DNA of 56,621 bases from positions 1 to 56,621 of the IMG/VR virus record IMGVR_UViG_3300030451_004511. One strand, given 5' to 3'. Each line of letters begins with the position of its first letter. The first letter of the stretch is position 1. Below the pieces are notes generated by a model, which was not told where the DNA came from, searched no databases, and saw nothing but the letters and a program-made list of their open reading frames with translations. This document shows, in pieces, positions 1 through 56,621 of the stretch. Position numbers and translations under genes: made by a program. This stretch comes from a virus.

Positions 1-792
1 CCTACAGCAGCTACTTCTGTTAATCCTGCAACAAAAGATGCAGGTATGGTATTTACATCAGTTTGAGTAAAGGTCATCACCTCCACTTTCGCACCATTGG
101 CAGGATTGGCATCTAGCGTAAGCGTTGTGCCTGAAACTGAATAGCTATCTTTTTGCTGATATACACCATCTATGAATACCTGTGTGTTGTTTTCATGGAT
201 AGGTGAAATACTTAAAGTAAACGCTGCGGTACTCCCGTTTGCAGTAAATTGATCGTGGTTGAGGTTATTGCCTGCAACTGCTCCGCTTACATGATAAGCA
301 ACAATTTTACGCCCTGCTACCGGAGCACTATCTAGCGTAAGAGTGGTTCCTGATAAAGTAAAATCTCCGGGATTTTGATAAACACCTTCAATAAATACAA
401 TTAAATTATCTTCGCTTGAGGGGGCTTGACTTAGTGTAAACGCAGTTGTTGAGTCATCGCCTGTAAATGTATCGACATTTAATGTAGATGTAACTTCGGT
501 CTTTACATCTTCTAGTAAAGCCGCAACTACTCTTAGCTCTGCCTTATCTCCAGAACTGAACGCCCTTGCAGTTGTATCATCTTGCCCTCTAACAACAGTA
601 AGTGTGTTTCCACTTCTTGCTGTGACCTTAACAATCTCTGTGTTAGTAGTATCGTCAAAGGTACAGTAAAAATGTTCCCCTGAACTTAATGACGGAAAAA
701 CAGATCCGTCAGTAACTGAGATGCTAGTAGCACTACTGTTTATTCCTGCGGCAAGAGTTGTTGCTGCGTTGTTGGTGAACTTAACAGCCATT
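1..792 (-). CDS. Tail fibre protein, N-terminal part (cut by window edge)
   Basis: This open frame of 264 codons starts at ATG 792 and runs off the left edge. An AAGGAG site lies seven bases upstream of the start. Its product closely matches the first 264 residues of the 596-residue fibre encoded at 54825-56615, with scattered substitutions such as Val to Cys near residue 47. The N-terminal motif MAVKFTNNAATTLAAGI is of the kind found at the virion-binding end of marine phage fibres. If the window were closed as written, the frame would hit TAG at once, so the true continuation is probably the right-end copy. Partial because of the window, not broken. Confidence 0.8.
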
Positions 793-797
793 AGCTA
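1..797. repeat. Left terminal copy of a diverged direct repeat
   Basis: These 797 bases align base for base, without a gap, to 55825-56621 at the right end. By hand count there are about 87 mismatches (roughly 89% identity). The last 77 bases (721-797) are identical. Most differences are silent or conservative in the tail-fibre frame. The simplest reading is that the two ends are two strain versions of one locus, left by assembly of a circular or terminally redundant genome. A real tandem paralogue is the alternative. Confidence 0.85.
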
Positions 798-809
798 ACT
801 CCTTAAAAA

Positions 810-1235
810 TTAACTAACTGTTACAGTCCAAGTAATTGTCATTGAGTCAGATGCACCCTTATTTACTACTGAAAAAACAGTTCTACAAAGCAAGTCACCA
901 GAAGAAGAGGCATTTAAAATACCTGCTTCAGTAACAGCACCTGTACCTGTACCCGCACCAAATGTAGCTGTGTAAGTAACAACAGCGCCTGATACAGCAG
1001 TACTTGTTAACGCAACCCGGCCTAGCTCAGTCCCTAAAGAGGAATCACCAGCTGCAGCTGCAGTAGAACCACTACCAATAGCCATGTGTGACATAGCAGT
1101 TGCGGTAGCATCTTTCATTCTAGAGGCAACATATTCCTTACCATCAGTAACCACAAGGTTATCAACTTCTTGAACAGTTTCTCCATTAAGAGCAATTTTT
1201 AACTTACCTGTAAGTTTTAAACCGTCGTTTATCAT
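810..1235 (-). CDS. Small tail-associated structural protein
   Basis: A 141-residue protein rich in Ser, Thr, Ala and Gly with alternating beta-type segments, such as VVTYTATFGAGTG and SMTITWTVTV. It resembles short tail or fibre-tip accessory proteins in phage late operons; no named family was recognised. The start follows a GGAGA site. It lies between the repeat-rich tail protein at 1249-2709 and the tail fibre starting at 792, in the same direction and with short gaps, which supports a virion role. The exact function is unknown. Confidence 0.7.
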   Translation of the reverse strand: MINDGLKLTGKLKIALNGETVQEVDNLVVTDGKEYVASRMKDATATAMSHMAIGSGSTAAAAGDSSLGTELGRVALTSTAVSGAVVTYTATFGAGTGTGAVTEAGILNASSSGDLLCRTVFSVVNKGASDSMTITWTVTVS

Positions 1236-1248
1236 AAAATTTCTCCAA

Positions 1249-2709
1249 TTAATTTAATACACTAGTGTTAAACGCTGAAGTGTTAAGAACACTGCTTGAC
1301 CCGGAAGTCAACACCACGCTTATCGATTCTGTTATTGTAGCACTATCTGATAAAGATTTACCAAAACTATGTGCTAAAGTTTCTGAAATAGAAGTAGTGT
1401 CTGTATAGATACTACCTGCTCCCGAAGTCAACACTTCACTCAACGTTACCGAATCTGCAAATGAAGTTGTGAATGAGTATGCAAGACTCTCTGTAACTGT
1501 AGGCGTGTCTGAAAAACTTGTAGAAACACTAAATACCGGTGCACTATCTCCTAAACTTACAATATTGCCTTTGTTGATGTTTACATCAGTTCTTAGTTCA
1601 TCCGAAGGACTTGCAGTATCATCAAGTGTGTAACTATCTGAGAAAGATCTTGAGAAGGTTGCAACACGACTAAACACTTCAGATATAGCTACTGTTTCTG
1701 CATTTTGTACGGTAATCGCACCTCCCATACCGCTGTGGTTTGTACAGTAGTAATGTAACGATGCTGGAGTAGAGCCAGTTACCTGTATCTCTACATACGC
1801 ACCTGAGGATCCTGCAGTACCGTTTACAGTTACATTTGTACTGTATACAGAACCACCGCCGTGGCTGCCGTTTGCTGTTTCTGAGAATCTAAGTGGGTGC
1901 CCACTCACGCTTGAATCAGATATATCAAATCTGTATGTTTTACCTACATCTAAGGTAAGTGCAGGACTTACAACACCATCAATATAATATTTATTACCTG
2001 ACCCATAAGAGTTTGTACCTGATGCTACAGTGACTGTATAGGTAACAGTACCCCCCTGAGGAATAGCTTTACCTACACTTAATACATTTGACTCTGCAAT
2101 GGTTGCAGTATCGGACTGTGGTAAGTCAACACTAAATGCAGGACTATCAGAAACTGACAGAGTGTCACTTTTACTAGGGTCAATACTAAGAACTTCTGAA
2201 TCAGAAAATGACAAGGTGTCACTTTTTGCTGGTTCTATACCTAATGCAGGAGCATCAGAAAGTGTACTACTATCATCAAACGACGTGCTAAGTGCAAGCG
2301 CTGGTGCATCACTGAGGGTTGGGGTATCACTAAATGCTCTAACAAAATCAACAACTTTACTTAAAGATTCAGAAATACCTACTGTATCAGACTGGCTACT
2401 AGCAAAAGCAAGCGCCGTTTCTTCTGATATAGTAAGGGTTTCTGTCTTGGTTGTTACAAAAGTTACGGCCGGTACGTCTGTAAGTGAGATGGTAAGGGCA
2501 TTTGGGTTGTTACCAACAAAGTAAAGGTTTTTACTGTCAGGATCTAAGAATACATTTACAGCTGATAAATTTACGTACTGTAATGAACTTTGCAGCTCTG
2601 TATGTGTAATGACTGCTTGAAGGTTCTGAAAGGCGGATACGGGCTCAAGCGAGTCCGTATCAATTATGACTCTTAAACGAGTATAATCAACTGTAAACTT
2701 GAAGGCCAT
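1249..2709 (-). CDS. Repeat-rich tail protein with an embedded cupredoxin-like domain
   Basis: This 486-residue protein has many degenerate repeats of the form S-D-x-x-T/S-L/V-S-D/E-x (for example SDTLSFSD, SDTLSVSD, SDTPTVTE) before and after a central domain at about residues 220-345. That domain has His271 (in GHPLRF), Cys322, His325 and Met328 (in CTNHSGM). These match the His-Cys-His-Met ligand set of type-1 copper cupredoxins. The repeats probably form an extended beta fibre. The start overlaps the upstream stop in a TAATG junction. Copper binding is inferred from motif spacing only; the fold could be kept for structure without metal. Confidence 0.75.
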   Translation of the reverse strand: MAFKFTVDYTRLRVIIDTDSLEPVSAFQNLQAVITHTELQSSLQYVNLSAVNVFLDPDSKNLYFVGNNPNALTISLTDVPAVTFVTTKTETLTISEETALAFASSQSDTVGISESLSKVVDFVRAFSDTPTLSDAPALALSTSFDDSSTLSDAPALGIEPAKSDTLSFSDSEVLSIDPSKSDTLSVSDSPAFSVDLPQSDTATIAESNVLSVGKAIPQGGTVTYTVTVASGTNSYGSGNKYYIDGVVSPALTLDVGKTYRFDISDSSVSGHPLRFSETANGSHGGGSVYSTNVTVNGTAGSSGAYVEIQVTGSTPASLHYYCTNHSGMGGAITVQNAETVAISEVFSRVATFSRSFSDSYTLDDTASPSDELRTDVNINKGNIVSLGDSAPVFSVSTSFSDTPTVTESLAYSFTTSFADSVTLSEVLTSGAGSIYTDTTSISETLAHSFGKSLSDSATITESISVVLTSGSSSVLNTSAFNTSVLN

Positions 2710-3083
2710 TAATCGAAGTCATCGCGCACTTTAAACTTAATAAAGTCTTGCACAGTTTGAATCCCAGACCCTGAAGTCGTGTGTTCAATCTCGCCTTCGA
2801 ATGTGCCAGCAGTCGTCCATGTTCCTGATGGGAATGTTAGCGTACAAACTCCGTTTGTAGCGTCAGTGATTGTACAAGTGATTGTACTTAATACAGTAGT
2901 CTTACCTACTTCACGAATTCTTAATTTTACTGTTGCTCCACTTAAATCAATCGGAGCCCAAGTAGTATTGTCTTCTTCATCAAGAGTTTTACCTGAAGCA
3001 GCAGTATTGCTGTCTTTTAATGTAAAACTAAGTTCAGGAAGTGTATCTCCTACGACTAATTTTATTGTATCTGAATATGCCAT
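2709..3083 (-). CDS. BppU-like N-terminal domain tail protein
   Basis: A 124-residue protein with the pattern seen in the N-terminal domain of phage baseplate upper proteins and related Ig-like modules: DTLPELSFTLKDS, then IDLSGATVKLRIRE, then TNGVCTLTF and TAGTFEGEIE. I start it at ATG 3083, which has a GAGGTAA site and lies just beyond the stop of the ejection-protein gene. A longer frame to 3167 would overlap that gene by about 70 bases without a good ribosome site. It probably connects fibre or receptor-binding parts to the tail. Confidence 0.75.
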   Translation of the reverse strand: MAYSDTIKLVVGDTLPELSFTLKDSNTAASGKTLDEEDNTTWAPIDLSGATVKLRIREVGKTTVLSTITCTITDATNGVCTLTFPSGTWTTAGTFEGEIEHTTSGSGIQTVQDFIKFKVRDDFD

Positions 3084-3093
3084 ACTTACCTCA

Positions 3094-6000
3094 TTATAAC
3101 TGATTATATAAAGGGAGAATACTGTCGAAATCAAAATCTCCAGTTGCTGCGTCCCAAGCCCTTTCAACTGTGGGTCCTAGTGGTCCGACCCAGAAAGGAT
3201 CACCAAAGCGTTTATTTTCCATAAACAATGGCATAGCTAAACCAAACGGACCTAAAACTCCACTTCTATCTATTATTTCAAAACTATATTCACCCCAATC
3301 CATATCGACTGAACGTCTATAGTTTTTATCCTCTGGACTTATTCCTGGTAAAACCCAAGCTAAGCCCACCTTAAATCTTTCGCGTAAATCTAATCCTAAC
3401 ATGGTCAATGGTAAAAGTGTCATAGCACCTAGAAGAAACGGTACAGAGGCAGCAGGAAACCCTTCTTCGTTATATCTGTTTTTACTTTCCCTCCAAAGAC
3501 CTCCAATAATGTTTTTACCATAAGCGTAGAAGAATGATTTTAACTGCCACACTAATGCCCATCTAGGGTCTGAAGCCCATACAGGTCTTTCTGCTGAATT
3601 AGGTCTTACAATAGATTCATCTACAAATTGAAATATTCCTAATCTAATTTTTTCTCCTACTGCGCCTTCAAATGTTTGATTATTAGCAACCCATTGATCT
3701 ACCTCTTGCCAAGTAATATTACCTAACTCTCTTAAATATCGCTGTGAAGTCTCATTGCCTTCTTTAGCTAATTTACCGTGATGTAATACAAACCTACGAC
3801 CCATACCAGAAGCAACAATACGAGTAAATCTTGTAAACCAATCAAGACCTATAACTTTAAAAAACCCTTCACTTACTTTCTTAGATTTGGGGTCTAAAAA
3901 ATCTAACTCACCCGCATTAACATACATAGTGCTTATTGCATCCGATACGGTTGCGCCTACTTCTTTAGCAAAATCTGCAGCCTCTTGTGGGTTTTTAAAA
4001 TAGTTTGCTATCTCTTTTCCAAAATTAGCAAAATTAGATTTTGAGAATTCTTTTGATCTAAGTATTGGACCAGCTAAGTCAGGAGCAGAAGCGAACACAG
4101 CGAAAGATAACAATGTTAAAACATTGAGAGTAACACCTACGTTGTTAACACCTTTTAGTAAAGACCCCATTTCTGGATTAACTTTTCCTAACATCGCAAG
4201 TACAGCGTCTTCTGCATGCTTTTGTTTATTTTTAGGTAACTCTTTGATTAATTCATTTAATTTAAGTGCTCCACCCCTTTTGTTTAATTCGCTTTTCTTA
4301 ATTGTGTTTTGGATATATTTTCTTACTGCAACCTCAGGATCATTTAACAAAGAATCACCCTGTTCATTTAAAATCCCACGCATGACTGAAGTTGGAACAT
4401 TTGCAAAAGCTTCTTGTCTAGATCTTGCAATACCAATAGAAAATTTTTGCAGTGGGTTTTGCGCAGCTATATCAACTTCTGTTTTACCTGGGTCTGCAAT
4501 AATCTCATCTATGAGTTGAGTTGCTTCTTTTTCATCATAAGTAAACTCAACCTCAACAGCTTTCCCTTTTCTAATTACTGTTTTCTTAAACGTTTTACCT
4601 TCGTTATATTCAACAATTGCTTTTATAAGTGCTGCTCTAATGTCTGGGCTGTTTTCTAAAGCAGGTAGATTTATTGATCTAGGAAAGAAGTTTGGAATTT
4701 TTTGTATACTTAATCTGTCTCCAAAACTTTCATTATCAAACATTTCAGAAAAAACTTGTCTAACCGCTCTAGCTTCTGGTGAGATTTCATCATCTGTTAA
4801 AAGGTTATTCTCTGCCTCAAGAAATATTTTTTTAGACTCTGGTGTGATCCTACCATCTACCACAGCTTTAACAATCCCTTTTTCTCGTGCTCTAGCTATA
4901 AGACCTTGGTCTTTTATGTTTGCAGCTTTTTCTACTTCAGATACATAACGGTTAACCTTTGATATCTTCTCTGCTAGGAAGCCAATTTCCCCTTCTGCTT
5001 GAGATTGTTTTAAGAAGAAGTTTGCAAGGGCCACTCCTGGAGGCCCAAAAGACCTTAACAGATTGTCAGCAGGAGCTAAAATTTTTGTGGTATAAGTTGA
5101 GAACTTATCTGTATCCCCTTCTAAAATAGTCTCTGCTTCATTTGCAATATCAAAGAATACTTTTTTCTTACCTACTGTTTCTGCTGCTTTTGGTATGTCG
5201 TCTTCGACCATACTTTTTATGATTGCTTCTCCTTGATTGGATATATTTCGTTTTCTAGTATTTAGAACTTTGTTTTTATATCCACCTACAGTTTCTTGTA
5301 CATAGTCACTAAATGAAGGGTTAACTGTAAACCTTTGTGCTAGCTGTTTGAATTTATTAAATACAAGGCGAAGTTTATTAGCAATTTGTTTAAAGATACT
5401 TTCAGTACCATTGGTTGCTTTTCTTGTTGCATCTAATAAATACACTGCTGTTTGGTCTGCAAACCACTCTTCAAAAGCTGCATGATAATTATCATCTTGA
5501 TATTGAGAAACATCGGTATTAGCTCTAATACCATCAAAAGCAGCTTTTAGTTTTGCATAATTGTTACTACGAGGATTGATGCTTCTTGCTAACTCTTGTT
5601 CAAATACAGAGTGACCTAACTCATGAGCTAGAGCTACCATAGCTAGCCCTTTTTGTTCTTCTGTTGGATTTTGAGGTAAGTTTAAAATAATAAAGTCTTT
5701 GTCATAGTATTTTAAAATACGACCCCCAAGAGGGCGGGTTTGACCATTAGCATCAGGTTCTCTTCCTAATACAACTTGTTGTTGTTTTATAACGTCGTTA
5801 ACAATTTTAGTGCTTCTAATCCTTGAAAGATCAAAACCCTCGTCTGCTGTTATGATTTGTATATCTCGATCAAGTTTAAAATCTTTTTTAATGGTAGATA
5901 AGATGTTGTTTAGGAATGCTTTGTTTCCTATACGTTGTTCTATAACTTTAGAAAAACTTTGTTTAAAAGGTTGGAACTTTTCATCTCTAGGATTAAATAA

Positions 6001-9000
6001 TGGATTAAAGGTGTCAGAAAACTTTTTACCTTTACCTACGCCCCTTTCTATATCAGCTCTAATTCCTGGTAAGTCAGTTGAATCAAGAAGAACAGTTTGA
6101 GTTTGTTGATTTATGTTTCTTTGTACTCTATCTAAGGTTTCAAAATCTTGTTGGATTTTTTGAGAAAGTTCTTTAATTTGAGGTGAAAGATTCTCAGCTT
6201 GATTAACAGCATCTGCAGCTGTTTCCCCCCTTTCTTTCGCATCTCGAACATACTCTCTCATTTGAATTCCGGCAAGACTTTCTAACCTAGCCTGGTTTGC
6301 AGTTATTCTTCTTCGTAAATTAAGAGCTATTTCCCTTTGTCTAACTTGTTCTGGACTTAAATCAAACGGTACTTCTACTTGTGCCCCCGTTTCTCCCCCA
6401 CCACCTTGTTCTTGGGTGCCCGCTGTTTGTGGACCGAAGTCATCAGTATCAAATCCGGGGTCACGTCCGAGGCCCCCCAGTTGTGTAGGAGACATCTCTC
6501 TTTGTCTAGCCTGTTCTGCAAAAGCTTCTCTACCGCTCTGCCCTTCTGTCGCAAGCAGAAAATTAACTCGGTTTCTATCTTTTTGTGCTTCTTGCAATTC
6601 TTGATCAAGTTCTTGTCGAGCCGTTGAATCAGTTTCTTCCTCAAGAGCCGCTTCTAATCTGGGTATTCGCTCTTCTAATTCTATTTGAGCTGCCCTCAAC
6701 CCCTGTAGGGTTTGTTCTCTTTGTTCAAGAGTACGGGGCCTAGACTCAGTTTGAACAGTTTGTGGTGTACCCTCAAACTCTCTAATACCTGCAAGATCCG
6801 CTGCAGTATATGATACACCTCCAGAAGTATATACAATCGCTTGTTGTTCATCTTGTGAGGTAAGTTCTGTTATAGGTTTACCATTCCAAAACAACTGATA
6901 CCCCTCCATAAGTAAACTACTTACAGCTGTACTGTAACCAAGCAAAGCAGTTTCTTCACCCCCCTGTGCCATAGTGCCTTGGGCTTGCGTTCTGTTGTTC
7001 CATTCACGACCAAAGTTAGTTAGTCGTGGCATATTGATACGTTCGGCATCTGTTTGTGGTTTGTTTAAGTCTACTTGTTCTGGAGTAAGAACAGTCCAAT
7101 CAATTTGCTTTCTATTAAATTTTTCTTGGGTCTTATCTGCTTTGATTGAGGCTTCAACCCAACGTGCAACTTCATTTGCAGGAGCTTCGACCATCCCCAC
7201 ACTAGGTAGTCTATATTTTAAAATACCATATTGTGGGGTGCCATCCGCAGCAGTGCCTATTTGTTTAGGTCCAAAAACAGATAAAGAATCTTCTTCTTGA
7301 AGCTCATTAAATTTTTTTAAAAAAGAAGTGGTAAACGCGTCTTGTTCAATCAAGCGTTCCATCTCTTTATGAGGTGCAAAAGCCGTTAAGTTATTCAACG
7401 CTTTTTCTTTCTGTTCTTGATACGCTTTTTGCTCTTTTTCTTTTGTTATAACACTAAGAGAACGCAGCCCTTTCCAAGGATTACCACTCTGACTTAATAT
7501 AGGAGCAGCCTCACTACCAAGTTGATCCCCTGTTACAATTTGTGGTTCTAATTCAGAAAAACTTTCTGCTTGAGAAGAACGTCCAATATCTTCAGTAAAC
7601 TCTCCGTCATCATCAAGTGTTGCTTGAGCATTACCTTCTAACCCAAACTGCTGTGCAATTTCATCTGCAATCTCAATATTTGCAGTTCTTGGGCCAAGTA
7701 TTTCGCTTCTCTCTCTAAGGTGTTGACCTATTTCCTTATGAGATACTTCATAGTTTGCAGAGCCAAAAAGTTCTGACGTACCAAAGAGGCTGTTTGCTTT
7801 TGTAACAACAGCATCTAAATCATTCTCATTTGTTTGTTGATACCAAACTACATTGTTTTGTTTATCTCTAACTTCTACTACAAGATTATCTCCAGGTTTA
7901 CGCTTGTGTACGTAACCTAGATTTCTTGCTAAAAAAGAATCTAGTTTGGTAGTGTTATAAGAATCGCTTTCAACTAAACGTCTGAAGGAAGCTGCTTTGT
8001 TTGGATCTGAAGTAATAAAGATACCTAGTCCCTCTACATCTACAATATTTCGTGGGTCTCCTTTTGCTACTTCATTTATCTTAGTATTAATAGGTGAAGC
8101 TTCTTGTAGATCAACTTGATTTCTACTGTTTTCATCAATCCAAACACTATCTTTTTTATTAGTTGGATCAATAGTTGCATCTAGTTGACCTTCTAGCCAA
8201 GATACAGGTTCAGGGAAAACAGTTTCTATATCGCGTTCCCCATCAATAAAAGCTTGTTGTAGTTCTATATCAGATTCAATATCTTGTTCGTATTGATTTT
8301 TTAAAAACTCCCGTGCTTTACCAAACACTCCTTCAGTTGGATTAGCAATTCTGTTAACACCAGAAGCTACGGTTGAACCAATACCACCAATACCAACACC
8401 ACCGAAAAAACCAGAGAACAATGCTTGTGCTCTATCTAACTTTGCTTGTGATTGTTTGTACTCATCATCAATTGCAAATCGTTGTTGAATACTAATTTCT
8501 TCTTGTAAACTTTCAGTTACCCCTTCAACAGCACCTGTTTTTAACGCACCGCTTACAAGGATGTCCCTTGCTAAACTTCTATTTGCAGCGCCCCCTTTTC
8601 TTGTAGCCATACCATACAAACCTCTTGCAACGATAGCCTCACTACCAACACCAATAGCTGTAAACGGTACACCAATTCCTAAAGATTGGAATGCTTGTAA
8701 TGGGTCTGTCATACCTTGCTCAGCAAAAATACCAAAAGCAGTACCCGCACCTTGTGGGAACTCTTGAGCTGCTGCACCAGAGATAGCACCTAGTTTACTT
8801 AAACTAGCAACTTTCTTCTTTCGATACTCTCTTTGTAAAATGCCAAAAGCACCATTAATTACGTTAGTCTCATCGGTAGTCAAAGCATATGGTAGATTTT
8901 TCTTACCTTGTTTTTTTGCAACTTCGTTTGCCATAAATTTATTTACAGCATCTTTTACTAATTTTTTCTTTGCAACACTTGCAGTTAAACCACCTGCAAT

Positions 9001-9906
9001 AGCAGCACCGGTTATAGGAGCTGTAGCACCTGCTATTGCACCAACACCTGCACCCACCATAGCTGCAGTAATACTTGCGAAAGCAGAAGGAGCGAACTGT
9101 CCTGTAGCACTGAATACTTGATTAACAAACCCACCAAAAGTAGGTTCATCTAAAAACTGTTCAAAGTCTTCAACTGAAGATAATATTTGAGAAGATGCAA
9201 TCTGTGATTGATTACCTTCAAGTATCGCGTCTTCTTTTGCTCGTTCGTCCCCTACAATACTTGCAGCAATACCGCGAAAATAATTTACGTTTGCTCCTAA
9301 GTTTTGTGCACCTGCTGCCATACCCAACTTAAAAACTTCAATTGGATCTTCAGTAGCATAGTTAAAAAAACTACCACGCTCTTGAGCCTCTTGGATCTTA
9401 TCACCTAAAGGTTTTGCCGCTGGCTTCTTTTGATTATTTACAAATAAAGAAATAGCTGCATCAGGGTCTGTAGTTCTAGGGTCTGATGTTTTACCTGATA
9501 TAGTTCTGGCTTGTTCTAATAAATTAGAGTTATATTCTTTTGCTGCATCTGGGGTTTCAAAACGCACCATAGCAGAAATAAGTTGTTCTCTAATTCCTGG
9601 GTCTCCTAAATCTATCTCAGCATCTGAAGAGATACCCACATTACGAGCCACAAAATTAATATAATTGTCTGTAGGATTATTATCGCTAGGAGGTGCGAAT
9701 CGAGTTATAGCACCACGAATTGTATTAATATTATGACGCACGCCATAGTTTTCTAGAACTTTATCAGCGGCTCTTAAGCCATATAAAGGGTTTTCAAATT
9801 GAGCATAACCACCATCATCAGCGCCGGTTTGTCCTACCCAATTATTGTTTGCGTTAAATCGAACGTTTAACCAGTTGTTATTTTTGTATCCAGTTTGTTG
9901 CGACAC
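3094..9906 (-). CDS. Giant internal virion / DNA-ejection protein with lysozyme-like and zinc-protease motifs
   Basis: At 2270 residues this is the largest gene in the window. Residues 1-130 (NNNWLNVRFNANNNWVGQTG, then NPLYGLRAADKVLENYG, then ITRFAPPSDNNPTDNY) look like the muramidase-like domain of phage structural lysozymes. A Gly/Ala-rich, membrane-prone stretch lies at about residues 280-305. HELGH at residues 1428-1432, within a helical context (VALAHELGHSVFEQEL), is a zincin-type metalloprotease motif. Long charged coiled-coil stretches lie between. The C-terminal third has more hydrophobic helices near residue 1920. The size, domain mix and place after the internal proteins match T7 gp16-type ejection proteins that locally open the cell wall and help move DNA into the cell. 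The sequence shows no frameshift. Confidence 0.8.
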   Translation of the reverse strand: MSQQTGYKNNNWLNVRFNANNNWVGQTGADDGGYAQFENPLYGLRAADKVLENYGVRHNINTIRGAITRFAPPSDNNPTDNYINFVARNVGISSDAEIDLGDPGIREQLISAMVRFETPDAAKEYNSNLLEQARTISGKTSDPRTTDPDAAISLFVNNQKKPAAKPLGDKIQEAQERGSFFNYATEDPIEVFKLGMAAGAQNLGANVNYFRGIAASIVGDERAKEDAILEGNQSQIASSQILSSVEDFEQFLDEPTFGGFVNQVFSATGQFAPSAFASITAAMVGAGVGAIAGATAPITGAAIAGGLTASVAKKKLVKDAVNKFMANEVAKKQGKKNLPYALTTDETNVINGAFGILQREYRKKKVASLSKLGAISGAAAQEFPQGAGTAFGIFAEQGMTDPLQAFQSLGIGVPFTAIGVGSEAIVARGLYGMATRKGGAANRSLARDILVSGALKTGAVEGVTESLQEEISIQQRFAIDDEYKQSQAKLDRAQALFSGFFGGVGIGGIGSTVASGVNRIANPTEGVFGKAREFLKNQYEQDIESDIELQQAFIDGERDIETVFPEPVSWLEGQLDATIDPTNKKDSVWIDENSRNQVDLQEASPINTKINEVAKGDPRNIVDVEGLGIFITSDPNKAASFRRLVESDSYNTTKLDSFLARNLGYVHKRKPGDNLVVEVRDKQNNVVWYQQTNENDLDAVVTKANSLFGTSELFGSANYEVSHKEIGQHLRERSEILGPRTANIEIADEIAQQFGLEGNAQATLDDDGEFTEDIGRSSQAESFSELEPQIVTGDQLGSEAAPILSQSGNPWKGLRSLSVITKEKEQKAYQEQKEKALNNLTAFAPHKEMERLIEQDAFTTSFLKKFNELQEEDSLSVFGPKQIGTAADGTPQYGILKYRLPSVGMVEAPANEVARWVEASIKADKTQEKFNRKQIDWTVLTPEQVDLNKPQTDAERINMPRLTNFGREWNNRTQAQGTMAQGGEETALLGYSTAVSSLLMEGYQLFWNGKPITELTSQDEQQAIVYTSGGVSYTAADLAGIREFEGTPQTVQTESRPRTLEQREQTLQGLRAAQIELEERIPRLEAALEEETDSTARQELDQELQEAQKDRNRVNFLLATEGQSGREAFAEQARQREMSPTQLGGLGRDPGFDTDDFGPQTAGTQEQGGGGETGAQVEVPFDLSPEQVRQREIALNLRRRITANQARLESLAGIQMREYVRDAKERGETAADAVNQAENLSPQIKELSQKIQQDFETLDRVQRNINQQTQTVLLDSTDLPGIRADIERGVGKGKKFSDTFNPLFNPRDEKFQPFKQSFSKVIEQRIGNKAFLNNILSTIKKDFKLDRDIQIITADEGFDLSRIRSTKIVNDVIKQQQVVLGREPDANGQTRPLGGRILKYYDKDFIILNLPQNPTEEQKGLAMVALAHELGHSVFEQELARSINPRSNNYAKLKAAFDGIRANTDVSQYQDDNYHAAFEEWFADQTAVYLLDATRKATNGTESIFKQIANKLRLVFNKFKQLAQRFTVNPSFSDYVQETVGGYKNKVLNTRKRNISNQGEAIIKSMVEDDIPKAAETVGKKKVFFDIANEAETILEGDTDKFSTYTTKILAPADNLLRSFGPPGVALANFFLKQSQAEGEIGFLAEKISKVNRYVSEVEKAANIKDQGLIARAREKGIVKAVVDGRITPESKKIFLEAENNLLTDDEISPEARAVRQVFSEMFDNESFGDRLSIQKIPNFFPRSINLPALENSPDIRAALIKAIVEYNEGKTFKKTVIRKGKAVEVEFTYDEKEATQLIDEIIADPGKTEVDIAAQNPLQKFSIGIARSRQEAFANVPTSVMRGILNEQGDSLLNDPEVAVRKYIQNTIKKSELNKRGGALKLNELIKELPKNKQKHAEDAVLAMLGKVNPEMGSLLKGVNNVGVTLNVLTLLSFAVFASAPDLAGPILRSKEFSKSNFANFGKEIANYFKNPQEAADFAKEVGATVSDAISTMYVNAGELDFLDPKSKKVSEGFFKVIGLDWFTRFTRIVASGMGRRFVLHHGKLAKEGNETSQRYLRELGNITWQEVDQWVANNQTFEGAVGEKIRLGIFQFVDESIVRPNSAERPVWASDPRWALVWQLKSFFYAYGKNIIGGLWRESKNRYNEEGFPAASVPFLLGAMTLLPLTMLGLDLRERFKVGLAWVLPGISPEDKNYRRSVDMDWGEYSFEIIDRSGVLGPFGLAMPLFMENKRFGDPFWVGPLGPTVERAWDAATGDFDFDSILPLYNQL

Positions 9907-9907
9907 A

Positions 9908-11911
9908 TTAACCTTTCTTCTTCTCTTCAGCTTGAGGGTTTAGATCAGGGATTTTTAAAGCTCCATTCTCTTGTTCTAATAATCTAGTTATCACACCAAA
10001 TTGATTTATTAGTTCAGCAGGGAATACACTATATTCGGTTTCTTCACCTGGATTTACACTATTTACAAACACAACCTCAACTTTTTGACCCTCAGCGTTT
10101 CTTCTTACACGCAGATTGTCAAAAATACCAACAGAAGGATCTATAGTATTTCTAGCTATTATGTCACCAAACCAATCTTTTAGATTGCCAGAGTCTTGCC
10201 CTAAAATAAATAAAGATTGACCTATAATTTGTTTAGCTTCAGCTATAGCTCTAGGTCTATCTTCGGGTAGTAATCTTTTAGTGTTTGTAAGAAAAAGACT
10301 AAAAAACTTTCGCAGTTCTATTTTTGTTTTTGGATTAAGTTTTTTAATGTAGTTCCCTGACTTGTCATCTACAAAAGACTTTCTTAGGTCATCCGCAGCC
10401 GCTCTAACTGGTTCAAAAAATTCAGTTTGTAAAGCAGTACCCATGGTTGCGTAAGAACTTTGAATAGCCGCTTGATCTCTTTGTATGCCAGAAACACCAC
10501 TCGCTGTTAGTTGAGGGTCACCACGTAGGAATGTATTTGTTAAAGAATTATATACATTTAATTTATCAGTAATAGAACCGCTAGGGCCATTAACTGCAAA
10601 AGCAATTACAGCTGCAGCTTTCAATCCGTCTACTTGTGATATCTTTCCTTGTTCTACAGCTTGTCCTAAGTCGTTTGCTGAATTTATATTTTGATCTTTT
10701 AAAAGATTTTGTATTTTTGTGTAATCCTCTTCAGGTAGTTTTTCTAAGACGGATTGATTGTCAGTGAACCACTGTCTTGCGTCTTCAATATTATCTGGCA
10801 ACGCAGGAATAGTTTCTATTTGTGATGGTGGTTCTGTTGTTTCACCTTGTGTTCCTCCTGTAACCGGTTGTTGTGGGGAAGCTAGTTTTGCAAAGTCGGT
10901 TAAGAAAGCACGACGCGCATTAGTTTTTCCCAATGGAGAAGTTTTAAATTTAGGGTCTAAATAACCTAAAGCAACTAACTGATCATCAGTAACAAGTTCT
11001 TTTGATGTTCTATATGCATCACCTATAGCTCCCGTTATGTTACCTCCTTTGTCGGTTATGTTTTTAAGTTTTTCCACTTCCTCGGGAGACATACCCAACT
11101 GGTTAAGGTCTGTAGGAGCTTGGAAATCACTCGCTGAATACATGTTCCTTTTACCTTTTTCAGTTTTTGGTTGATCTTCTTTAAAAAATTGTCCCTCTTT
11201 AGCCATTTGTCTTTGTTCAACTGCACTTGGGCTAAAATCTGGGTCTCTACCCGAAGGCTCAGAATCAATTGCTGCTTTTTCTTCTGGAGGACGGTTTTTA
11301 TTTAAAATTTCATTTATCTCCCCTAATCCATCTGTTGCATTTTCAGGAGCTAGATTTGTGTCGCTCAGCATATTAGTAAGAGTCTGTTCTGTTGCAGACC
11401 CAATCGCTGCCCCAACTAACCCACCTTTTTGGATAAGGTTTCTAGCCTGTGCTTCATAAAAGTTTTTTAAATCTTCTTTAGAAAACTGTAAAGGTTTATC
11501 ATCTGGAGATTCGCTTCTTCTTTCTGTCATTGGGGCTAGTTTTCCATCCCTTTTCCTAACATTAAAAACAAAATTATCTGTACCAGCAACGCCCGAAGGC
11601 CCAAGAATAATTCCTTTTTCTACATCACCAAATTTATTCCTAAAATTATTTGCAACAGTAGAGGTATTCATAAAGTCAACATATTGCCCCCCAATATTGG
11701 CATCATGTAATTTTTCCATACCCCCCGGAAGTAAATTACCTCTTGCGTCAAAGATTCCTTGGTTAATTAAACTAGAAATAGTATCGGCCATCTCGGCTTC
11801 ATTATTACTTCTTCTTAGCGTACGAGTCTGTTCTCGTTGGTAAGCCGCTGAATCAGCAGCCCCAATTTGGTTTGTATAGTAATTTAAAAATTGTCCGAAT
11901 TTACTTGCCAT
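9908..11911 (-). CDS. Internal virion protein candidate
   Basis: A 667-residue, largely helical, Gln/Asn/Lys-rich protein without a recognised catalytic motif. It begins MASKFGQFLNYYTNQIGAAD and has a long mid-section rich in charged residues and Gln (about residues 200-420). It lies one base from the giant ejection protein and two bases from the 189-residue gene upstream. In T7-like and related podoviruses this position holds the middle members of the internal core (gp14/gp15-type). The role is inferred from position and composition. Confidence 0.65.
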   Translation of the reverse strand: MASKFGQFLNYYTNQIGAADSAAYQREQTRTLRRSNNEAEMADTISSLINQGIFDARGNLLPGGMEKLHDANIGGQYVDFMNTSTVANNFRNKFGDVEKGIILGPSGVAGTDNFVFNVRKRDGKLAPMTERRSESPDDKPLQFSKEDLKNFYEAQARNLIQKGGLVGAAIGSATEQTLTNMLSDTNLAPENATDGLGEINEILNKNRPPEEKAAIDSEPSGRDPDFSPSAVEQRQMAKEGQFFKEDQPKTEKGKRNMYSASDFQAPTDLNQLGMSPEEVEKLKNITDKGGNITGAIGDAYRTSKELVTDDQLVALGYLDPKFKTSPLGKTNARRAFLTDFAKLASPQQPVTGGTQGETTEPPSQIETIPALPDNIEDARQWFTDNQSVLEKLPEEDYTKIQNLLKDQNINSANDLGQAVEQGKISQVDGLKAAAVIAFAVNGPSGSITDKLNVYNSLTNTFLRGDPQLTASGVSGIQRDQAAIQSSYATMGTALQTEFFEPVRAAADDLRKSFVDDKSGNYIKKLNPKTKIELRKFFSLFLTNTKRLLPEDRPRAIAEAKQIIGQSLFILGQDSGNLKDWFGDIIARNTIDPSVGIFDNLRVRRNAEGQKVEVVFVNSVNPGEETEYSVFPAELINQFGVITRLLEQENGALKIPDLNPQAEEKKKG

Positions 11912-11913
11912 AA

Positions 11914-12483
11914 TTATAATGCGAAAGCCATGATTGCTGCACTAGCTAGTCCGCTTCCTAATCCTATCATATTTGATTTATGCTGTGCTTTTGCATTTTT
12001 ATAAGCAGCAGCTCTATTTGCTGCCATAGAAGAAGCCTCTCCCAAACCTTGCAACGCACTTCTGTTAACACCTTGTCCGATATTAATTAAATCAGCAAGA
12101 GTTCTTTGGTTGATTTCTCTTTGTTGAATAAGAGCATTATTAGACACACCAGCAAGGTTAAGTTGTCCACCCCTTTGTAAAGCTCGTAATTGTTCTTGTC
12201 TTTGAGCTTCACTTAAACCCGCACCACCATATCTCTCAATATTTCTTTGTTGTACTTCGCTAGCAATTTGATTTTGTTTAAGGGCATCTTCTCTTGCTTG
12301 TTCTGTTAAAGAAGTATCATCTTTAGCAGAGATAAGCCTTTCTTCAAAGTCACGAAAATCTGCTAAGTAGTTTTCGTAGTCTTGCCGACTAATATCAGCA
12401 TAGACTTTTTCAGGATCTTTTACTTCAGGAAGACTACTGACACTTCTTGTTTGTGGCATTTGCCCTATTCTTGGTTCAGCCAT
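11914..12483 (-). CDS. Internal virion protein candidate, small
   Basis: A 189-residue helical protein rich in Ala, Gln and Arg (QRQEQLRALQRGGQLNLAG). A short hydrophobic C-terminus (LGSGLASAAIMAFAL) could insert into or lie on a membrane. The start overlaps the upstream stop by one base (TAATG). It falls between the 211-residue Ala/Gln-rich protein and the 667-residue internal protein, so it is probably another component of the ejected core. No family is recognised. Confidence 0.6.
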   Translation of the reverse strand: MAEPRIGQMPQTRSVSSLPEVKDPEKVYADISRQDYENYLADFRDFEERLISAKDDTSLTEQAREDALKQNQIASEVQQRNIERYGGAGLSEAQRQEQLRALQRGGQLNLAGVSNNALIQQREINQRTLADLINIGQGVNRSALQGLGEASSMAANRAAAYKNAKAQHKSNMIGLGSGLASAAIMAFAL

Positions 12484-13118
12484 TATGCAAAGCTCCCTTT
12501 ATTTGAATTATCATCTGGTGATTGGCCCCCGGGAGTATAAGGCCTAAAGAATCTACTAAAGAACCCAGCATCATTAGCATCAGATTGTGCGTTGTCTGTA
12601 TCGTAAGTAGCCATATTCTTTCGACCCTGTGCAAGTAAAGCGCCCCCTATTTGTTCAGCAGCATTAAATTTAGCTTGCCTTACCATTTGTTTAGCACGGG
12701 CTGCTTCTAGTTGTTTTGTACTTTGGATCTTTGCAGCTTTAGCTAAACCAGATTGAGCATCAGCAGCTTGACCTCTTGCAGTTCCTAGAACCCCAATTTG
12801 TCTTTCTCTTTGTGCAGCTAATGCTTGTCCTGATCCCTGCAACTGTTGTGATGCAGCAGCAGAAGCTAAATCAGCAGCTTGATCTATAGAACGTGTTCCT
12901 GCTAAAGTTGGAGTAGAGCTTAAAGCCTGCATAGTATCTGCTTGAGCTGTACCACGTCCTAAACTACCAAGGTCTTCCTTTTCAGAAAGATCTCGCATTT
13001 CTCGTAATAACGGACCATAAGTCTGATCAAAGTATTGTTTTTCAGCCTGACTTACAGCAGCAGAAGTTTTTTCTTGTTCAGAAGCTTGATACTCTTGTTT
13101 TTTTGGTTTTGAACTCAT
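12483..13118 (-). CDS. Ala/Gln-rich internal virion protein candidate
   Basis: A 211-residue protein almost entirely helical in composition, with many AxxAxxQ patterns (SAAASQQLQGSGQALAAQRE). It starts inside the stop region of the GNAT-like gene with a 4-base ATGA overlap. The C-terminal 40 residues are polar and probably unstructured. Its position next to the acetyltransferase-like gene is like that of the small internal core proteins of podoviruses. The function is inferred from context only. Confidence 0.6.
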   Translation of the reverse strand: MSSKPKKQEYQASEQEKTSAAVSQAEKQYFDQTYGPLLREMRDLSEKEDLGSLGRGTAQADTMQALSSTPTLAGTRSIDQAADLASAAASQQLQGSGQALAAQRERQIGVLGTARGQAADAQSGLAKAAKIQSTKQLEAARAKQMVRQAKFNAAEQIGGALLAQGRKNMATYDTDNAQSDANDAGFFSRFFRPYTPGGQSPDDNSNKGSFA

Positions 13119-13558
13119 AATTCTCTTTTATAAACATAACTTGTTAATTCAAATCCGTGCTTCCGTGCAATTCTTTCCCATCCTGGGCGACTTGTGTGAA
13201 ACTCTAAGGTCTTCACATTTTTTTCTAGGGCTATTTTATCTAAGAAAGTAAACCCTACGTCTCTATAATTATACTCTGGTTTTTGATAACTTGCCCAGAT
13301 AAATAGCGTAGGTTCGCCGCCTGGGTCTGAGATTAACGAGCAGATAATAAAACCAACATACTTATCAGCTTCATAAAACATGTACAAAGTTGCATGTTTA
13401 TTGCGTAATGCTAAGTATATATCTGCTGGTATCCAGTCAGAGTAACTCTTCTTTCTTATAACATGTAAATCAGATTCGATTCTTTCATAAGCATATCGAA
13501 TCTCATCTACAGGTATTTCTTCAATTGAGATCCCATTAATAGTCGATCTCTGAACCAT
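13115..13558 (-). CDS. GNAT-fold protein, possible internal virion protein
   Basis: A 147-residue protein with the flow of a GNAT N-acetyltransferase: helix, then LYMFYEADKYVGFIICSL, then TLFIWASYQKPEYNYRDVG, then FLDKIALEKNVKTLEFHT, then WERIARKHGFELTSYVYKRE. The R/Q-x-x-G-x-G/A acetyl-CoA loop is not clear, so activity is uncertain. GNAT-like proteins in this place, between connector and internal core genes, resemble T7 gp13-type internal proteins. It overlaps the connector gene upstream by 23 bases. It may be structural or may modify a virion or host protein. Confidence 0.7.
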   Translation of the reverse strand: MVQRSTINGISIEEIPVDEIRYAYERIESDLHVIRKKSYSDWIPADIYLALRNKHATLYMFYEADKYVGFIICSLISDPGGEPTLFIWASYQKPEYNYRDVGFTFLDKIALEKNVKTLEFHTSRPGWERIARKHGFELTSYVYKREL

Positions 13559-14219
13559 ATCTCTTATACCTCTTACGCGGAGACAATCCTGTTCCTCGGT
13601 ATTTAACTAATCTACGTACACCTAAATCTCCGGCACGTGCTCTTTGTTCTGCTTGTGTTACTTCTTGATTAAATAAACTTAAGTAATCTCCAGCAGCTTG
13701 TGGATCAGACCAGTCCCTTCTTGGGATTCTAAGTAGTCTGTACAAAGCGCCATAAATGATCCCATCTCTGTAATCATTTGAAAAATCAGTACTGATATTA
13801 TTTGAAGTTCTACTTGGTTTTAACGCAACACTAAGCTGTAAACCATTGGTTATGGTTGATCCAGGAACCGGCACAACCCAAAAGGTATCCGGACTTTTTT
13901 GTAAGTAAACCTGTGGTAATGCAGTTTTGTTTCTCCAATCGGGATAATTTAATTCTAGACTTCTTGGACTTGTTGGATCTAAATCATCACCATCATAAGT
14001 CATCCAAAGTATTTGATGTACATCCGTTCCTGTTGGTTGATCAAACTCATACTCATAAACACCACTTATAGTAGTAATAGGGTCTAAGTCATAAACGTAT
14101 GCTTTTGATCTTTCACAAAGTTCAATGGTTGCTGATCTTAAATTAGATTCAATTAAAGTATCAGGACAGTTAGGTACGTAAGGTAGAACCTCTTTTACTA
14201 ATGAACTAAAACTTGCCAT
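13536..14219 (-). CDS. Head-tail connector (adaptor) protein 2
   Basis: A 227-residue protein that begins with a helical bundle (ASFSSLVKEVLPYVPNCPDT), followed by a beta-rich middle (YDLDPITTISGVYEYEF) and a helical C-terminal part with an Arg/Lys-rich end. Its layout matches adaptor proteins that assemble under the portal in podovirus tails. It follows the 238-residue connector by one base. No motif defines which of the two binds the portal directly; the assignment rests on operon order and fold-like pattern. Confidence 0.65.
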   Translation of the reverse strand: MASFSSLVKEVLPYVPNCPDTLIESNLRSATIELCERSKAYVYDLDPITTISGVYEYEFDQPTGTDVHQILWMTYDGDDLDPTSPRSLELNYPDWRNKTALPQVYLQKSPDTFWVVPVPGSTITNGLQLSVALKPSRTSNNISTDFSNDYRDGIIYGALYRLLRIPRRDWSDPQAAGDYLSLFNQEVTQAEQRARAGDLGVRRLVKYRGTGLSPRKRYKRYGSEIDY

Positions 14220-14220
14220 A

Positions 14221-14937
14221 TTACGCTCCTACCTGTGGGGCTACTGTAGGCCCTGCATTTCTATCTGCATTTGGATCTAAGAAGGCTTCTGCGGATCCAC
14301 CAGCACCTAAGCTATTTAAAAACAGTTGATAATGTGATCCTGCTCTTTGTTGATTACCTGCATACTCTGCATCTTTTAAATAAGACCGATACAAAACAAA
14401 ATTTAAAATAGCATTCCCGTAAGTATCTTCAATATCTATAGTGCTTGATACAGCAGATAAATTAGTTGGTAATTTAGAATATATTAATTCTACGTATGCA
14501 CTAGAACCAGATTTAACTCCAGGATATACATAAAACTTTTTAGGGTCATCCCCATCAAATATATAGTTTTTAATTACAGAGCCATGGGCTGATGCGCCTG
14601 TAACTGTAGGGTCATGCCAATCCGGTTCAATAGAATTTAATAAATCTTCTTCTACAATCCGTATTGATTTACTCCCTGTAGCATCAGCTGCAGAGCCTGA
14701 CATATTACGAGTTATTTTAATAAGACGAAGTCCGCCGGAAGGCAACGTTTGTTCCGTTCCAGCTGCTAACAAAACATTTGCATGAGTTGCTGTAGCTTCA
14801 GGTTTTATGTTGACTATTTCTCTTTGACTATCGTTTATATAATCTAAAAGTTCTGCGTCAGTCCAACGAACACCGGAGCTATCTTGTAATACATATCTAG
14901 CCCTATCAATTATGTTGGTGCCCGTAAGTGTTCCCAT
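14221..14937 (-). CDS. Head-tail connector (adaptor) protein 1, DUF6682-like
   Basis: A 238-residue protein whose N-terminus (IIDRARYVLQDSSGVRWTDA, then ELLDYINDSQREIV) is typical of adaptor proteins of the gp6/DUF6682 type that join the portal ring to the tail. A beta-rich middle section and a final helical segment (YRSYLKDAEYAG, then SHYQLFLNSL) complete the pattern. The start overlaps the stop of the 86-residue gene by one base. It lies downstream of capsid and upstream of connector 2, the usual order in such phages. Confidence 0.75.
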   Translation of the reverse strand: MGTLTGTNIIDRARYVLQDSSGVRWTDAELLDYINDSQREIVNIKPEATATHANVLLAAGTEQTLPSGGLRLIKITRNMSGSAADATGSKSIRIVEEDLLNSIEPDWHDPTVTGASAHGSVIKNYIFDGDDPKKFYVYPGVKSGSSAYVELIYSKLPTNLSAVSSTIDIEDTYGNAILNFVLYRSYLKDAEYAGNQQRAGSHYQLFLNSLGAGGSAEAFLDPNADRNAGPTVAPQVGA

Positions 14938-15197
14938 TATTTACTTTTCTTAGTTGTTGTCTTTTTCTTGACTACTTTTTTAGTTGTAGGTTTTACTTCT
15001 TCCTTGACTTCAACCTCTATTTTATTAATAGGTTCGCTTGGTCTTTTTTCTTTGATGGTTTCTACACGTCTACAACCTTCTTGTAAACAAACCAAACCAA
15101 GGTCTTCACCTACTTCTTTTGGTACACCGGCTTGTAGTCTGATACCAGCGCCCCAAGTTGTTGAGATATATTTATCCTCATCTGAAACTATAAACAT
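14937..15197 (-). CDS. Small protein with lysine-rich tail, capsid-proximal
   Basis: An 86-residue protein with a short folded N-terminal part and a highly basic C-terminus (about 15 Lys in the last 30 residues, with KKVVKKKTTTKKSK at the end). It follows the major capsid gene and the terminator at 15211-15244, with a GGAG site upstream. Basic tails of this kind can contact packaged DNA or the acidic scaffold. No family is recognised; a head-completion or minor capsid role is a guess from its position. Confidence 0.65.
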   Translation of the reverse strand: MFIVSDEDKYISTTWGAGIRLQAGVPKEVGEDLGLVCLQEGCRRVETIKEKRPSEPINKIEVEVKEEVKPTTKKVVKKKTTTKKSK

Positions 15198-15210
15198 TTT
15201 TTACTCCTAT

Positions 15211-15244
15211 AAAAAAAGTTGGGTGGTTCGATATTGAACCACCC
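15211..15244 (-). terminator. Rho-independent terminator after the capsid gene
   Basis: Read on the minus strand, a perfect 9-bp stem (GGGTGGTTC and GAACCACCC, 6-base loop) is followed by AAC and seven T. It lies 13 bases beyond the capsid stop. It probably limits read-through so that capsid mRNA is more abundant than the downstream connectors. Confidence 0.9.
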
Positions 15245-15256
15245 AAGGATACATAC

Positions 15257-16402
15257 TTAGTATGCAACATCCAATCTAATGACACCAAAGTCTTCAACGC
15301 TACCGTTGTAGTCGCTGTTGTACTTAGGTTTCTTAAGACCGAAGATCTTACCAATAGAGATACCATTTTGGTTCCCGTAGTCGAAGGTGTCTTCAACAAT
15401 TTCAGGAAGTCCGATATCAGCCATAGCAAGGGCTTGTGCTCCACAGAATAAACAAGCAGAACCGTTGACATCAGCGTCAGCGCCCCACTTATATCCAGCA
15501 GAACCGGCATTTGCAGATGTTCCAGTAGTTGCATTAGCAGTGTTAAACACGTGTCTGAACTCATGGACCATTACTCCATCAACCATTAAGCTTGAAGAAC
15601 CTGAGAACAATGATGAATTTGGTCCTCTGATTCCAGCCTGCCTTACGTTAGCAAGGAAGTCTGAGTCAAGTTTAAGGTCAGCCATTACTTGAGGTGATAC
15701 AAACAAGTGGTATACCTCTTCTCCGCCTGCTCCTCTAACGCCTCTGATGTAGTTATCTTTAGCGTAAGCTTTTAGAGCAACGATACATTCGTAAGTAATT
15801 GTATCTGCAGCTGCAACAGCAGTTATATCTCCAGCTACAAGTTTACTAGTTGCATCCCATCTTCTATGTCTGTTAGAAGTTGGTGCGGTTACATCACTAC
15901 CAAAAGTGAGGTCACCAAGGTTCTGTCCTGAATTTAGAACAGATCTTAATGCACCACTATTTTTTAGTGTGTAGTTAATACCAGAAAGCGTTAAAAACGC
16001 TAATTGGTCGATACGATCAGCCATTGCATACGCAAGAGCGTCTCTTGAGTGCTCACGGAAATTTACAACTGATTTTTGATCAGCTAATCTACCAGCTAGT
16101 CTATTAGCAAATCTCAATTGATCAAGTTGTACAACGATGTCGTAGGCTCTTAAAGTCTCTTCATTACCTTCGAGAGTGTTGTCCCCAACAATACCGTCAC
16201 CAGTCATGTCGGCAAGAAGTGTTAAAACAGCTCTTGCTCCCTTTTCTGATTGGGTAAGCTCAGATATTCTCTGAACCATAGCGTTAGGTCCGCTACCCGC
16301 GAATTGGTTAATGAAGGACATGTTCCTAGCAACACGCCAAAAATCACGCGACCAGATAGTAAGCTGTTCACTGGTCAGTGATGAAAAGTTTGTGTTAGCC
16401 AT
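15257..16402 (-). CDS. Major capsid protein, N4-gp56-like family
   Basis: A 381-residue protein with the hallmarks of the N4 gp56 / HK97-fold capsid group: FSSLTSEQLTIWSRDFWRVA at the N-terminus, then a loop with GDGIVGDNTLEGNEETL, then QLRFANRLAGRLADQKSV with a helix to DRIDQLAFLTLSGI (the long spine helix), and a C-terminal YGNQNGISIGKIFGLKKP. I start it at ATG 16402, which has GGAGG eight bases upstream. A TTG start at 16417 would put that site inside the gene. A 212-base structured leader lies before it and a strong terminator follows, as expected for the most abundant virion protein. Confidence 0.9.
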   Translation of the reverse strand: MANTNFSSLTSEQLTIWSRDFWRVARNMSFINQFAGSGPNAMVQRISELTQSEKGARAVLTLLADMTGDGIVGDNTLEGNEETLRAYDIVVQLDQLRFANRLAGRLADQKSVVNFREHSRDALAYAMADRIDQLAFLTLSGINYTLKNSGALRSVLNSGQNLGDLTFGSDVTAPTSNRHRRWDATSKLVAGDITAVAAADTITYECIVALKAYAKDNYIRGVRGAGGEEVYHLFVSPQVMADLKLDSDFLANVRQAGIRGPNSSLFSGSSSLMVDGVMVHEFRHVFNTANATTGTSANAGSAGYKWGADADVNGSACLFCGAQALAMADIGLPEIVEDTFDYGNQNGISIGKIFGLKKPKYNSDYNGSVEDFGVIRLDVAY

Positions 16403-16614
16403 TGTGGCGTCCTCCAAAAAGTTAAAAGTTAAACTAACCAGTCGCTTTTCTGGGCCGACTATTTACCCGTATACCCTTTATCGTTGGGAAACGTTTTCGT
16501 GTTTAGGGCACGACCCCAGTCAGATTTACGCCATGACAGGCGAAAACGTTGTTTTAGCAGAACGACCTGCGCCAAATATCGTATTGGCGGACGAACTCTT
16601 ATATGTTATACCAA
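16403..16614 (-). promoter_or_regulatory. Structured leader upstream of the capsid gene
   Basis: This is the longest gap in the left late block. On the minus strand it contains a 6-bp hairpin (CGCCAA and TTGGCG), a 10-bp inverted repeat (AACGTTTTCG and CGAAAACGTT, about 40 bases apart) and a 5-bp hairpin (AGTCG and CGACT) near the capsid ribosome site. No convincing sigma-70 promoter is visible. It may be an mRNA-stabilising leader or a processing site that raises capsid expression. Confidence 0.5.
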
Positions 16615-17685
16615 CTATGTACCAAAGTCACCACGCATTCTTCGCAAAGTTTCCTCTGGTAATGCGCTAAATTCGTCGTCGGATAACGTATTTAAATCTA
16701 TTTTCTTGTCACCTTTAGCAGACTCACCCTTCATAGCAGGTGGTTGAGAGTCAGCAGCTTCTAACTTTTTATTAATGTTTGCTACTTTCTTTTTCTCAAC
16801 TACTTTATCGTCTACTTTTTGTGTTGGTTGTTCAATTTTAACTGTAGGGTTTAACAATTCAGGTTTTTTGGCTGCTAAAGTGTAATTAGTAGCTTTTTCT
16901 AGAGCATCTGAACCAGAAAAACCCTGCACCATAAACGCATCACGCAAATCTAAAACTTCTTGAGTCAAATCTGCGTCAAAATTAGCGCTATTTTCATCTA
17001 AAATAGGATATTGCGCTTGAATTTCGTTTGCTTTTGCTTGTAAGGCAGTCATTTCTTGGCTTTGTTGCACTGTTTGACCCATTTTTTGTTGTACTTCGAA
17101 CATGAACTGGTCTTTTTCAGCGTTTCTTATCTCATTTCTAAGCTCTACAGCCTTTTCTGCCTCTCCATTAAGTACTAACTCTTGGTATTCTGCTTCTTTT
17201 TCAGCAAAATTGTACTGTGGAGCATCTTTTGCAGCTTCTTCTTTAGCTTGTTTAGCCTCATCTAGTTGTTTTTGTAATGCTTTTTGTTTTGCAAGCACTT
17301 CATCAAGCCTAGACTTAGGTACCATAGGAGCTTTTGGCTCTTCTACTTCTTCGGTAACGACTTGATCGCTGTTTTCAGTTGGCTGAAGATCTGGTTGTGC
17401 ATCTCCTTCGCTGTTTTCATCCACGCCTTCTTCACTAGAAGCTTCTGGCTCTGGAGTTGTTTCTGTTTCCTCTTCTGTGTCAGTTTCTTCTTCAACAACC
17501 TCTTCTGTTGTAGGGGTGTCATTCTCTTCCGTGACTTCTTCATTTTGAGATTCCTCCTCTGTTTCTTCTTCCTCTACAGTTTCAAAGTTAAGGTCTACTT
17601 CAAACTTAGTATCCTCTTCCTTAAGTGGTTCACCGCCTGGCATTGCCTCCATCACGATGTCATTAGTTTCTTCTTTCTTCGCCAT
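16615..17685 (-). CDS. Acidic scaffolding-type protein
   Basis: A 356-residue protein. Residues 20-120 are extremely acidic (long Glu/Asp runs with Thr/Ser). Then comes a coiled coil (about 125-210, SRLDEVLAKQKALQKQLDEA), and the end is basic (DKVVEKKKVANINKKLEA and a final RRMRGDFGT). Scaffold proteins of podoviruses have this arrangement, with a basic C-terminal hook that binds the capsid shell. It lies between portal and capsid, as usual. It probably guides procapsid assembly and leaves or is cleaved before DNA packaging. No protease domain is visible here. Confidence 0.8.
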   Translation of the reverse strand: MAKKEETNDIVMEAMPGGEPLKEEDTKFEVDLNFETVEEEETEEESQNEEVTEENDTPTTEEVVEEETDTEEETETTPEPEASSEEGVDENSEGDAQPDLQPTENSDQVVTEEVEEPKAPMVPKSRLDEVLAKQKALQKQLDEAKQAKEEAAKDAPQYNFAEKEAEYQELVLNGEAEKAVELRNEIRNAEKDQFMFEVQQKMGQTVQQSQEMTALQAKANEIQAQYPILDENSANFDADLTQEVLDLRDAFMVQGFSGSDALEKATNYTLAAKKPELLNPTVKIEQPTQKVDDKVVEKKKVANINKKLEAADSQPPAMKGESAKGDKKIDLNTLSDDEFSALPEETLRRMRGDFGT

Positions 17686-17686
17686 A

Positions 17687-19795
17687 TTAATTACCTCCTT
17701 GGTTTGGTTTCATGGCAGCTGAAGCTAATTTAGCAGCAGCTTGAGTTTCTGTTTGACCTTTCCTCATGTCATTTGTCATAGAAGAAAGCCTTTCACGTAA
17801 ATCTAGTTCTTCACGCTTCATTTGAAGTTTGCTTTGTAGTTCAGCTACTTTCATTTGTGGTTCAGTAGCTTCACCTTGTGCTTTAGCCATACTTAATTGT
17901 GTAGAAGCTTGTAAGTTTTGTACTTCAGCTTCTAGTTTTGCAATCTCAAGTTGAGTTTGACGTATTGCAGCTTCAGCCTGGAACTGTTGTAGTTGTACTT
18001 GTTCTGGGGTTGGAGGTGCTGTACCTTCAATTTGTCTAATTCTATCTGCCACCATAGCTTTCTTAGCTAAGTGTGAGTATTCAACAATTAAATCATTTGG
18101 GATAGGTACACCTACTTTCCTTAACTCTATTGCTTCTGCAAACTGTACTTCGTCGAAGTTATCTCTTGCAGGTGCATCATTAATAACCACATCATACTCA
18201 CCGAGAGTTAGATCATTTACAATCCTACCCTCTGGAGTCATTTGATTTACAACCATTGGAACTCTTTGTTTGTACGGATCAGTCTCATCCGTAATTTGTA
18301 TGATACGTTCTTCTGTGTAATAACTTTGTACTAAATTTAAAATTTTCTCTGCTAAATAATGCCTTGTCTTTTTCAAGTTATCTAAAGGCACTTGAATCAT
18401 TAACACCCCGCGATTCTGTTTTGCTTGAATGGCAATACCAGAAACTTCAGGGCTATCTGTCCCCAACATAGCATCAGAGATACCACTAATCGTTTTTATA
18501 TTTAATGCCGCTTTTTGGCTAATACGATCTAGGCCGGTGGGAATCTGGTTCGGAGGAATCTTACTAGGGGGAGTAGATCCTCTATTAAACTCGAGTACTA
18601 GCCCAGTTTCCGCACCGTGTTCTTCTAAGTCATCTGCTGTCATACCACTGAGTGATCCTGACTCAACTACCCAACCACTGTTTGCAGTTGTATTTACAAT
18701 GTGTAGTTCTTGAGATGAAATTTTGTTTAGTTGTTCTTGAGGTGAAAGTAAGTTTCTTACCATACCAAACGGTTTACCTCTTCTCCAATATGGGAAGTAA
18801 GGAACCAAAGTAAAAGAATCATAAGGGGACCAATCATCAAACAACACTACAGTATCTGCAGTTACAGTCCACCTAACTTTCTTAACTGTTTTTGTAACTA
18901 TATATAAACCAAAGTCATCCGCAAACTTTTCACGTTTACGTTTACCCCACTCATAAGGAACCTCTCTTTGGTCACCGGTAACTGGATCAGTGTAGAACAT
19001 ACACTCTTTTAATTTATAGTGTTGTCTTTCTACAACTCTGATTGATCTTACCGCCCGAGCTTCCTCTGGGTTGTTTGGATAATCACTTGCATACTCACCG
19101 CTGTAAGTATCGCCGTATCTTTCTTCTTCGTACTCGATTGAATCAGAACCTAAAGTAGATCCTACTTCAGCAATGACTCTTAATCTATCTGCTTTATCTT
19201 GCCCGTAGACTTCTTCGATGTCATCGATACTCATCCATTTGGTTTCGAATATTTCGTTCCAACTTTTCGGATCATATTCTTTTGCGTCTGGATCAATAAT
19301 AATGTCCAACGGATCTTTTTGTGTTACACGAATCTCTCCGTGAATATGATCTGAAAAATCTATACGTACATCAAACCAACCTCGATCTTGAATAAGTCCA
19401 TCAGAAAAAACTTGAGACTCAATCCAGTCAAGTTTGTTGTTGTCAGAAATTTGCATGTACAAACGTGTTAGTACGTCCGCAACTTCTTGCATACCTGCTC
19501 CACGTGGTTTGAATTGTACATCCGCACGTCGAGTACTTTGTTCACCAATTACAGTATTGATGGTTGGTAAGATTGTATTAATAGTTAGCGCGGGACGACC
19601 CTGATCATCCAATGTGGCTATATCAGCTTCGTCCCACTGCTCACCCCGGTAAAAGGCATCGCATTGTTTTGCGATCTCGATGTAATCTGTATGACCGTGG
19701 TCCCTCGCCCGTGTGTAAGATTCCCACTGTCGACGGGCGATGTTCATCTCCTCGGCTGCGTCTAGTTTCTTTTTCGGTTTGTTATACTTTGCCAT
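17687..19795 (-). CDS. Portal protein, P22-like
   Basis: A 702-residue protein. The N-terminal QWESYTRARDHGHTDYIEIA, then FYRGEQWDEADIATLDDQGR, then PALTINTILPTINTVIGEQ, is the classic start of the P22-type portal family. A long helical stretch follows with the middle motif GIAIQAKQNRG. The C-terminus (about residues 590-690) is Gln/Ala-rich coiled coil, consistent with a barrel. Twelve copies would form the ring through which DNA is packaged and ejected. The ATG overlaps the terminase stop by one base (TAATG). The size fits the family. Confidence 0.9.
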   Translation of the reverse strand: MAKYNKPKKKLDAAEEMNIARRQWESYTRARDHGHTDYIEIAKQCDAFYRGEQWDEADIATLDDQGRPALTINTILPTINTVIGEQSTRRADVQFKPRGAGMQEVADVLTRLYMQISDNNKLDWIESQVFSDGLIQDRGWFDVRIDFSDHIHGEIRVTQKDPLDIIIDPDAKEYDPKSWNEIFETKWMSIDDIEEVYGQDKADRLRVIAEVGSTLGSDSIEYEEERYGDTYSGEYASDYPNNPEEARAVRSIRVVERQHYKLKECMFYTDPVTGDQREVPYEWGKRKREKFADDFGLYIVTKTVKKVRWTVTADTVVLFDDWSPYDSFTLVPYFPYWRRGKPFGMVRNLLSPQEQLNKISSQELHIVNTTANSGWVVESGSLSGMTADDLEEHGAETGLVLEFNRGSTPPSKIPPNQIPTGLDRISQKAALNIKTISGISDAMLGTDSPEVSGIAIQAKQNRGVLMIQVPLDNLKKTRHYLAEKILNLVQSYYTEERIIQITDETDPYKQRVPMVVNQMTPEGRIVNDLTLGEYDVVINDAPARDNFDEVQFAEAIELRKVGVPIPNDLIVEYSHLAKKAMVADRIRQIEGTAPPTPEQVQLQQFQAEAAIRQTQLEIAKLEAEVQNLQASTQLSMAKAQGEATEPQMKVAELQSKLQMKREELDLRERLSSMTNDMRKGQTETQAAAKLASAAMKPNQGGN

Positions 19796-21441
19796 TAAGC
19801 ACTCATCGATGATTTATGTTTAGCACCTTTAGTTAAATATTTTAACTTATCTCTCCAAGATGGAACATGCTCCGGTCGTTCATAGAACGTTGCAAATTCT
19901 GTCATCATTAAACCAATCCACGCCAAGGCATCGACTTGGTCATCATGGGCTCCATTTGGAAAACGTAAAAGTTCTGCAACCATGGTTCCAGTCCAAACAG
20001 CGTCCTTTGGAAAGTATACCATACCTTGTTGCATTCTACCCTGAATTGCACGCGCTCTCGCTTCTTTATCTCTTCGACCTACTTTTAGGTCTTTGAAGTA
20101 TGCTTCGCTTAATCCTCGTTCCCTAGTACGTTTCTGCAAGAAGGGGCCCAAGGCCATTTCAATGTGACCTCTCTCTATGCCTACTATACCCGGGCGCCAA
20201 GTTTCATACAAGTCTAAAATTTGTTCAACTAACTCGAAGCCATCGTATTTACCGCGAACGACATCAACAACATATAAATTGTCATATTCATCAACACCGA
20301 CAACAATACCAACTGAATAATCGTTCCGGTCACGCTGTCCGATCGCAAGGTCCCATGCACAATAGTAATTAAGTTCTGCAGTATCAATTTCATCATATTC
20401 GTAATAACGGATCATGTCTCGGCTAAAGTAATCGCCTTCGTCGGATACTGGATTCTGTTGATACAGAGCAGACCAATCGCGTGGACCGATGGCTTTCCTT
20501 ATCTGCTCGAGCGCATCTACATTATATCTTTCGGGGTGTAAACTTTCACCCTGTTTCCTAAAATTTTCATCGATTTCTGCAATCGCTGGGTACCGAATCA
20601 CTTCCCATTGGTCAGCACCATCTTCGGCTTGCTTTAATAACCTACCCGCCAAATCATCATCGTGCCATCTTGTAAGAATTACAAGTATGCCACCCCCAGG
20701 TGATAGACGTGTATACGCGGTTGATGTATACCAATCCCAGGTCGCTTCGCGGTTGTTATCCGACTCTGCATCTTCACGGTTTTTTACCGGATCGTCGATT
20801 ACCAAAACGTTTGCACCTTTACCCGTAATACCACCACCCACACCAGCGGCTACATAACCACCGCCTTGGGTCGTTTGCCATGATTCTACTGACTGAGAAT
20901 CCTTATCGAGTCTAGATTTTTCGAACACATTTTTATATACTGGTTCTCTAAGTAGTTGACGCACTTTTCTTGAGAAACTCATCGCAAGAGAACCTGAATA
21001 CGAACAACTGATAAACTCGTGATCGGGGTGTCGACCCAAATGCCAGGCAGGGAATGCCACACTGGCCAATGTAGATTTACCATGTCGAGGCGGCATAAAG
21101 AGCATCAATCTAGGTGATTCTTTATTAGCTACTTGTTCGCTAAACTTTTCGAGCCGCTGACAAATGTCTTTGTGTACCCAGCCTGCTAAATAATCAGGAT
21201 TAAAACGTTCAACAAATGGGAGTAACCTTTTACGTGATAAGATTCTTTTTGCTAGTTCTTGTTCCGCTTTTACTTGTGCGGATAAGTCTACTCGTTTCTT
21301 TTGATCCTGTTCAGACTTCGACTGGGGCTCGGGCACTTTTTCAACCTCGTCTGCCCTACAATAGACACATATATCATCGACCAAAATAAGCGTTTCGGGA
21401 TAGAGGCCTTTACAGCGTTTACACTCAGTCTTGTTCGTCAT
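19795..21441 (-). CDS. Terminase large subunit (packaging ATPase and nuclease)
   Basis: A 548-residue protein. A small Cys pair module (Cys7/10 and Cys25/28) precedes the ATPase. Walker A is PPRHGKST at 117-124 and Walker B is VLVIDDP at 213-219. The nuclease half carries CAWDLAIG (Asp364 as first metal ligand) and a C-terminal HDDQVDALAW with further Asp ligands. It cuts and pumps DNA into the procapsid through the portal. The N-terminal zinc-ribbon-like extension is extra to the core family. It overlaps the small subunit gene by 17 bases. Confidence 0.93.
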   Translation of the reverse strand: MTNKTECKRCKGLYPETLILVDDICVYCRADEVEKVPEPQSKSEQDQKKRVDLSAQVKAEQELAKRILSRKRLLPFVERFNPDYLAGWVHKDICQRLEKFSEQVANKESPRLMLFMPPRHGKSTLASVAFPAWHLGRHPDHEFISCSYSGSLAMSFSRKVRQLLREPVYKNVFEKSRLDKDSQSVESWQTTQGGGYVAAGVGGGITGKGANVLVIDDPVKNREDAESDNNREATWDWYTSTAYTRLSPGGGILVILTRWHDDDLAGRLLKQAEDGADQWEVIRYPAIAEIDENFRKQGESLHPERYNVDALEQIRKAIGPRDWSALYQQNPVSDEGDYFSRDMIRYYEYDEIDTAELNYYCAWDLAIGQRDRNDYSVGIVVGVDEYDNLYVVDVVRGKYDGFELVEQILDLYETWRPGIVGIERGHIEMALGPFLQKRTRERGLSEAYFKDLKVGRRDKEARARAIQGRMQQGMVYFPKDAVWTGTMVAELLRFPNGAHDDQVDALAWIGLMMTEFATFYERPEHVPSWRDKLKYLTKGAKHKSSMSA

Positions 21442-21946
21442 TGGCGGGCTCTAAATATTTGGTATCTGCTCCTGCAAGTTTTAATAGTTCCGCATCTGAT
21501 AGTCTTTCTAATTGTTGTACCTTATCTACATTGATATTTATTTGAGTTGCGTTTTCAGGCATAAATAGACCGTGGAGCTTGCATAACGAATCGACAACAT
21601 TCTTTTCTTCGGTCGCGGTCGCGGATTTGCGGTGCGCTTCTAAATACATACTGGTAGCTGTGTTCTTATCGAACTTAACTTCTTCGCGCATTTCATTACG
21701 CAAATACTGTAGTGCCTTTTGTACTTTGTCAGTTTTGAAGAGCGAATAAACACGGTCAACATCTCTGTACCCCGCAGCACGGCCCGCGGCCGCTTTGGTC
21801 ATTCCCCGTAAGTGAAATAAAATCAATCTTTCTTCTTGAACCGAAAGCTCGTTCAGATGTAAACCTGCATAGGGTAGGTGAGATTGAAACTCAGCTCTAT
21901 CCTGCTCGGTAACTTCTGTAGGTCTGTCCTCGTCTAATAAACGCAT
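21425..21946 (-). CDS. Terminase small subunit
   Basis: A 173-residue protein with a helix-turn-helix-like segment at about residues 45-80 (GMTKAAAGRAAGYRDVDRVY), then helices that could form an oligomerisation core. Such proteins recognise the packaging site and load the large subunit, which is encoded directly downstream with a 17-base overlap. It is the first gene of the leftward late block. No Shine-Dalgarno sequence precedes ATG 21946, and the promoter-like sequence is so close that the message may be nearly leaderless. Confidence 0.8.
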   Translation of the reverse strand: MRLLDEDRPTEVTEQDRAEFQSHLPYAGLHLNELSVQEERLILFHLRGMTKAAAGRAAGYRDVDRVYSLFKTDKVQKALQYLRNEMREEVKFDKNTATSMYLEAHRKSATATEEKNVVDSLCKLHGLFMPENATQININVDKVQQLERLSDAELLKLAGADTKYLEPANDEQD

Positions 21947-21956
21947 GTAATTTGAA

Positions 21957-21986
21957 TTATATTAGAAAGATCCTACATTTGTCACT
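21957..21986 (-). promoter_or_regulatory. Candidate sigma-70 promoter of the late block
   Basis: On the minus strand GTGACA (-35, five of six consensus bases) and TATAAT (-10, perfect) are separated by 18 bases. The predicted transcript start would be near 21950, only about four bases before the terminase small-subunit ATG. The promoter lies at the point where the two gene blocks diverge. Confidence 0.6.
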
Positions 21987-22213
21987 CGAAATTTTTTTGT
22001 GAAAATTTTTTTTGAAAAACACTTCACATATCACTGATCCATTCTCTCCCCCCTCGTCTCTAGCACACCCCCCTCTCCCTTTTTACATTTTGGAACCTTG
22101 TTTCTATTTTTCTAGCCTGGAACCTTGTATCGATTTCCGTGTAGATTGTTTCGTCTCGCTCCCACCGTCGCTCGACAGTTGTCTATCATGTTTAAATAAT
22201 ATAGGAGATATAT
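21987..22213. other. Divergent intergenic region between late and early blocks
   Basis: This stretch has an A/T-run segment at the late-gene side, then C/T-rich sequence on the plus strand. Two TGGAACCTTGT repeats lie at about 22090-22100 and 22118-22128; they share the TGGAACC core with the cluster at 23553-23844. One copy of the GTTTCG...CTCRACRGYTGT element lies at 22148-22182. I see no gene in it. It is a reasonable place for early promoters or part of a replication origin, but no clear sigma-70 pair was found for the plus strand. Confidence 0.55.
22148..22182 (+). repeat. Early-region repeat element, copy 1
   Basis: First of three related elements that begin GTTTCG and end CTCRACRGYTGT. 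This copy has six extra bases in the middle and ends in CTCGACAGTTGT. It lies 32 bases before the first early gene. The other copies are at 22482-22510 and 25455-25483. Confidence 0.5.
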
Positions 22214-22477
22214 ATGACTAATACAACATACTTAACAGTTACTAAAGGACTCTATGGATTCATGGTTGTTCAAGTCTGGACAGAACTAAATAGTGAGGAT
22301 GAAAATGACATCTTCGCTGAAAGAGAAATAGTACATACAGAACGCCTAGGCGGAGACATGCACTATCAGTTCGATACCGAAGAAGAAGCAATACTTAACT
22401 TCGAGAACTGGGCAGGAGATAACTGGGAAGACACTCCAAGGGCTTGGCTAGAAGGAAAAGACTACCCAATGTCCTAA
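22214..22477 (+). CDS. Small early protein, unknown
   Basis: An 87-residue acidic protein (MTNTTYLTVTKGLYGFMVVQ, ending AWLEGKDYPMS) with mixed beta and helix composition. An AGGAG site lies seven bases upstream. It is the first gene of the rightward early block. Such genes often encode host-takeover factors, but nothing in the sequence identifies its activity. Confidence 0.75.
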   Translation: MTNTTYLTVTKGLYGFMVVQVWTELNSEDENDIFAEREIVHTERLGGDMHYQFDTEEEAILNFENWAGDNWEDTPRAWLEGKDYPMS

Positions 22478-22481
22478 GAAA

Positions 22482-22510
22482 GTTTCGCTCCCCTGTCGCT
22501 CAACGGCTGT
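22482..22510 (+). repeat. Early-region repeat element, copy 2
   Basis: This 29-base copy (GTTTCG, then CTCCCC, then GTCGCTCAACGGCTGT) follows the stop of the first early gene. It has the same length as copy 3 at 25455-25483 and shares the CGCTCCC and GTCGCTC blocks with copy 1. Downstream sequence is AT-rich. Confidence 0.5.
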
Positions 22511-22583
22511 ACATGGGGAGTAAATTAACTATCTACTATCATCTGATATTAGATAATAACCGGCGAAAGCCAAGGAAATCGAT

Positions 22584-22862
22584 ATGAAAATCGTAAATAA
22601 CACTGTTAAATTATGTGGTAAAGCTACCCGCATAGTTGTAGATAACAGCCTTAAAGTAGCTAAATATGTAGCAGTTAAGTCTGTCCCTGTAACCCAGAGA
22701 CTAGCAACTAACTTCGCAGAAGGATATAACAACAATCAAGTTGTTCTACCTAAACATCCTAAATCTACTTCCTCAGAAGAACCTGGGGAGGTAGGTATCT
22801 GTAACATCTGTGAAGGACCATACGTTGATGGCCACTGCACTACATACAAGTGTTGGAGGTAA
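22584..22862 (+). CDS. Small protein with C-terminal Cys/His cluster
   Basis: A 92-residue protein. The first 60 residues are basic and helical (VKLCGKATRIVVDNSLKVAK). The last 25 carry CNIC, then HC and KC, which could form a small zinc-binding knuckle. An AAGGAAA site lies upstream. No family was recognised. The next gene starts two bases after its stop, so they are probably co-translated. Confidence 0.65.
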   Translation: MKIVNNTVKLCGKATRIVVDNSLKVAKYVAVKSVPVTQRLATNFAEGYNNNQVVLPKHPKSTSSEEPGEVGICNICEGPYVDGHCTTYKCWR

Positions 22863-22864
22863 TT

Positions 22865-23008
22865 ATGAGTAGAGATGCATTAATCATATTCGCAGTCATC
22901 TTCATCGGCTTTGTTATGCCAGCCTGGCTATACACGATGTATCAAATCCATCCTGAATATGGATTCTTTATTACAGATGACTTAATCCGTCGAGCATTCG
23001 GAGGATAA
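22865..23008 (+). CDS. Single-span membrane microprotein
   Basis: A 47-residue protein with one hydrophobic segment at about residues 6-22 (LIIFAVIFIGFVMPAWLY) and a polar C-terminus (TDDLIRRAFGG). The start has a GGAGG site eight bases upstream, inside the end of the previous gene. It is followed after two bases by another membrane microprotein gene. The function is unknown; host membrane interference is one possibility. Confidence 0.65.
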   Translation: MSRDALIIFAVIFIGFVMPAWLYTMYQIHPEYGFFITDDLIRRAFGG

Positions 23009-23010
23009 TC

Positions 23011-23196
23011 ATGAGAGATAATCTATTAACTCTTACTTACAAAGCTAAGCACCCCATCAAGGGGCGCTTAGTCTTTTTTATAACAGACGTCTGTTTTTAC
23101 ACGGCAATCATAGTAGGATTCATACTATCATTGCCAATTACGTTACCCATACTATTCTTTCTATGGATAACCAAAGACTTTAGGTCTGATTTATAA
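23011..23196 (+). CDS. Two-span membrane microprotein
   Basis: A 61-residue protein with a basic N-terminus and a long hydrophobic region (about residues 20-53, LVFFITDVCFYTAIIVGF, then LPITLPILFFLWI) that could cross the membrane twice. The site GAGGATAATC precedes ATG. A hairpin-like sequence, AAGCACCCC and GGGGCGCTT, lies in the first part of the gene. No family recognised. Confidence 0.65.
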   Translation: MRDNLLTLTYKAKHPIKGRLVFFITDVCFYTAIIVGFILSLPITLPILFFLWITKDFRSDL

Positions 23197-23206
23197 GGAG
23201 ATAATT

Positions 23207-23407
23207 ATGAAGTGGTATTTTTACCTCATCCTCGCTCCTCGCATGTTACTTCTTCGTCCATTCGAATCCTTCAAAGATTTAAGGAACGTTTGGAGAAGAG
23301 GGCTTCAAGCTGAATTCACACGCGAGTATCGAGCTATCCGCAAGGATGACATTATGCCTTTCTGGTACTGTGTCTACACAGCACTAGGCAAATGGGATTT
23401 ATTATAG
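23207..23407 (+). CDS. Small basic membrane-associated protein
   Basis: A 66-residue protein that starts with a hydrophobic patch (MKWYFYLILAPRMLLLRPF) followed by a basic, aromatic section. AAGGAG precedes the start by eight bases. It is the last gene of a four-gene set before the 500-base non-coding repeat region. It is probably peripheral or anchored in the membrane by its N-terminus. Unknown function. Confidence 0.6.
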   Translation: MKWYFYLILAPRMLLLRPFESFKDLRNVWRRGLQAEFTREYRAIRKDDIMPFWYCVYTALGKWDLL

Positions 23408-23911
23408 GAGTTTCATATCGGGGGGCTATCACAGTCCCCCCTCCTTCTTTCACTCGGACAGGGTGTGCTTACTACTATCATCACGAGCGGAGCGAGTGTG
23501 CGACAGTGTGCGACGGACCCTGGACAGCGGTCCACGTGTGCTGTCATGAAAATGTTCCATCGGTTCCACGTAAAAACCCCCTTGTGGAACCAACTAATGG
23601 AACCACGTTTTCATCAGTAACCGTGCGGGCTGGCAAGGCGTGCGGAGTACTCTGGTTCCACGGTTCCATCAAAAACAGGTTATGTTATAAAACAGAAGTC
23701 GACCGTCGACCGTGAACCATGAATTTTTGTTAACCAAAAAGTACTGGAACCAATGGAACCAAACTCGCAAACGCAGTAACCACGCGGAATATTCTGGTTC
23801 CACGAGCCATTTTTTACGTGGAACCAAGCGGAACCAGTGGAACATTTTTGGTCACCTACGTCCCTCCGGTGACCGGCTATTCATAAGAATTAAATAATTT
23901 AGGAGATAAAT
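23408..23911. other. Gene-free region with iteron-like repeats; origin candidate
   Basis: About 500 bases without a convincing gene. The left part holds GTGTGCGAC repeats and a GC-rich stretch. From 23553 to 23844 the TGGAACC heptamer or its complement recurs in both orientations. The two open frames here (23392-23715 and 23712-23897) mostly translate the repeats, so I do not call them genes. Composition differs from the surrounding coding DNA. Confidence 0.65.
23553..23844. repeat. Cluster of about 13 TGGAACC / GGTTCCA iterons
   Basis: Copies at 23562, 23585, 23598, 23654, 23662, 23745, 23754, 23796 and 23819 match TGGAACC or GGTTCCA exactly. Near matches are at 23553, 23711, 23830 and 23838. 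Many come in pairs eight to thirteen bases apart and in both orientations. Two more lie at about 22090 and 22118. This arrangement suggests binding sites for an initiator or a transcription regulator. Confidence 0.8.
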
Positions 23912-24100
23912 ATGAAGAAAGAAGAAATAACTTACGCTTATTGCGAGGCATCAAACTGCCCAAACGCTCTTCACGACGAAAAGCACGGCAAAGCCCTCAA
24001 CCCAAGCTACTGCCTCGATGTAAATTCTACCACCGAGGAGCAGCACGAACCAAGATACTTCTGCCTACCTTGCGCTTACAGAAGCGGGGCAGTAGTTTAA
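23912..24100 (+). CDS. Small Cys-rich protein
   Basis: A 62-residue protein with Cys in four places (YCEASNC, YCLD, and FCLPC) plus His residues, a pattern consistent with a treble-clef or zinc-ribbon knuckle. AGGAG is seven bases before the start. It is the first gene after the iteron region and is followed by the first of the module-border hairpins. No family is recognised; nucleic-acid or protein binding is possible. Confidence 0.6.
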   Translation: MKKEEITYAYCEASNCPNALHDEKHGKALNPSYCLDVNSTTEEQHEPRYFCLPCAYRSGAVV

Positions 24101-24109
24101 AGCTCAGTC

Positions 24110-24147
24110 AGCCACCCTTCTCCGGCGGGGTGGCTGGGTGTTTATGT
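24110..24147 (+). repeat. Module-border hairpin, copy 1
   Basis: A stem-loop with the lower stem AGCCA/TGGCT and an upper CCC/GGG, followed by the tail GGGTGTTTATGT. It belongs to a set of four with the same lower stem and tail but different upper stems (24583, 24715 and 24930). It separates the Cys-rich gene at 23912 from the next gene module. Confidence 0.75.
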
Positions 24148-24170
24148 TAAGTAAAAATATAGGAGATATT

Positions 24171-24332
24171 ATGAAAATTAGTGAATGTGATGCATGTGGT
24201 GAAGTAAGAGAGTTAGAAGAGTTGGTAGTTGAAAGTGAGATGTATGGAAGTTGTAGGGAATATAATTTAGGTTTTGTGTGCCAAAAGTGTAGAGAAGATA
24301 AAGTTATTGTTAATGAATTATTGGAGGGGTAA
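24171..24332 (+). CDS. Small zinc-ribbon-like protein
   Basis: A 53-residue protein with two Cys pairs (CDAC near the start and CQKC near residue 41) and a further Cys between, the pattern of a zinc ribbon. I start it at ATG 24171 with AGGAG six bases upstream. A longer frame from 24138 lacks a ribosome site. The stop overlaps the ATG of the DUF4326 gene. It may bind nucleic acid, but no partner is visible. Confidence 0.6.
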   Translation: MKISECDACGEVRELEELVVESEMYGSCREYNLGFVCQKCREDKVIVNELLEG

Positions 24333-24595
24333 TGATGTGTAGAGTTAAATTTATTAGAGAGCCTAAGGAGCCCAATGATGTATATATTGGGCGAGGCTCT
24401 AAGTGGGGCAATCCCTATCGCATCGGCGTGCATGGCTCGCGCGATGAGGTGATTGCCAAATATAGAGATTATCTCGAGAGCAATGAGCATTTAAAGTGCT
24501 CATTGCCTGAGCTAAGAGGTAAGAATTTGGTTTGTTATTGCAAGCCAAAAGCTTGCCATGGTGATGTATTAATGGAATATCTAGCCAACTCCTAA
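24332..24595 (+). CDS. DUF4326 family protein
   Basis: An 87-residue protein with the DUF4326 signature: VYIGRGSKWGNPYRIGVHGS near the N-terminus, REDVI-like RDEVIAKYRDYLE in the middle, and LRGKNLVCYCKPKACHGDVL at the end. The conserved Cys-Tyr-Cys-Lys-Pro and Cys-His residues could bind metal or act in catalysis; the biochemical role of the family is not settled. The family occurs in many phages. It overlaps the preceding gene by one base, and its stop lies within the second module-border hairpin. Confidence 0.85.
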   Translation: MMCRVKFIREPKEPNDVYIGRGSKWGNPYRIGVHGSRDEVIAKYRDYLESNEHLKCSLPELRGKNLVCYCKPKACHGDVLMEYLANS

Positions 24596-24620
24596 CGGAG
24601 ATTGGCTGGGTGTTTATGTG
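24583..24620 (+). repeat. Module-border hairpin, copy 2
   Basis: AGCCA, then CTCC/GGAG, then TGGCT, followed by GGGTGTTTATGT. The stem begins inside the end of the DUF4326 coding sequence. It is followed by CAAAAATT, a short block also found after copies 4 and the degenerate fifth copy at 26448. Confidence 0.75.
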
Positions 24621-24714
24621 TGCAAAAATTAAGATAGGTAGTTGTATTTACGCTCTGCTAGCAAGAGAAGTGTTCCAAGTACAACAATACTAAAATTAAT
24701 CCAGGAACCGATTC

Positions 24715-24751
24715 AGCCACTAGCTACCGCTAGTTGGCTGGATGTTTATAT
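24715..24751 (+). repeat. Module-border hairpin, copy 3
   Basis: AGCCA, then CTAGC/GCTAG, then a bulged T and TGGCT, followed by GGATGTTTATAT. The upper stem differs from copy 4 (CTCCC/GGGAG) yet pairs fully, so the pairing itself appears to be conserved. It borders the candidate RNA on its 5' side. Confidence 0.8.
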
Positions 24752-24772
24752 TTTAAAAGGTTGAAGTCTCAC

Positions 24773-24915
24773 CGGCTCCTTAAGAGAAGGATAAAGCTTT
24801 GTTTAAAAGGTGGGCCGAGGGGTTACTAAATCCTAGAGTAACTCAGCGAAACTCAGCATGAGAAGGTGGAGGTTTAAATCCCTCAAGATTTCCGATCGAG
24901 CCGACGTTAAGGCCC
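24773..24915 (+). ncRNA. Candidate structured non-coding RNA, family unknown
   Basis: A closing helix CGGCTC (24773-24778) with GAGCCG (24898-24903) encloses several hairpins: TCCTT/AAGGA, GTTACT (24822-24827) with AGTAAC (24837-24842), CTCA/TGAG, and GAGG/CCTC with a TTTAAATC loop that looks like a tRNA T-arm. GGGCC (24812-24816) can also pair with GGCCC (24911-24915) across the closing helix, giving a possible pseudoknot or switch. Border hairpins lie on both sides. A standard tRNA cloverleaf could not be completed. The structure was read by eye. Confidence 0.45.
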
Positions 24916-24929
24916 GGGTAAATTATTCT

Positions 24930-24966
24930 AGCCACTCCCTAACGGGAGTTGGCTGGATGTTTATAT
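24930..24966 (+). repeat. Module-border hairpin, copy 4
   Basis: AGCCA, then CTCCC/GGGAG, a bulged T and TGGCT, followed by GGATGTTTATAT. It separates the candidate RNA from the gene at 24989 and is followed by CTAAAAATT, like copy 2. Confidence 0.8.
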
Positions 24967-24988
24967 GAACTAAAAATTGGAGATTGAT

Positions 24989-25345
24989 ATGAATCGTCGA
25001 GAGTTTTTAAAATTACTAATTGGTAAACAGGCGCAAGCCAAGGAGGACATTATGTCATTTACCACAAACTATGCCCCATCGCAGGGCTACTCGCTGGTTG
25101 TCACACCAAAAGGCAACCTTATGTTAAACGCTACCAGAATCAACCCTGGTGCTGACAAAAGTCCAGACGCAAGAGCAACCTTGCCGATGGATCAATTGTT
25201 TGAATACGCTTACGTCAAACCAAATGGCGCTGTCGTAATCAAACAAGTCGGGCAGATGGAATTTACTTTCTATCCTGCAGAGAGAAAAGCTCAAGCTGAC
25301 ATTGTTCAGCCTGAGATCTCTCTCGACTCAGCGTCTAACGCTTAA
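24989..25345 (+). CDS. Small beta-rich protein, unknown
   Basis: A 118-residue protein from ATG 24989 (GGAG site seven bases upstream). Its first residues NRREFLKLLIG resemble a twin-arginine motif but lack a proper hydrophobic core. ATG 25052 has a stronger AGGAGG site and would give a 97-residue protein starting MSFTTNYAPSQGYS; translation may start at either. The body is beta-rich (GYSLVVTPKGNLMLNATRI, later GAVVIKQVGQMEFTFYP). Strong terminators follow. No family recognised. Confidence 0.65.
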   Translation: MNRREFLKLLIGKQAQAKEDIMSFTTNYAPSQGYSLVVTPKGNLMLNATRINPGADKSPDARATLPMDQLFEYAYVKPNGAVVIKQVGQMEFTFYPAERKAQADIVQPEISLDSASNA

Positions 25346-25350
25346 CCTCT

Positions 25351-25373
25351 GGGGGCTTCGGCCCCCTTTTTTT
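25351..25373 (+). terminator. Strong rho-independent terminator
   Basis: A perfect stem GGGGGC/GCCCCC with a TTCG tetraloop is followed by seven T. It lies five bases after the stop of the gene at 24989, and ends the first early transcription module. Confidence 0.95.
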
Positions 25374-25388
25374 AATATCTTTTAATAA

Positions 25389-25412
25389 GACACACTGCGT
25401 GTGTGTTTTTTA
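25389..25412 (+). terminator. Second terminator in tandem
   Basis: ACACAC and GTGTGT form a stem with a three-base loop, followed by G and six T. Together with the terminator at 25351 it makes a strong transcription stop, so the genes from 25514 onward need their own promoter. Confidence 0.75.
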
Positions 25413-25454
25413 TTTTGGTCCAGAGGGGTGTGCGCAGTCTATGTGCTCAGAAAA

Positions 25455-25483
25455 GTTTCGGTGCTCCGCACCTCAACGGTTGT
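25455..25483 (+). repeat. Early-region repeat element, copy 3
   Basis: GTTTCGGTGCTCC, then GCACCTCAACGGTTGT; it shares start, end and length with copy 2 at 22482. It lies just after the tandem terminators and about 30 bases before the next gene, where a promoter is needed. AT-rich TATAAATAATAAT follows. Confidence 0.55.
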
Positions 25484-25513
25484 TTATAAATAATAATATT
25501 CCATGGAGGTTAT

Positions 25514-25657
25514 ATGGAAGAAAAATATATTGACGAGTCAATTCGTCGAGAAGCGAGTGATTATTTGTACATACCTGAGTTGAAGAACTCAGAAGTGTTG
25601 CAAGTAATTGCAAATAGAAACCAACACTCTAAACCACAAGGAGGTAAACATGAGTAA
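25514..25657 (+). CDS. Small charged protein
   Basis: A 47-residue charged, helical protein (MEEKYIDESIRREASDYLYI). ATGGAGG lies four to ten bases upstream. Its 3' end carries the AAGGAGG site for the next gene, and the two overlap by eight bases. The coupling supports expression. Too small to classify. Confidence 0.55.
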   Translation: MEEKYIDESIRREASDYLYIPELKNSEVLQVIANRNQHSKPQGGKHE

Positions 25658-26432
25658 AGGTGCAGATATATTCGATCCAGCAGATGTTGAGATCGAGATC
25701 GATATGGCGAACGGTGAAAACGGTGAGTTACTGCCAACGCAGGACACTCCCGAAGAAGCGTTCATTCCCGATACCATCGGTGATCCAGTAGGTTCTGACA
25801 ACAGATCCGAACAAGATGACATCGTTCTACCTGACTATTTCTACAAGAAGTATCAGCTAGATAACGAAGGTAATCCTACGTTCAATGCTGGCAGAGTCGG
25901 CGGTATTATGAAAATCTTTGACGAAAAACATGGTACGCCAATGACATTCAACAAAGACAACGAAGAACTTGCTGAGAAAGAGCAAGCATACTTCGAAGGT
26001 CAAGTTGATTCGATTGTTCTTGGTATGTCACCATTACTTGAAGTCGAGCCTCAAGCAACTGGCATCAACTTTTTACAGTTGGCTACCAGAACTTGGGCTG
26101 AGTTTGTATCTGTTGTCTTTGAATACAAAGAATCAATGGCAGAATCAGATCCAAGCAAAGAGATACCTGATTGGCTCTGCGAGCGTGAAGACAAAATGCT
26201 TCAGCTCGGTAGGAAGTCAAGATTGTTATCTTCTGCATTGGAAAAGCTCGATGATAAGTTTGGGCTCAAAGATGTCTCAATCAAAGCAGATAGAGTAAAA
26301 ACTCAAGTCGAGCTAAGATTGCAAAGACTTGCGGAGTGGAACTACAAAAATCTGGTAGACACTTCCAAGTTCAGCGCTCGTGTTATGACGCGTGATGCAA
26401 ATAGCGCGATGGACGTATCGGACGTAGCATAG
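25650..26432 (+). CDS. Early protein of unknown function
   Basis: A 260-residue protein. Residues 1-60 are acidic and probably unstructured (EIEIDMANGENGELLPTQ). The rest is helical, with a conserved-looking FYKKYQLDNEGNPTFNAGRV at about 70-90 and helices from 110 on. I start it at ATG 25650 (AAGGAGG at six bases) and not at the upstream in-frame codon. It resembles no family I know; a DNA-metabolism or host-takeover role would fit its place. Confidence 0.7.
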   Translation: MSKGADIFDPADVEIEIDMANGENGELLPTQDTPEEAFIPDTIGDPVGSDNRSEQDDIVLPDYFYKKYQLDNEGNPTFNAGRVGGIMKIFDEKHGTPMTFNKDNEELAEKEQAYFEGQVDSIVLGMSPLLEVEPQATGINFLQLATRTWAEFVSVVFEYKESMAESDPSKEIPDWLCEREDKMLQLGRKSRLLSSALEKLDDKFGLKDVSIKADRVKTQVELRLQRLAEWNYKNLVDTSKFSARVMTRDANSAMDVSDVA

Positions 26433-26667
26433 TCTAGGTTCGCATCTACCCACCAACCTACTTACTCGGAGTTGGTGGGGTGATGTAAAAATTGTGGGGA
26501 GTAGGGGTTGGTTACCGAACACCCAGCTGGGAGATGAAAAGGTCCCAGCACCGATATAAGGACGAGGGTTTTATTAGTTATTTTTATCCCTTCATTGACG
26601 AGCGTGGTTCACTCCAGTCCGCAAACGAACCACCTATAATTATTTTTTAACACTCGGAGGTGTGCAC
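26433..26667 (+). promoter_or_regulatory. Structured intergenic region
   Basis: No gene is seen here. It contains a hairpin ACCCACCAAC/GTTGGTGGGGT (26448-26481) followed by GATGTAAAAATTG, a degenerate relative of the module-border hairpins. Two more stems follow: GCTGGGA/TCCCAGC (26526-26549) and TGGTTC/GAACCA (26605-26632). A hairpin that presents the next ribosome site completes it. The run of structures suggests a regulated leader. Confidence 0.55.
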
Positions 26668-26670
26668 ATG
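26650..26670 (+). promoter_or_regulatory. Shine-Dalgarno hairpin, copy 1
   Basis: ACAC (26650-26653) pairs with GTGT (26660-26663), and the six-base loop TCGGAG holds the ribosome site. ATG 26668 follows four bases after the stem. This is one of four such leaders (also 27533, 28090 and 28295). Confidence 0.65.
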
Positions 26671-27048
26671 GGATTAGATATGAATGCAGGTTGGGTCAAC
26701 GACGATAAAAAAGAAGATGTCGTTGAGTTTCGTTGGAGAAAACATGCCAAGCTACAAGAGTTTATGCGTCAGCTTTGGTATCAGAAACAAGGTAAAGAGG
26801 CACCGGTAGGTGTAATGGGTTGCGATTTCAACTGCGAGACTCTTTACTTAGATGAAGTCGATATTCATGAGCTCAAGCAGAAACTAGAAACTTTTACTTT
26901 GCCACAAGCAAAGGACGGTTTCTTTTGGGGACAAGAGTATCAAGACGACAGCGCCCGTGAATCGGTGACCTATGACCTTGATTTTTGTACCAAAGCCCTT
27001 GCTTGGTTACAAGAAGGTCGTAAAGTTTGGTATAGTTGTTGGTGGTAA
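26668..27048 (+). CDS. Conserved phage protein starting MGLDMNAGW
   Basis: A 126-residue protein of the kind common in phage genomes that begins MGLDM and is rich in Trp, Tyr and Asp (WLQEGRKVWYSCWW at the end). The family function is not known to me. I start it at ATG 26668; a GTG six bases earlier would lie in the hairpin stem. The Shine-Dalgarno sequence lies in a hairpin loop. The next gene begins 22 bases after its stop. Confidence 0.7.
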   Translation: MGLDMNAGWVNDDKKEDVVEFRWRKHAKLQEFMRQLWYQKQGKEAPVGVMGCDFNCETLYLDEVDIHELKQKLETFTLPQAKDGFFWGQEYQDDSARESVTYDLDFCTKALAWLQEGRKVWYSCWW

Positions 27049-27070
27049 CACCAGGAGGTCAAAAACCATT

Positions 27071-27271
27071 ATGACACAGTATTCTGAAAAGGTTGCAAAA
27101 CGCAAAGAAGAGCTCAAACAAGAAGAGCTAGCTAAAAAAGTACACGCCATAGAGATAAGGTCAGGTCGTATCCAGACCTGGTATAAAGATGGGCGTGTTG
27201 TAACTGAGTTTCCTCGCGATAAGAGGAAAAAAACTACAGTTGAGTATAGAAATGTAGGGAGACAACTATGA
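27071..27271 (+). CDS. Small charged protein
   Basis: A 66-residue protein with a coiled-coil-like, Lys/Glu-rich first half (SEKVAKRKEELKQEELAKKV) and a beta-like second half (SGRIQTWYKDGRVVTEF). AGGAGG lies fourteen bases before ATG 27071, somewhat far. The ATG of the next gene overlaps its stop (ATGA). Function unknown. Confidence 0.6.
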   Translation: MTQYSEKVAKRKEELKQEELAKKVHAIEIRSGRIQTWYKDGRVVTEFPRDKRKKTTVEYRNVGRQL

Positions 27272-27444
27272 GCAAACTCAAAGATCTCATGCTAGATATC
27301 GATGCCCATGCCCAGACTCTCGTCGATGAGGGTTATAACTTTTATGAGTTCATGCAAGCCATGACTAAAAAGTATGGAGACATGGGTGGTGCCTATGCCG
27401 AACAGCTATGGAAAGAGCATTGGCAAGACCAATCATCTGATTAA
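27268..27444 (+). CDS. Small acidic helical protein
   Basis: A 58-residue acidic, helical protein (LKDLMLDIDAHAQTLVDEGY, later MGGAYAEQLWKEHW). Its start overlaps the stop of the gene before it by four bases, which shows translational coupling. The pseudoknot-like structure follows within eight bases of its stop. No family recognised. Confidence 0.6.
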   Translation: MSKLKDLMLDIDAHAQTLVDEGYNFYEFMQAMTKKYGDMGGAYAEQLWKEHWQDQSSD

Positions 27445-27451
27445 CCGAACG

Positions 27452-27525
27452 GTCTACACGAGTTAGATTAGTAGAAACCGGCTGACTTGTGTTCGTGTAG
27501 ACGCAATCCTGTGCGCAAGTCAGCC
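27452..27525 (+). ncRNA. Predicted H-type pseudoknot element with two perfect 10-bp stems
   Basis: Arm A GTCTACACGA (27452-27461) is fully complementary to A' TCGTGTAGAC (27493-27502). Arm B GGCTGACTTG (27480-27489) is fully complementary to B' CAAGTCAGCC (27516-27525). The order A-B-A'-B' makes them interleave, so they form a pseudoknot (loops of 18, 3 and 13 bases) or two competing hairpins. It lies between two genes and just before the second Shine-Dalgarno hairpin. A role in transcript stability, attenuation or translation control is likely; the family is unknown. Confidence 0.7.
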
Positions 27526-27532
27526 ACCTATT

Positions 27533-27553
27533 CACACAAGGAGGTGTGTTATG
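27533..27553 (+). promoter_or_regulatory. Shine-Dalgarno hairpin, copy 2
   Basis: CACAC (27533-27537) pairs with GTGTG (27544-27548), leaving AAGGAG as the six-base loop. ATG 27551 follows after two bases. It lies eight bases after the pseudoknot. Confidence 0.7.
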
Positions 27554-27838
27554 AAAAAAGGTCATTTATTGGATAGCACTACAAAATATCTAACTGAAGA
27601 TGAAATAGAGCTAAACAAACAACATTCTTTAAAAGAGAACAGACATAGCACTGCCATTGCTCTAACTTACGCAGATAAGGAAAGACTAAAACGGGTAGCA
27701 AAAGCTTTAGGTCTTAAATCACCAGCTGAAGCTATTAGGTACTTAACTTCTATGTTTATACCTGTTATCGAGGCTTGTTATGAAAATCAAACAGCTGACA
27801 TCATAAAACAAATGCAAAATACTTTGGTGAACAAATGA
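27551..27838 (+). CDS. Ribbon-helix-helix-like protein
   Basis: A 95-residue protein. The segment from about residue 33 (STAIALTYADKERLKRVAKA, then LGLKSPAEAIRYLTSMF) has the strand-helix-helix pattern of Arc/MetJ-type DNA-binding proteins. The N-terminal 30 residues are polar. It could be a phage repressor acting on early promoters. The next gene overlaps its stop by four bases. Its own translation is preceded by the pseudoknot and a Shine-Dalgarno hairpin, so its level may be tightly set. Confidence 0.6.
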   Translation: MKKGHLLDSTTKYLTEDEIELNKQHSLKENRHSTAIALTYADKERLKRVAKALGLKSPAEAIRYLTSMFIPVIEACYENQTADIIKQMQNTLVNK

Positions 27839-28011
27839 AAGTATTTGTTGTAATTACTATGTGGAAAGGTTTAATTGATGAAGTTGAAGTCTTTAAAACT
27901 GAACCCACTAACCTTAAACCAGTAGACGAACATGCAGACAATGGTCAGCTATGTTACGAACTACAGATTAAAGAGAAGGAGGAACGCAAGAGGCAGAAAG
28001 CTAGACTCTAG
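27835..28011 (+). CDS. Small protein, unknown
   Basis: A 58-residue protein with a beta-like start (MKVFVVITMWKGLIDEVEVF) and a charged helical end (KEKEERKRQKARL). The ATGA overlap with the ribbon-helix-helix-like gene suggests coupled translation. No family recognised. Confidence 0.6.
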   Translation: MKVFVVITMWKGLIDEVEVFKTEPTNLKPVDEHADNGQLCYELQIKEKEERKRQKARL

Positions 28012-28041
28012 TTGTAGGTGAAATCGCAACGTAAAAAAAGG

Positions 28042-28058
28042 AAGGCCTGTCTAGCCTT
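28042..28058 (+). terminator. Weak terminator-like hairpin
   Basis: AAGGC and GCCTT form a five-bp stem with a seven-base loop, followed by a pyrimidine-rich stretch (GTGTTTCTCTTTCTC) but no clean T run. It may attenuate transcription between the genes at 27835 and 28108. Confidence 0.35.
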
Positions 28059-28089
28059 GTGTTTCTCTTTCTCTTTAATTTAGTAAATT

Positions 28090-28110
28090 CACACAAGGAG
28101 GTGTGCTATG
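28090..28110 (+). promoter_or_regulatory. Shine-Dalgarno hairpin, copy 3
   Basis: CACAC (28090-28094) pairs with GTGTG (28101-28105) around the loop AAGGAG. ATG 28108 follows after two bases. The core is identical to copy 2. Confidence 0.7.
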
Positions 28111-28293
28111 GAAAACCAAGATATTAAACCAAAAAGCAATCGCAACGATTATAAACCTGTTCTTTTGCCCAAAGAGTTTCATGCAGAACTAAAAGAATAT
28201 TGTGCAAAACACAGCTTGCCGATGAACCACTTTATCGTAGCAGCATGCCGTAGGCATTTTAAATATCTAGCTGATTTACTGGATATGCAATAA
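28108..28293 (+). CDS. Ribbon-helix-helix-like small protein
   Basis: A 61-residue protein. YKPVLLPKEFHAELKEYCAK, then HSLPMNHFIVAACRRHF, resembles a single ribbon-helix-helix unit: a short strand, a helix, a turn and a second helix. It is a likely DNA-binding dimer and a possible partner or paralogue of the protein at 27551. Translation starts from the same type of hairpin leader. Confidence 0.6.
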   Translation: MENQDIKPKSNRNDYKPVLLPKEFHAELKEYCAKHSLPMNHFIVAACRRHFKYLADLLDMQ

Positions 28294-28294
28294 A

Positions 28295-28316
28295 CACACG
28301 AGGAGGTGTGCACGTG
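28295..28316 (+). promoter_or_regulatory. Shine-Dalgarno hairpin, copy 4
   Basis: CACAC (28295-28299) pairs with GTGTG (28306-28310) around the loop GAGGAG. The start here is GTG 28314, three bases after the stem. Confidence 0.65.
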
Positions 28317-28655
28317 AAAGATCTTTATCAACTTCACATCCAAATTTCTGTGCAAGATTACGAATGCGAACGTAAACGTGAGCTCGATGTCTTGCCTGAC
28401 TACACTACCTATTGCCTGGGTTTCACCGACAATACCGGTATAACGGATACGTTAGACAAACTTAGCGACCAAGTTAAGCATCTTTGTGAAGTCTATCGAA
28501 CTACATCCGAACTTCCCGCAGACACACCGCTGCACGTTGGCCTTTGGTTTACAACCCCTGCCAACAAAGACGACGTAACATTTGAACCATGGAACAAAGA
28601 ACCGAATCCCAACTGGACACCAACAATTATTCAAGGAGGTAAAAGTGAAAAATAA
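28314..28655 (+). CDS. Early protein, unknown, GTG start
   Basis: A 113-residue protein from GTG 28314 (V/MKDLYQLHIQISVQDYEC). It is acidic with a mixed beta/alpha pattern (TTYCLGFTDNTGITDTLDKL) and ends in a basic tail. The start follows the fourth Shine-Dalgarno hairpin. Its 3' end holds the AAGGAGG site of the next gene, with which it overlaps by eleven bases. No family recognised. Confidence 0.6.
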   Translation: MKDLYQLHIQISVQDYECERKRELDVLPDYTTYCLGFTDNTGITDTLDKLSDQVKHLCEVYRTTSELPADTPLHVGLWFTTPANKDDVTFEPWNKEPNPNWTPTIIQGGKSEK

Positions 28656-28851
28656 TTGTGTTAAATGGCGTGCAACACTTGCACACAAAGATACTGAGGA
28701 TATGCAGATAACGATTGAGTTTGATGCGCCGCAATTCTCAGATAATTGGAATTACAAATTGTTAGCCAAACTTGCTTTCATTAAGCAAATCACTATGGGC
28801 GAGCAGTTAATTGTAAATAATGTAGAACCTATTGAAACTAAGGAGGAGTAA
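28645..28851 (+). CDS. Small protein, unknown, GTG start
   Basis: A 68-residue protein. I start it at GTG 28645 because AAGGAGG lies five bases upstream; an earlier in-frame ATG at 28582 has no such site. The sequence is beta-rich (VKWRATLAHKDTEDMQITIE). It lies two bases before the MoxR gene, whose AAGGAGG site is inside its end, so the two may be co-translated. Confidence 0.6.
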   Translation: MKNNCVKWRATLAHKDTEDMQITIEFDAPQFSDNWNYKLLAKLAFIKQITMGEQLIVNNVEPIETKEE

Positions 28852-28853
28852 TT

Positions 28854-29876
28854 ATGCATTCAATAAAACCTACCCATTTGATATCAGAAATCAAAGAAAA
28901 CATGAGAGCTGGTATCAACACCATGATCTGGGGCGGTCCCGGTATTGGTAAATCAGAAATCCCACAACAAGTGGCTGACAGTCTCAACATGACATTGATC
29001 GACTTTCGTGCCAACTTGTTTGACCCTGTGGACGTACGTGGCGTGCCCCACATCCAAGCTGTAAAAGAAACAGGCGAACGTTTCACGCGTTGGGCTGTGC
29101 CTGATATTTTCCCAATCGAACAACGTGACGGTGAAACCGGTATCTTGTTCATTGACGAATTACCTACAGCACCACCTGCTACACAAAATGCATTCTTGCA
29201 ATTGTTGTTGACTCGACAGATCGGTGACTATGTCTTGCCAAAAGGTTGGTCAGTCATTGCTGCCGGTAATCGTCTTACCGATGCTGCGGCTGTGTATCAA
29301 ATGCCATCACCGGTAAGAAATCGTCTTGCTCACTACGAACTCGAAGCTAACCTAGATGACTGGGTATCGTGGGCGTACAACAACAATATCAACTCAGATC
29401 TTATTGGCTTCATTCAATACAGACCCGGTTTGTTGTACAACTTCAGTGCAGATGATTATGCGTTTCCTACACCCAGAAGCTGGTCGTTTGTAAGTAACAA
29501 ACTAAAATATCAACCGGAGGACGTCGACCATGATTCGTGTTTCTTTGGTGTCTCATCTCTAGTCGGCGACGGACCGGCTGGTGAATTTATTGCGTACAAG
29601 GAGATTGCGGATAAGCTGCCGGATATCGACAAACTCCTCGAAGATCCTTCCAAATACAAGAAGGACGATAACCCGGCTATCCTGTATGCATTATCCAGCG
29701 CCGTCGCAACTAGGGCTAAGCCAGAGTTGATGAAAAACATCATGAAGCTCAATGACAAATTGCCAGTTGAGTTTCAGGTTATCTTGATCAAGGGCTGTTT
29801 GGCTATTGATCCAAATCTTAAATCCGACCCATCCATGCGTAAGTGGATTGTCGACAATGCTAACGTCATTCTATAG
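28854..29876 (+). CDS. MoxR-type AAA+ ATPase
   Basis: A 340-residue protein. Walker A is GGPGIGKS at 27-34 and Walker B ILFIDE at 97-102. AAGN at 137-139 (sensor 1) and SPVRNRLAHYEL (arginine-finger region) match the MoxR branch. DVRGVPHI after the first helix is typical of that group. MoxR proteins act as chaperones or unfoldases with VWA-domain partners; such a partner is encoded at 31156 in the same operon. ATP-dependent remodelling of a host or phage protein complex is likely. The ATG has AAGGAGG at seven bases. Confidence 0.9.
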   Translation: MHSIKPTHLISEIKENMRAGINTMIWGGPGIGKSEIPQQVADSLNMTLIDFRANLFDPVDVRGVPHIQAVKETGERFTRWAVPDIFPIEQRDGETGILFIDELPTAPPATQNAFLQLLLTRQIGDYVLPKGWSVIAAGNRLTDAAAVYQMPSPVRNRLAHYELEANLDDWVSWAYNNNINSDLIGFIQYRPGLLYNFSADDYAFPTPRSWSFVSNKLKYQPEDVDHDSCFFGVSSLVGDGPAGEFIAYKEIADKLPDIDKLLEDPSKYKKDDNPAILYALSSAVATRAKPELMKNIMKLNDKLPVEFQVILIKGCLAIDPNLKSDPSMRKWIVDNANVIL

Positions 29877-29885
29877 GAGGTATAT

Positions 29886-30536
29886 ATGGCTACAGTAAGA
29901 ATGTCACAACGATTGACATCAGAAATTCGTAACGCTGCAAAGAAAAAGTTTGCAACCGTACATCCAACCATCGATCATATTTACATTGATGATTGGTTCA
30001 AAGAAAACATCTACAACAAAATTGATAAATACAAAGATATGACCAATGAATTGTTTGGCTCTGATGTTTTCAACTACGACCGAATGAGTTCACTTGACAC
30101 AGTGTATATCTATTCTACGTACACCGATGAAGAAGGTGACGAACGTAAAGTTAATCAACAGTGTGAATTTGAACAAGGTCAGTTCGAAGTTCCTTATCAA
30201 CTTGCAAACGGTTATTCATCTATGAGTTTGTATTTGCCTACTGAAAATTCTGTTGTGCAAAAAATTATTAAAACTCAAAACCATAATCGTGCAGTAAACA
30301 GAAAAAAAGATGCTTATCTTGACAAGATTGATGAAGCGCTTAGTGAATTTACTACACTCAACCAAGCACTCAAAGCATGGCCTGCATTGAAAGACTTGGT
30401 AGAAGATGAGTACATTCAAAAAGTACACAAGAAAGTTCCTAGAGCTCAAAAGCAAAAGGAACAACGTGAATTGATTGAGTCTCAAGAACAAGAGCTCAAT
30501 GAAGTATTACTAACTGCAAACCTATTGGAGAACTAA
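29886..30536 (+). CDS. Unknown protein between MoxR ATPase and VWA protein (A)
   Basis: A 216-residue protein. The first half is mixed with aromatic residues (HIYIDDWFKENIYNKIDKYK). The second half is helical and charged, ending in a Gln/Glu-rich coiled coil (ESQEQELNEVLLTANLLEN). AGGAGG lies six bases before the start. The fixed order with the MoxR and VWA genes suggests it is a substrate, adaptor or specificity subunit. No family recognised. Confidence 0.7.
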   Translation: MATVRMSQRLTSEIRNAAKKKFATVHPTIDHIYIDDWFKENIYNKIDKYKDMTNELFGSDVFNYDRMSSLDTVYIYSTYTDEEGDERKVNQQCEFEQGQFEVPYQLANGYSSMSLYLPTENSVVQKIIKTQNHNRAVNRKKDAYLDKIDEALSEFTTLNQALKAWPALKDLVEDEYIQKVHKKVPRAQKQKEQRELIESQEQELNEVLLTANLLEN

Positions 30537-30538
30537 TT

Positions 30539-31147
30539 ATGTCAACTGATTTACTTTACAAGCCCGGCGATTTTGTCGGGTATCGTTTCTGTGGTGGTGT
30601 TGGCTATGCTTATCTCAATGCCTACAAATGGTACATCCCAAAGACTTACAAAAACCATAATGATGAAATTGTAAGTCCAGATCCAAAAATTGTGTATCTT
30701 GCAACTAAGTTCTATGGACTCAACAGTTCATACGGTATGTATCAAAGTTATGGTTTTAGAGAAAATGGTTGGAAAAACCAAGAAGAATACTATGCTACTC
30801 ATCCTGAATATCGTAGAGACCATTGGCCTGAAGGTAAACAACCTAACTATGAACAGCACACAAAATATTTTCTACCTGTTTGGCAAGACGATATTTGTTT
30901 TGTTGTAGATTTTGATAAAGATGAAAATGAGTACCCTACTCAAAGATACAATTATCAAACGCAAAAATGGGAAAATACTATTGCAAGTGTTCATAACAAA
31001 TTTAAATGGTTTGATAAAGAAAAGCTAATTAAAGCACTTGATGTTAAATATTCTACATTTACAGGTGACAAACAAATTGCTGCACAAGCTATAGAAAAGT
31101 TTGAAAAACGTAAAGCGCAAGTTTTATTACGTAAACTCACAGCTTAG
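30539..31147 (+). CDS. Unknown protein between MoxR ATPase and VWA protein (B)
   Basis: A 202-residue protein rich in Tyr, Trp and Asn (YRFCGGVGYAYLNAYKWYIP, later GLNSSYGMYQSYGFRENGWK). The composition hints at a carbohydrate-, nucleotide- or protein-binding surface. It starts two bases after the stop of gene A and ends eight bases before the VWA gene. It has no recognised family. It probably acts in the same complex. Confidence 0.7.
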   Translation: MSTDLLYKPGDFVGYRFCGGVGYAYLNAYKWYIPKTYKNHNDEIVSPDPKIVYLATKFYGLNSSYGMYQSYGFRENGWKNQEEYYATHPEYRRDHWPEGKQPNYEQHTKYFLPVWQDDICFVVDFDKDENEYPTQRYNYQTQKWENTIASVHNKFKWFDKEKLIKALDVKYSTFTGDKQIAAQAIEKFEKRKAQVLLRKLTA

Positions 31148-31155
31148 GAGGTACT

Positions 31156-32256
31156 ATGGCTGATCTATTTATGCGTGCTCGTTCACGTCTTATTCTTGAC
31201 AATCCATTCTTTGGCACCCTATGTTTGCGCCTCAAGCCCGTAGAGCGTAACGATATTGACACGGGTGCCACGGATGGTAAACATCTATTCTACAATCCAA
31301 AATGGTTTGGAAAGCTATCCGACCTAGAACGCATTGGTTTTCTTGCACACGAAGTTATGCATGTTGTATTCATGCATCACCTTCGTAGACAAGAACGGCA
31401 TGCTGAAAAATGGAATGTAGCTGCTGACTATGTCATCAATCTAATACTGACAGACAACAAGTTCATACTGCCATCGGGTGGTCTGTACGACGAACAATAC
31501 AGAGATATGACTACCGAACATGTCTACAGCATATTACCAGAACCTCCCAAGGGATTTGCTGCAGAACTATTGAAAGGTGGTTGTGGTATTGACGTCCGTG
31601 ACCATCCCGATGCTGGTACTGCAGAGTCAGCAGGTGCTATCGAATCACAACTTACGGTTGCAATCAATCAAGCAGCAGAAGCCGCACGTGCTCAAGGCAA
31701 ACTGCCTGGTAGCATGGAATCTATAATTGAAGACATTATCAAACCTAAAGTTGATTGGCGTGCAGTACTTGCAAGATTCTTACGTGCCAACACCAACTCT
31801 GACTTTAGTTGGATACGCCCTAACAGACGGTTTATCTGGCAAGGTATGTATATGCCTTCTATGTACAATCCTTGTCTAGAAGAAATTGCTATTGCAGTCG
31901 ATACATCTGGCTCAGTAAGCGATGAAGAATTGCAAATGTTCACAAGTGAGACGTCTGCTATCTTGCAGGATCTGACTCCAGAACGTGTGCATTTTATTCA
32001 ATGTGATACTCAAGTACATCAAGATGATGAATACACTCGTGAATCACTTCCACTCAAAGTTAAATACCAAGGTCGTGGCGGGACTTCATTTAGTCCTGTC
32101 ATCGATTACATTAACAAAAAACATCCGCGTGTAGCTGCGTTAGTGTATCTCACTGACTTAGGTTCAAGCGACTTTGGAGATCAACCCCCCTATCCAGTTC
32201 TCTGGGTAACAACTTGTAAAGGAGAGGCGCCTTATGGTGAAATCATCGAAATTTAA
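31156..32256 (+). CDS. DUF2201-like metallopeptidase/VWA protein
   Basis: A 366-residue protein. The N-terminal domain has HEVMH at 65-69 within FLAHEVMHVVFMHHLRR, the zincin-like motif of the DUF2201 N-terminal domain. The C-terminal half is a VWA domain with MIDAS residues Asp249, Ser251 and Ser253 (DTSGSVS), Thr310 (GRGGTSF) and Asp334 (LTDLG). In bacteria this type is paired with a MoxR ATPase, as here. The VWA part would bind Mg2+ and a partner, while the HExxH domain may cleave or only bind. AGGAGG precedes the start. Confidence 0.9.
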   Translation: MADLFMRARSRLILDNPFFGTLCLRLKPVERNDIDTGATDGKHLFYNPKWFGKLSDLERIGFLAHEVMHVVFMHHLRRQERHAEKWNVAADYVINLILTDNKFILPSGGLYDEQYRDMTTEHVYSILPEPPKGFAAELLKGGCGIDVRDHPDAGTAESAGAIESQLTVAINQAAEAARAQGKLPGSMESIIEDIIKPKVDWRAVLARFLRANTNSDFSWIRPNRRFIWQGMYMPSMYNPCLEEIAIAVDTSGSVSDEELQMFTSETSAILQDLTPERVHFIQCDTQVHQDDEYTRESLPLKVKYQGRGGTSFSPVIDYINKKHPRVAALVYLTDLGSSDFGDQPPYPVLWVTTCKGEAPYGEIIEI

Positions 32257-32419
32257 ACAGTATGCTAAAGAGTTTGGTGTATCTGTTTTATCTGGCGGTG
32301 CAGTGTTGCTTGGCTTACTTGCTATTGCAACATCTCTGCATCATTTTCTAATGTTGGTTAGTATCTCAGTTGGTCTGGGTGCAACCATATTTTTATTATG
32401 GAGGTTAACAGATGGCTAA
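32234..32419 (+). CDS. Two-span membrane microprotein
   Basis: A 61-residue protein with two hydrophobic segments (about residues 15-32 and 37-56, GGAVLLGLLAIATSLHHFL and MLVSISVGLGATIFLLW). It overlaps the end of the VWA gene by 23 bases; AAAGGAGAGG in that gene's 3' end serves as its ribosome site. It is the first of three overlapping membrane genes. The function is unknown. Confidence 0.6.
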   Translation: MVKSSKFKQYAKEFGVSVLSGGAVLLGLLAIATSLHHFLMLVSISVGLGATIFLLWRLTDG

Positions 32420-32564
32420 TGTAATTGCATCTGCAACAACAGCTCTATGGATTCTCATTGAGCTTATTCAATTTGCCTATATGGCATATCTTGCATGGAG
32501 GAGTAGACACAATGTTATGGATCGGCATTTTCAGCGCGCTAGGTCTGTTGCTGCTAGCGCTTAA
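32412..32564 (+). CDS. Membrane microprotein, overlapping
   Basis: A 50-residue protein with a single hydrophobic segment (about 8-29, ATTALWILIELIQFAYMAYL) and a basic tail. GGAGG lies eight bases upstream. It overlaps the previous gene by eight bases and the next by about 50 in another frame. Such an overlapping pair of small membrane genes resembles holin/antiholin or spanin arrangements, although a lysis set exists elsewhere. Confidence 0.5.
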   Translation: MANVIASATTALWILIELIQFAYMAYLAWRSRHNVMDRHFQRARSVAASA

Positions 32565-32835
32565 AGTTGGTGGACGTAAAACAATCGGCAACGATATTTT
32601 TGTTGACGTATTGATTACAGTTACCCTCATGGTTTGTTTTTACGGCACATTCAGCGGCATGGCTGCTGCTATGGTCGGTGGTCTTTTTGCTTCAATCATT
32701 TTGTTTGTGCTTAAGAAAACAATGCGTCATGAAGTATTGACCATTAAAAAACAACCTAAAAAAATATTTAATACAACCATTCATACACCTGCTATTCAAT
32801 GGCAAACAATTGAACCTAAGTGGGCAAAGAAATGA
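32512..32835 (+). CDS. Membrane protein with basic tail
   Basis: A 107-residue protein starting MLWIGIFSALGLLLLALKVG, with two further hydrophobic stretches near residues 30-65 and a basic C-terminal tail (RHEVLTIKKQPKKIF). I start it at ATG 32512 (GGAGGAG ten bases upstream). The frame is open upstream but lacks a ribosome site. It overlaps the next gene by four bases (ATGA). Confidence 0.6.
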   Translation: MLWIGIFSALGLLLLALKVGGRKTIGNDIFVDVLITVTLMVCFYGTFSGMAAAMVGGLFASIILFVLKKTMRHEVLTIKKQPKKIFNTTIHTPAIQWQTIEPKWAKK

Positions 32836-33035
32836 AAGGTAGTGCTAAATATTTTATGCAACGTGTACATGATGCATGCCTACAACAAGGTGTGCATCTA
32901 ACGTCAAAACAATTTGACTTGCCTATTGCAGAAGTTAGACAAATAACTATGCAATACGAAGGTTGGGATGGAACTTGGACTAAGTTTCTTATTCAAAAAG
33001 ATTTAGAAACAACTTTCCGAAACCAATCAAAGTAA
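32832..33035 (+). CDS. Small protein, unknown
   Basis: A 67-residue protein, helical at the N-terminus (GSAKYFMQRVHDACLQQGVH) with a likely helix-turn-helix-like middle (TSKQFDLPIAEVRQI). The ATGA overlap with the membrane gene upstream shows coupling. It may bind DNA; no family was assigned. Confidence 0.6.
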   Translation: MKGSAKYFMQRVHDACLQQGVHLTSKQFDLPIAEVRQITMQYEGWDGTWTKFLIQKDLETTFRNQSK

Positions 33036-33049
33036 GGTAAGCTTAGCGT

Positions 33050-33238
33050 ATGTCTAAGCCACTTAAACATCAACAGGTTATGAAACTTTGTGTGATGACT
33101 GAAGAAGATGTCTTCGGTGATAAACAAACTCTAGCAGAGATGATGGAGATTGTTGCCGATGCTATCAAAGAAAAAAGGTTCTATTTTGAACTAATCAATC
33201 CACCAAAGGAACATGGGAAACAAGAAAACAGTAGCTAG
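33050..33238 (+). CDS. Small helical protein, unknown
   Basis: A 62-residue acidic helical protein (VMTEEDVFGDKQTLAEMMEI). The upstream site is weak (AAGGTAAGC). The HNH gene begins inside its last 26 bases in another frame. No family recognised. Confidence 0.55.
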   Translation: MSKPLKHQQVMKLCVMTEEDVFGDKQTLAEMMEIVADAIKEKRFYFELINPPKEHGKQENSS

Positions 33239-33686
33239 AAACAAAGGTATATCCTCATCGCCTAAAAGGTTTTTGCAATATCTTTTATGGCAATCTAAAT
33301 CAAGACGCACTGCTCAAGGTTATGAATACACGTTAACCATTGATGAAGTTTTAGATATTTATAACAAACAACAAGGACTCTGTGCCATTTCAGGCGTAAA
33401 GATGACACATTTAAAAGGACAGGGACACCTCCATAAAAATATGTCAATCGACCGTATAGATAACAATAAAGGTTATACGCAAGATAATGTGCATATTGTA
33501 TGTTATTACATCAATATGATGCGACGCACTATGAATTTGGATGAGTTTAAAGATGTATGCAAAGAAATTACTACATTTACTTTACTCAAAAATTATTGTT
33601 CTATTGATGAACTAAAAGAAAAATCTATAAGTGAGTGGTGGAGAATCCAACCTGTCATAAACATGACGGTTGATGCAAAAAAATGA
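33213..33686 (+). CDS. HNH endonuclease (homing-type)
   Basis: A 157-residue protein. LYNKQQG-like IYNKQQGLCAISGVKMTH, then NMSIDRIDNNKGYTQDNVHI and VCYYINMMRR, match the HNH fold of phage and algal-virus homing endonucleases: ID-R-ID-N, then a downstream Asn-Val. The N-terminus is basic and would contact DNA. It lies directly before the reversed gene at 33720, a place where a mobile nuclease could have inserted or helped transfer. AAGGAACATGGG provides the start. Confidence 0.75.
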   Translation: MGNKKTVARNKGISSSPKRFLQYLLWQSKSRRTAQGYEYTLTIDEVLDIYNKQQGLCAISGVKMTHLKGQGHLHKNMSIDRIDNNKGYTQDNVHIVCYYINMMRRTMNLDEFKDVCKEITTFTLLKNYCSIDELKEKSISEWWRIQPVINMTVDAKK

Positions 33687-33704
33687 GCCCTGCAAGAGGG
33701 CCCA
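33677..33704 (-). terminator. Terminator of the reversed gene
   Basis: On the minus strand GCCCT and AGGGC form a stem with a five-base loop, followed by TCA and seven T. It lies after the stop of the gene at 33720 and overlaps the end of the HNH gene. Its plus-strand activity is weaker because the T run is on one side. Confidence 0.75.
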
Positions 33705-33719
33705 TTTACTAGACGTAAC

Positions 33720-34127
33720 TTAGGATACGTATACCCAAAGTTCAATTGTTCCAGTACCACCGCCAGCTGGGCCAGCTTGTACTGTGATATCAATTGTATC
33801 ATCAGATGAGTACTCATAAGGTGCAAAACCTGCGTCTGTTTTATCAACGCCACCAGCTTGTCCACTTGTAGAACCATCAACGATTCTATCAGGATCGCCG
33901 CCGTCGCCAATATCAAGAACTAAGGTTGTACCTGTATCAAGATCGTCAACTTTTAGTACGACGTCATGTACAGTTTCACCAGAGAATACGTCAACCATTT
34001 GAATAACATCACTTGTTGCAATAGCAGTAGTAGCTTCGAATTTTGCATATCTAACACCCATTTGCCCAGAAGGAAATGGTTTGAAAGATTGATTACCGTC
34101 TACTACGTCTGAAGTATAAGTTGCCAT
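33720..34127 (-). CDS. Structural-type protein inserted against the early genes
   Basis: A 135-residue acidic, beta-rich protein (GVRYAKFEATTAIATSDVIQ, later DTIDITVQAGPAGGGTGTIE) with the feel of a capsid decoration, head-fibre or cement protein. The upstream AGGAGACC gives the start. It is the only minus-strand gene inside the early block. It has its own promoter with a palindrome at the start point and its own terminator. This would let it be expressed apart from the late block, as a moron. The function is inferred from composition and context only. Confidence 0.7.
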   Translation of the reverse strand: MATYTSDVVDGNQSFKPFPSGQMGVRYAKFEATTAIATSDVIQMVDVFSGETVHDVVLKVDDLDTGTTLVLDIGDGGDPDRIVDGSTSGQAGGVDKTDAGFAPYEYSSDDTIDITVQAGPAGGGTGTIELWVYVS

Positions 34128-34145
34128 AATGGTCTCCTATTTGTG

Positions 34146-34202
34146 TATTACATCGACATGATGTAATATCTAAAAACATAAAGCATTCAGGAAGAATGTC
34201 AA
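34146..34202 (-). promoter_or_regulatory. Promoter and operator of the reversed gene
   Basis: On the minus strand TTGACA (34202-34197, perfect -35) is followed after 16 bases by TATGTT (34180-34175, -10). A perfect 9-bp inverted repeat (TATTACATC and GATGTAATA, five bases apart, 34146-34168) covers the expected start point. This layout suggests a repressor-controlled promoter. The same repeat could also form a leader hairpin. Confidence 0.7.
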
Positions 34203-34222
34203 CAATGATTAAGGATAATTAA

Positions 34223-34432
34223 ATGTCTAAAGTTTTAGTCAAACGCAACCCTATTCATCCTTACACATACAAGAATCCTGACGACTTGCCACGCATCCAA
34301 TGGAAACTAGTTTCTAAAGGAGTTGCATACAACATGGTACACAGTAAGCAAATCGGTTGGGAGCGAGCTAAGAAAGGTGAATACGAAGATTGGCAACAAC
34401 AAATGAAACAACGAGGTTTTAAAATTTTATGA
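34223..34432 (+). CDS. Small basic protein before the polymerase
   Basis: A 69-residue basic protein (VKRNPIHPYTYKNPDDLPRI, later WERAKKGEYEDWQQQMKQRG). AAGGATAAT precedes the start. Its stop overlaps the polymerase ATG by four bases, so they are co-translated. It may bind DNA or the polymerase. No family recognised. Confidence 0.6.
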   Translation: MSKVLVKRNPIHPYTYKNPDDLPRIQWKLVSKGVAYNMVHSKQIGWERAKKGEYEDWQQQMKQRGFKIL

Positions 34433-36228
34433 ACAAAATCTATCTTGACTTTGAAACTTACTACGATACAGAAGTATCACTCTCAAAAATTACAACGCTA
34501 CAATACGTGCATCATCCAGACTTCAAAATCTGGGGTGTCGGTGTAAAGCTTAATGATGAACCTACCGAATGGTATGGTGAAGATGATTATCTTGATGCAT
34601 TACAACAGATCCCCTGGGAAGACTGTGCAGTTATTTGCCACAACACTTTGTTTGATGCATACATTTTGACACAGCATCTAGGATTATATCCTGCATACTA
34701 TTACGATACAGCTGCCATGGCCCGGGGTTTGTATCCAAACCAATCAGCTGCATTGAAAGCAGTAGCTGAACGTGTGTTTCCTAACGATGAAACCATGCGT
34801 AAAGGAGAGGAACTAGTCAATGCAAAAGGTATTCGCGACTTGCCTCCTGACATCGAAGAACAAATTGCTGGTTATTGTATACAAGACGTAGATCTAACTT
34901 ATGCAATCTTCAACAAGTTTATACAAGACTATCCAGCTGATGAGCTCGATGTAATCGATCTGACCTGCCGCATGTATGTAGAACCAAAACTGACCTTGAA
35001 CCGTGAACTTTTGCTCAAGCACCTTGAAGATACTAAAGTTAGAACAGCACAACTTATTGAAGACTCAGGAGTAACACGCGAAGTTCTTGCATCTCAAAAA
35101 AAGTTTGCTGAACATCTAGAAAGCCTGGACATTGTTGTACCAACTAAAAAGAGCCCCAATACAGGTAAACAAATACCCGCATTTAGTAAAACAGATTCGG
35201 CGTATATACAAATGCAAAATGTTTATCCTGAATACAAACATCTTTGGGATGCCAGAGAAGCTGTAAAGTCACGCTTAGAAGAAACACGCGCACAAAGGTT
35301 TCTAGAAAACATTAACCCAGACGGAACATTTCCTGTGCCGCTTAGGTATTATGCCGCACACACAGGACGATTCGGTGGTACAGAAAGTCTTAACTTACAA
35401 AACCTGCCCCGGGGATCTGTGTTACGTAAAGCACTTACAGCTCCTGAAGGCCAACGTTTGTTTGTTGCTGACTTATCAAACATCGAAGCCCGCATGCTTG
35501 CATGGCTTGCTAATCAACAAGATTTACTTGACGCCTTTGCAGCAGGACGTGATGTATACAGCGAGTTTGCATCACAAATTTACGGCAGACCTGTAACTAA
35601 AGCTGACAAACTAGAACGTTATGTTGGTAAGACAGCTATCTTAGGCCTAGGTTATGGTATGGGACATGAAAAATTTAGATACACACTCAAGACAGGTTCT
35701 CCTTCAGTCGATGTAAGTTTGATGACTGCGCTTAGTGTTGTTACTCAATATCGTGCAATGTATCCAAACATACCAAGGCTTTGGGCTGCATTTAAAGAAC
35801 ATCTTTACACTATGGCTGCAGGCGGAAACAACACAGGTTTACCTTATGGACCTCTCATTGTTCGTGGTAAAGCTATAGAACTACCCAACAAAATGCGTTT
35901 ACAGTATCCAGAACTTTCGTTCTTGTCAGGTGAATTTACTTACAACTCAGGTAAAAATACTACAAGAACCTACGGAGCTCGTATGGTAGAGAATGTAGTA
36001 CAAGCACTCGCCCGGGCCGTAATTGTAGAACAAATGCTAGCGGTAAACAAAATGCCAGAAGTATCAGTTGTATTACAGGTACATGATGAGATTATATCTA
36101 TTGGCTCAAATGTTAATGCAGACGAGACACTAGCTAAAATAATCGATATAATGAAGACACCTCCACTTTGGTGTTCAACATTACCACTTGACGCAGAGGG
36201 AGATCATAGCCAACAATATGACAAATGA
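34429..36228 (+). CDS. Family A DNA polymerase with 3'-5' exonuclease
   Basis: A 599-residue protein. The exonuclease domain starts YLDFETYY (Asp7, Glu9) with CHNTLFDAY as motif II. The polymerase domain has motif A DLSNIEAR (Asp348), motif B RYVGKTAILGLGYGMG (Arg397, Lys401, Tyr409) and motif C VHDE (His552, Asp553, Glu554). The position equal to E. coli Pol I Phe762 is Leu405. It has no 5'-3' exonuclease domain. It is the replicative enzyme, encoded with primase-helicase and nucleases. The Leu type has been linked by others to slower or temperate lifestyles. Confidence 0.92.
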   Translation: MNKIYLDFETYYDTEVSLSKITTLQYVHHPDFKIWGVGVKLNDEPTEWYGEDDYLDALQQIPWEDCAVICHNTLFDAYILTQHLGLYPAYYYDTAAMARGLYPNQSAALKAVAERVFPNDETMRKGEELVNAKGIRDLPPDIEEQIAGYCIQDVDLTYAIFNKFIQDYPADELDVIDLTCRMYVEPKLTLNRELLLKHLEDTKVRTAQLIEDSGVTREVLASQKKFAEHLESLDIVVPTKKSPNTGKQIPAFSKTDSAYIQMQNVYPEYKHLWDAREAVKSRLEETRAQRFLENINPDGTFPVPLRYYAAHTGRFGGTESLNLQNLPRGSVLRKALTAPEGQRLFVADLSNIEARMLAWLANQQDLLDAFAAGRDVYSEFASQIYGRPVTKADKLERYVGKTAILGLGYGMGHEKFRYTLKTGSPSVDVSLMTALSVVTQYRAMYPNIPRLWAAFKEHLYTMAAGGNNTGLPYGPLIVRGKAIELPNKMRLQYPELSFLSGEFTYNSGKNTTRTYGARMVENVVQALARAVIVEQMLAVNKMPEVSVVLQVHDEIISIGSNVNADETLAKIIDIMKTPPLWCSTLPLDAEGDHSQQYDK

Positions 36229-36407
36229 GCAATCTAGTTTTAACACGCAGAAAGGGGGACTCAATCATAATCCAAAAAGATGATGAACAACTCTGTAAAG
36301 TAACAATTACAGCGTTAGGTCCTAAACAAGTTAAACTAGCATTTGAAGCAGATTCAAAAGTTATCATTGACAGGGAAGAAATATATAATTCAAAACAACA
36401 ACAATAG
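36225..36407 (+). CDS. CsrA/RsmA-like RNA-binding regulator
   Basis: A 60-residue protein. NLVLTRRKGDSIIIQ at the N-terminus and VTITALGPKQVKLAFEAD, then KVIIDREEIY, match the CsrA family along its whole length, including the first strand L-T-R-R and the C-terminal RNA-contact element V-x-x-x-R-E-E-I-Y. CsrA binds GGA motifs near ribosome sites and alters translation or stability of mRNAs. A phage copy may reset host carbon flow or control phage messages. It overlaps the polymerase by four bases. Confidence 0.92.
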   Translation: MSNLVLTRRKGDSIIIQKDDEQLCKVTITALGPKQVKLAFEADSKVIIDREEIYNSKQQQ

Positions 36408-36416
36408 GAGATAAAC

Positions 36417-38882
36417 ATGGAGTTAGTTTTCCTTAAAGCAAAGCAAAAGCTTGCTAAGAAAATATCGGAACAAGGTGTAACACCTTATCCACTCATTAAG
36501 AACTTTACCTCAGTTCATAAAACAATAAAGAAAGATCCAAGTAAGTTATTAACTGAACTTACAAAAGCGGCCGCAGCTGGTATGTGTTTACATAAAGGTC
36601 CTCTCAAACGCGAACTCAACCATGAACCTCGCGCGTTGATGACAGACAGAGTTGCATCAACTGAGTTACTTGTATTAGATTTTGACAACATACAAGTACC
36701 TTTACCTAAAAAACCTGACTTAAATACTCAAGATTTAGAAAACTTAGCTGAGCAACTTATACAACAAATGCCCCAGGAGTTTCATGATGTAACATACATT
36801 GCTCAAGCTAGCGCTTCTCTTGGGTACAAAAAAGATTCTGTATCCTTACATATCTTTTTTATTTTAGAAAACTCTATACATCCAAAAGTTCTTAAAGAAA
36901 CACTTAAACTATTGAATTATGAAACTGAATTTTTAGCAGAGCGTTTAACTTTATCTGCAAATGGTCAAAGTTTATCTTACAAACTTGACCCGGGTGTAGC
37001 TGACAATTCAAAAATTATTTATATTGCACCGCCAACTTTTGTAGGTGATGTAAAAGATCCAATTACAGGTCCTAGATTTGTTAAAGTCGACCGTGGTTCG
37101 TCTACCTTAGATCTTTCAGCATTATTGTTTTCAGTTAACCCCGAACGTGTTCACAACTTAGGCGTACAAATAAAAGACAACTTAAGAAAAAAATCAAACT
37201 TACCAAAGAAAGCTACTAAAACAACAACCGTCAATATAGCAGGAGAACCCCAAGAGGTATTACAAAACCCTGATAAGATGACCATCGAAGTAAGTAGAGT
37301 AGCTGAACCTTATGTTAACTGTAATGTAAATGGGGGTGACAGTGGTGGATATTATTTTTTATTAACAGACCCACATTACATGTATAACTTTAAAGGTGAA
37401 CCTATTTGGGAAATACAAAAAGCAGATCCAGACTTTTATAAAAATATCTTTGAAATATTTGCAGATAAAATAGATCAAGATAAAAAGTTAAAACCCGTCG
37501 CACTACGTGACTTTTACACTGACACTTATTACAACGGAATCTATGATGAAACAATTGAACAATTCACAGATGAGTACCCGCTTACTCCGACAAATAAACA
37601 ATCGATTGATGATTTTATGCGGTCTCATAATCGTCCTCCCCTCGATTACATTCCTGATGCTAGGGTTGTTTTTGACCCGGCTGTTAATCAAGGTATTCAA
37701 TTAGACGAAGCTCCATATTATGTAAACATGTATAGGAAAACATCCTATATGTTAAAAGAAGACTCGTCTGCACCCGAACTAGAATATGGGACAGCTAACA
37801 AACTCCATGTAGCAACACCACTATTTGCTAAGTTACTGTCTCATGTTCTTGGTGGGGGCAAAACAGAATTTGAACATTTCATTAATTGGCTTGCATACAT
37901 TTACCAACACAAAAAGAAAACAATGACAGCATGGATCTTTACAGGAGTTCCTGGTACCGGTAAAGGTTTGTTAATTCATAAAGTACTCAAGCCACTTTTT
38001 GGTGAACAACAAGTACCTATGCGAGCATTAGAAAACATAGAAGAACAATTCAACTTATACATGCGTACCGCACTCTTTCTTGTAGTTGATGAGTTTCGTA
38101 TGGGAGATGCAGGTAGTATTGGTAAAATGGCAGACAAACTAAAACACCAAATAACAGAACCTAATCTTACTATTCGCGCAATGCGTACAAATCAAATTGA
38201 GCTACCAAGTTTCTGTAACTTCTTATTTCTTACTAACAGAGCTGACGCAGTCAAGATTGAAGAAGGAGATCGTCGTTACAACGTAGGCCCCAGGCAAGAA
38301 GTAAAACTAGAAAAAACATATCCAGAACTTTTAAATGATATGGACAAACTAGAAGCAGAACTTTATATGCTTGCAGGAGTATTAACTAAGTTTAAAGTTG
38401 ATAATCGTATGGCACATACAGCATTAGAAAACGAAGCTAAGATACAAATGAAGAATGTATCTATGTCAGTACTTGAAGAGTTTGCTGCAGCAGTACGTCA
38501 ACGCAACTTAGAATACTTTACTGAGATATTAGATATACCACTTACAAACACCTTTGATGCTGGTGGCATAAGTACAGCACAACGTTACATTAAACACTGG
38601 GTTGCTACTGTAGGTGAAGAAATAGTCATACCTATGAGTCAATTTAAATTACTTTACGATGTGTTAACTGACAGCCGTAACAAACTGTCAACTCGTGACT
38701 TTACTAAAGCTATGTCGCGACTAAACATTAAGACAGCTCGTAAGCGTGTAACAAAAGACAGAGATGCATCTATACCACGAGGGGTTGTATTAACGTGGAA
38801 ATTAGATAATAATGTTCAGAACTCGTTAATTAAAGAACACTTTGATGAACGAGATAAGCAACTAGTAAAAGGAGTTAGCTAA
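36417..38882 (+). CDS. Primase-helicase: AEP-like N-terminus, SF3/D5-type helicase C-terminus
   Basis: An 821-residue protein. The N-terminal half has VLDFDN (Asp88, Asp90) and later SLHIFFIL, the D-x-D and s-H elements of archaeo-eukaryotic primases. The C-terminal half carries Walker A GVPGTGKG (510-517), Walker B LVVDEF (Asp558, Glu559) and FLTNR as sensor, in the pattern of D5/DUF5906 helicases. It would unwind the fork and make primers for the polymerase. AGGAGATAAAC precedes the start. An internal GDRRYNV matches the conserved region after the helicase core. Confidence 0.88.
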   Translation: MELVFLKAKQKLAKKISEQGVTPYPLIKNFTSVHKTIKKDPSKLLTELTKAAAAGMCLHKGPLKRELNHEPRALMTDRVASTELLVLDFDNIQVPLPKKPDLNTQDLENLAEQLIQQMPQEFHDVTYIAQASASLGYKKDSVSLHIFFILENSIHPKVLKETLKLLNYETEFLAERLTLSANGQSLSYKLDPGVADNSKIIYIAPPTFVGDVKDPITGPRFVKVDRGSSTLDLSALLFSVNPERVHNLGVQIKDNLRKKSNLPKKATKTTTVNIAGEPQEVLQNPDKMTIEVSRVAEPYVNCNVNGGDSGGYYFLLTDPHYMYNFKGEPIWEIQKADPDFYKNIFEIFADKIDQDKKLKPVALRDFYTDTYYNGIYDETIEQFTDEYPLTPTNKQSIDDFMRSHNRPPLDYIPDARVVFDPAVNQGIQLDEAPYYVNMYRKTSYMLKEDSSAPELEYGTANKLHVATPLFAKLLSHVLGGGKTEFEHFINWLAYIYQHKKKTMTAWIFTGVPGTGKGLLIHKVLKPLFGEQQVPMRALENIEEQFNLYMRTALFLVVDEFRMGDAGSIGKMADKLKHQITEPNLTIRAMRTNQIELPSFCNFLFLTNRADAVKIEEGDRRYNVGPRQEVKLEKTYPELLNDMDKLEAELYMLAGVLTKFKVDNRMAHTALENEAKIQMKNVSMSVLEEFAAAVRQRNLEYFTEILDIPLTNTFDAGGISTAQRYIKHWVATVGEEIVIPMSQFKLLYDVLTDSRNKLSTRDFTKAMSRLNIKTARKRVTKDRDASIPRGVVLTWKLDNNVQNSLIKEHFDERDKQLVKGVS

Positions 38883-38896
38883 GGCTATCTAAACTA

Positions 38897-39652
38897 ATGA
38901 CCGAGCTTGTACAAAACAAGCGTCCAGATCTAATCAATATAACAGAACTGGACAAACCCACGGAAATGGGACTTATCCCCGCATGGTCGCACTCCGCTTT
39001 AAAAACCTACGAAGCCTGTTCTTATCGTTCTTACATAGCTAAAGTTAAAAAGGTACAAGAAGACTTTGGACCTGCAGCTGCACGTGGTACAGAAATACAC
39101 CAACAAGCTGAAGACTATGTAAAAGGAGAACTTGCTGAATTTCCAGACACTCTTAAAAAATTTGAATCACAATTTGAAGAACTCAAAACCCTTTTTGCAG
39201 ATGCGAAAGTAGAACTTGAAGGGGAATGGGGGTTCACTATTGACTGGAAAGCGTGTGGTTGGATGGCTCCTGATGTTTGGGGGCGTGTTAAGTTAGATGC
39301 GATTGTACATGAAACAGAAACATCAGCGCGAGTTATTGACTATAAAACAGGCAAACAATTTGGTAATGAGATAAGCCATTCACAGCAAGCTTTAACTTAC
39401 GCAATAGGAAGTTTTATGAGATACCCTGAGTTAGAAAGTGCTAATACAGAAATCTGGTATCTAGATCATGGAACAACTATGGAACAAACTTACACAAGAG
39501 ATGAAGCTATGGTATTTATGCCAACCCTTCATGAACGCGCAATAGCAATGACTACTGCTACTAAGTTTCCACCCAATCCGTCGAAACAAAACTGTCGATG
39601 GTGTTCATTCAAAAACGGAGAACATCCGATTTGCGAATGGGGTATGAAATAA
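38897..39652 (+). CDS. Cas4/RecB-like PD-(D/E)XK nuclease with Fe-S cysteines
   Basis: A 251-residue protein. SHSALKTYEACSYR and AAARGTEIHQQAEDY are typical of Cas4/AddB nuclease starts. DAIV and RVIDYKTGKQF form the D...D/E-x-K active site. One Cys near residue 42 and three near the end (CRWCSFKNGEHPIC) match the four ligands of an iron-sulfur cluster. It probably trims 5' ends in phage recombination or replication. It lies between primase-helicase and SF2 helicase, the usual place in related marine phages. Confidence 0.88.
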   Translation: MTELVQNKRPDLINITELDKPTEMGLIPAWSHSALKTYEACSYRSYIAKVKKVQEDFGPAAARGTEIHQQAEDYVKGELAEFPDTLKKFESQFEELKTLFADAKVELEGEWGFTIDWKACGWMAPDVWGRVKLDAIVHETETSARVIDYKTGKQFGNEISHSQQALTYAIGSFMRYPELESANTEIWYLDHGTTMEQTYTRDEAMVFMPTLHERAIAMTTATKFPPNPSKQNCRWCSFKNGEHPICEWGMK

Positions 39653-39699
39653 GTATAATAACCGTTTAACAACGAACGAATAACAATGAGGAACGAAAC

Positions 39700-41064
39700 A
39701 TGGAACACATCCCTGCTTACGAGCATCAAACAGAAACTACTAACTTTATTCTTTCACACCCCCGTTGTCTTATTACATCAGATCCCGGCACTGGCAAGAC
39801 TAGAGCAGTCCTCGACGCTGTTACAAATCTTCCAGGACGAGTACTTGTACTTGCGCCGTTATCTATACTTGAGGCAGCTTGGGTTGAGGACATAAAGAAA
39901 TTTCAACCTAATATTAACTATGGAGTAGCTTATGCTAAGAATCGTAAAAAAATATTTGCCGACCCTTCGTACGAAATGGTTATCACTAACTTCGAAGCTG
40001 TCAATTTTCTACATAGAAATACAAACTACCTTGCAGGATTCGATATTATCGTTATTGATGAATTCACGGCATTTAAAAATAGAGAAGCCAAACGCTCTAA
40101 GAATCTCAAATCTTTTATCTCACACTTTACTTATAGGATTGCCATGTCTGGTACTCCTAATAGTAATTCTATTCTAGATCTTTGGCATCCTGTATTACTT
40201 GTTGATGACGGTGAGCACTTGGGCCAGCGCTTTTTTGCTTATCGTAATCAAGTATGTACACCAAAATTCAACGGCTTTGCCAATGAATGGATAGACAAAC
40301 CAGGCATTGAAGAGGCCGTTGCAGAAAAACTCAGCGACATTACTATTCGCTACAAACTAGAAGATTGCGTAGATTTACCACCTAATATCGTCCGTACTGT
40401 ACGTACACATCTTTCTCCTGAGATCCAGCAGATGTACAAAACCTTTGCTGAAGAGAGTGTTCTATACACTAAAGCAGGTACGATTAATGCTGTACACGCA
40501 GGGGCCCGGGTTAAAAAGTTACTACAACTTATCTCAGGTGGAGTTTACGATGATGAAGGACAAACACAATACTTTCATCAAGAACGCTACAATCTAGTTA
40601 TTGATCTTATCAAAGAACGCAAGCATTGCATTGTTGCATTCAATTGGAAACACGAAAGAGATGCACTTATAGAGCAAGCTGAAAAAGAAAAGCTTTCATA
40701 TGAAGTTATTGATGGTAGTGTTCCAGCAGAAAAACGTAAAGATATTGTTGCACGATTCCAGGCCGGTCAGATACGTGTGTTGTTTTGTCATCCACAATCT
40801 GCAGGCCATGGACTTACACTTACAAAAGCTACCACAGCCATCTGGTGTTCACCAACATACAATGCTGAGCACTTTCAACAGTTTAACAGACGTATACACA
40901 GAGCCAGCCAAACAGAAAAAACAGAAACCATATTGATTGCAGCACATAAAACCTGGGAGGAAGATGTGTATGCAAAATTAAATGGTAAACTAGGAAAGAT
41001 GGAGAATTTACTCCACATTCTAACAGGACTACAAAATGCCAATGAAAACACTCGAACAACTTGA
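39700..41064 (+). CDS. SF2 helicase, SNF2/Rad54-like
   Basis: A 454-residue protein. Walker A SDPGTGKT (27-34), motif II IDEF (118-121), motif III MSGTP (148-152) and motif VI QFNRRIHRASQ near residue 400 show a complete two-lobe SF2 helicase of the SNF2 type. It probably remodels DNA or protein-DNA complexes in replication-coupled recombination. The start follows GAGGAACGAAAC. Its 3' end overlaps the next gene by 29 bases. Confidence 0.88.
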   Translation: MEHIPAYEHQTETTNFILSHPRCLITSDPGTGKTRAVLDAVTNLPGRVLVLAPLSILEAAWVEDIKKFQPNINYGVAYAKNRKKIFADPSYEMVITNFEAVNFLHRNTNYLAGFDIIVIDEFTAFKNREAKRSKNLKSFISHFTYRIAMSGTPNSNSILDLWHPVLLVDDGEHLGQRFFAYRNQVCTPKFNGFANEWIDKPGIEEAVAEKLSDITIRYKLEDCVDLPPNIVRTVRTHLSPEIQQMYKTFAEESVLYTKAGTINAVHAGARVKKLLQLISGGVYDDEGQTQYFHQERYNLVIDLIKERKHCIVAFNWKHERDALIEQAEKEKLSYEVIDGSVPAEKRKDIVARFQAGQIRVLFCHPQSAGHGLTLTKATTAIWCSPTYNAEHFQQFNRRIHRASQTEKTETILIAAHKTWEEDVYAKLNGKLGKMENLLHILTGLQNANENTRTT

Positions 41065-41281
41065 TCTTGATATAACAGAAACAGTGGAGCAACTTAAGAA
41101 ACGACCACTTGATTCTATTGCAGCTGCTTTGGTATTTGCAATGTCAGAACTAATCGTAGCTCGTGAAGATAAAGAACCAACCGAGTTACAAGAACTAATT
41201 TTACAAGCCGGCAAGGAAGCGGTGATGTTAACAGACGGGGTGTACCTTGCACAACCTCGCGGTACGGAGACGATACATTGA
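41036..41281 (+). CDS. Small acidic helical protein
   Basis: An 81-residue, mostly helical protein (DLDITETVEQLKKRPLDSIA, then LVFAMSELIVAREDKE). It overlaps the helicase gene by 29 bases. ATG 41036 or 41042 could be used. The next gene starts with TTG in an overlapping TTGA. It may be a small accessory replication factor. No family. Confidence 0.6.
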   Translation: MPMKTLEQLDLDITETVEQLKKRPLDSIAAALVFAMSELIVAREDKEPTELQELILQAGKEAVMLTDGVYLAQPRGTETIH

Positions 41282-41658
41282 ACGACGAAATACGAAACAT
41301 GGATGACATGTTGAATGATCTCGCGGAAACGCGAAAAGAATTAGCTAGTTTATTAGAAAAAGAAAAGATTCTTAAATCTAAAAAACTAGAATTAGAAACA
41401 CAAATCGCAACTACACTAAAAGATCAAGGGATTGATCGAGTAGGAAATGATGCGTGTACTCTTTCTATTAAGGAAGAGATTGTTCCTACGGTGGAAGACT
41501 GGGATAAAGTTTACCAGCATATACTCGATACAAAACAGTTCGAGCTGCTGCAAAAACGTATGTCAGCTACTGCTTATAGAGAACTGTTACAACTTGGCAT
41601 GGATTTGCCGGGTGTAACATCAACGGAATTGACCCGAGTTAACTTCAGGTCAAAGTAA
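41278..41658 (+). CDS. Coiled-coil protein, possible Gam/Gp157-like
   Basis: A 126-residue protein. The first 60 residues form a coiled coil (ETRKELASLLEKEKILKSKK), then VGNDACTLSIKEEIVPTVED follows. The layout resembles small DNA-end-binding or nuclease-inhibitor phage proteins (Gam or Gp157-like), but the match is weak. I use TTG 41278, coupled to the preceding stop with GGAG upstream. ATG 41299 is an alternative. The gene lies between helicase and SSB candidate. Confidence 0.6.
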   Translation: MNDEIRNMDDMLNDLAETRKELASLLEKEKILKSKKLELETQIATTLKDQGIDRVGNDACTLSIKEEIVPTVEDWDKVYQHILDTKQFELLQKRMSATAYRELLQLGMDLPGVTSTELTRVNFRSK

Positions 41659-41692
41659 TTAACCAATATCAACGAAAAAAGGAGTACGTACT

Positions 41693-42355
41693 ATGAGTGA
41701 TATTGCACTAGTAAGTGATAAAGTCCCTGCACACGTAGAGGCTGGTGGTGGTTTAGGTAACGAAAACGTTACTGCAGACCATCTTCAAACCCCTAGGGTT
41801 AAACAACTTCAACAACTCAGCAATGAGGTGGATGAAAACCACAGTGAGTATATTGAAGGTAGTAAACCAGGTGATTTTATCAACACCATTACAAGAGAAA
41901 ACTACGGAAGAGAGATCTACGTTATGAACGTAAAGTTCACTGAAGAGTTTGTCGCTTGGAAAAAACGCGAGAAAGGTGGAGGCTTAGCAGGTACATACGC
42001 TACTGAAAAAGACGCCATCGACAGTCTCGTAGCCCAAAAAGAGAACCCTGAGGATTATGATATTACTCAGACTCAATCACATCTTTTAATTAAGAAAGAT
42101 GCGAAAACGGGTGTACTTGATACGCCATTTATCTTTGACTGTGCTTCATCGAAGCTAAGAGTGTCAAGAGAATGGAATACTCAAATTGCTCGCCTAGGTG
42201 GAGATCGTTTTTCATCTCTTTGGAAGATGTCTTCTTCACAAACCCAAAACAGAGCTGGCCAAAAGTTCTACAACATTGCTGTAGAGAACGTTGGCTGGGT
42301 TACTGACGTTGACTACGAAAGCGCTAAGAAAGTTTTCGAAAGCGTTTCTAAGTAG
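41693..42355 (+). CDS. Single-stranded DNA-binding protein candidate
   Basis: A 220-residue acidic protein (many Glu/Asp) with beta-like segments (GREIYVMNVKFTEEFVAWKK, QSHLLIKKDAKTGVLDTPFI, FYNIAVENVGWVTD). Its size, acidity and place between helicase and nuclease genes fit the SSB role seen in T7-like or related phages. No OB-fold signature is secure by eye. AAAAGGAG precedes the start. The hairpin at 42368 follows its stop. Confidence 0.55.
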   Translation: MSDIALVSDKVPAHVEAGGGLGNENVTADHLQTPRVKQLQQLSNEVDENHSEYIEGSKPGDFINTITRENYGREIYVMNVKFTEEFVAWKKREKGGGLAGTYATEKDAIDSLVAQKENPEDYDITQTQSHLLIKKDAKTGVLDTPFIFDCASSKLRVSREWNTQIARLGGDRFSSLWKMSSSQTQNRAGQKFYNIAVENVGWVTDVDYESAKKVFESVSK

Positions 42356-42367
42356 TTAATTTACTTA

Positions 42368-42396
42368 CATGGTGCGACTTATACTGTCGCATCATG
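42368..42396 (+). other. Strong hairpin after the SSB-like gene
   Basis: CATGGTGCGAC pairs with GTCGCATCATG (11 bp with one G-U, seven-base loop). No T run follows, so it is not a standard terminator. It may stabilise or process the upstream message. Confidence 0.6.
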
Positions 42397-42409
42397 TATA
42401 CTCATCATT

Positions 42410-42583
42410 ATGTATATGTACACGGAATGTCCAGGTTGTAAAGAACCACAAATAAATTGTACGTGTCCCAAAGGTCAATACTGGGATCATACAACTCAAG
42501 AGTTCTACACTTGGCCAGAGTTAAAAGTATTACATAATGAGAGAAAAGGAATTCATCAACAAAATCCACAAGAAGTTACCTAA
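42410..42583 (+). CDS. Possible small Cys-rich protein
   Basis: A 57-residue open frame with CPGC and CTC pairs (zinc-ribbon-like) and an acidic, aromatic end. It overlaps the VRR-NUC-like gene by 47 bases and has no clear ribosome site, so it could be spurious. The cysteine pattern is the only support. Confidence 0.35.
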   Translation: MYMYTECPGCKEPQINCTCPKGQYWDHTTQEFYTWPELKVLHNERKGIHQQNPQEVT

Positions 42584-42926
42584 AGAAATCTACAAGTGGA
42601 AAATCAACGATCCGTATCACGGAGGTGTGCCTGACACTTTCTACTCAGGTCCAAAAGGATTTGCTTTCTTTGAATACAAATACATACAAAAGCTCCCTAA
42701 ACGAGGAACGTCTAAAATTAAAGTTGACCTTTCTGCACAACAGCGTGCCTGGCTGCAACGTCAGTATGACTACAACATACCTGTGTATTACATTTTAGGG
42801 TCCCCGGAAGGTTGTATTGTAAGTCAAGAGTTTCAAAGAGAGTTTTTTACTTTAGATGAGTTTACTCAGTGTGCCTGCACAACTGATCAATTTATAGACA
42901 AAATAATCAACATATGTTTACAATAA
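42537..42926 (+). CDS. VRR-NUC / PD-(D/E)XK-type nuclease
   Basis: A 129-residue protein. EFINKIHKKLPKEIYKWKIN, then HGGVPDTFY and AFFEYKYIQ, match the E...G-x-P-D...E-x-K pattern of VRR-NUC-like nucleases. The size fits a stand-alone domain. Such enzymes cut branched or 5' flap DNA in phage replication and recombination. It lies at the end of the replication module; the next gene follows after ten bases with AAAGGAGG. Confidence 0.75.
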   Translation: MREKEFINKIHKKLPKEIYKWKINDPYHGGVPDTFYSGPKGFAFFEYKYIQKLPKRGTSKIKVDLSAQQRAWLQRQYDYNIPVYYILGSPEGCIVSQEFQREFFTLDEFTQCACTTDQFIDKIINICLQ

Positions 42927-42936
42927 AGGAGGAAAT

Positions 42937-43161
42937 ATGGAATTTGACCCTGTAAATAAGCCAATACATTATAACCAAGGTGGTATTGAGTGTATTGATG
43001 CTATTGAGGCGAGTATGACGAATGAAGGTTTTTGCAACTACTGTAAAGGAAATATTATGAAATACCTTTGGCGGTGGGAAAACAAAAACAAGAAACAAGA
43101 CTTACTCAAAGCGCAATGGTATTTAAATAGGCTTATTAATTCAATAAAAGAAGATGAGTGA
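42937..43161 (+). CDS. DUF3310 family protein
   Basis: A 74-residue protein with the DUF3310 layout: VNKPIHYNQGGIECIDAIEA, then FCNYCKGNIMKYLWRW, then KKQDLLKAQWYLNRLI. The family is widespread in phages and often annotated as nucleotide-kinase-like, but its activity is not established. AAAGGAGG precedes the start. It overlaps the next gene by eight bases. Confidence 0.85.
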   Translation: MEFDPVNKPIHYNQGGIECIDAIEASMTNEGFCNYCKGNIMKYLWRWENKNKKQDLLKAQWYLNRLINSIKEDE

Positions 43162-43438
43162 CGACGTATTACATTTTACACACCTTTCTAAAACTCTAGG
43201 GAAGTGCACAAGTATGGCCGACAGTCCATGCATTGGTGTTTGTACGGTTACACAATGGGGTGACGATCGTTGTAAAGGGTGCGGGAGGACTGCACTTGAG
43301 ATTAGACAATGGGGAAAATACTCTGATATAGAGAAAAAACTCATAAATCTAAGAAATGCCAACGAAAAGTACGCTATTAGACAGCTAAAAACTGGAAATC
43401 GCACACAACGCACGGAGAAGCCCTCTACTGCAATATAG
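43154..43438 (+). CDS. DUF1289 family Cys-rich protein
   Basis: A 94-residue protein. SPCIGVCTVTQWGDDRCKGC, then GRTALEIRQW, is the DUF1289 signature, with four cysteines for a probable zinc or Fe-S site. The family is common in proteobacteria, which is weak host evidence. I use ATG 43154; ATG 43214 just before the conserved core is possible. It is the last gene of the rightward early block and is followed by a terminator. Confidence 0.8.
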   Translation: MSDDVLHFTHLSKTLGKCTSMADSPCIGVCTVTQWGDDRCKGCGRTALEIRQWGKYSDIEKKLINLRNANEKYAIRQLKTGNRTQRTEKPSTAI

Positions 43439-43477
43439 GGGTTTTGATACCTAGAACATTAGGTGGTATGAGAAACG

Positions 43478-43509
43478 TTCACCAGCGCGATTAGGTGAAG
43501 CCGTTTTTT
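43478..43509 (+). terminator. Terminator of the early block
   Basis: TTCACC and GGTGAA form a 6-bp stem with a ten-base loop, followed by GCCG and six T. It lies 40 bases after the DUF1289 stop and faces the converging late block. Confidence 0.7.
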
Positions 43510-43513
43510 CAAA

Positions 43514-43534
43514 AAGTGCCAAAAATTAGCACTT
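43514..43534 (-). terminator. Terminator-like hairpin of the late block
   Basis: On the minus strand AAGTGC and GCACTT form a stem with a nine-base loop that includes the last stop codon. A short T run (TTTTT including stem bases) follows, so termination may be moderate. Confidence 0.5.
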
Positions 43535-43813
43535 CCAGCGTCTTCGCGCTTGTCTTAACCTTGAATTTGGATTTTTCGCTGCTTTTGGAAACTTTTTCAT
43601 TTGACCAGCAGATCTTGCACAAAAAGACTTCCTTCTTTTCGCTGCTTTACTACCTTTTTTTACCTTACCGGTAACAGCTGTTTTAAGTTTTGAACCAGGA
43701 TTGAGTCGACGATATGCCTTTACTCCTGCTTTTGTCATACCCGCACCAGACTTCGTAGAACGAAAGTTCTTTTTGTTTCTTGCTGGCATTTTACTTTTTC
43801 TTCTTGCGGGCAT
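43526..43813 (-). CDS. Basic small protein (DUF6321-like), cassette member
   Basis: A 95-residue protein with about 35% Lys plus Arg. GAGMTKAGVKAYRRLNPGSK, then LKTAVTGKVKKGSKAAKRRK and SFCARSAGQMKK, resembles the DUF6321 domain of phage and giant-virus proteins. AGGAG lies six bases before ATG 43813. It overlaps the next upstream gene by 23 bases. It is the last gene in the leftward block. DNA binding or condensation in the virion is likely but unproven. Confidence 0.75.
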   Translation of the reverse strand: MPARRKSKMPARNKKNFRSTKSGAGMTKAGVKAYRRLNPGSKLKTAVTGKVKKGSKAAKRRKSFCARSAGQMKKFPKAAKNPNSRLRQARRRWKC

Positions 43814-44096
43814 TTGTTCTCCTTTTTCTTACAATAGTTTTTACATTTCTTGGTTTACCACCTGGGTTACCAGCTGCACGCTTACGTTTTACCGCGCTGC
43901 GCTTTTGTGCTGCAGTCATTGTACGAGCTTTTGACCGTGGCACACACTTTGGATATTTACGTTTGCTTTTACCTTTAGCAGACTTCCTACCACAAGCTTG
44001 ATACTTACCCTTTTTCTTTGGTGCACCGATATCAACCCAGTCACCTTTAGGGCCTTTACCAAACCATGCAGTCAAACCGCCTGTAGGTTTAGCCAT
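43791..44096 (-). CDS. Basic small protein with GDWVDIGAP and CGR motifs
   Basis: A 101-residue protein. GGLTAWFGKGPKGDWVDIGA, then YQACGRK and RKYPKCVPRSKARTMT, are motifs of a small basic family found in phages and algal viruses. More than a third of residues are Lys or Arg. It starts in a TAATG junction with the DUF5872-like gene. The conserved Cys residues may bind metal. A virion or genome-condensing role is inferred. Confidence 0.75.
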   Translation of the reverse strand: MAKPTGGLTAWFGKGPKGDWVDIGAPKKKGKYQACGRKSAKGKSKRKYPKCVPRSKARTMTAAQKRSAVKRKRAAGNPGGKPRNVKTIVRKRRTNARKKKK

Positions 44097-44275
44097 TACC
44101 TATATCCACCACCACGTTTTTTATAAGTACGAACTAACCAACCGTTGGCATATGCTGAAGGATATACCTTAAACTTACGTTTAGCTTCAGCCTTTACCCT
44201 TGCATATAAGCTTGGGTTAGTTGGAGTTGCACCTTTTCTTTTAGTGGTTTTCTTTTTTGTTGCTTTCCTTGGCAT
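44096..44275 (-). CDS. DUF5872-like basic protein
   Basis: A 59-residue protein. A basic head (MPRKATKKKTTKRKG) precedes NPSLYARVKAEAKRKFKVYP, then SAYANGWLVRTYKKRGGGY, the DUF5872 signature. The start and stop are shared with neighbours as TAATG on both sides. The domain occurs in phages and large DNA viruses. It is probably another nucleic-acid-binding member of the cassette. Confidence 0.75.
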   Translation of the reverse strand: MPRKATKKKTTKRKGATPTNPSLYARVKAEAKRKFKVYPSAYANGWLVRTYKKRGGGYR

Positions 44276-44460
44276 TATTTCTTCTTCCTTGGACGTCCCC
44301 TTTTCTTAGGAGGTTCCGGTTTATATCTTTGTTGACCCCATTTAATGAGGCTTGAATAGCTTTCTTTTACTTTAGTAAGAAACTTATACATATATTCCAT
44401 ATAAAAAACTCCAGCCATAATTAATGCGGCTCCTATAATAGTACACGAAATTACGGTCAT
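44275..44460 (-). CDS. Membrane-anchored protein with basic tail
   Basis: A 61-residue protein with one hydrophobic helix (about residues 2-22, VISCTIIGAALIMAGVFY), then a polar linker and a final KPEPPKKRGRPRKKK. The tail has an AT-hook-like GRPRKKK. It could tether DNA to the membrane or act in lysis timing. It overlaps the HNH-like gene upstream by four bases. Confidence 0.65.
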   Translation of the reverse strand: MTVISCTIIGAALIMAGVFYMEYMYKFLTKVKESYSSLIKWGQQRYKPEPPKKRGRPRKKK

Positions 44461-44708
44461 TTTCTCCTTCTTCGCGCAGTTTTTGTACGTTTAAAGGACC
44501 TATTCGATTTCTTTGATTCCATGCGAATATTCTTTACTTTCGCATTTAGAGGGTTGTTATCTTTGTGTGCTACGTCTTTACCATCACCTTTCTTTGCTTT
44601 GCCCAAACGCACCATAATACGTCTAGACTTATTACGTCCAGCTCTACGTTTCTTTTGTTTAGGTTTAGAGTGATAATTATCGTATTCTTTACGATAGTTA
44701 CGAGGCAT
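44457..44708 (-). CDS. Basic protein with HNH-like core
   Basis: An 83-residue protein with about 40% Lys/Arg/Asn. GDGKDVAHKDNNPLNAKVKN is like the His-Asn part of phage HNH/AP2-associated nucleases, but the first half of the fold is replaced by basic sequence. It could be a reduced HNH protein used for DNA binding. It lies two bases after the 63-residue basic gene upstream. Confidence 0.65.
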   Translation of the reverse strand: MPRNYRKEYDNYHSKPKQKKRRAGRNKSRRIMVRLGKAKKGDGKDVAHKDNNPLNAKVKNIRMESKKSNRSFKRTKTARRRRK

Positions 44709-44710
44709 CT

Positions 44711-44902
44711 CTACTTACCGACTTTTTCCTGCGCTTTTTTGTGCGCAGCTCTAAAAGTATCTCCCATAAGCATACGTCTTTTCATAAAAGCCATATGTTT
44801 TGTAGTGTGATGTTTTGAATGCCGTTTCATAGCATTCTCCTGCCTTTTGGTAAGGGCTTTCTTTTTGACCTTCATTGCAGGTCTTTTTTTAGTTCTTGGC
44901 AT
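44711..44902 (-). CDS. Small basic His/Met/Lys-rich protein
   Basis: A 63-residue protein (TKRQENAMKRHSKHHTTKHM, then GDTFRAAHKKAQEKVGK). Very basic with six His, which may bind metal. The ATG overlaps the stop of the EF-hand-like gene upstream (TAATG). No family recognised; probably binds nucleic acid. Confidence 0.65.
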   Translation of the reverse strand: MPRTKKRPAMKVKKKALTKRQENAMKRHSKHHTTKHMAFMKRRMLMGDTFRAAHKKAQEKVGK

Positions 44903-45045
44903 TATTTACGTTTAACTCCACGTCCCATAAGAACATCAGCATAAGTTACTTTCCCATCTTTATTTAAGTCAGGAAATTTCATTTTGCTTTTCTTTCTTTT
45001 GTTTTTGCGAGCCTTTGCAGCTTGCATGTATTTTTCGTTAGCCAT
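44902..45045 (-). CDS. EF-hand-like basic microprotein
   Basis: A 47-residue protein. The first 23 residues are basic (MQAAKARKNKRKKSKM). Then FPDLNKDGKVTYADVL carries a single calcium-loop pattern: Asp26, Asn28, Asp30, Lys32 (backbone), Thr34 and Asp37. It overlaps both neighbours (TAATG downstream, eight bases upstream). It may bind calcium and stabilise the virion. Too small for automatic gene callers. Confidence 0.65.
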   Translation of the reverse strand: MANEKYMQAAKARKNKRKKSKMKFPDLNKDGKVTYADVLMGRGVKRK

Positions 45046-45262
45046 CTGGTTTCTCCGATGTTGATATTAAAAAATCAATGATTTTTATTTTATCGTTTAC
45101 TTCTGCTAGTTGTCCAACTAATTTATCTAACTCAACACTGTATTCTATGTGTTCAGGTATGCTAGTTGGATTGTTCAACAGCACTTCTAAATCTAGACTT
45201 ATTTTAGCACGTTCTCCGTGCAACACTTCCTTTTGTGCGCAAAGCACTCCTAGCTTATTCAT
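45038..45262 (-). CDS. Small coiled-coil protein
   Basis: A 74-residue acidic helical protein (VLHGERAKISLDLEVLLNNP, then LDKLVGQLAEVNDKIKIIDF). Unlike its neighbours it is not basic. It overlaps the EF-hand-like gene by eight bases and lies six bases after the 32-residue peptide gene. It may be an acidic partner of the basic proteins. No family recognised. Confidence 0.6.
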   Translation of the reverse strand: MNKLGVLCAQKEVLHGERAKISLDLEVLLNNPTSIPEHIEYSVELDKLVGQLAEVNDKIKIIDFLISTSEKPDG

Positions 45263-45268
45263 AGTTAC

Positions 45269-45367
45269 CTACTTCTTTTTCTTTTTAGTCTTTTTCTTGC
45301 CGTAAGACATTTTCATAGGTTTAGCTTTTTTAGTCATAGACTTCTTTTTACCGTATCCGTATGCCAT
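45269..45367 (-). CDS. Very basic 32-residue microprotein
   Basis: A 32-residue peptide with 17 Lys (MAYGYGKKKSMTKKAKPMKM and a KKKTKKKKK end). GGAGG lies seven bases before ATG 45367. It is reminiscent of protamine-like or DNA-condensing peptides. First member of the basic cassette after the tail-assembly chaperone gene. Confidence is limited by its size. Confidence 0.55.
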   Translation of the reverse strand: MAYGYGKKKSMTKKAKPMKMSYGKKKTKKKKK

Positions 45368-45402
45368 GTTTATTCCTCCGCAATGCATATGTTTATATTA
45401 CC

Positions 45403-45774
45403 TTATTGTGGTTTAGTTGGCCACACTACACTATCAATATCTGTTACTGATGAATTAGTAGCAGGCACGTCCCGTAGAGCTTGTCTGTATGTAGCCCATT
45501 CTGTCTTTTTTTCTGTTGTTAAGGGGCTATCAGGACTTTGAGTCCAATCTGAGTCTTCTAATAGTCCATTTCTTATAGTTCTAACAACTGGGTTTATATC
45601 AGGTGTATATTCTGTTGGTACACCATTAATAATTTTATATTGTAATCGATCATGGTACCCCTCTATAATTCCATCTCCAGAATTAAGAAGAATATCATTT
45701 AAGTCTGTAAGCCCTTGAGAGCTACCATGACTATGTATTAAACCCGTTTCAATATCGTATACTGTGTATTCCAT
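45403..45774 (-). CDS. Tail assembly chaperone, phage_tail_APC-like
   Basis: A 123-residue protein. RTIRNGLLEDSDWTQSPDSP, then LTTEKKTEWATYRQALRDVP, is the signature of the phage tail assembly chaperone (APC) domain, which helps fold or attach fibre proteins. It follows a 533-residue fibre gene by five bases, as such chaperones often do. The N-terminal part is acidic and beta-like. Confidence 0.85.
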   Translation of the reverse strand: MEYTVYDIETGLIHSHGSSQGLTDLNDILLNSGDGIIEGYHDRLQYKIINGVPTEYTPDINPVVRTIRNGLLEDSDWTQSPDSPLTTEKKTEWATYRQALRDVPATNSSVTDIDSVVWPTKPQ

Positions 45775-45779
45775 AATCT

Positions 45780-47381
45780 TTAAGTTGTATTATCAATATC
45801 TATGTATATAGACTGGTATGTCGTATTAAGTTGAGATCCTGAGTTATTCCAATTTACTCTCCAATAAACTGTTTCTTGTGAGCTGGACATACCTGTGAGT
45901 GTGCCTTGAAACACGAACACATAAGTTCTATAGTTGTTTCCAGCATCAGTATTTATTGAGGTAGAACTATTACCCACACCCCCTAAACTTACCCAAGTAC
46001 TTCCGTTATAACTATATTCAATAGTGCCTACTCTTGTACTACCTAAAACTGCTGAATAAATAACTTGAAATGTTGCATTATTTCTTATGTTTGCCGTAGT
46101 AGTATTCATATACACAGCTTCTACACTGTTGATTGTTGAACCAACAAAAGAACCTGTCCAATGTTGGTTTTTTGCTTGTACTCTTAAAGGTACTGTACCC
46201 CCAGTCTGGTTAATAATATCAACACTAACATCTGCAAAATGTTTTACATTTAAAGTATCAACGTCAATTCTTGCAGAGTTAATTGTGCCAGCATTTATTT
46301 TAGTCGCATTTAGATCATTAATTTTAGCATTTGTAATTTGAGCGTCCCCAATTTTAGCCGTTGTGATATTTCCGTCCGCTATCTTAGCCGTTGTGATAGC
46401 TGCGTTCGCTATCTTAGAACTTTGGATAGTTGCGTTAGCAATACGTGCATTTGTTATAGCTCCGTCTTGGATACGTGCACTATCTATAAATACTGTACCT
46501 CCACTTACAATAAAAGGTGCAACATTTGTAGATCCACTCCAAATCGCAAACTTATCAGCCTGAAACTGCACGTATGATTGTAAGTTAGAACCACTGTTTG
46601 CATTTGCACCAATCAGCATACCTGCAGCTGATACACTACCATTACTTTCTACACTTGCTTTGATCACATACATGGCATTTAGGTTGCCATTTATAGTAGA
46701 AGTTGTATTACTAACAGTTGTTATGTTTGCTGCATTTGTACTGTCTGCACTGGTTAATACAGAGTACCCAGGCATGTTAGCTAGGGTTTCACTCAAGTCC
46801 GTCATGACTGCCGATACATTAGAAAGCGTTGTAGCTTCTACACCGTTGGTATTATTAAAAGGCCCTTGTACATCATTGGTGCTTACATACCTAACCCAAT
46901 AGTAATAAGTTTCGTCATAACCAACTTCGTCGGTATATATGAATGCGTTTGTTGTTGCCCGTAGAGTCGCACCCGCTAAGTTGTTATCTCTTGATCTCCA
47001 AATTTCAGTATAAGCATGATTACCGTACGGTGCACTAGCACTCGTACCATTCCAATCTAATATAATTGCAGTAAAAGCTGCGCTTGCTGTAAGTGATATA
47101 GGAGCTGGAGGAATACTTAAATCACCAACAACCTCATCTATTGGACCAAAATCACTTGGACCCGTCCCTGCATTTGGGTCAAAAGGGTTATCGTTTTTTT
47201 CTTTAACTACACCACTATCAATTAGTTCTCTAACTGTTACCGCTCTATCAAGTGGATGTCCTCTTTGCCCTGTGTGCACACCTAAAATTTCATGCATGGC
47301 TTTTAGTGAGCCAGCTAGTTCTTTATCTACAGTGCCTGGGATTGGTTTTAAACCGGGGAGTTTAGTTTTATCAGTAGCCAC
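45780..47381 (-). CDS. Tail fibre protein with Fn3 and DUF1983-like regions
   Basis: A 533-residue protein. An acidic head, a fibronectin type III-like module (about residues 90-185, IPPAPISLTASAAFTAIILD), then a DUF1983-like section (about 190-330) and a repeat zone with I-x-x-A-x-I-x-x-A-K-I steps (GDAQITNAKINDLNATKI). The C-terminus is beta-rich. It resembles the C-terminal tail-tip region of lambda gpJ-like fibres. It is followed by the APC chaperone. The start overlaps the 659-residue gene's stop by one base. Confidence 0.75.
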   Translation of the reverse strand: MATDKTKLPGLKPIPGTVDKELAGSLKAMHEILGVHTGQRGHPLDRAVTVRELIDSGVVKEKNDNPFDPNAGTGPSDFGPIDEVVGDLSIPPAPISLTASAAFTAIILDWNGTSASAPYGNHAYTEIWRSRDNNLAGATLRATTNAFIYTDEVGYDETYYYWVRYVSTNDVQGPFNNTNGVEATTLSNVSAVMTDLSETLANMPGYSVLTSADSTNAANITTVSNTTSTINGNLNAMYVIKASVESNGSVSAAGMLIGANANSGSNLQSYVQFQADKFAIWSGSTNVAPFIVSGGTVFIDSARIQDGAITNARIANATIQSSKIANAAITTAKIADGNITTAKIGDAQITNAKINDLNATKINAGTINSARIDVDTLNVKHFADVSVDIINQTGGTVPLRVQAKNQHWTGSFVGSTINSVEAVYMNTTTANIRNNATFQVIYSAVLGSTRVGTIEYSYNGSTWVSLGGVGNSSTSINTDAGNNYRTYVFVFQGTLTGMSSSQETVYWRVNWNNSGSQLNTTYQSIYIDIDNTT

Positions 47382-49360
47382 TAAACACCTCTTAGTTCAT
47401 CAATAGACTCACCTATACATACTTCGTTAACAGTTTTTGCTGAAGATACCTCAATAGCAAAAGTTCTATGCATACTTGCAGGTAAACGTACTATAGGTTC
47501 ATAAATTGTTGTTGCACTAAAGCTCGGTGTTGTACCGGTTACAGAATACACACTACCTGCTGTGCTAATGGTAGCGTTATAAATAACAGAGCCATCACCA
47601 TAAACTTTCAATGTTACAGGAAAAGCCTCTGCATCTACTTTTGCAAAACCCATACTTGTTGGCTTTGCAGTTACAAACTCTTTTGATTTCCAAGTACAAG
47701 TTTGATCGGTTGTGCCTCCTTGAAACTTCTTAATATCATTATCAATGATAATATACAATTCATTATCATCAGGATCTGTAAACCCACCTCGTATTTCTTC
47801 TGAAGCAGTAAGTGTTGTAAAGGTTGATTCACCACCCCGTGGATCAAAAATAAACCCACCGAAGCCAGAACCTGTATTGTAGTAACCTACATAACGACCT
47901 TTCCATAAAAACCCATCAATTGTGGTTGGGTAATAACTTGATTGCCATTGATCAGGACTAATTAGCCCTTCGGTTAAGATTCTAACTTGTGCACCTTGTA
48001 TAGCAACTAACCCATCGGGGCCAGCATACATAACGTATTCACCCATATCTACCATCGAGCCTTTACTTAAACACGCTTGAGCTGCTTCAATACGTACAGC
48101 ACTCATCGATTGTGGGTCTGTACCTGCAATTAAATATGGTGTGCCTTTTGTACCTACAACTAAACCATTACTTGTTACTGCAATCGCTACAACCTCTTCT
48201 TCAAGAGTTATACGATAAGCTGCAGGCCAAGCATGAGGTAAGAAGGGTTCAGAGAAACAAACTCTTTTACCCGTAAACCCAGCAAATACACCGTAAGGCA
48301 TTGCAACAAGACCTTTCATTGGCCCATCTGCATAGAGACTTGTATCCTCATTTGGCGGACCAATCCAATATGTAGATGGGATAAGTTCTGCTAAATCATC
48401 ATTATCAGAAGTATCTGTGTAAGAAGTTGTAGCTAAAGTAACTTCAGCTACAAATTGAAAAGCAGTTGTATTTGAACCTGTGTTTGATCTGTAAATACGT
48501 TTCTTACTTAAGTTAGTGTTTGTTCGACCGGTGCCCGAGGTACTTGTTTCAAGACCTGACACCACGACTTTTCTATTATCATCCGTGGTTACAACGGTAG
48601 AAGCTGCTGAAGGGGGTCCTTCTTCCCCGTACGCACTTACAAAGGTGTACACATAAGAGGTACTGTAATCAATTAATGCGCTCGATGCGTCATTAAATGT
48701 CGCACCGTTTGTAATGGAGCTTGAAGTCCCTGAAGAAGTAGCTGCACTATTTACTTCGACTGTTAATGTTGTTGTACTTGGTACCGTTACAATCTTATGA
48801 TCTACATTAATGTCTGCAGCAGGTACGCCATTAACAGCGCCAAAGTCAGCTAACTTAACGTATTGACCTACAGAAGCACCATGAGCACTAGCTGTAGTTA
48901 CGGTTAACACCGATGAACCGTTGGTCGTGGTTATTGTAGCGTTGATCCCGGTTGGCGTTTCAAGGGCGACGGTCGGTGCTGCTGTAGGTGCTGGTATACC
49001 CAACCTGTAAAAATTACTAGGAAAAGGTGCAGATCCAACAATCACATCACTTCTACCCATACGTGGGTAAGACTGTCCTGACCAATACACCGTGTTGTTA
49101 GTATCACCAGCAATCGGTCCTGGTACAACATCTACATCTTCGTCAAACTGTAACCACCGCTCAGGAGAATCTGTATATTTAAATATACTTGTACGACTTG
49201 TATTACTTAGAACTAACGTCTGTGAGTTATCCGTAATAGGTACAATCCTACCACTATCTAGGTTTACATCTTGTGCAGTTTGAGCGAGATTGTCTTTTAG
49301 TAGTCTAGGTGAGACTTGAGGAGCCAGTCCGCCAAACGTGATGAGCTTAAAGTACGCCAT
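47381..49360 (-). CDS. Tail protein, P22 gp10 / stabilisation-like
   Basis: A 659-residue beta-rich protein. It starts MAYFKLITFGGLAPQVSPRL, then LAQTAQDVNLDSGRIVPI, the usual beginning of the head-tail stabilisation (gp10-type) proteins in marine podoviruses. A Fn3-like or Ig-like insertion lies at about 150-310. A propeller-like section follows (VVGTKGTPYLIAGTDPQSMS, then YVMYAGPDGLVAIQG). It would close the tail stub and bear fibres. TAATG joins it to the fibre gene. Confidence 0.75.
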   Translation of the reverse strand: MAYFKLITFGGLAPQVSPRLLKDNLAQTAQDVNLDSGRIVPITDNSQTLVLSNTSRTSIFKYTDSPERWLQFDEDVDVVPGPIAGDTNNTVYWSGQSYPRMGRSDVIVGSAPFPSNFYRLGIPAPTAAPTVALETPTGINATITTTNGSSVLTVTTASAHGASVGQYVKLADFGAVNGVPAADINVDHKIVTVPSTTTLTVEVNSAATSSGTSSSITNGATFNDASSALIDYSTSYVYTFVSAYGEEGPPSAASTVVTTDDNRKVVVSGLETSTSGTGRTNTNLSKKRIYRSNTGSNTTAFQFVAEVTLATTSYTDTSDNDDLAELIPSTYWIGPPNEDTSLYADGPMKGLVAMPYGVFAGFTGKRVCFSEPFLPHAWPAAYRITLEEEVVAIAVTSNGLVVGTKGTPYLIAGTDPQSMSAVRIEAAQACLSKGSMVDMGEYVMYAGPDGLVAIQGAQVRILTEGLISPDQWQSSYYPTTIDGFLWKGRYVGYYNTGSGFGGFIFDPRGGESTFTTLTASEEIRGGFTDPDDNELYIIIDNDIKKFQGGTTDQTCTWKSKEFVTAKPTSMGFAKVDAEAFPVTLKVYGDGSVIYNATISTAGSVYSVTGTTPSFSATTIYEPIVRLPASMHRTFAIEVSSAKTVNEVCIGESIDELRGV

Positions 49361-49376
49361 ATGTTAATAAATTTAT

Positions 49377-49652
49377 TCATCTTAAATTATACACGATTAT
49401 GCTGACAATACCGGATAAGATAATCCAGAAGGCTCTTTCAAAGGTGCTAATCCCTTTAGAGTTTACAATAGCTTTTTGTTCGACAATTTCTACCCTATCT
49501 TCGAGTCTATCCATTCTTGCGATGAATCTATCGTTTTGTTTCAATACAGTAGTTACTCTCTCTTCAATCCTTGCAATTGCAATGACAGCATCCGAAAGTT
49601 TGTCTATTTTAGTTTCTAATTTTTCTAGTCTGTTTGATACTTCGCTACTCAC
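49377..49652 (-). CDS. XhlA-like coiled-coil membrane protein (lysis accessory)
   Basis: A 91-residue protein with a long coiled coil (RLEKLETKIDKLSDAVIAIA, then NDRFIARMDRLEDRVEIVEQ) and one C-terminal membrane helix (FWIILSGIVSIIVYNLR). It resembles haemolysin XhlA-type or spanin-like phage lysis helpers. It follows the endolysin stop directly. It may link the membrane to the lysis machinery. Confidence 0.65.
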   Translation of the reverse strand: MSSEVSNRLEKLETKIDKLSDAVIAIARIEERVTTVLKQNDRFIARMDRLEDRVEIVEQKAIVNSKGISTFERAFWIILSGIVSIIVYNLR

Positions 49653-50039
49653 TTAATAACTCCAAATGTGAGGGCGTGGACTGTAGTTCTCTATCTCTGC
49701 GATATCTAAATGTATAAAGCGCCCGCCTCCCTTTTGGTTAACACCGATACCGGTAAAACCATGCGCTATGCCTTTGTATAACACCTGTAACGCTTTTTCA
49801 TGGCTAACAGCGATATCAACTGCTAACCCAAGCGCATGTGTACCTGGCTTGCTTTTCTTAGCTTCTATAGGATGTTCAGGACATCTATAGCCAGATGATA
49901 TAACTAGGGGAAATCCTAGGTCATCACGCAATACTTGTAGTTTATCAACTAATTTTGGATTAATCTCGTTTTTGCCGCAATGTTTGCACTTAAATTCGTC
50001 GAGTTTAAAGTTTTTCCAGCTATTCTTCTTTTTGAACAC
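49653..50039 (-). CDS. Peptidase M15 endolysin
   Basis: A 128-residue protein. SSGYRCPEH, GTHALGLAVDI (His68, Asp75) and RFIHLD (His110) are the zinc-binding and catalytic elements of the M15_3/VanY-like peptidase used as endolysin. An N-terminal CKHCG pair may add a metal site. It cuts peptide cross-links of the cell wall. It overlaps the 76-residue gene by 20 bases. No signal peptide, so a holin is needed. Confidence 0.88.
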   Translation of the reverse strand: MFKKKNSWKNFKLDEFKCKHCGKNEINPKLVDKLQVLRDDLGFPLVISSGYRCPEHPIEAKKSKPGTHALGLAVDIAVSHEKALQVLYKGIAHGFTGIGVNQKGGGRFIHLDIAEIENYSPRPHIWSY

Positions 50040-50250
50040 TTTTAATTTTATCCTCTTGTATAGCCTCTTTCAGCTCTTTAGAGGAATGGACTTGTGCAGC
50101 CTGACATTTCTTAAGTTGGTAAGAAATATCTGCAATCTCTTGCTGAAGTTTCGCTAGCATGTTGAATCCATCTATAACTCTGGGGGTAAGATCCTCAATT
50201 AAATAAGTCTCTCCATCAAAGTTAATCTCCTTGATTTTGTCATCTGACAT
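50020..50250 (-). CDS. DUF6447-like small protein
   Basis: A 76-residue protein. INFDGETYLIEDLTPRVIDG, then a coiled-coil stretch, resembles the DUF6447 group of small phage proteins found near lysis and tail genes. AAGGAG precedes the start. The role is unknown; it may regulate lysis or the fibre assembly. Confidence 0.65.
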   Translation of the reverse strand: MSDDKIKEINFDGETYLIEDLTPRVIDGFNMLAKLQQEIADISYQLKKCQAAQVHSSKELKEAIQEDKIKSVQKEE

Positions 50251-50265
50251 AATTTACTCCTTATT

Positions 50266-50730
50266 TTACTTTTTATTAGACGAGCCGAAGTAAAAAGATA
50301 TTACGGCTGTCGCTATCCCGGTGATACTACCGATAACTAACATAACGATATCATCACTTGAATCTGGTTGTGGGTACAAAGTAACCATACCAATATACCC
50401 AAAGAAACCTACTAAACAAAGAACACCTAAAAACTTTGGTGTCCAATCTGAACTAAACTTATCTCTAGCATCTTGTACATCTTCTGTTTCTAATCTAAAG
50501 ATATCTACATCTAGTTCTTTCATTTGTAATTCAAATTCTTTTTCAGCTTTTTTAAGCTGCATCATTTGTTCTGATGTAAGGTTGTTCATCGCAGCTTCAA
50601 TAGACTTTGGATTATTAGGTACCCCTAATACACCACTTAAAATTTGACCTGCTTGTCCACCAAGAGGGCCGCCAATTGCAGCTCCAAGAGTTGGTGCTAA
50701 TGCGCCTAAGACTGATTTAAGTTTCTTCAT
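50266..50730 (-). CDS. Three-helix holin, GTA-type
   Basis: A 154-residue protein. A Gly/Ala-rich first segment (TLGAAIGGPLGGQAGQILSG), a charged helix (LKKAEKEFELQMKELDVDIF) and two C-terminal hydrophobic helices (about 100-120, LGVLCLVGFFGYIGMVTL, and 128-147) match the three-TM holin of gene-transfer-agent release. It would permeabilise the inner membrane so the M15 enzyme can reach the wall. It is in the same small cluster. Confidence 0.8.
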   Translation of the reverse strand: MKKLKSVLGALAPTLGAAIGGPLGGQAGQILSGVLGVPNNPKSIEAAMNNLTSEQMMQLKKAEKEFELQMKELDVDIFRLETEDVQDARDKFSSDWTPKFLGVLCLVGFFGYIGMVTLYPQPDSSDDIVMLVIGSITGIATAVISFYFGSSNKK

Positions 50731-50744
50731 AAATTAATTATATA

Positions 50745-51029
50745 CTAATTTGCTGCAATGTATGCTTTACCAGTTGCAATAGCATCAGTGTATGATGATT
50801 TATCATCAGAACTTCCCGCTACGTCAGGTGTATCATCATCTTCATCTATAGGTGCATAAGCTAGGATAATTTCTAAATGGTCAACATTTCTTTGCACTTT
50901 AGTATTTATTTCATTTTGCGTTTCACCTTCCATAACATATTCTGAATCTGAGCCGTTTGTATTGATATCATTTATAAGCGTTACAGAATCATTTGCTGCT
51001 GATAAAACTTCTGCTACAGTTTGTGACAT
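50745..51029 (-). CDS. Small acidic protein between fibre and holin
   Basis: A 94-residue acidic protein (TVAEVLSAANDSVTLINDIN, later DEDDDTPDVAGSSDDKSS). Similar short proteins follow S74-type fibre genes in marine phages. It starts two bases after the fibre stop with AAAGGAG upstream. The function is unknown; fibre assembly is possible. Confidence 0.6.
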   Translation of the reverse strand: MSQTVAEVLSAANDSVTLINDINTNGSDSEYVMEGETQNEINTKVQRNVDHLEIILAYAPIDEDDDTPDVAGSSDDKSSYTDAIATGKAYIAAN

Positions 51030-51031
51030 AT

Positions 51032-53053
51032 TTATTCTCCTTTGAGTATGTTAATTTCGTTTTGTAAGCTATCGCATTTTGCTGATAGCTCTTGAACTGC
51101 TTTAATTAATGGATGCACAAACATCTCTTGTGATATACCTTGTATGCCTGAATCTTCTTCAATATCCCACCCACCAAAATCTGTAATGTTATGATCATCC
51201 ATTGCTTGTTTAACTTCTTGGGCAATAAGACCGTACATTTTGTTTTCATAAGTCCTTTCAGTTGCTTCTGCATCATAATCAGGTAAGTTAGTATCTATTT
51301 CTGATTTAGGTTTCCATTTGAATGTGACTGGTCTTAAATCATTTATAAAATCTAAACCACAATCAGTATTATCAACAATCTCTTCTTTATAGCGTTCATC
51401 AGAAACCCTAGACCAAGAAGCATTTGAATCAAAATGATTATAAACTCTGTCTGAACCAGTTGATGAGCCAAAAGTTAATGAGTTGTAATCTCTTTGTGCT
51501 TTTACAGCATAACCAAGAACAATATTATAGTTTGAGTTAGTTCCGAAGTTTTGTGTATTAACACCAATAAAGGTATTAGCAGTACCAGTAGTATTGTTAT
51601 AACAAGCTGAACCACCTACAAATGTATTTGAATTACCTGTAGTAGTAGCATTTCCTGCTTCTCTACCAACAAAAGTAGATTTATCTGCTGTAGTTACTGC
51701 ATAACCTGCACCTGAACCTATAGCTGTACAATTATTAGAGGTTGTTTGTGCTACTAAAGCATTTAGACCTACAGCAACATTATGACCACCTGATGTCATA
51801 GCACCCAAAGCATCTTTACCAAAAGCAGTATTGTTATTGCCTGTACAAGCATCTAAGGCTTGGTGTCCAACAGCAGTATTTGATACACCTGTTGCACAAT
51901 ATCTAAGTGCATTTTGACCAATACCAACATTATTGCCACCTGTAGTGTTGAATTGCATTGAATTATCACCATAAGCGACATTTTCACTTGCTGTAGTCGT
52001 ATTATTTAAACTCGCTTGACCAAAAGCACAATTATAATTTCCTGTTGTTAAATTCTGTAAAGAACCTGCTCCAAAAGCATTATTTTGAGTCCCAGTAGTA
52101 CAATATAATAAAGCGTATTTTCCAAAAGCACTGTTGTTAGATGCTGAAGTTATTGAATACAAAGAAGCATATCCAACAGCAGTATTATATTGACCTGTTG
52201 CTGCTGCAGTATTAGAGGCAAATGCTTGATGTCCTATACCAACATTAAATGTTCCAGTTGTAGTTAGTTCTCCTGCTTCAAAGCCGACAAATACATTTTG
52301 TGAGCCTGTAGTAACATTTTTAGCAGAATCTTTTCCTACAGCAACATTAGTTGTCCCTGTTGTGTTTGATAATAAAGCATTTACACCAACAGCTACATTA
52401 TCATTAGCTGTCGTATTAGCTGATAAACTTGCGTTACCCACAGCAACGTTTCTTGTCCCTGTGGTATTAGCATCTAGCGAATATTGACCTATAGCAGTAT
52501 TGTCGTGTGCGGTGGTGTTAGCACCTAAAGCTGCATAACCAATACCTATATTTGCAATACCAGTTGTATTTGCATCTAAGGCTTTGTATCCAATAGCAAC
52601 ACCTGAATGTCCTGTTGTATTTAATAATAGGGCTTCGTGTCCTATTGCTACGTTATTACTAGCAGTTGTATTTCCTCCTAAAGCTGATTCTCCAATAGCA
52701 ACATTATTATTTCCTGTAGTATTAGCATCTAACGCTTGATAACCAAGAACATTATTTCCAGCACCCTCAGTTAAAGATGCAAAAACATCTATACCAACCC
52801 CAGTATTACGATCTGCTCCATTTATTGTGCCTGTGGCGTTATCACCAATCATTATTGATGAAGTACCAAAGGTCTTAGCATCAGATAGACCATTGATGTC
52901 ACTTGCACCACCAGACATATCAGTCCAAGTCAAAAGAGCAGTAGCACTATAAGATAATATCTGACCATTACTAGGGTCATTGCTTATATTTAATTGAGCT
53001 AGTCCAACTGCATCGTCAGCTAAAACTCTTGATGTGACTTTAGTGTTTGCCAT
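51032..53053 (-). CDS. Tail fibre/spike with peptidase S74 chaperone domain
   Basis: A 673-residue protein. The middle (about 70-500) is a long chain of 23-24-residue repeats of the type N-T-T-G-x-x-N-V-A-I-G-x-x-A-L, like YadA-type or trimeric beta-roll fibres. The C-terminus is a peptidase S74 intramolecular chaperone: SDERYKEEI with Ser551 and Lys556, then LRPVTFKWK and GLIAQEVKQ. The chaperone helps three chains fold and then cleaves itself off. A coiled coil ends the protein. It is a main receptor-binding candidate. Confidence 0.85.
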   Translation of the reverse strand: MANTKVTSRVLADDAVGLAQLNISNDPSNGQILSYSATALLTWTDMSGGASDINGLSDAKTFGTSSIMIGDNATGTINGADRNTGVGIDVFASLTEGAGNNVLGYQALDANTTGNNNVAIGESALGGNTTASNNVAIGHEALLLNTTGHSGVAIGYKALDANTTGIANIGIGYAALGANTTAHDNTAIGQYSLDANTTGTRNVAVGNASLSANTTANDNVAVGVNALLSNTTGTTNVAVGKDSAKNVTTGSQNVFVGFEAGELTTTGTFNVGIGHQAFASNTAAATGQYNTAVGYASLYSITSASNNSAFGKYALLYCTTGTQNNAFGAGSLQNLTTGNYNCAFGQASLNNTTTASENVAYGDNSMQFNTTGGNNVGIGQNALRYCATGVSNTAVGHQALDACTGNNNTAFGKDALGAMTSGGHNVAVGLNALVAQTTSNNCTAIGSGAGYAVTTADKSTFVGREAGNATTTGNSNTFVGGSACYNNTTGTANTFIGVNTQNFGTNSNYNIVLGYAVKAQRDYNSLTFGSSTGSDRVYNHFDSNASWSRVSDERYKEEIVDNTDCGLDFINDLRPVTFKWKPKSEIDTNLPDYDAEATERTYENKMYGLIAQEVKQAMDDHNITDFGGWDIEEDSGIQGISQEMFVHPLIKAVQELSAKCDSLQNEINILKGE

Positions 53054-53320
53054 TTATTCTTCTGCTAATGCTTCCTCGTTTCTCTGTGCTGCTGTTTGTA
53101 TTACACCCAAATCATAAGCTTGATCTATCTGTGCTGACTCACCCACTGCCATTGCTATTTCGTTTGCATTGCAATGTTCTTGTAGTCTTTGCAAGATATC
53201 TGCTTTAGCACGTTGTATTCTTGCTTGGACAGCATTTTCTACCCAATCTTGTGGTGTATTAGCTACATATTCAAATGCTTTATGATCTGAATCTGAAACA
53301 TCTACGCTATAAGTTGCCAT
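53054..53320 (-). CDS. Small tail-associated protein
   Basis: An 88-residue protein (SDSDHKAFEYVANTPQDWVE, then NAVQARIQRAKADILQRLQE). Helical and charged, of a type that lies between fibre genes in marine phages and may act in assembly. It starts ten bases after the C1q-like fibre stop with AAGGAG, and its stop directly meets the S74 fibre start. No firm family. Confidence 0.65.
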   Translation of the reverse strand: MATYSVDVSDSDHKAFEYVANTPQDWVENAVQARIQRAKADILQRLQEHCNANEIAMAVGESAQIDQAYDLGVIQTAAQRNEEALAEE

Positions 53321-53330
53321 ATTTTTCTCC

Positions 53331-54524
53331 TTATCCTATTAAAGTCATTGATGCGGTTCTCCAAACGGTATAACTTGTAGAAGTATTATCATACCAATTT
53401 TCATTTCCAAAAGTTACATAGTCATTAGCACTTAAGTCTAAAACTTGTGCCATTTGTCTATAGTGATATCCATTGGATACATCATTAAGAGATTGTGAAA
53501 TAGTTGAACCATTAACAAGAATTGTTGCATCTCTTCTTGATGTATCTACACTCATAATGGTATTAAATAAAATTAAATACAATCCAGCTACAGGTGCGGT
53601 AAATCTTGCTTGGTTACTTACCACACTTACTGTTAATGTACCTCTGCTGTATGTTCCTGCTGCAAAAGTATTAGCTTGTGCGTTTGTATTGCTACTATTG
53701 GTAACAGATCCTTGCACATGAGGTTGTTTTGGGAATGTTACCCTACCACTTGTGTCTGTAATCATAGTTTCATAATTGGAAGTCGTATTGTAAGTTCTTA
53801 AACTTCCATCATTCGTAATATAATCTGCTAACCATCTTTGATGCGATGATTGCAATACTAGAACAGGATATGCTGTATTTTCAGCACCAATTACAACTGC
53901 ATTATTTGAACCCCCTGTTCCATCAAGTGTTGTAGAAGCAACTGATGTTGTTCCTACTAATAAATGACCGCTCGCATTGAGTCGCATTTGCTCGGTTTCG
54001 TTATTACCCCAAATTAAATCTCTACCACTTGAATTTTGATACATATGCACACCTGTACCATTCATAGCAATAGCAAAAGAGTAACCGTTTCCTTCAACTC
54101 TAAATTGACCTGCACCACCTGCACTCATATCAATGTCTGTAGCTTTTGAAACAAGCAATTGATTTGAGTCTGATGTTGAACCAATAGAAACATTACCAGA
54201 TGCTTCAAACCTGACTCGTTCTGAACCACCTGTAAAGATAGAAGCATAGCCACTTGCTTCATTTAGGTATAAAAGTTCACCACCTTGTGATGCTTCATTC
54301 CCTAGACTTACGCCACTTGAATCTACTGCAATAAAACCATGCCTAGTTCCATTGCCAATCTTTGCTTTGTCCCCTGAACCTGTTGTACTGACATGCAATA
54401 AAGTATCAGGCGAAACACCCACCCCAACCTGTTCAGACGAATTAATTGTTATCGCTGTAGCATCCCCACTATCTGAAATACTAGGGGTACTTGATAACTC
54501 GCTTGGTATTTTAGTGTTTGCCAT
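53331..54524 (-). CDS. Tail fibre with C1q-like head
   Basis: A 397-residue protein. The first 60 residues resemble the N-terminus of the S74 fibre (MANTKIPSELSSTPSI). Then beta repeats follow, and the last 130 residues have a C1q/TNF jelly-roll pattern: ARFTAPVAGLYLILFNTIMS, then VNGSTISQ and DYVTFGNENWY. Such trimeric heads bind ligands at the fibre tip. It lies between two likely chaperones. A second receptor-binding protein. Confidence 0.75.
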   Translation of the reverse strand: MANTKIPSELSSTPSISDSGDATAITINSSEQVGVGVSPDTLLHVSTTGSGDKAKIGNGTRHGFIAVDSSGVSLGNEASQGGELLYLNEASGYASIFTGGSERVRFEASGNVSIGSTSDSNQLLVSKATDIDMSAGGAGQFRVEGNGYSFAIAMNGTGVHMYQNSSGRDLIWGNNETEQMRLNASGHLLVGTTSVASTTLDGTGGSNNAVVIGAENTAYPVLVLQSSHQRWLADYITNDGSLRTYNTTSNYETMITDTSGRVTFPKQPHVQGSVTNSSNTNAQANTFAAGTYSRGTLTVSVVSNQARFTAPVAGLYLILFNTIMSVDTSRRDATILVNGSTISQSLNDVSNGYHYRQMAQVLDLSANDYVTFGNENWYDNTSTSYTVWRTASMTLIG

Positions 54525-54526
54525 AA

Positions 54527-54823
54527 TTAAATATCCTGTATCCTATCTCTTGCTTCTTGTCTTGCGGTGGTAATGTCCTCAGGTATCGCTTCACCTGTTT
54601 CTGTTTTTCTAACAACATACCAATCGGTATCAGCTAAATATCTTCTAGCATCTTTGTTGCTTCTAAATACAGCACTCTCGTCATCAAGCTCTTGAATCTG
54701 TGAATCGTTTGGTGTGGTCGTGCCATATTTGACCATGTTTTCAGCTTCTTCTGCAGTGTAAGTACCTTCCTCATGGTATTCATAAGCTGTTGGCACTCCA
54801 TCTACTTCGATTAACCTATACAT
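54527..54823 (-). CDS. Tail fibre assembly-like protein
   Basis: A 98-residue acidic protein. RRYLADTDWYVVRKTETGEA, then IPEDITTARQEARDRIQ, matches the C-terminal part of tail fibre assembly chaperones. It starts one base after the 596-residue fibre stop. It probably helps that fibre or the C1q-like fibre to fold. Confidence 0.7.
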   Translation of the reverse strand: MYRLIEVDGVPTAYEYHEEGTYTAEEAENMVKYGTTTPNDSQIQELDDESAVFRSNKDARRYLADTDWYVVRKTETGEAIPEDITTARQEARDRIQDI

Positions 54824-54824
54824 A

Positions 54825-56615
54825 TTAGTTATCCATTATATATCCGTAGTAATAAACCCTACGAAAGTCATTTGAGTTTGTTGCTACGATAGTCCCATGA
54901 GTTACATTAAAATCTCTATCTGCTGCATTATCTATTTTATACATAGACATTGCTCCGTCATTGTAATACCAATCATCAACATGGAGCAAAAGTCTTGGAC
55001 CATGAGCTTGCCCTTGTTGAAGATACATATATTGATCACCGCCTGAATTTCCTGAAGTTATCCAAATCCCCATAATAACTCTTGAACCAAGTGGTGCTTG
55101 TGCTGCTGTAAGAGTAAAACTATAAGTACTATTATTTGGGTATGAAGTTGTGTTTGGAAAACTTACTATTTGAGTTTCTAATCCTGCTGCACCTGCATAA
55201 ACATTGGTAGCAGTAAAGTCACCGTCTGCATCAATCTTAGCTCTTTGAGTACCATCTAATGCAAAAGTAATTTCACTTGATGCTGCTTCACCATTATCGT
55301 CTGCAAAGAATTTTATATTGCCATCTGTTCCCTGAATATAAGCATCAGCATTGTTGTCTGTATCTGTAAGTTGTATTGATGGTGTTGCAGTCTGTAAGGT
55401 TAAACTTGTATCATTAATAAGTTTAAGGTCAGTAGAAGTCAGTCGCATCCCAATGTTATTGCTACCTGCTTTTTTCAATGTAAATTCAAGCAAGCCATCT
55501 TCTGTAGTATCAGAAGCATCAGAAATCTTACCTGTTACTTTTGCATAGATAACTTCTTGATCTGCATCATTCTCACCTTTAAATTTAAGTTGCCCTAAGT
55601 AATCACCATCAGCAGGTGAGCTAGAGTTTCTTTTTAAAGTGATAACAGGTGCTGCTGTACTTGAATCTTCTGTTGTTGTGATTAGCAGTGAATCACCTGT
55701 TGTAGTGTTTGTAATGTTAGCAGTCGAGAAAGTTGGTGTAGCACCTACGGTTTCAATAAGATCTGAAGCTAATGCTTTTTTCAGTGCACCGTCGGTAGCA
55801 TCATAGACTAATAAATGGTCTGCACCTACTGCGGACACTTCTGTTAATCCTGCAACAAAAGATGCAGGTATGGTATTTACATCAGTTTGTGTAAAGGTCA
55901 TAACCTCCACTTTCGCACCATTGTCAGGATTTGCATCTAGCGTAAGCGTTGTGCCTGAAACTGAATAACTATCTTTTTGTTGGTATACACCATCTATAAA
56001 TACCTGTGTATTGTTTTCATGGATAGGTGAAATACTAAGAGTAAATGCTGCGGTACTGCCGTTTGCAGTAAATTGATCGTGATTAAGGTTATTACCTGCA
56101 ACTGCTCCACTTACATGATATGCAACTACCTTGCGTGTATTAGCAGGTGCAACATCAAAAGTAAGCGTGGTTCCTGATAAAGTAAAGTCTCCAGGATTCT
56201 GATAAACACCTTCTATAAATACAATTAAATTATCTTCGCTTGAGGGGGCTTGGCTTAGTGTAAATGCCGCATTACTTCCATCGCCTGTGAATGTATCAAC
56301 GCTTAGTGTAGATGTAACTTCAGTCTTTACATCTTCTAGTAAAGCCGCAACGACCCTTAGTTCTGCTTTATCTCCAGAACTAAACGCCCGTGCAGTTGTA
56401 TTATCTTGCCCTCTAACAACAGTAAGTGTGTTGCTACTTCTTGCTGTAACCTTAACAATTTCTGTGTTAGTAGTATCGTCAAAGGTTACATAGAAATGTT
56501 CTCCCGAACTTAATGATGGGAAAACAGACCCGTCAGTGACAGAAATGCTAGTAGCACTACTGTTTATTCCTGCGGCAAGAGTTGTTGCTGCGTTGTTGGT
56601 GAACTTAACAGCCAT
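54825..56615 (-). CDS. Tail fibre protein (full copy)
   Basis: A 596-residue protein. Residues 1-100 (MAVKFTNNAATTLAAGI, FVTF-like FYVTFDD) form the virion-proximal part. Two tandem modules at about 105-170 and 175-245 share FTLSxxP...VFIxGVYQ...SGTTLTL (for example DNLIVFIEGVYQNPGDFTLS and NNTQVFIDGVYQQKDSYSVS). Beta repeats follow, and a jelly-roll-like end from 480. The first 264 residues match the left-edge gene. Its ribosome site lies beyond the window; TAGCTA is all that precedes the ATG. Confidence 0.8.
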   Translation of the reverse strand: MAVKFTNNAATTLAAGINSSATSISVTDGSVFPSLSSGEHFYVTFDDTTNTEIVKVTARSSNTLTVVRGQDNTTARAFSSGDKAELRVVAALLEDVKTEVTSTLSVDTFTGDGSNAAFTLSQAPSSEDNLIVFIEGVYQNPGDFTLSGTTLTFDVAPANTRKVVAYHVSGAVAGNNLNHDQFTANGSTAAFTLSISPIHENNTQVFIDGVYQQKDSYSVSGTTLTLDANPDNGAKVEVMTFTQTDVNTIPASFVAGLTEVSAVGADHLLVYDATDGALKKALASDLIETVGATPTFSTANITNTTTGDSLLITTTEDSSTAAPVITLKRNSSSPADGDYLGQLKFKGENDADQEVIYAKVTGKISDASDTTEDGLLEFTLKKAGSNNIGMRLTSTDLKLINDTSLTLQTATPSIQLTDTDNNADAYIQGTDGNIKFFADDNGEAASSEITFALDGTQRAKIDADGDFTATNVYAGAAGLETQIVSFPNTTSYPNNSTYSFTLTAAQAPLGSRVIMGIWITSGNSGGDQYMYLQQGQAHGPRLLLHVDDWYYNDGAMSMYKIDNAADRDFNVTHGTIVATNSNDFRRVYYYGYIMDN

Positions 56616-56621
56616 TAGCTA
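55825..56621. repeat. Right terminal copy of the diverged direct repeat
   Basis: Pairs with 1-797 at an offset of 55824 bases without gaps. Differences cluster at 56125-56170 and 56260-56305 and are otherwise scattered. The last 77 bases are identical to 721-797. At the left end the sequence continues into a normal ribosome site, so the right end probably joins there. Confidence 0.85.

What the first reader, a model, noticed from the sequence alone, without database searches (positions are those of the whole stretch)
27452..27525. Two interleaved perfect 10-bp complementary arms: a pseudoknot or two-state switch
GTCTACACGA/TCGTGTAGAC and GGCTGACTTG/CAAGTCAGCC are each fully complementary and arranged A-B-A'-B' within 74 bases. 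Chance occurrence of two such pairs is very low. It lies eight bases after a stop codon and eight before the hairpin that carries the next ribosome site of a ribbon-helix-helix-like gene. It could be a compact RNA pseudoknot (for example protection from exonucleases, or translational control) or two alternative hairpins that switch.
Basis: partly seen in the sequence, partly recalled or inferred. Interest (0 to 1): 0.75.

Follow-up and report, generated by a model that had tools for sequence, protein, structure and literature searches.

The report
RNA pseudoknot before phage translation switch
Just upstream of a small gene in an uncultivated virus that infects bacteria, the messenger RNA very probably folds into a compact knot next to a hairpin that hides the ribosome's landing site; relatives of the virus carry a different knotted RNA at the same place, and nearly all encode a protein (CsrA) known to grip such hairpins, so the whole looks like a virus-run translation control system.

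Summary
The two perfect 10-bp arm pairs are real, interleaved A-B-A'-B', and exceed chance: none in 400 simulated genomes, about 0.3% per window by extrapolation. A rough energy estimate favours an H-type pseudoknot over nested folds by about 5 kcal/mol. The only relative with the element (L003) is identical there, so covariation cannot be tested on this copy. It lies 7 nt upstream of a hairpin, CACAC-AAGGAG-GTGTG, that holds the Shine-Dalgarno GGA in its loop, a near-perfect CsrA site. The virus encodes CsrA, as do 41 of 48 related contigs, and such hairpins are about 2.7-fold enriched over shuffles at starts in the clade but not in four control phages. Several relatives carry, at the same place, another about 100-nt RNA with the same interleaved topology; both its pseudoknot helices show compensatory changes, and Rfam has no match. 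Covariance models built from it do not find the window element, so homology is unproven. Best reading: a cis-acting leader pseudoknot that insulates a CsrA-type translational operator. 'Pseudoknot or translational control' is supported; the two-state switch is less likely; exonuclease protection is untested. Structure is likely (about 0.75); the mechanism is inferred (about 0.4).

The parts
27452..27461 (+). Arm A (5' strand of helix 1), GTCTACACGA
27462..27479 (+). Loop 1, 18 nt, GTTAGATTAGTAGAAACC
27480..27489 (+). Arm B (5' strand of helix 2), GGCTGACTTG
27490..27492 (+). Junction loop 2, 3 nt; could instead extend helix A or B by G-U pairs
27493..27502 (+). Arm A' (3' strand of helix 1), TCGTGTAGAC
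27503..27515 (+). Loop 3, 13 nt
27516..27525 (+). Arm B' (3' strand of helix 2), CAAGTCAGCC
27533..27548 (+). SD-carrying hairpin CACAC-AAGGAG-GTGTG, near-perfect CsrA-type site
   Evidence: consensus from PMC7652899
27551..27838 (+). Controlled gene, 95 aa, function unknown (RHH not confirmed)
27268..27444 (+). Upstream gene, 58 aa, ends 7 nt before the pseudoknot
27530..27558 (+). 29-bp repeat (SD hairpin), copy 1; recombination junction relative to L003
28087..28115 (+). 29-bp repeat (SD hairpin), copy 2, in front of the Arc-like gene 28108-28293
27962..28084 (+). Second structured spacer: long hairpin in front of SD-hairpin copy 2 (z -5.9)
36225..36407 (+). CsrA homologue of the virus, the presumed trans-acting partner

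Best explanation
27452-27525 is a cis-acting H-type RNA pseudoknot (two coaxially stackable 10-bp helices) in the intergenic leader of gene 27551. It works as a structural module of a composite translational operator: pseudoknot, 7-nt spacer, then a hairpin presenting the Shine-Dalgarno GGA in its loop. The hairpin is bound by the virus's own CsrA (or the host's), which closes the ribosome site; the pseudoknot insulates it by stopping terminating or sliding ribosomes from the gene just upstream and by blocking alternative pairing or degradation of the leader, so that translation of 27551 is uncoupled and answers to CsrA. Shown: arms, statistics, position, SD hairpin, CsrA gene, clade-wide enrichment of such hairpins, and a covarying pseudoknotted RNA in the same place in relatives. 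Inferred: that the RNA folds so in vivo, that CsrA binds, and the insulating role.
For: Interleaved 10/10 arms beyond chance. Estimated pseudoknot energy -30.8 against a nested optimum of -25.7 kcal/mol for the 74 nt (rough). Co-directional small genes around it, no terminator-like site in 27440-27560 and no + strand promoter-like site near it. Hexaloop AAGGAG closed by AC/GU differs at one position from the CsrA SELEX core ACARGGAUGU (PMC7652899). Virus CsrA: Pfam E 6e-12, in 41 of 48 related contigs, with the LxLTRR and REEIY segments kept. SD-GGA hairpins of 5 or more WC pairs: 9 of 37 rightward genes against 1.7 expected, 0 of 32 leftward genes; relatives 115 against 43 (sd 6); four control phages not significant. 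Relatives carry a pseudoknotted RNA with both helices covarying, directly or with one further element in front of the same SD hairpin in L005, L007, L008, L033, L037, L052, L067 and L071, and in front of another SD hairpin in L042, L046 and L048. Other relatives have strong long hairpins in this slot (L009 z -5.8, L011 z -4.6).
Against: No covariation can be shown for this copy: the one homologue (L003) is identical over the element. Covariance models from the relatives' RNA do not match it, so the common slot may be convergence. The element has no GGA and hence no second CsrA site. Gene 28314 in the window has an SD hairpin with only a 20-nt spacer and no such element before it. No expression or binding data exist.
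Confidence: 0.42

Rival explanations
1. mRNA processing and stability element: the pseudoknot and the long hairpins of other relatives are barriers or cleavage sites (RNase III or RNase E) at the joints of a polycistronic early transcript, protecting the 3' end of the upstream or the 5' end of the downstream message.
For: Strong structures of unrelated sequence recur at gene joints: the 27962-28084 hairpin z -5.9, L009 and L011 hairpins. T4 gene 32 mRNA, which has a leader pseudoknot, is processed by RNase E next to it (PMC3014915).
Against: Two 10-bp helices are short for an RNase III site; no expression data.
Confidence: 0.25
2. Autogenous protein operator as in T4 gene 32: the product of the next gene, or another virus protein, binds the pseudoknot and spreads over the ribosome site.
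For: Position resembles the T4 gene 32 operator, a pseudoknot upstream of the start codon (PMC3014915). In L042, L046 and L048 the relatives' pseudoknot RNA precedes a small gene of regulator-like size.
Against: In L003 the same element precedes a different gene, so the ligand is unlikely to be the product of the next gene; the leader here is a hairpin, not an unstructured A+U stretch.
Confidence: 0.12
3. Two alternative hairpins that switch translation on and off.
For: Nested folding forms only one of the two helices, and the G-U extensions of both compete for 27490-27492.
Against: The arms share no base, and neither helix covers the SD hairpin, which forms in both cases.
Confidence: 0.08
4. 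Chance or DNA-level inverted repeats (operator) without an RNA role.
For: Single 10-bp inverted repeats are common in this window; the first-stage reader picked it out of many possible features; covariation is untestable.
Against: Interleaving at about 0.3% per window, placed within a 106-nt spacer; arm spacing of 26-31 nt is unlike an operator; no + strand promoter-like site near.
Confidence: 0.13

Closest known systems
T4 gene 32 mRNA leader pseudoknot (autogenous operator)
   Same: H-type pseudoknot in a phage mRNA leader upstream of a ribosome site, with coaxial A-form helices (PMC3014915)
   Different: Longer helices here, an SD hairpin instead of an unstructured leader, downstream gene not shown to be an SSB, no known protein ligand
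CsrA/RsmA translational operators (psl-type SD hairpin)
   Same: GGA of the SD in a hairpin loop, hexaloop closed by AC/GU; CsrA family protein encoded by the virus (PMC7652899)
   Different: A single GGA site per leader instead of two or more, and a pseudoknot in front; binding not tested
PeSL cassettes of T4-type phages
   Same: Intergenic stem-loop cassettes at joints where genes are gained and lost (named in PMC4503421)
   Different: No promoter-like site found; the shuffled repeat is the SD hairpin, and the stem-loop is replaced by a pseudoknot here
About 100-nt pseudoknotted RNA of relatives (alignment A2; no Rfam match)
   Same: A-B-A'-B' topology and same genomic slot in front of a CsrA-type SD hairpin
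   Different: 5-bp helices, an outer stem and a third hairpin; no detectable sequence relation

Membership tests
H-type RNA pseudoknot | Two helices with interleaved strands and loops long enough to span the grooves | tested here: met
   10+10 bp, loops 18/3/13 nt
H-type RNA pseudoknot | Compensatory changes in homologues | tested here: inconclusive
   Only homologue L003 is identical
H-type RNA pseudoknot | Both helices formed in solution or in vivo | not testable with these tools
   needs SHAPE/DMS or NMR
CsrA-type operator (adjacent hairpin) | GGA in hairpin loop overlapping the SD, loop ANGGAN closed by AC/GU | tested here: met
   27533-27548 CACAC-AAGGAG-GTGTG; one mismatch to ACARGGAUGU
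CsrA-type operator (adjacent hairpin) | CsrA present in the same replicon | tested here: met
CsrA-type operator (adjacent hairpin) | CsrA binding and regulation | not testable with these tools
   needs a binding assay
T4 gene 32 operator | Downstream gene encodes the SSB that binds the pseudoknot | tested here: inconclusive
   gene 27551 has no significant family match, and L003 has a different gene there
Relatives' pseudoknotted RNA (A2) | Match to its covariance model | tested here: not met
Any Rfam family | Match near or above gathering score | tested here: not met
   whole window, E up to 5, none at this place
Intrinsic terminator | G+C-rich stem followed by a U run | tested here: not met
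   B' is followed by ACCTATTC; no site listed in 27440-27560
Stop-codon readthrough or frameshift pseudoknot | An open frame beyond the stop that the pseudoknot would open | tested here: not met
   In-frame readthrough ends at TAG 27469 after 8 codons; the +1 frame ends at TAG 27464; no slippery heptamer seen

The most novel reading that the evidence does not exclude
In this clade of uncultivated viruses a virus-encoded CsrA governs a regulon of early genes through SD hairpins, and a set of interchangeable structured RNA modules, among them at least two independent pseudoknots, is placed directly in front of these operators as a second control input.
Probability: 0.3. Interest if true: 0.8.

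Novelty: new variant of a known kind. Interest (0 to 1): 0.55.

Why it matters
Phage-borne csrA genes are known (30 of 2517 phage genomes in PMC7366521), but the literature held here showed no description of their targets. This clade offers a CsrA gene in nearly every member together with candidate targets at the start codons of its early genes, and a pseudoknotted RNA, unmatched in Rfam, next to some of them. That makes the role of viral CsrA and of leader pseudoknots directly testable with short synthetic leaders and one 60-residue protein.

Tried and rejected
Rfam on the window and on relatives: nothing relevant. Named phages and plasmids: no DNA match. GTDB genomes: no relative of the nearby ATPase. 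Searches with the upstream gene, with loop 1 and with the A arms found only L003's contig; a search with the protein of gene 27551 found nothing. The B arms also occur in six other contigs whose flanking sequence shows no relation: chance. The SD-hairpin sequence in L076 is an unrelated match. Recoding, terminator and DNA operator were considered and set aside. Homology to the relatives' pseudoknotted RNA was suggested by shared TACAC/GTGTA and TGACT/AGTCA core pairs, but two covariance models did not find it. ARAGORN found no tRNA in the window or in 12 relatives, although the relatives' RNA looked tRNA-like at first.

Full report
The window is a 56.6-kb IMG/VR virus record. It has a leftward block that includes structural genes and a rightward block of small genes followed by replication genes, among them a DNA polymerase A at 34429 and a CsrA at 36225. 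The nearest known proteins are remote (ATPase under 40% identity to phages; terminase 51% to Aeromonas phage phiA008), and no DNA match to named phages was found for 25000-31000. Seventy IMG/VR contigs carry relatives of the ATPase 28854-29876.

Observation. The two arm pairs are exact and interleaved. The window holds ten 10-bp inverted repeats within 80 nt (5.1 expected), but only one interleaved pair; none of 400 Markov genomes had one, and the trend for 8 and 9 bp (32%, 3.3%) extrapolates to about 0.3%. Given B, a crossing helix of 8 bp or more comes up in 1.1% of shuffles. The element fills 74 of the 106 nt between the stop of 27268-27444 and the start of 27551. Helix stacking energies of -19.8 and -20.6 kcal/mol with a 9.6 penalty give -30.8, against -25.7 for the best nested fold; this is a rough estimate that leaves out loop length. 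Because the first-stage reader chose this out of many possible features, the chance figure should not be read as a corrected probability.

Relatives. Only L003 carries the element, identical from 27445 to 27548; its flanks differ so little (4 differences in 27272-27550) that the identity says nothing about constraint. In L003 the genes 27551-28086 are missing and the element is joined, at the 29-bp repeat that is the SD hairpin, to the Arc-like gene 28108. A second difference, an extra stretch of about 230 nt, falls at the SD hairpin of the following gene. The SD hairpins are thus joints at which genes are gained or lost.

What stands in the same slot elsewhere. L009 and L010/L011 have long hairpins. 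L005, L007, L008, L033, L037, L052, L067 and L071 have the pseudoknotted RNA described next in front of the same SD hairpin, in L005-L008 with a further 94-nt element between (L006 has only the latter). The RNA is about 100 nt long and was found as a single copy in 16 of 48 contigs. Its alignment (A2, 21 sequences) supports an outer stem, two interleaved 5-bp helices (100% and 99% of cells paired; changes on both sides in 3 and 1 pairs) and a hairpin; cells with changes on both sides are 57 against 20 in shuffles, and sliding the partners destroys the signal (core alone). I proposed the structure from this same alignment, so the slide control is partly circular; the shuffles and the double changes (for example GGGGG/CCCCC to GACGG/CCGTC, ACAC/GTGT to ACGC/GCGT, GACTA/TAGTC to GGTTA/TAATC) are the better evidence. 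Half of 20 copies are followed within about 15 nt by a GGA-loop hairpin of 5 or more WC pairs. Rfam has no match. Models R1 and R2 built from it do not detect the window element, so I do not file the two together.

The neighbour. The SD hairpin CACAC-AAGGAG-GTGTG has the ANGGAN hexaloop closed by AC/GU that defines good CsrA sites (PMC7652899). The virus has CsrA, as do 41 of 48 related contigs, with the LxLTRR and REEIY segments kept. At rightward genes of the window 9 of 37 starts have a GGA-loop hairpin of 5 or more WC pairs against 1.7 in shuffles, and 0 of 32 leftward genes; a mechanical gene set gives 8 of 33 against 2.3. In relatives the figures are 115 of 635 against 43 with sd 6. T7, phiA008, S-CRES3 and Vibrio phage 1.025.O are not significant (T7 shows 4 against 1.9). 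The relatives share ancestry, so the 115 are not independent, and I did not check that the control phages lack csrA, although the window's CsrA found no relative among named phages.

Mechanism. The likeliest function is a composite leader: the pseudoknot begins 7 nt after the stop codon, where a terminating ribosome would stand against it, and ends 7 nt before the SD hairpin. It would stop coupling from the upstream gene and keep the operator hairpin free to be held by CsrA. The processing or stability reading fits nearly as well, since the slot accepts quite different structures. A gene-32-like autogenous operator is less likely because the downstream gene differs between the window and L003. 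The pseudoknot offers no GGA of its own.

Verdict. Observation confirmed; pseudoknot likely but without covariation of its own; function inferred. The context, a virus CsrA with SD hairpins at its early genes and a covarying pseudoknotted RNA in the same slot, is the more interesting result.

Noticed in passing
window 22199, 23190, 23897, 24156, 24317, 26650, 27533, 28090, 28297, 34206; 36225-36407: CsrA gene of the virus and SD-loop hairpins at many rightward genes; enriched in the whole clade, candidate virus CsrA regulon.
   Followed up: partly
L007:4178-4284, L033:5345-5450, L071:5346-5455, L046:10752-10860 and others (alignment A2): About 100-nt pseudoknotted RNA with covariation, one copy per contig in 16 of 48 contigs, no Rfam match; 97% identical between L007 and L033 although their ATPases are 88% and 69% identical to the window's.
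   Followed up: yes
L007:4292-4385, also L005, L006, L008: Second structured 94-nt element, 98-100% identical among four contigs, directly in front of the SD hairpin.
   Followed up: partly
window 23549-23848: Noncoding stretch with many TGGAACCA/TGGTTCCA boxes in both orientations; relatives have similar clusters with another box (TGTTCCA, TGTTACA): possible origin or operator.
   Followed up: no
window 24108-24147, 24583-24619, 24713-24750, 24930-24966, about 26447-26487: Repeated stem-loop AGCCA...TGGCTGG-TGTTTAT between small genes.
   Followed up: no
window 24760-24965: Noncoding stretch predicted to fold strongly (-71 kcal/mol), with a T-arm-like motif, no Rfam match.
   Followed up: no
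window 27962-28084: Long hairpin (z -5.9) in front of the second SD-hairpin copy.
   Followed up: partly
L050:9088-9600: About 500-nt noncoding stretch where the early genes meet an opposing gene, with the pseudoknotted RNA and further hairpins separated by T runs.
   Followed up: no
L121 12450-12530 (- strand), L024, L114: Hairpin atgccaAGGAGtggcat behind the pseudoknotted RNA without a start codon right after it, then a terminator-like hairpin: possible CsrA-binding noncoding RNA.
   Followed up: no
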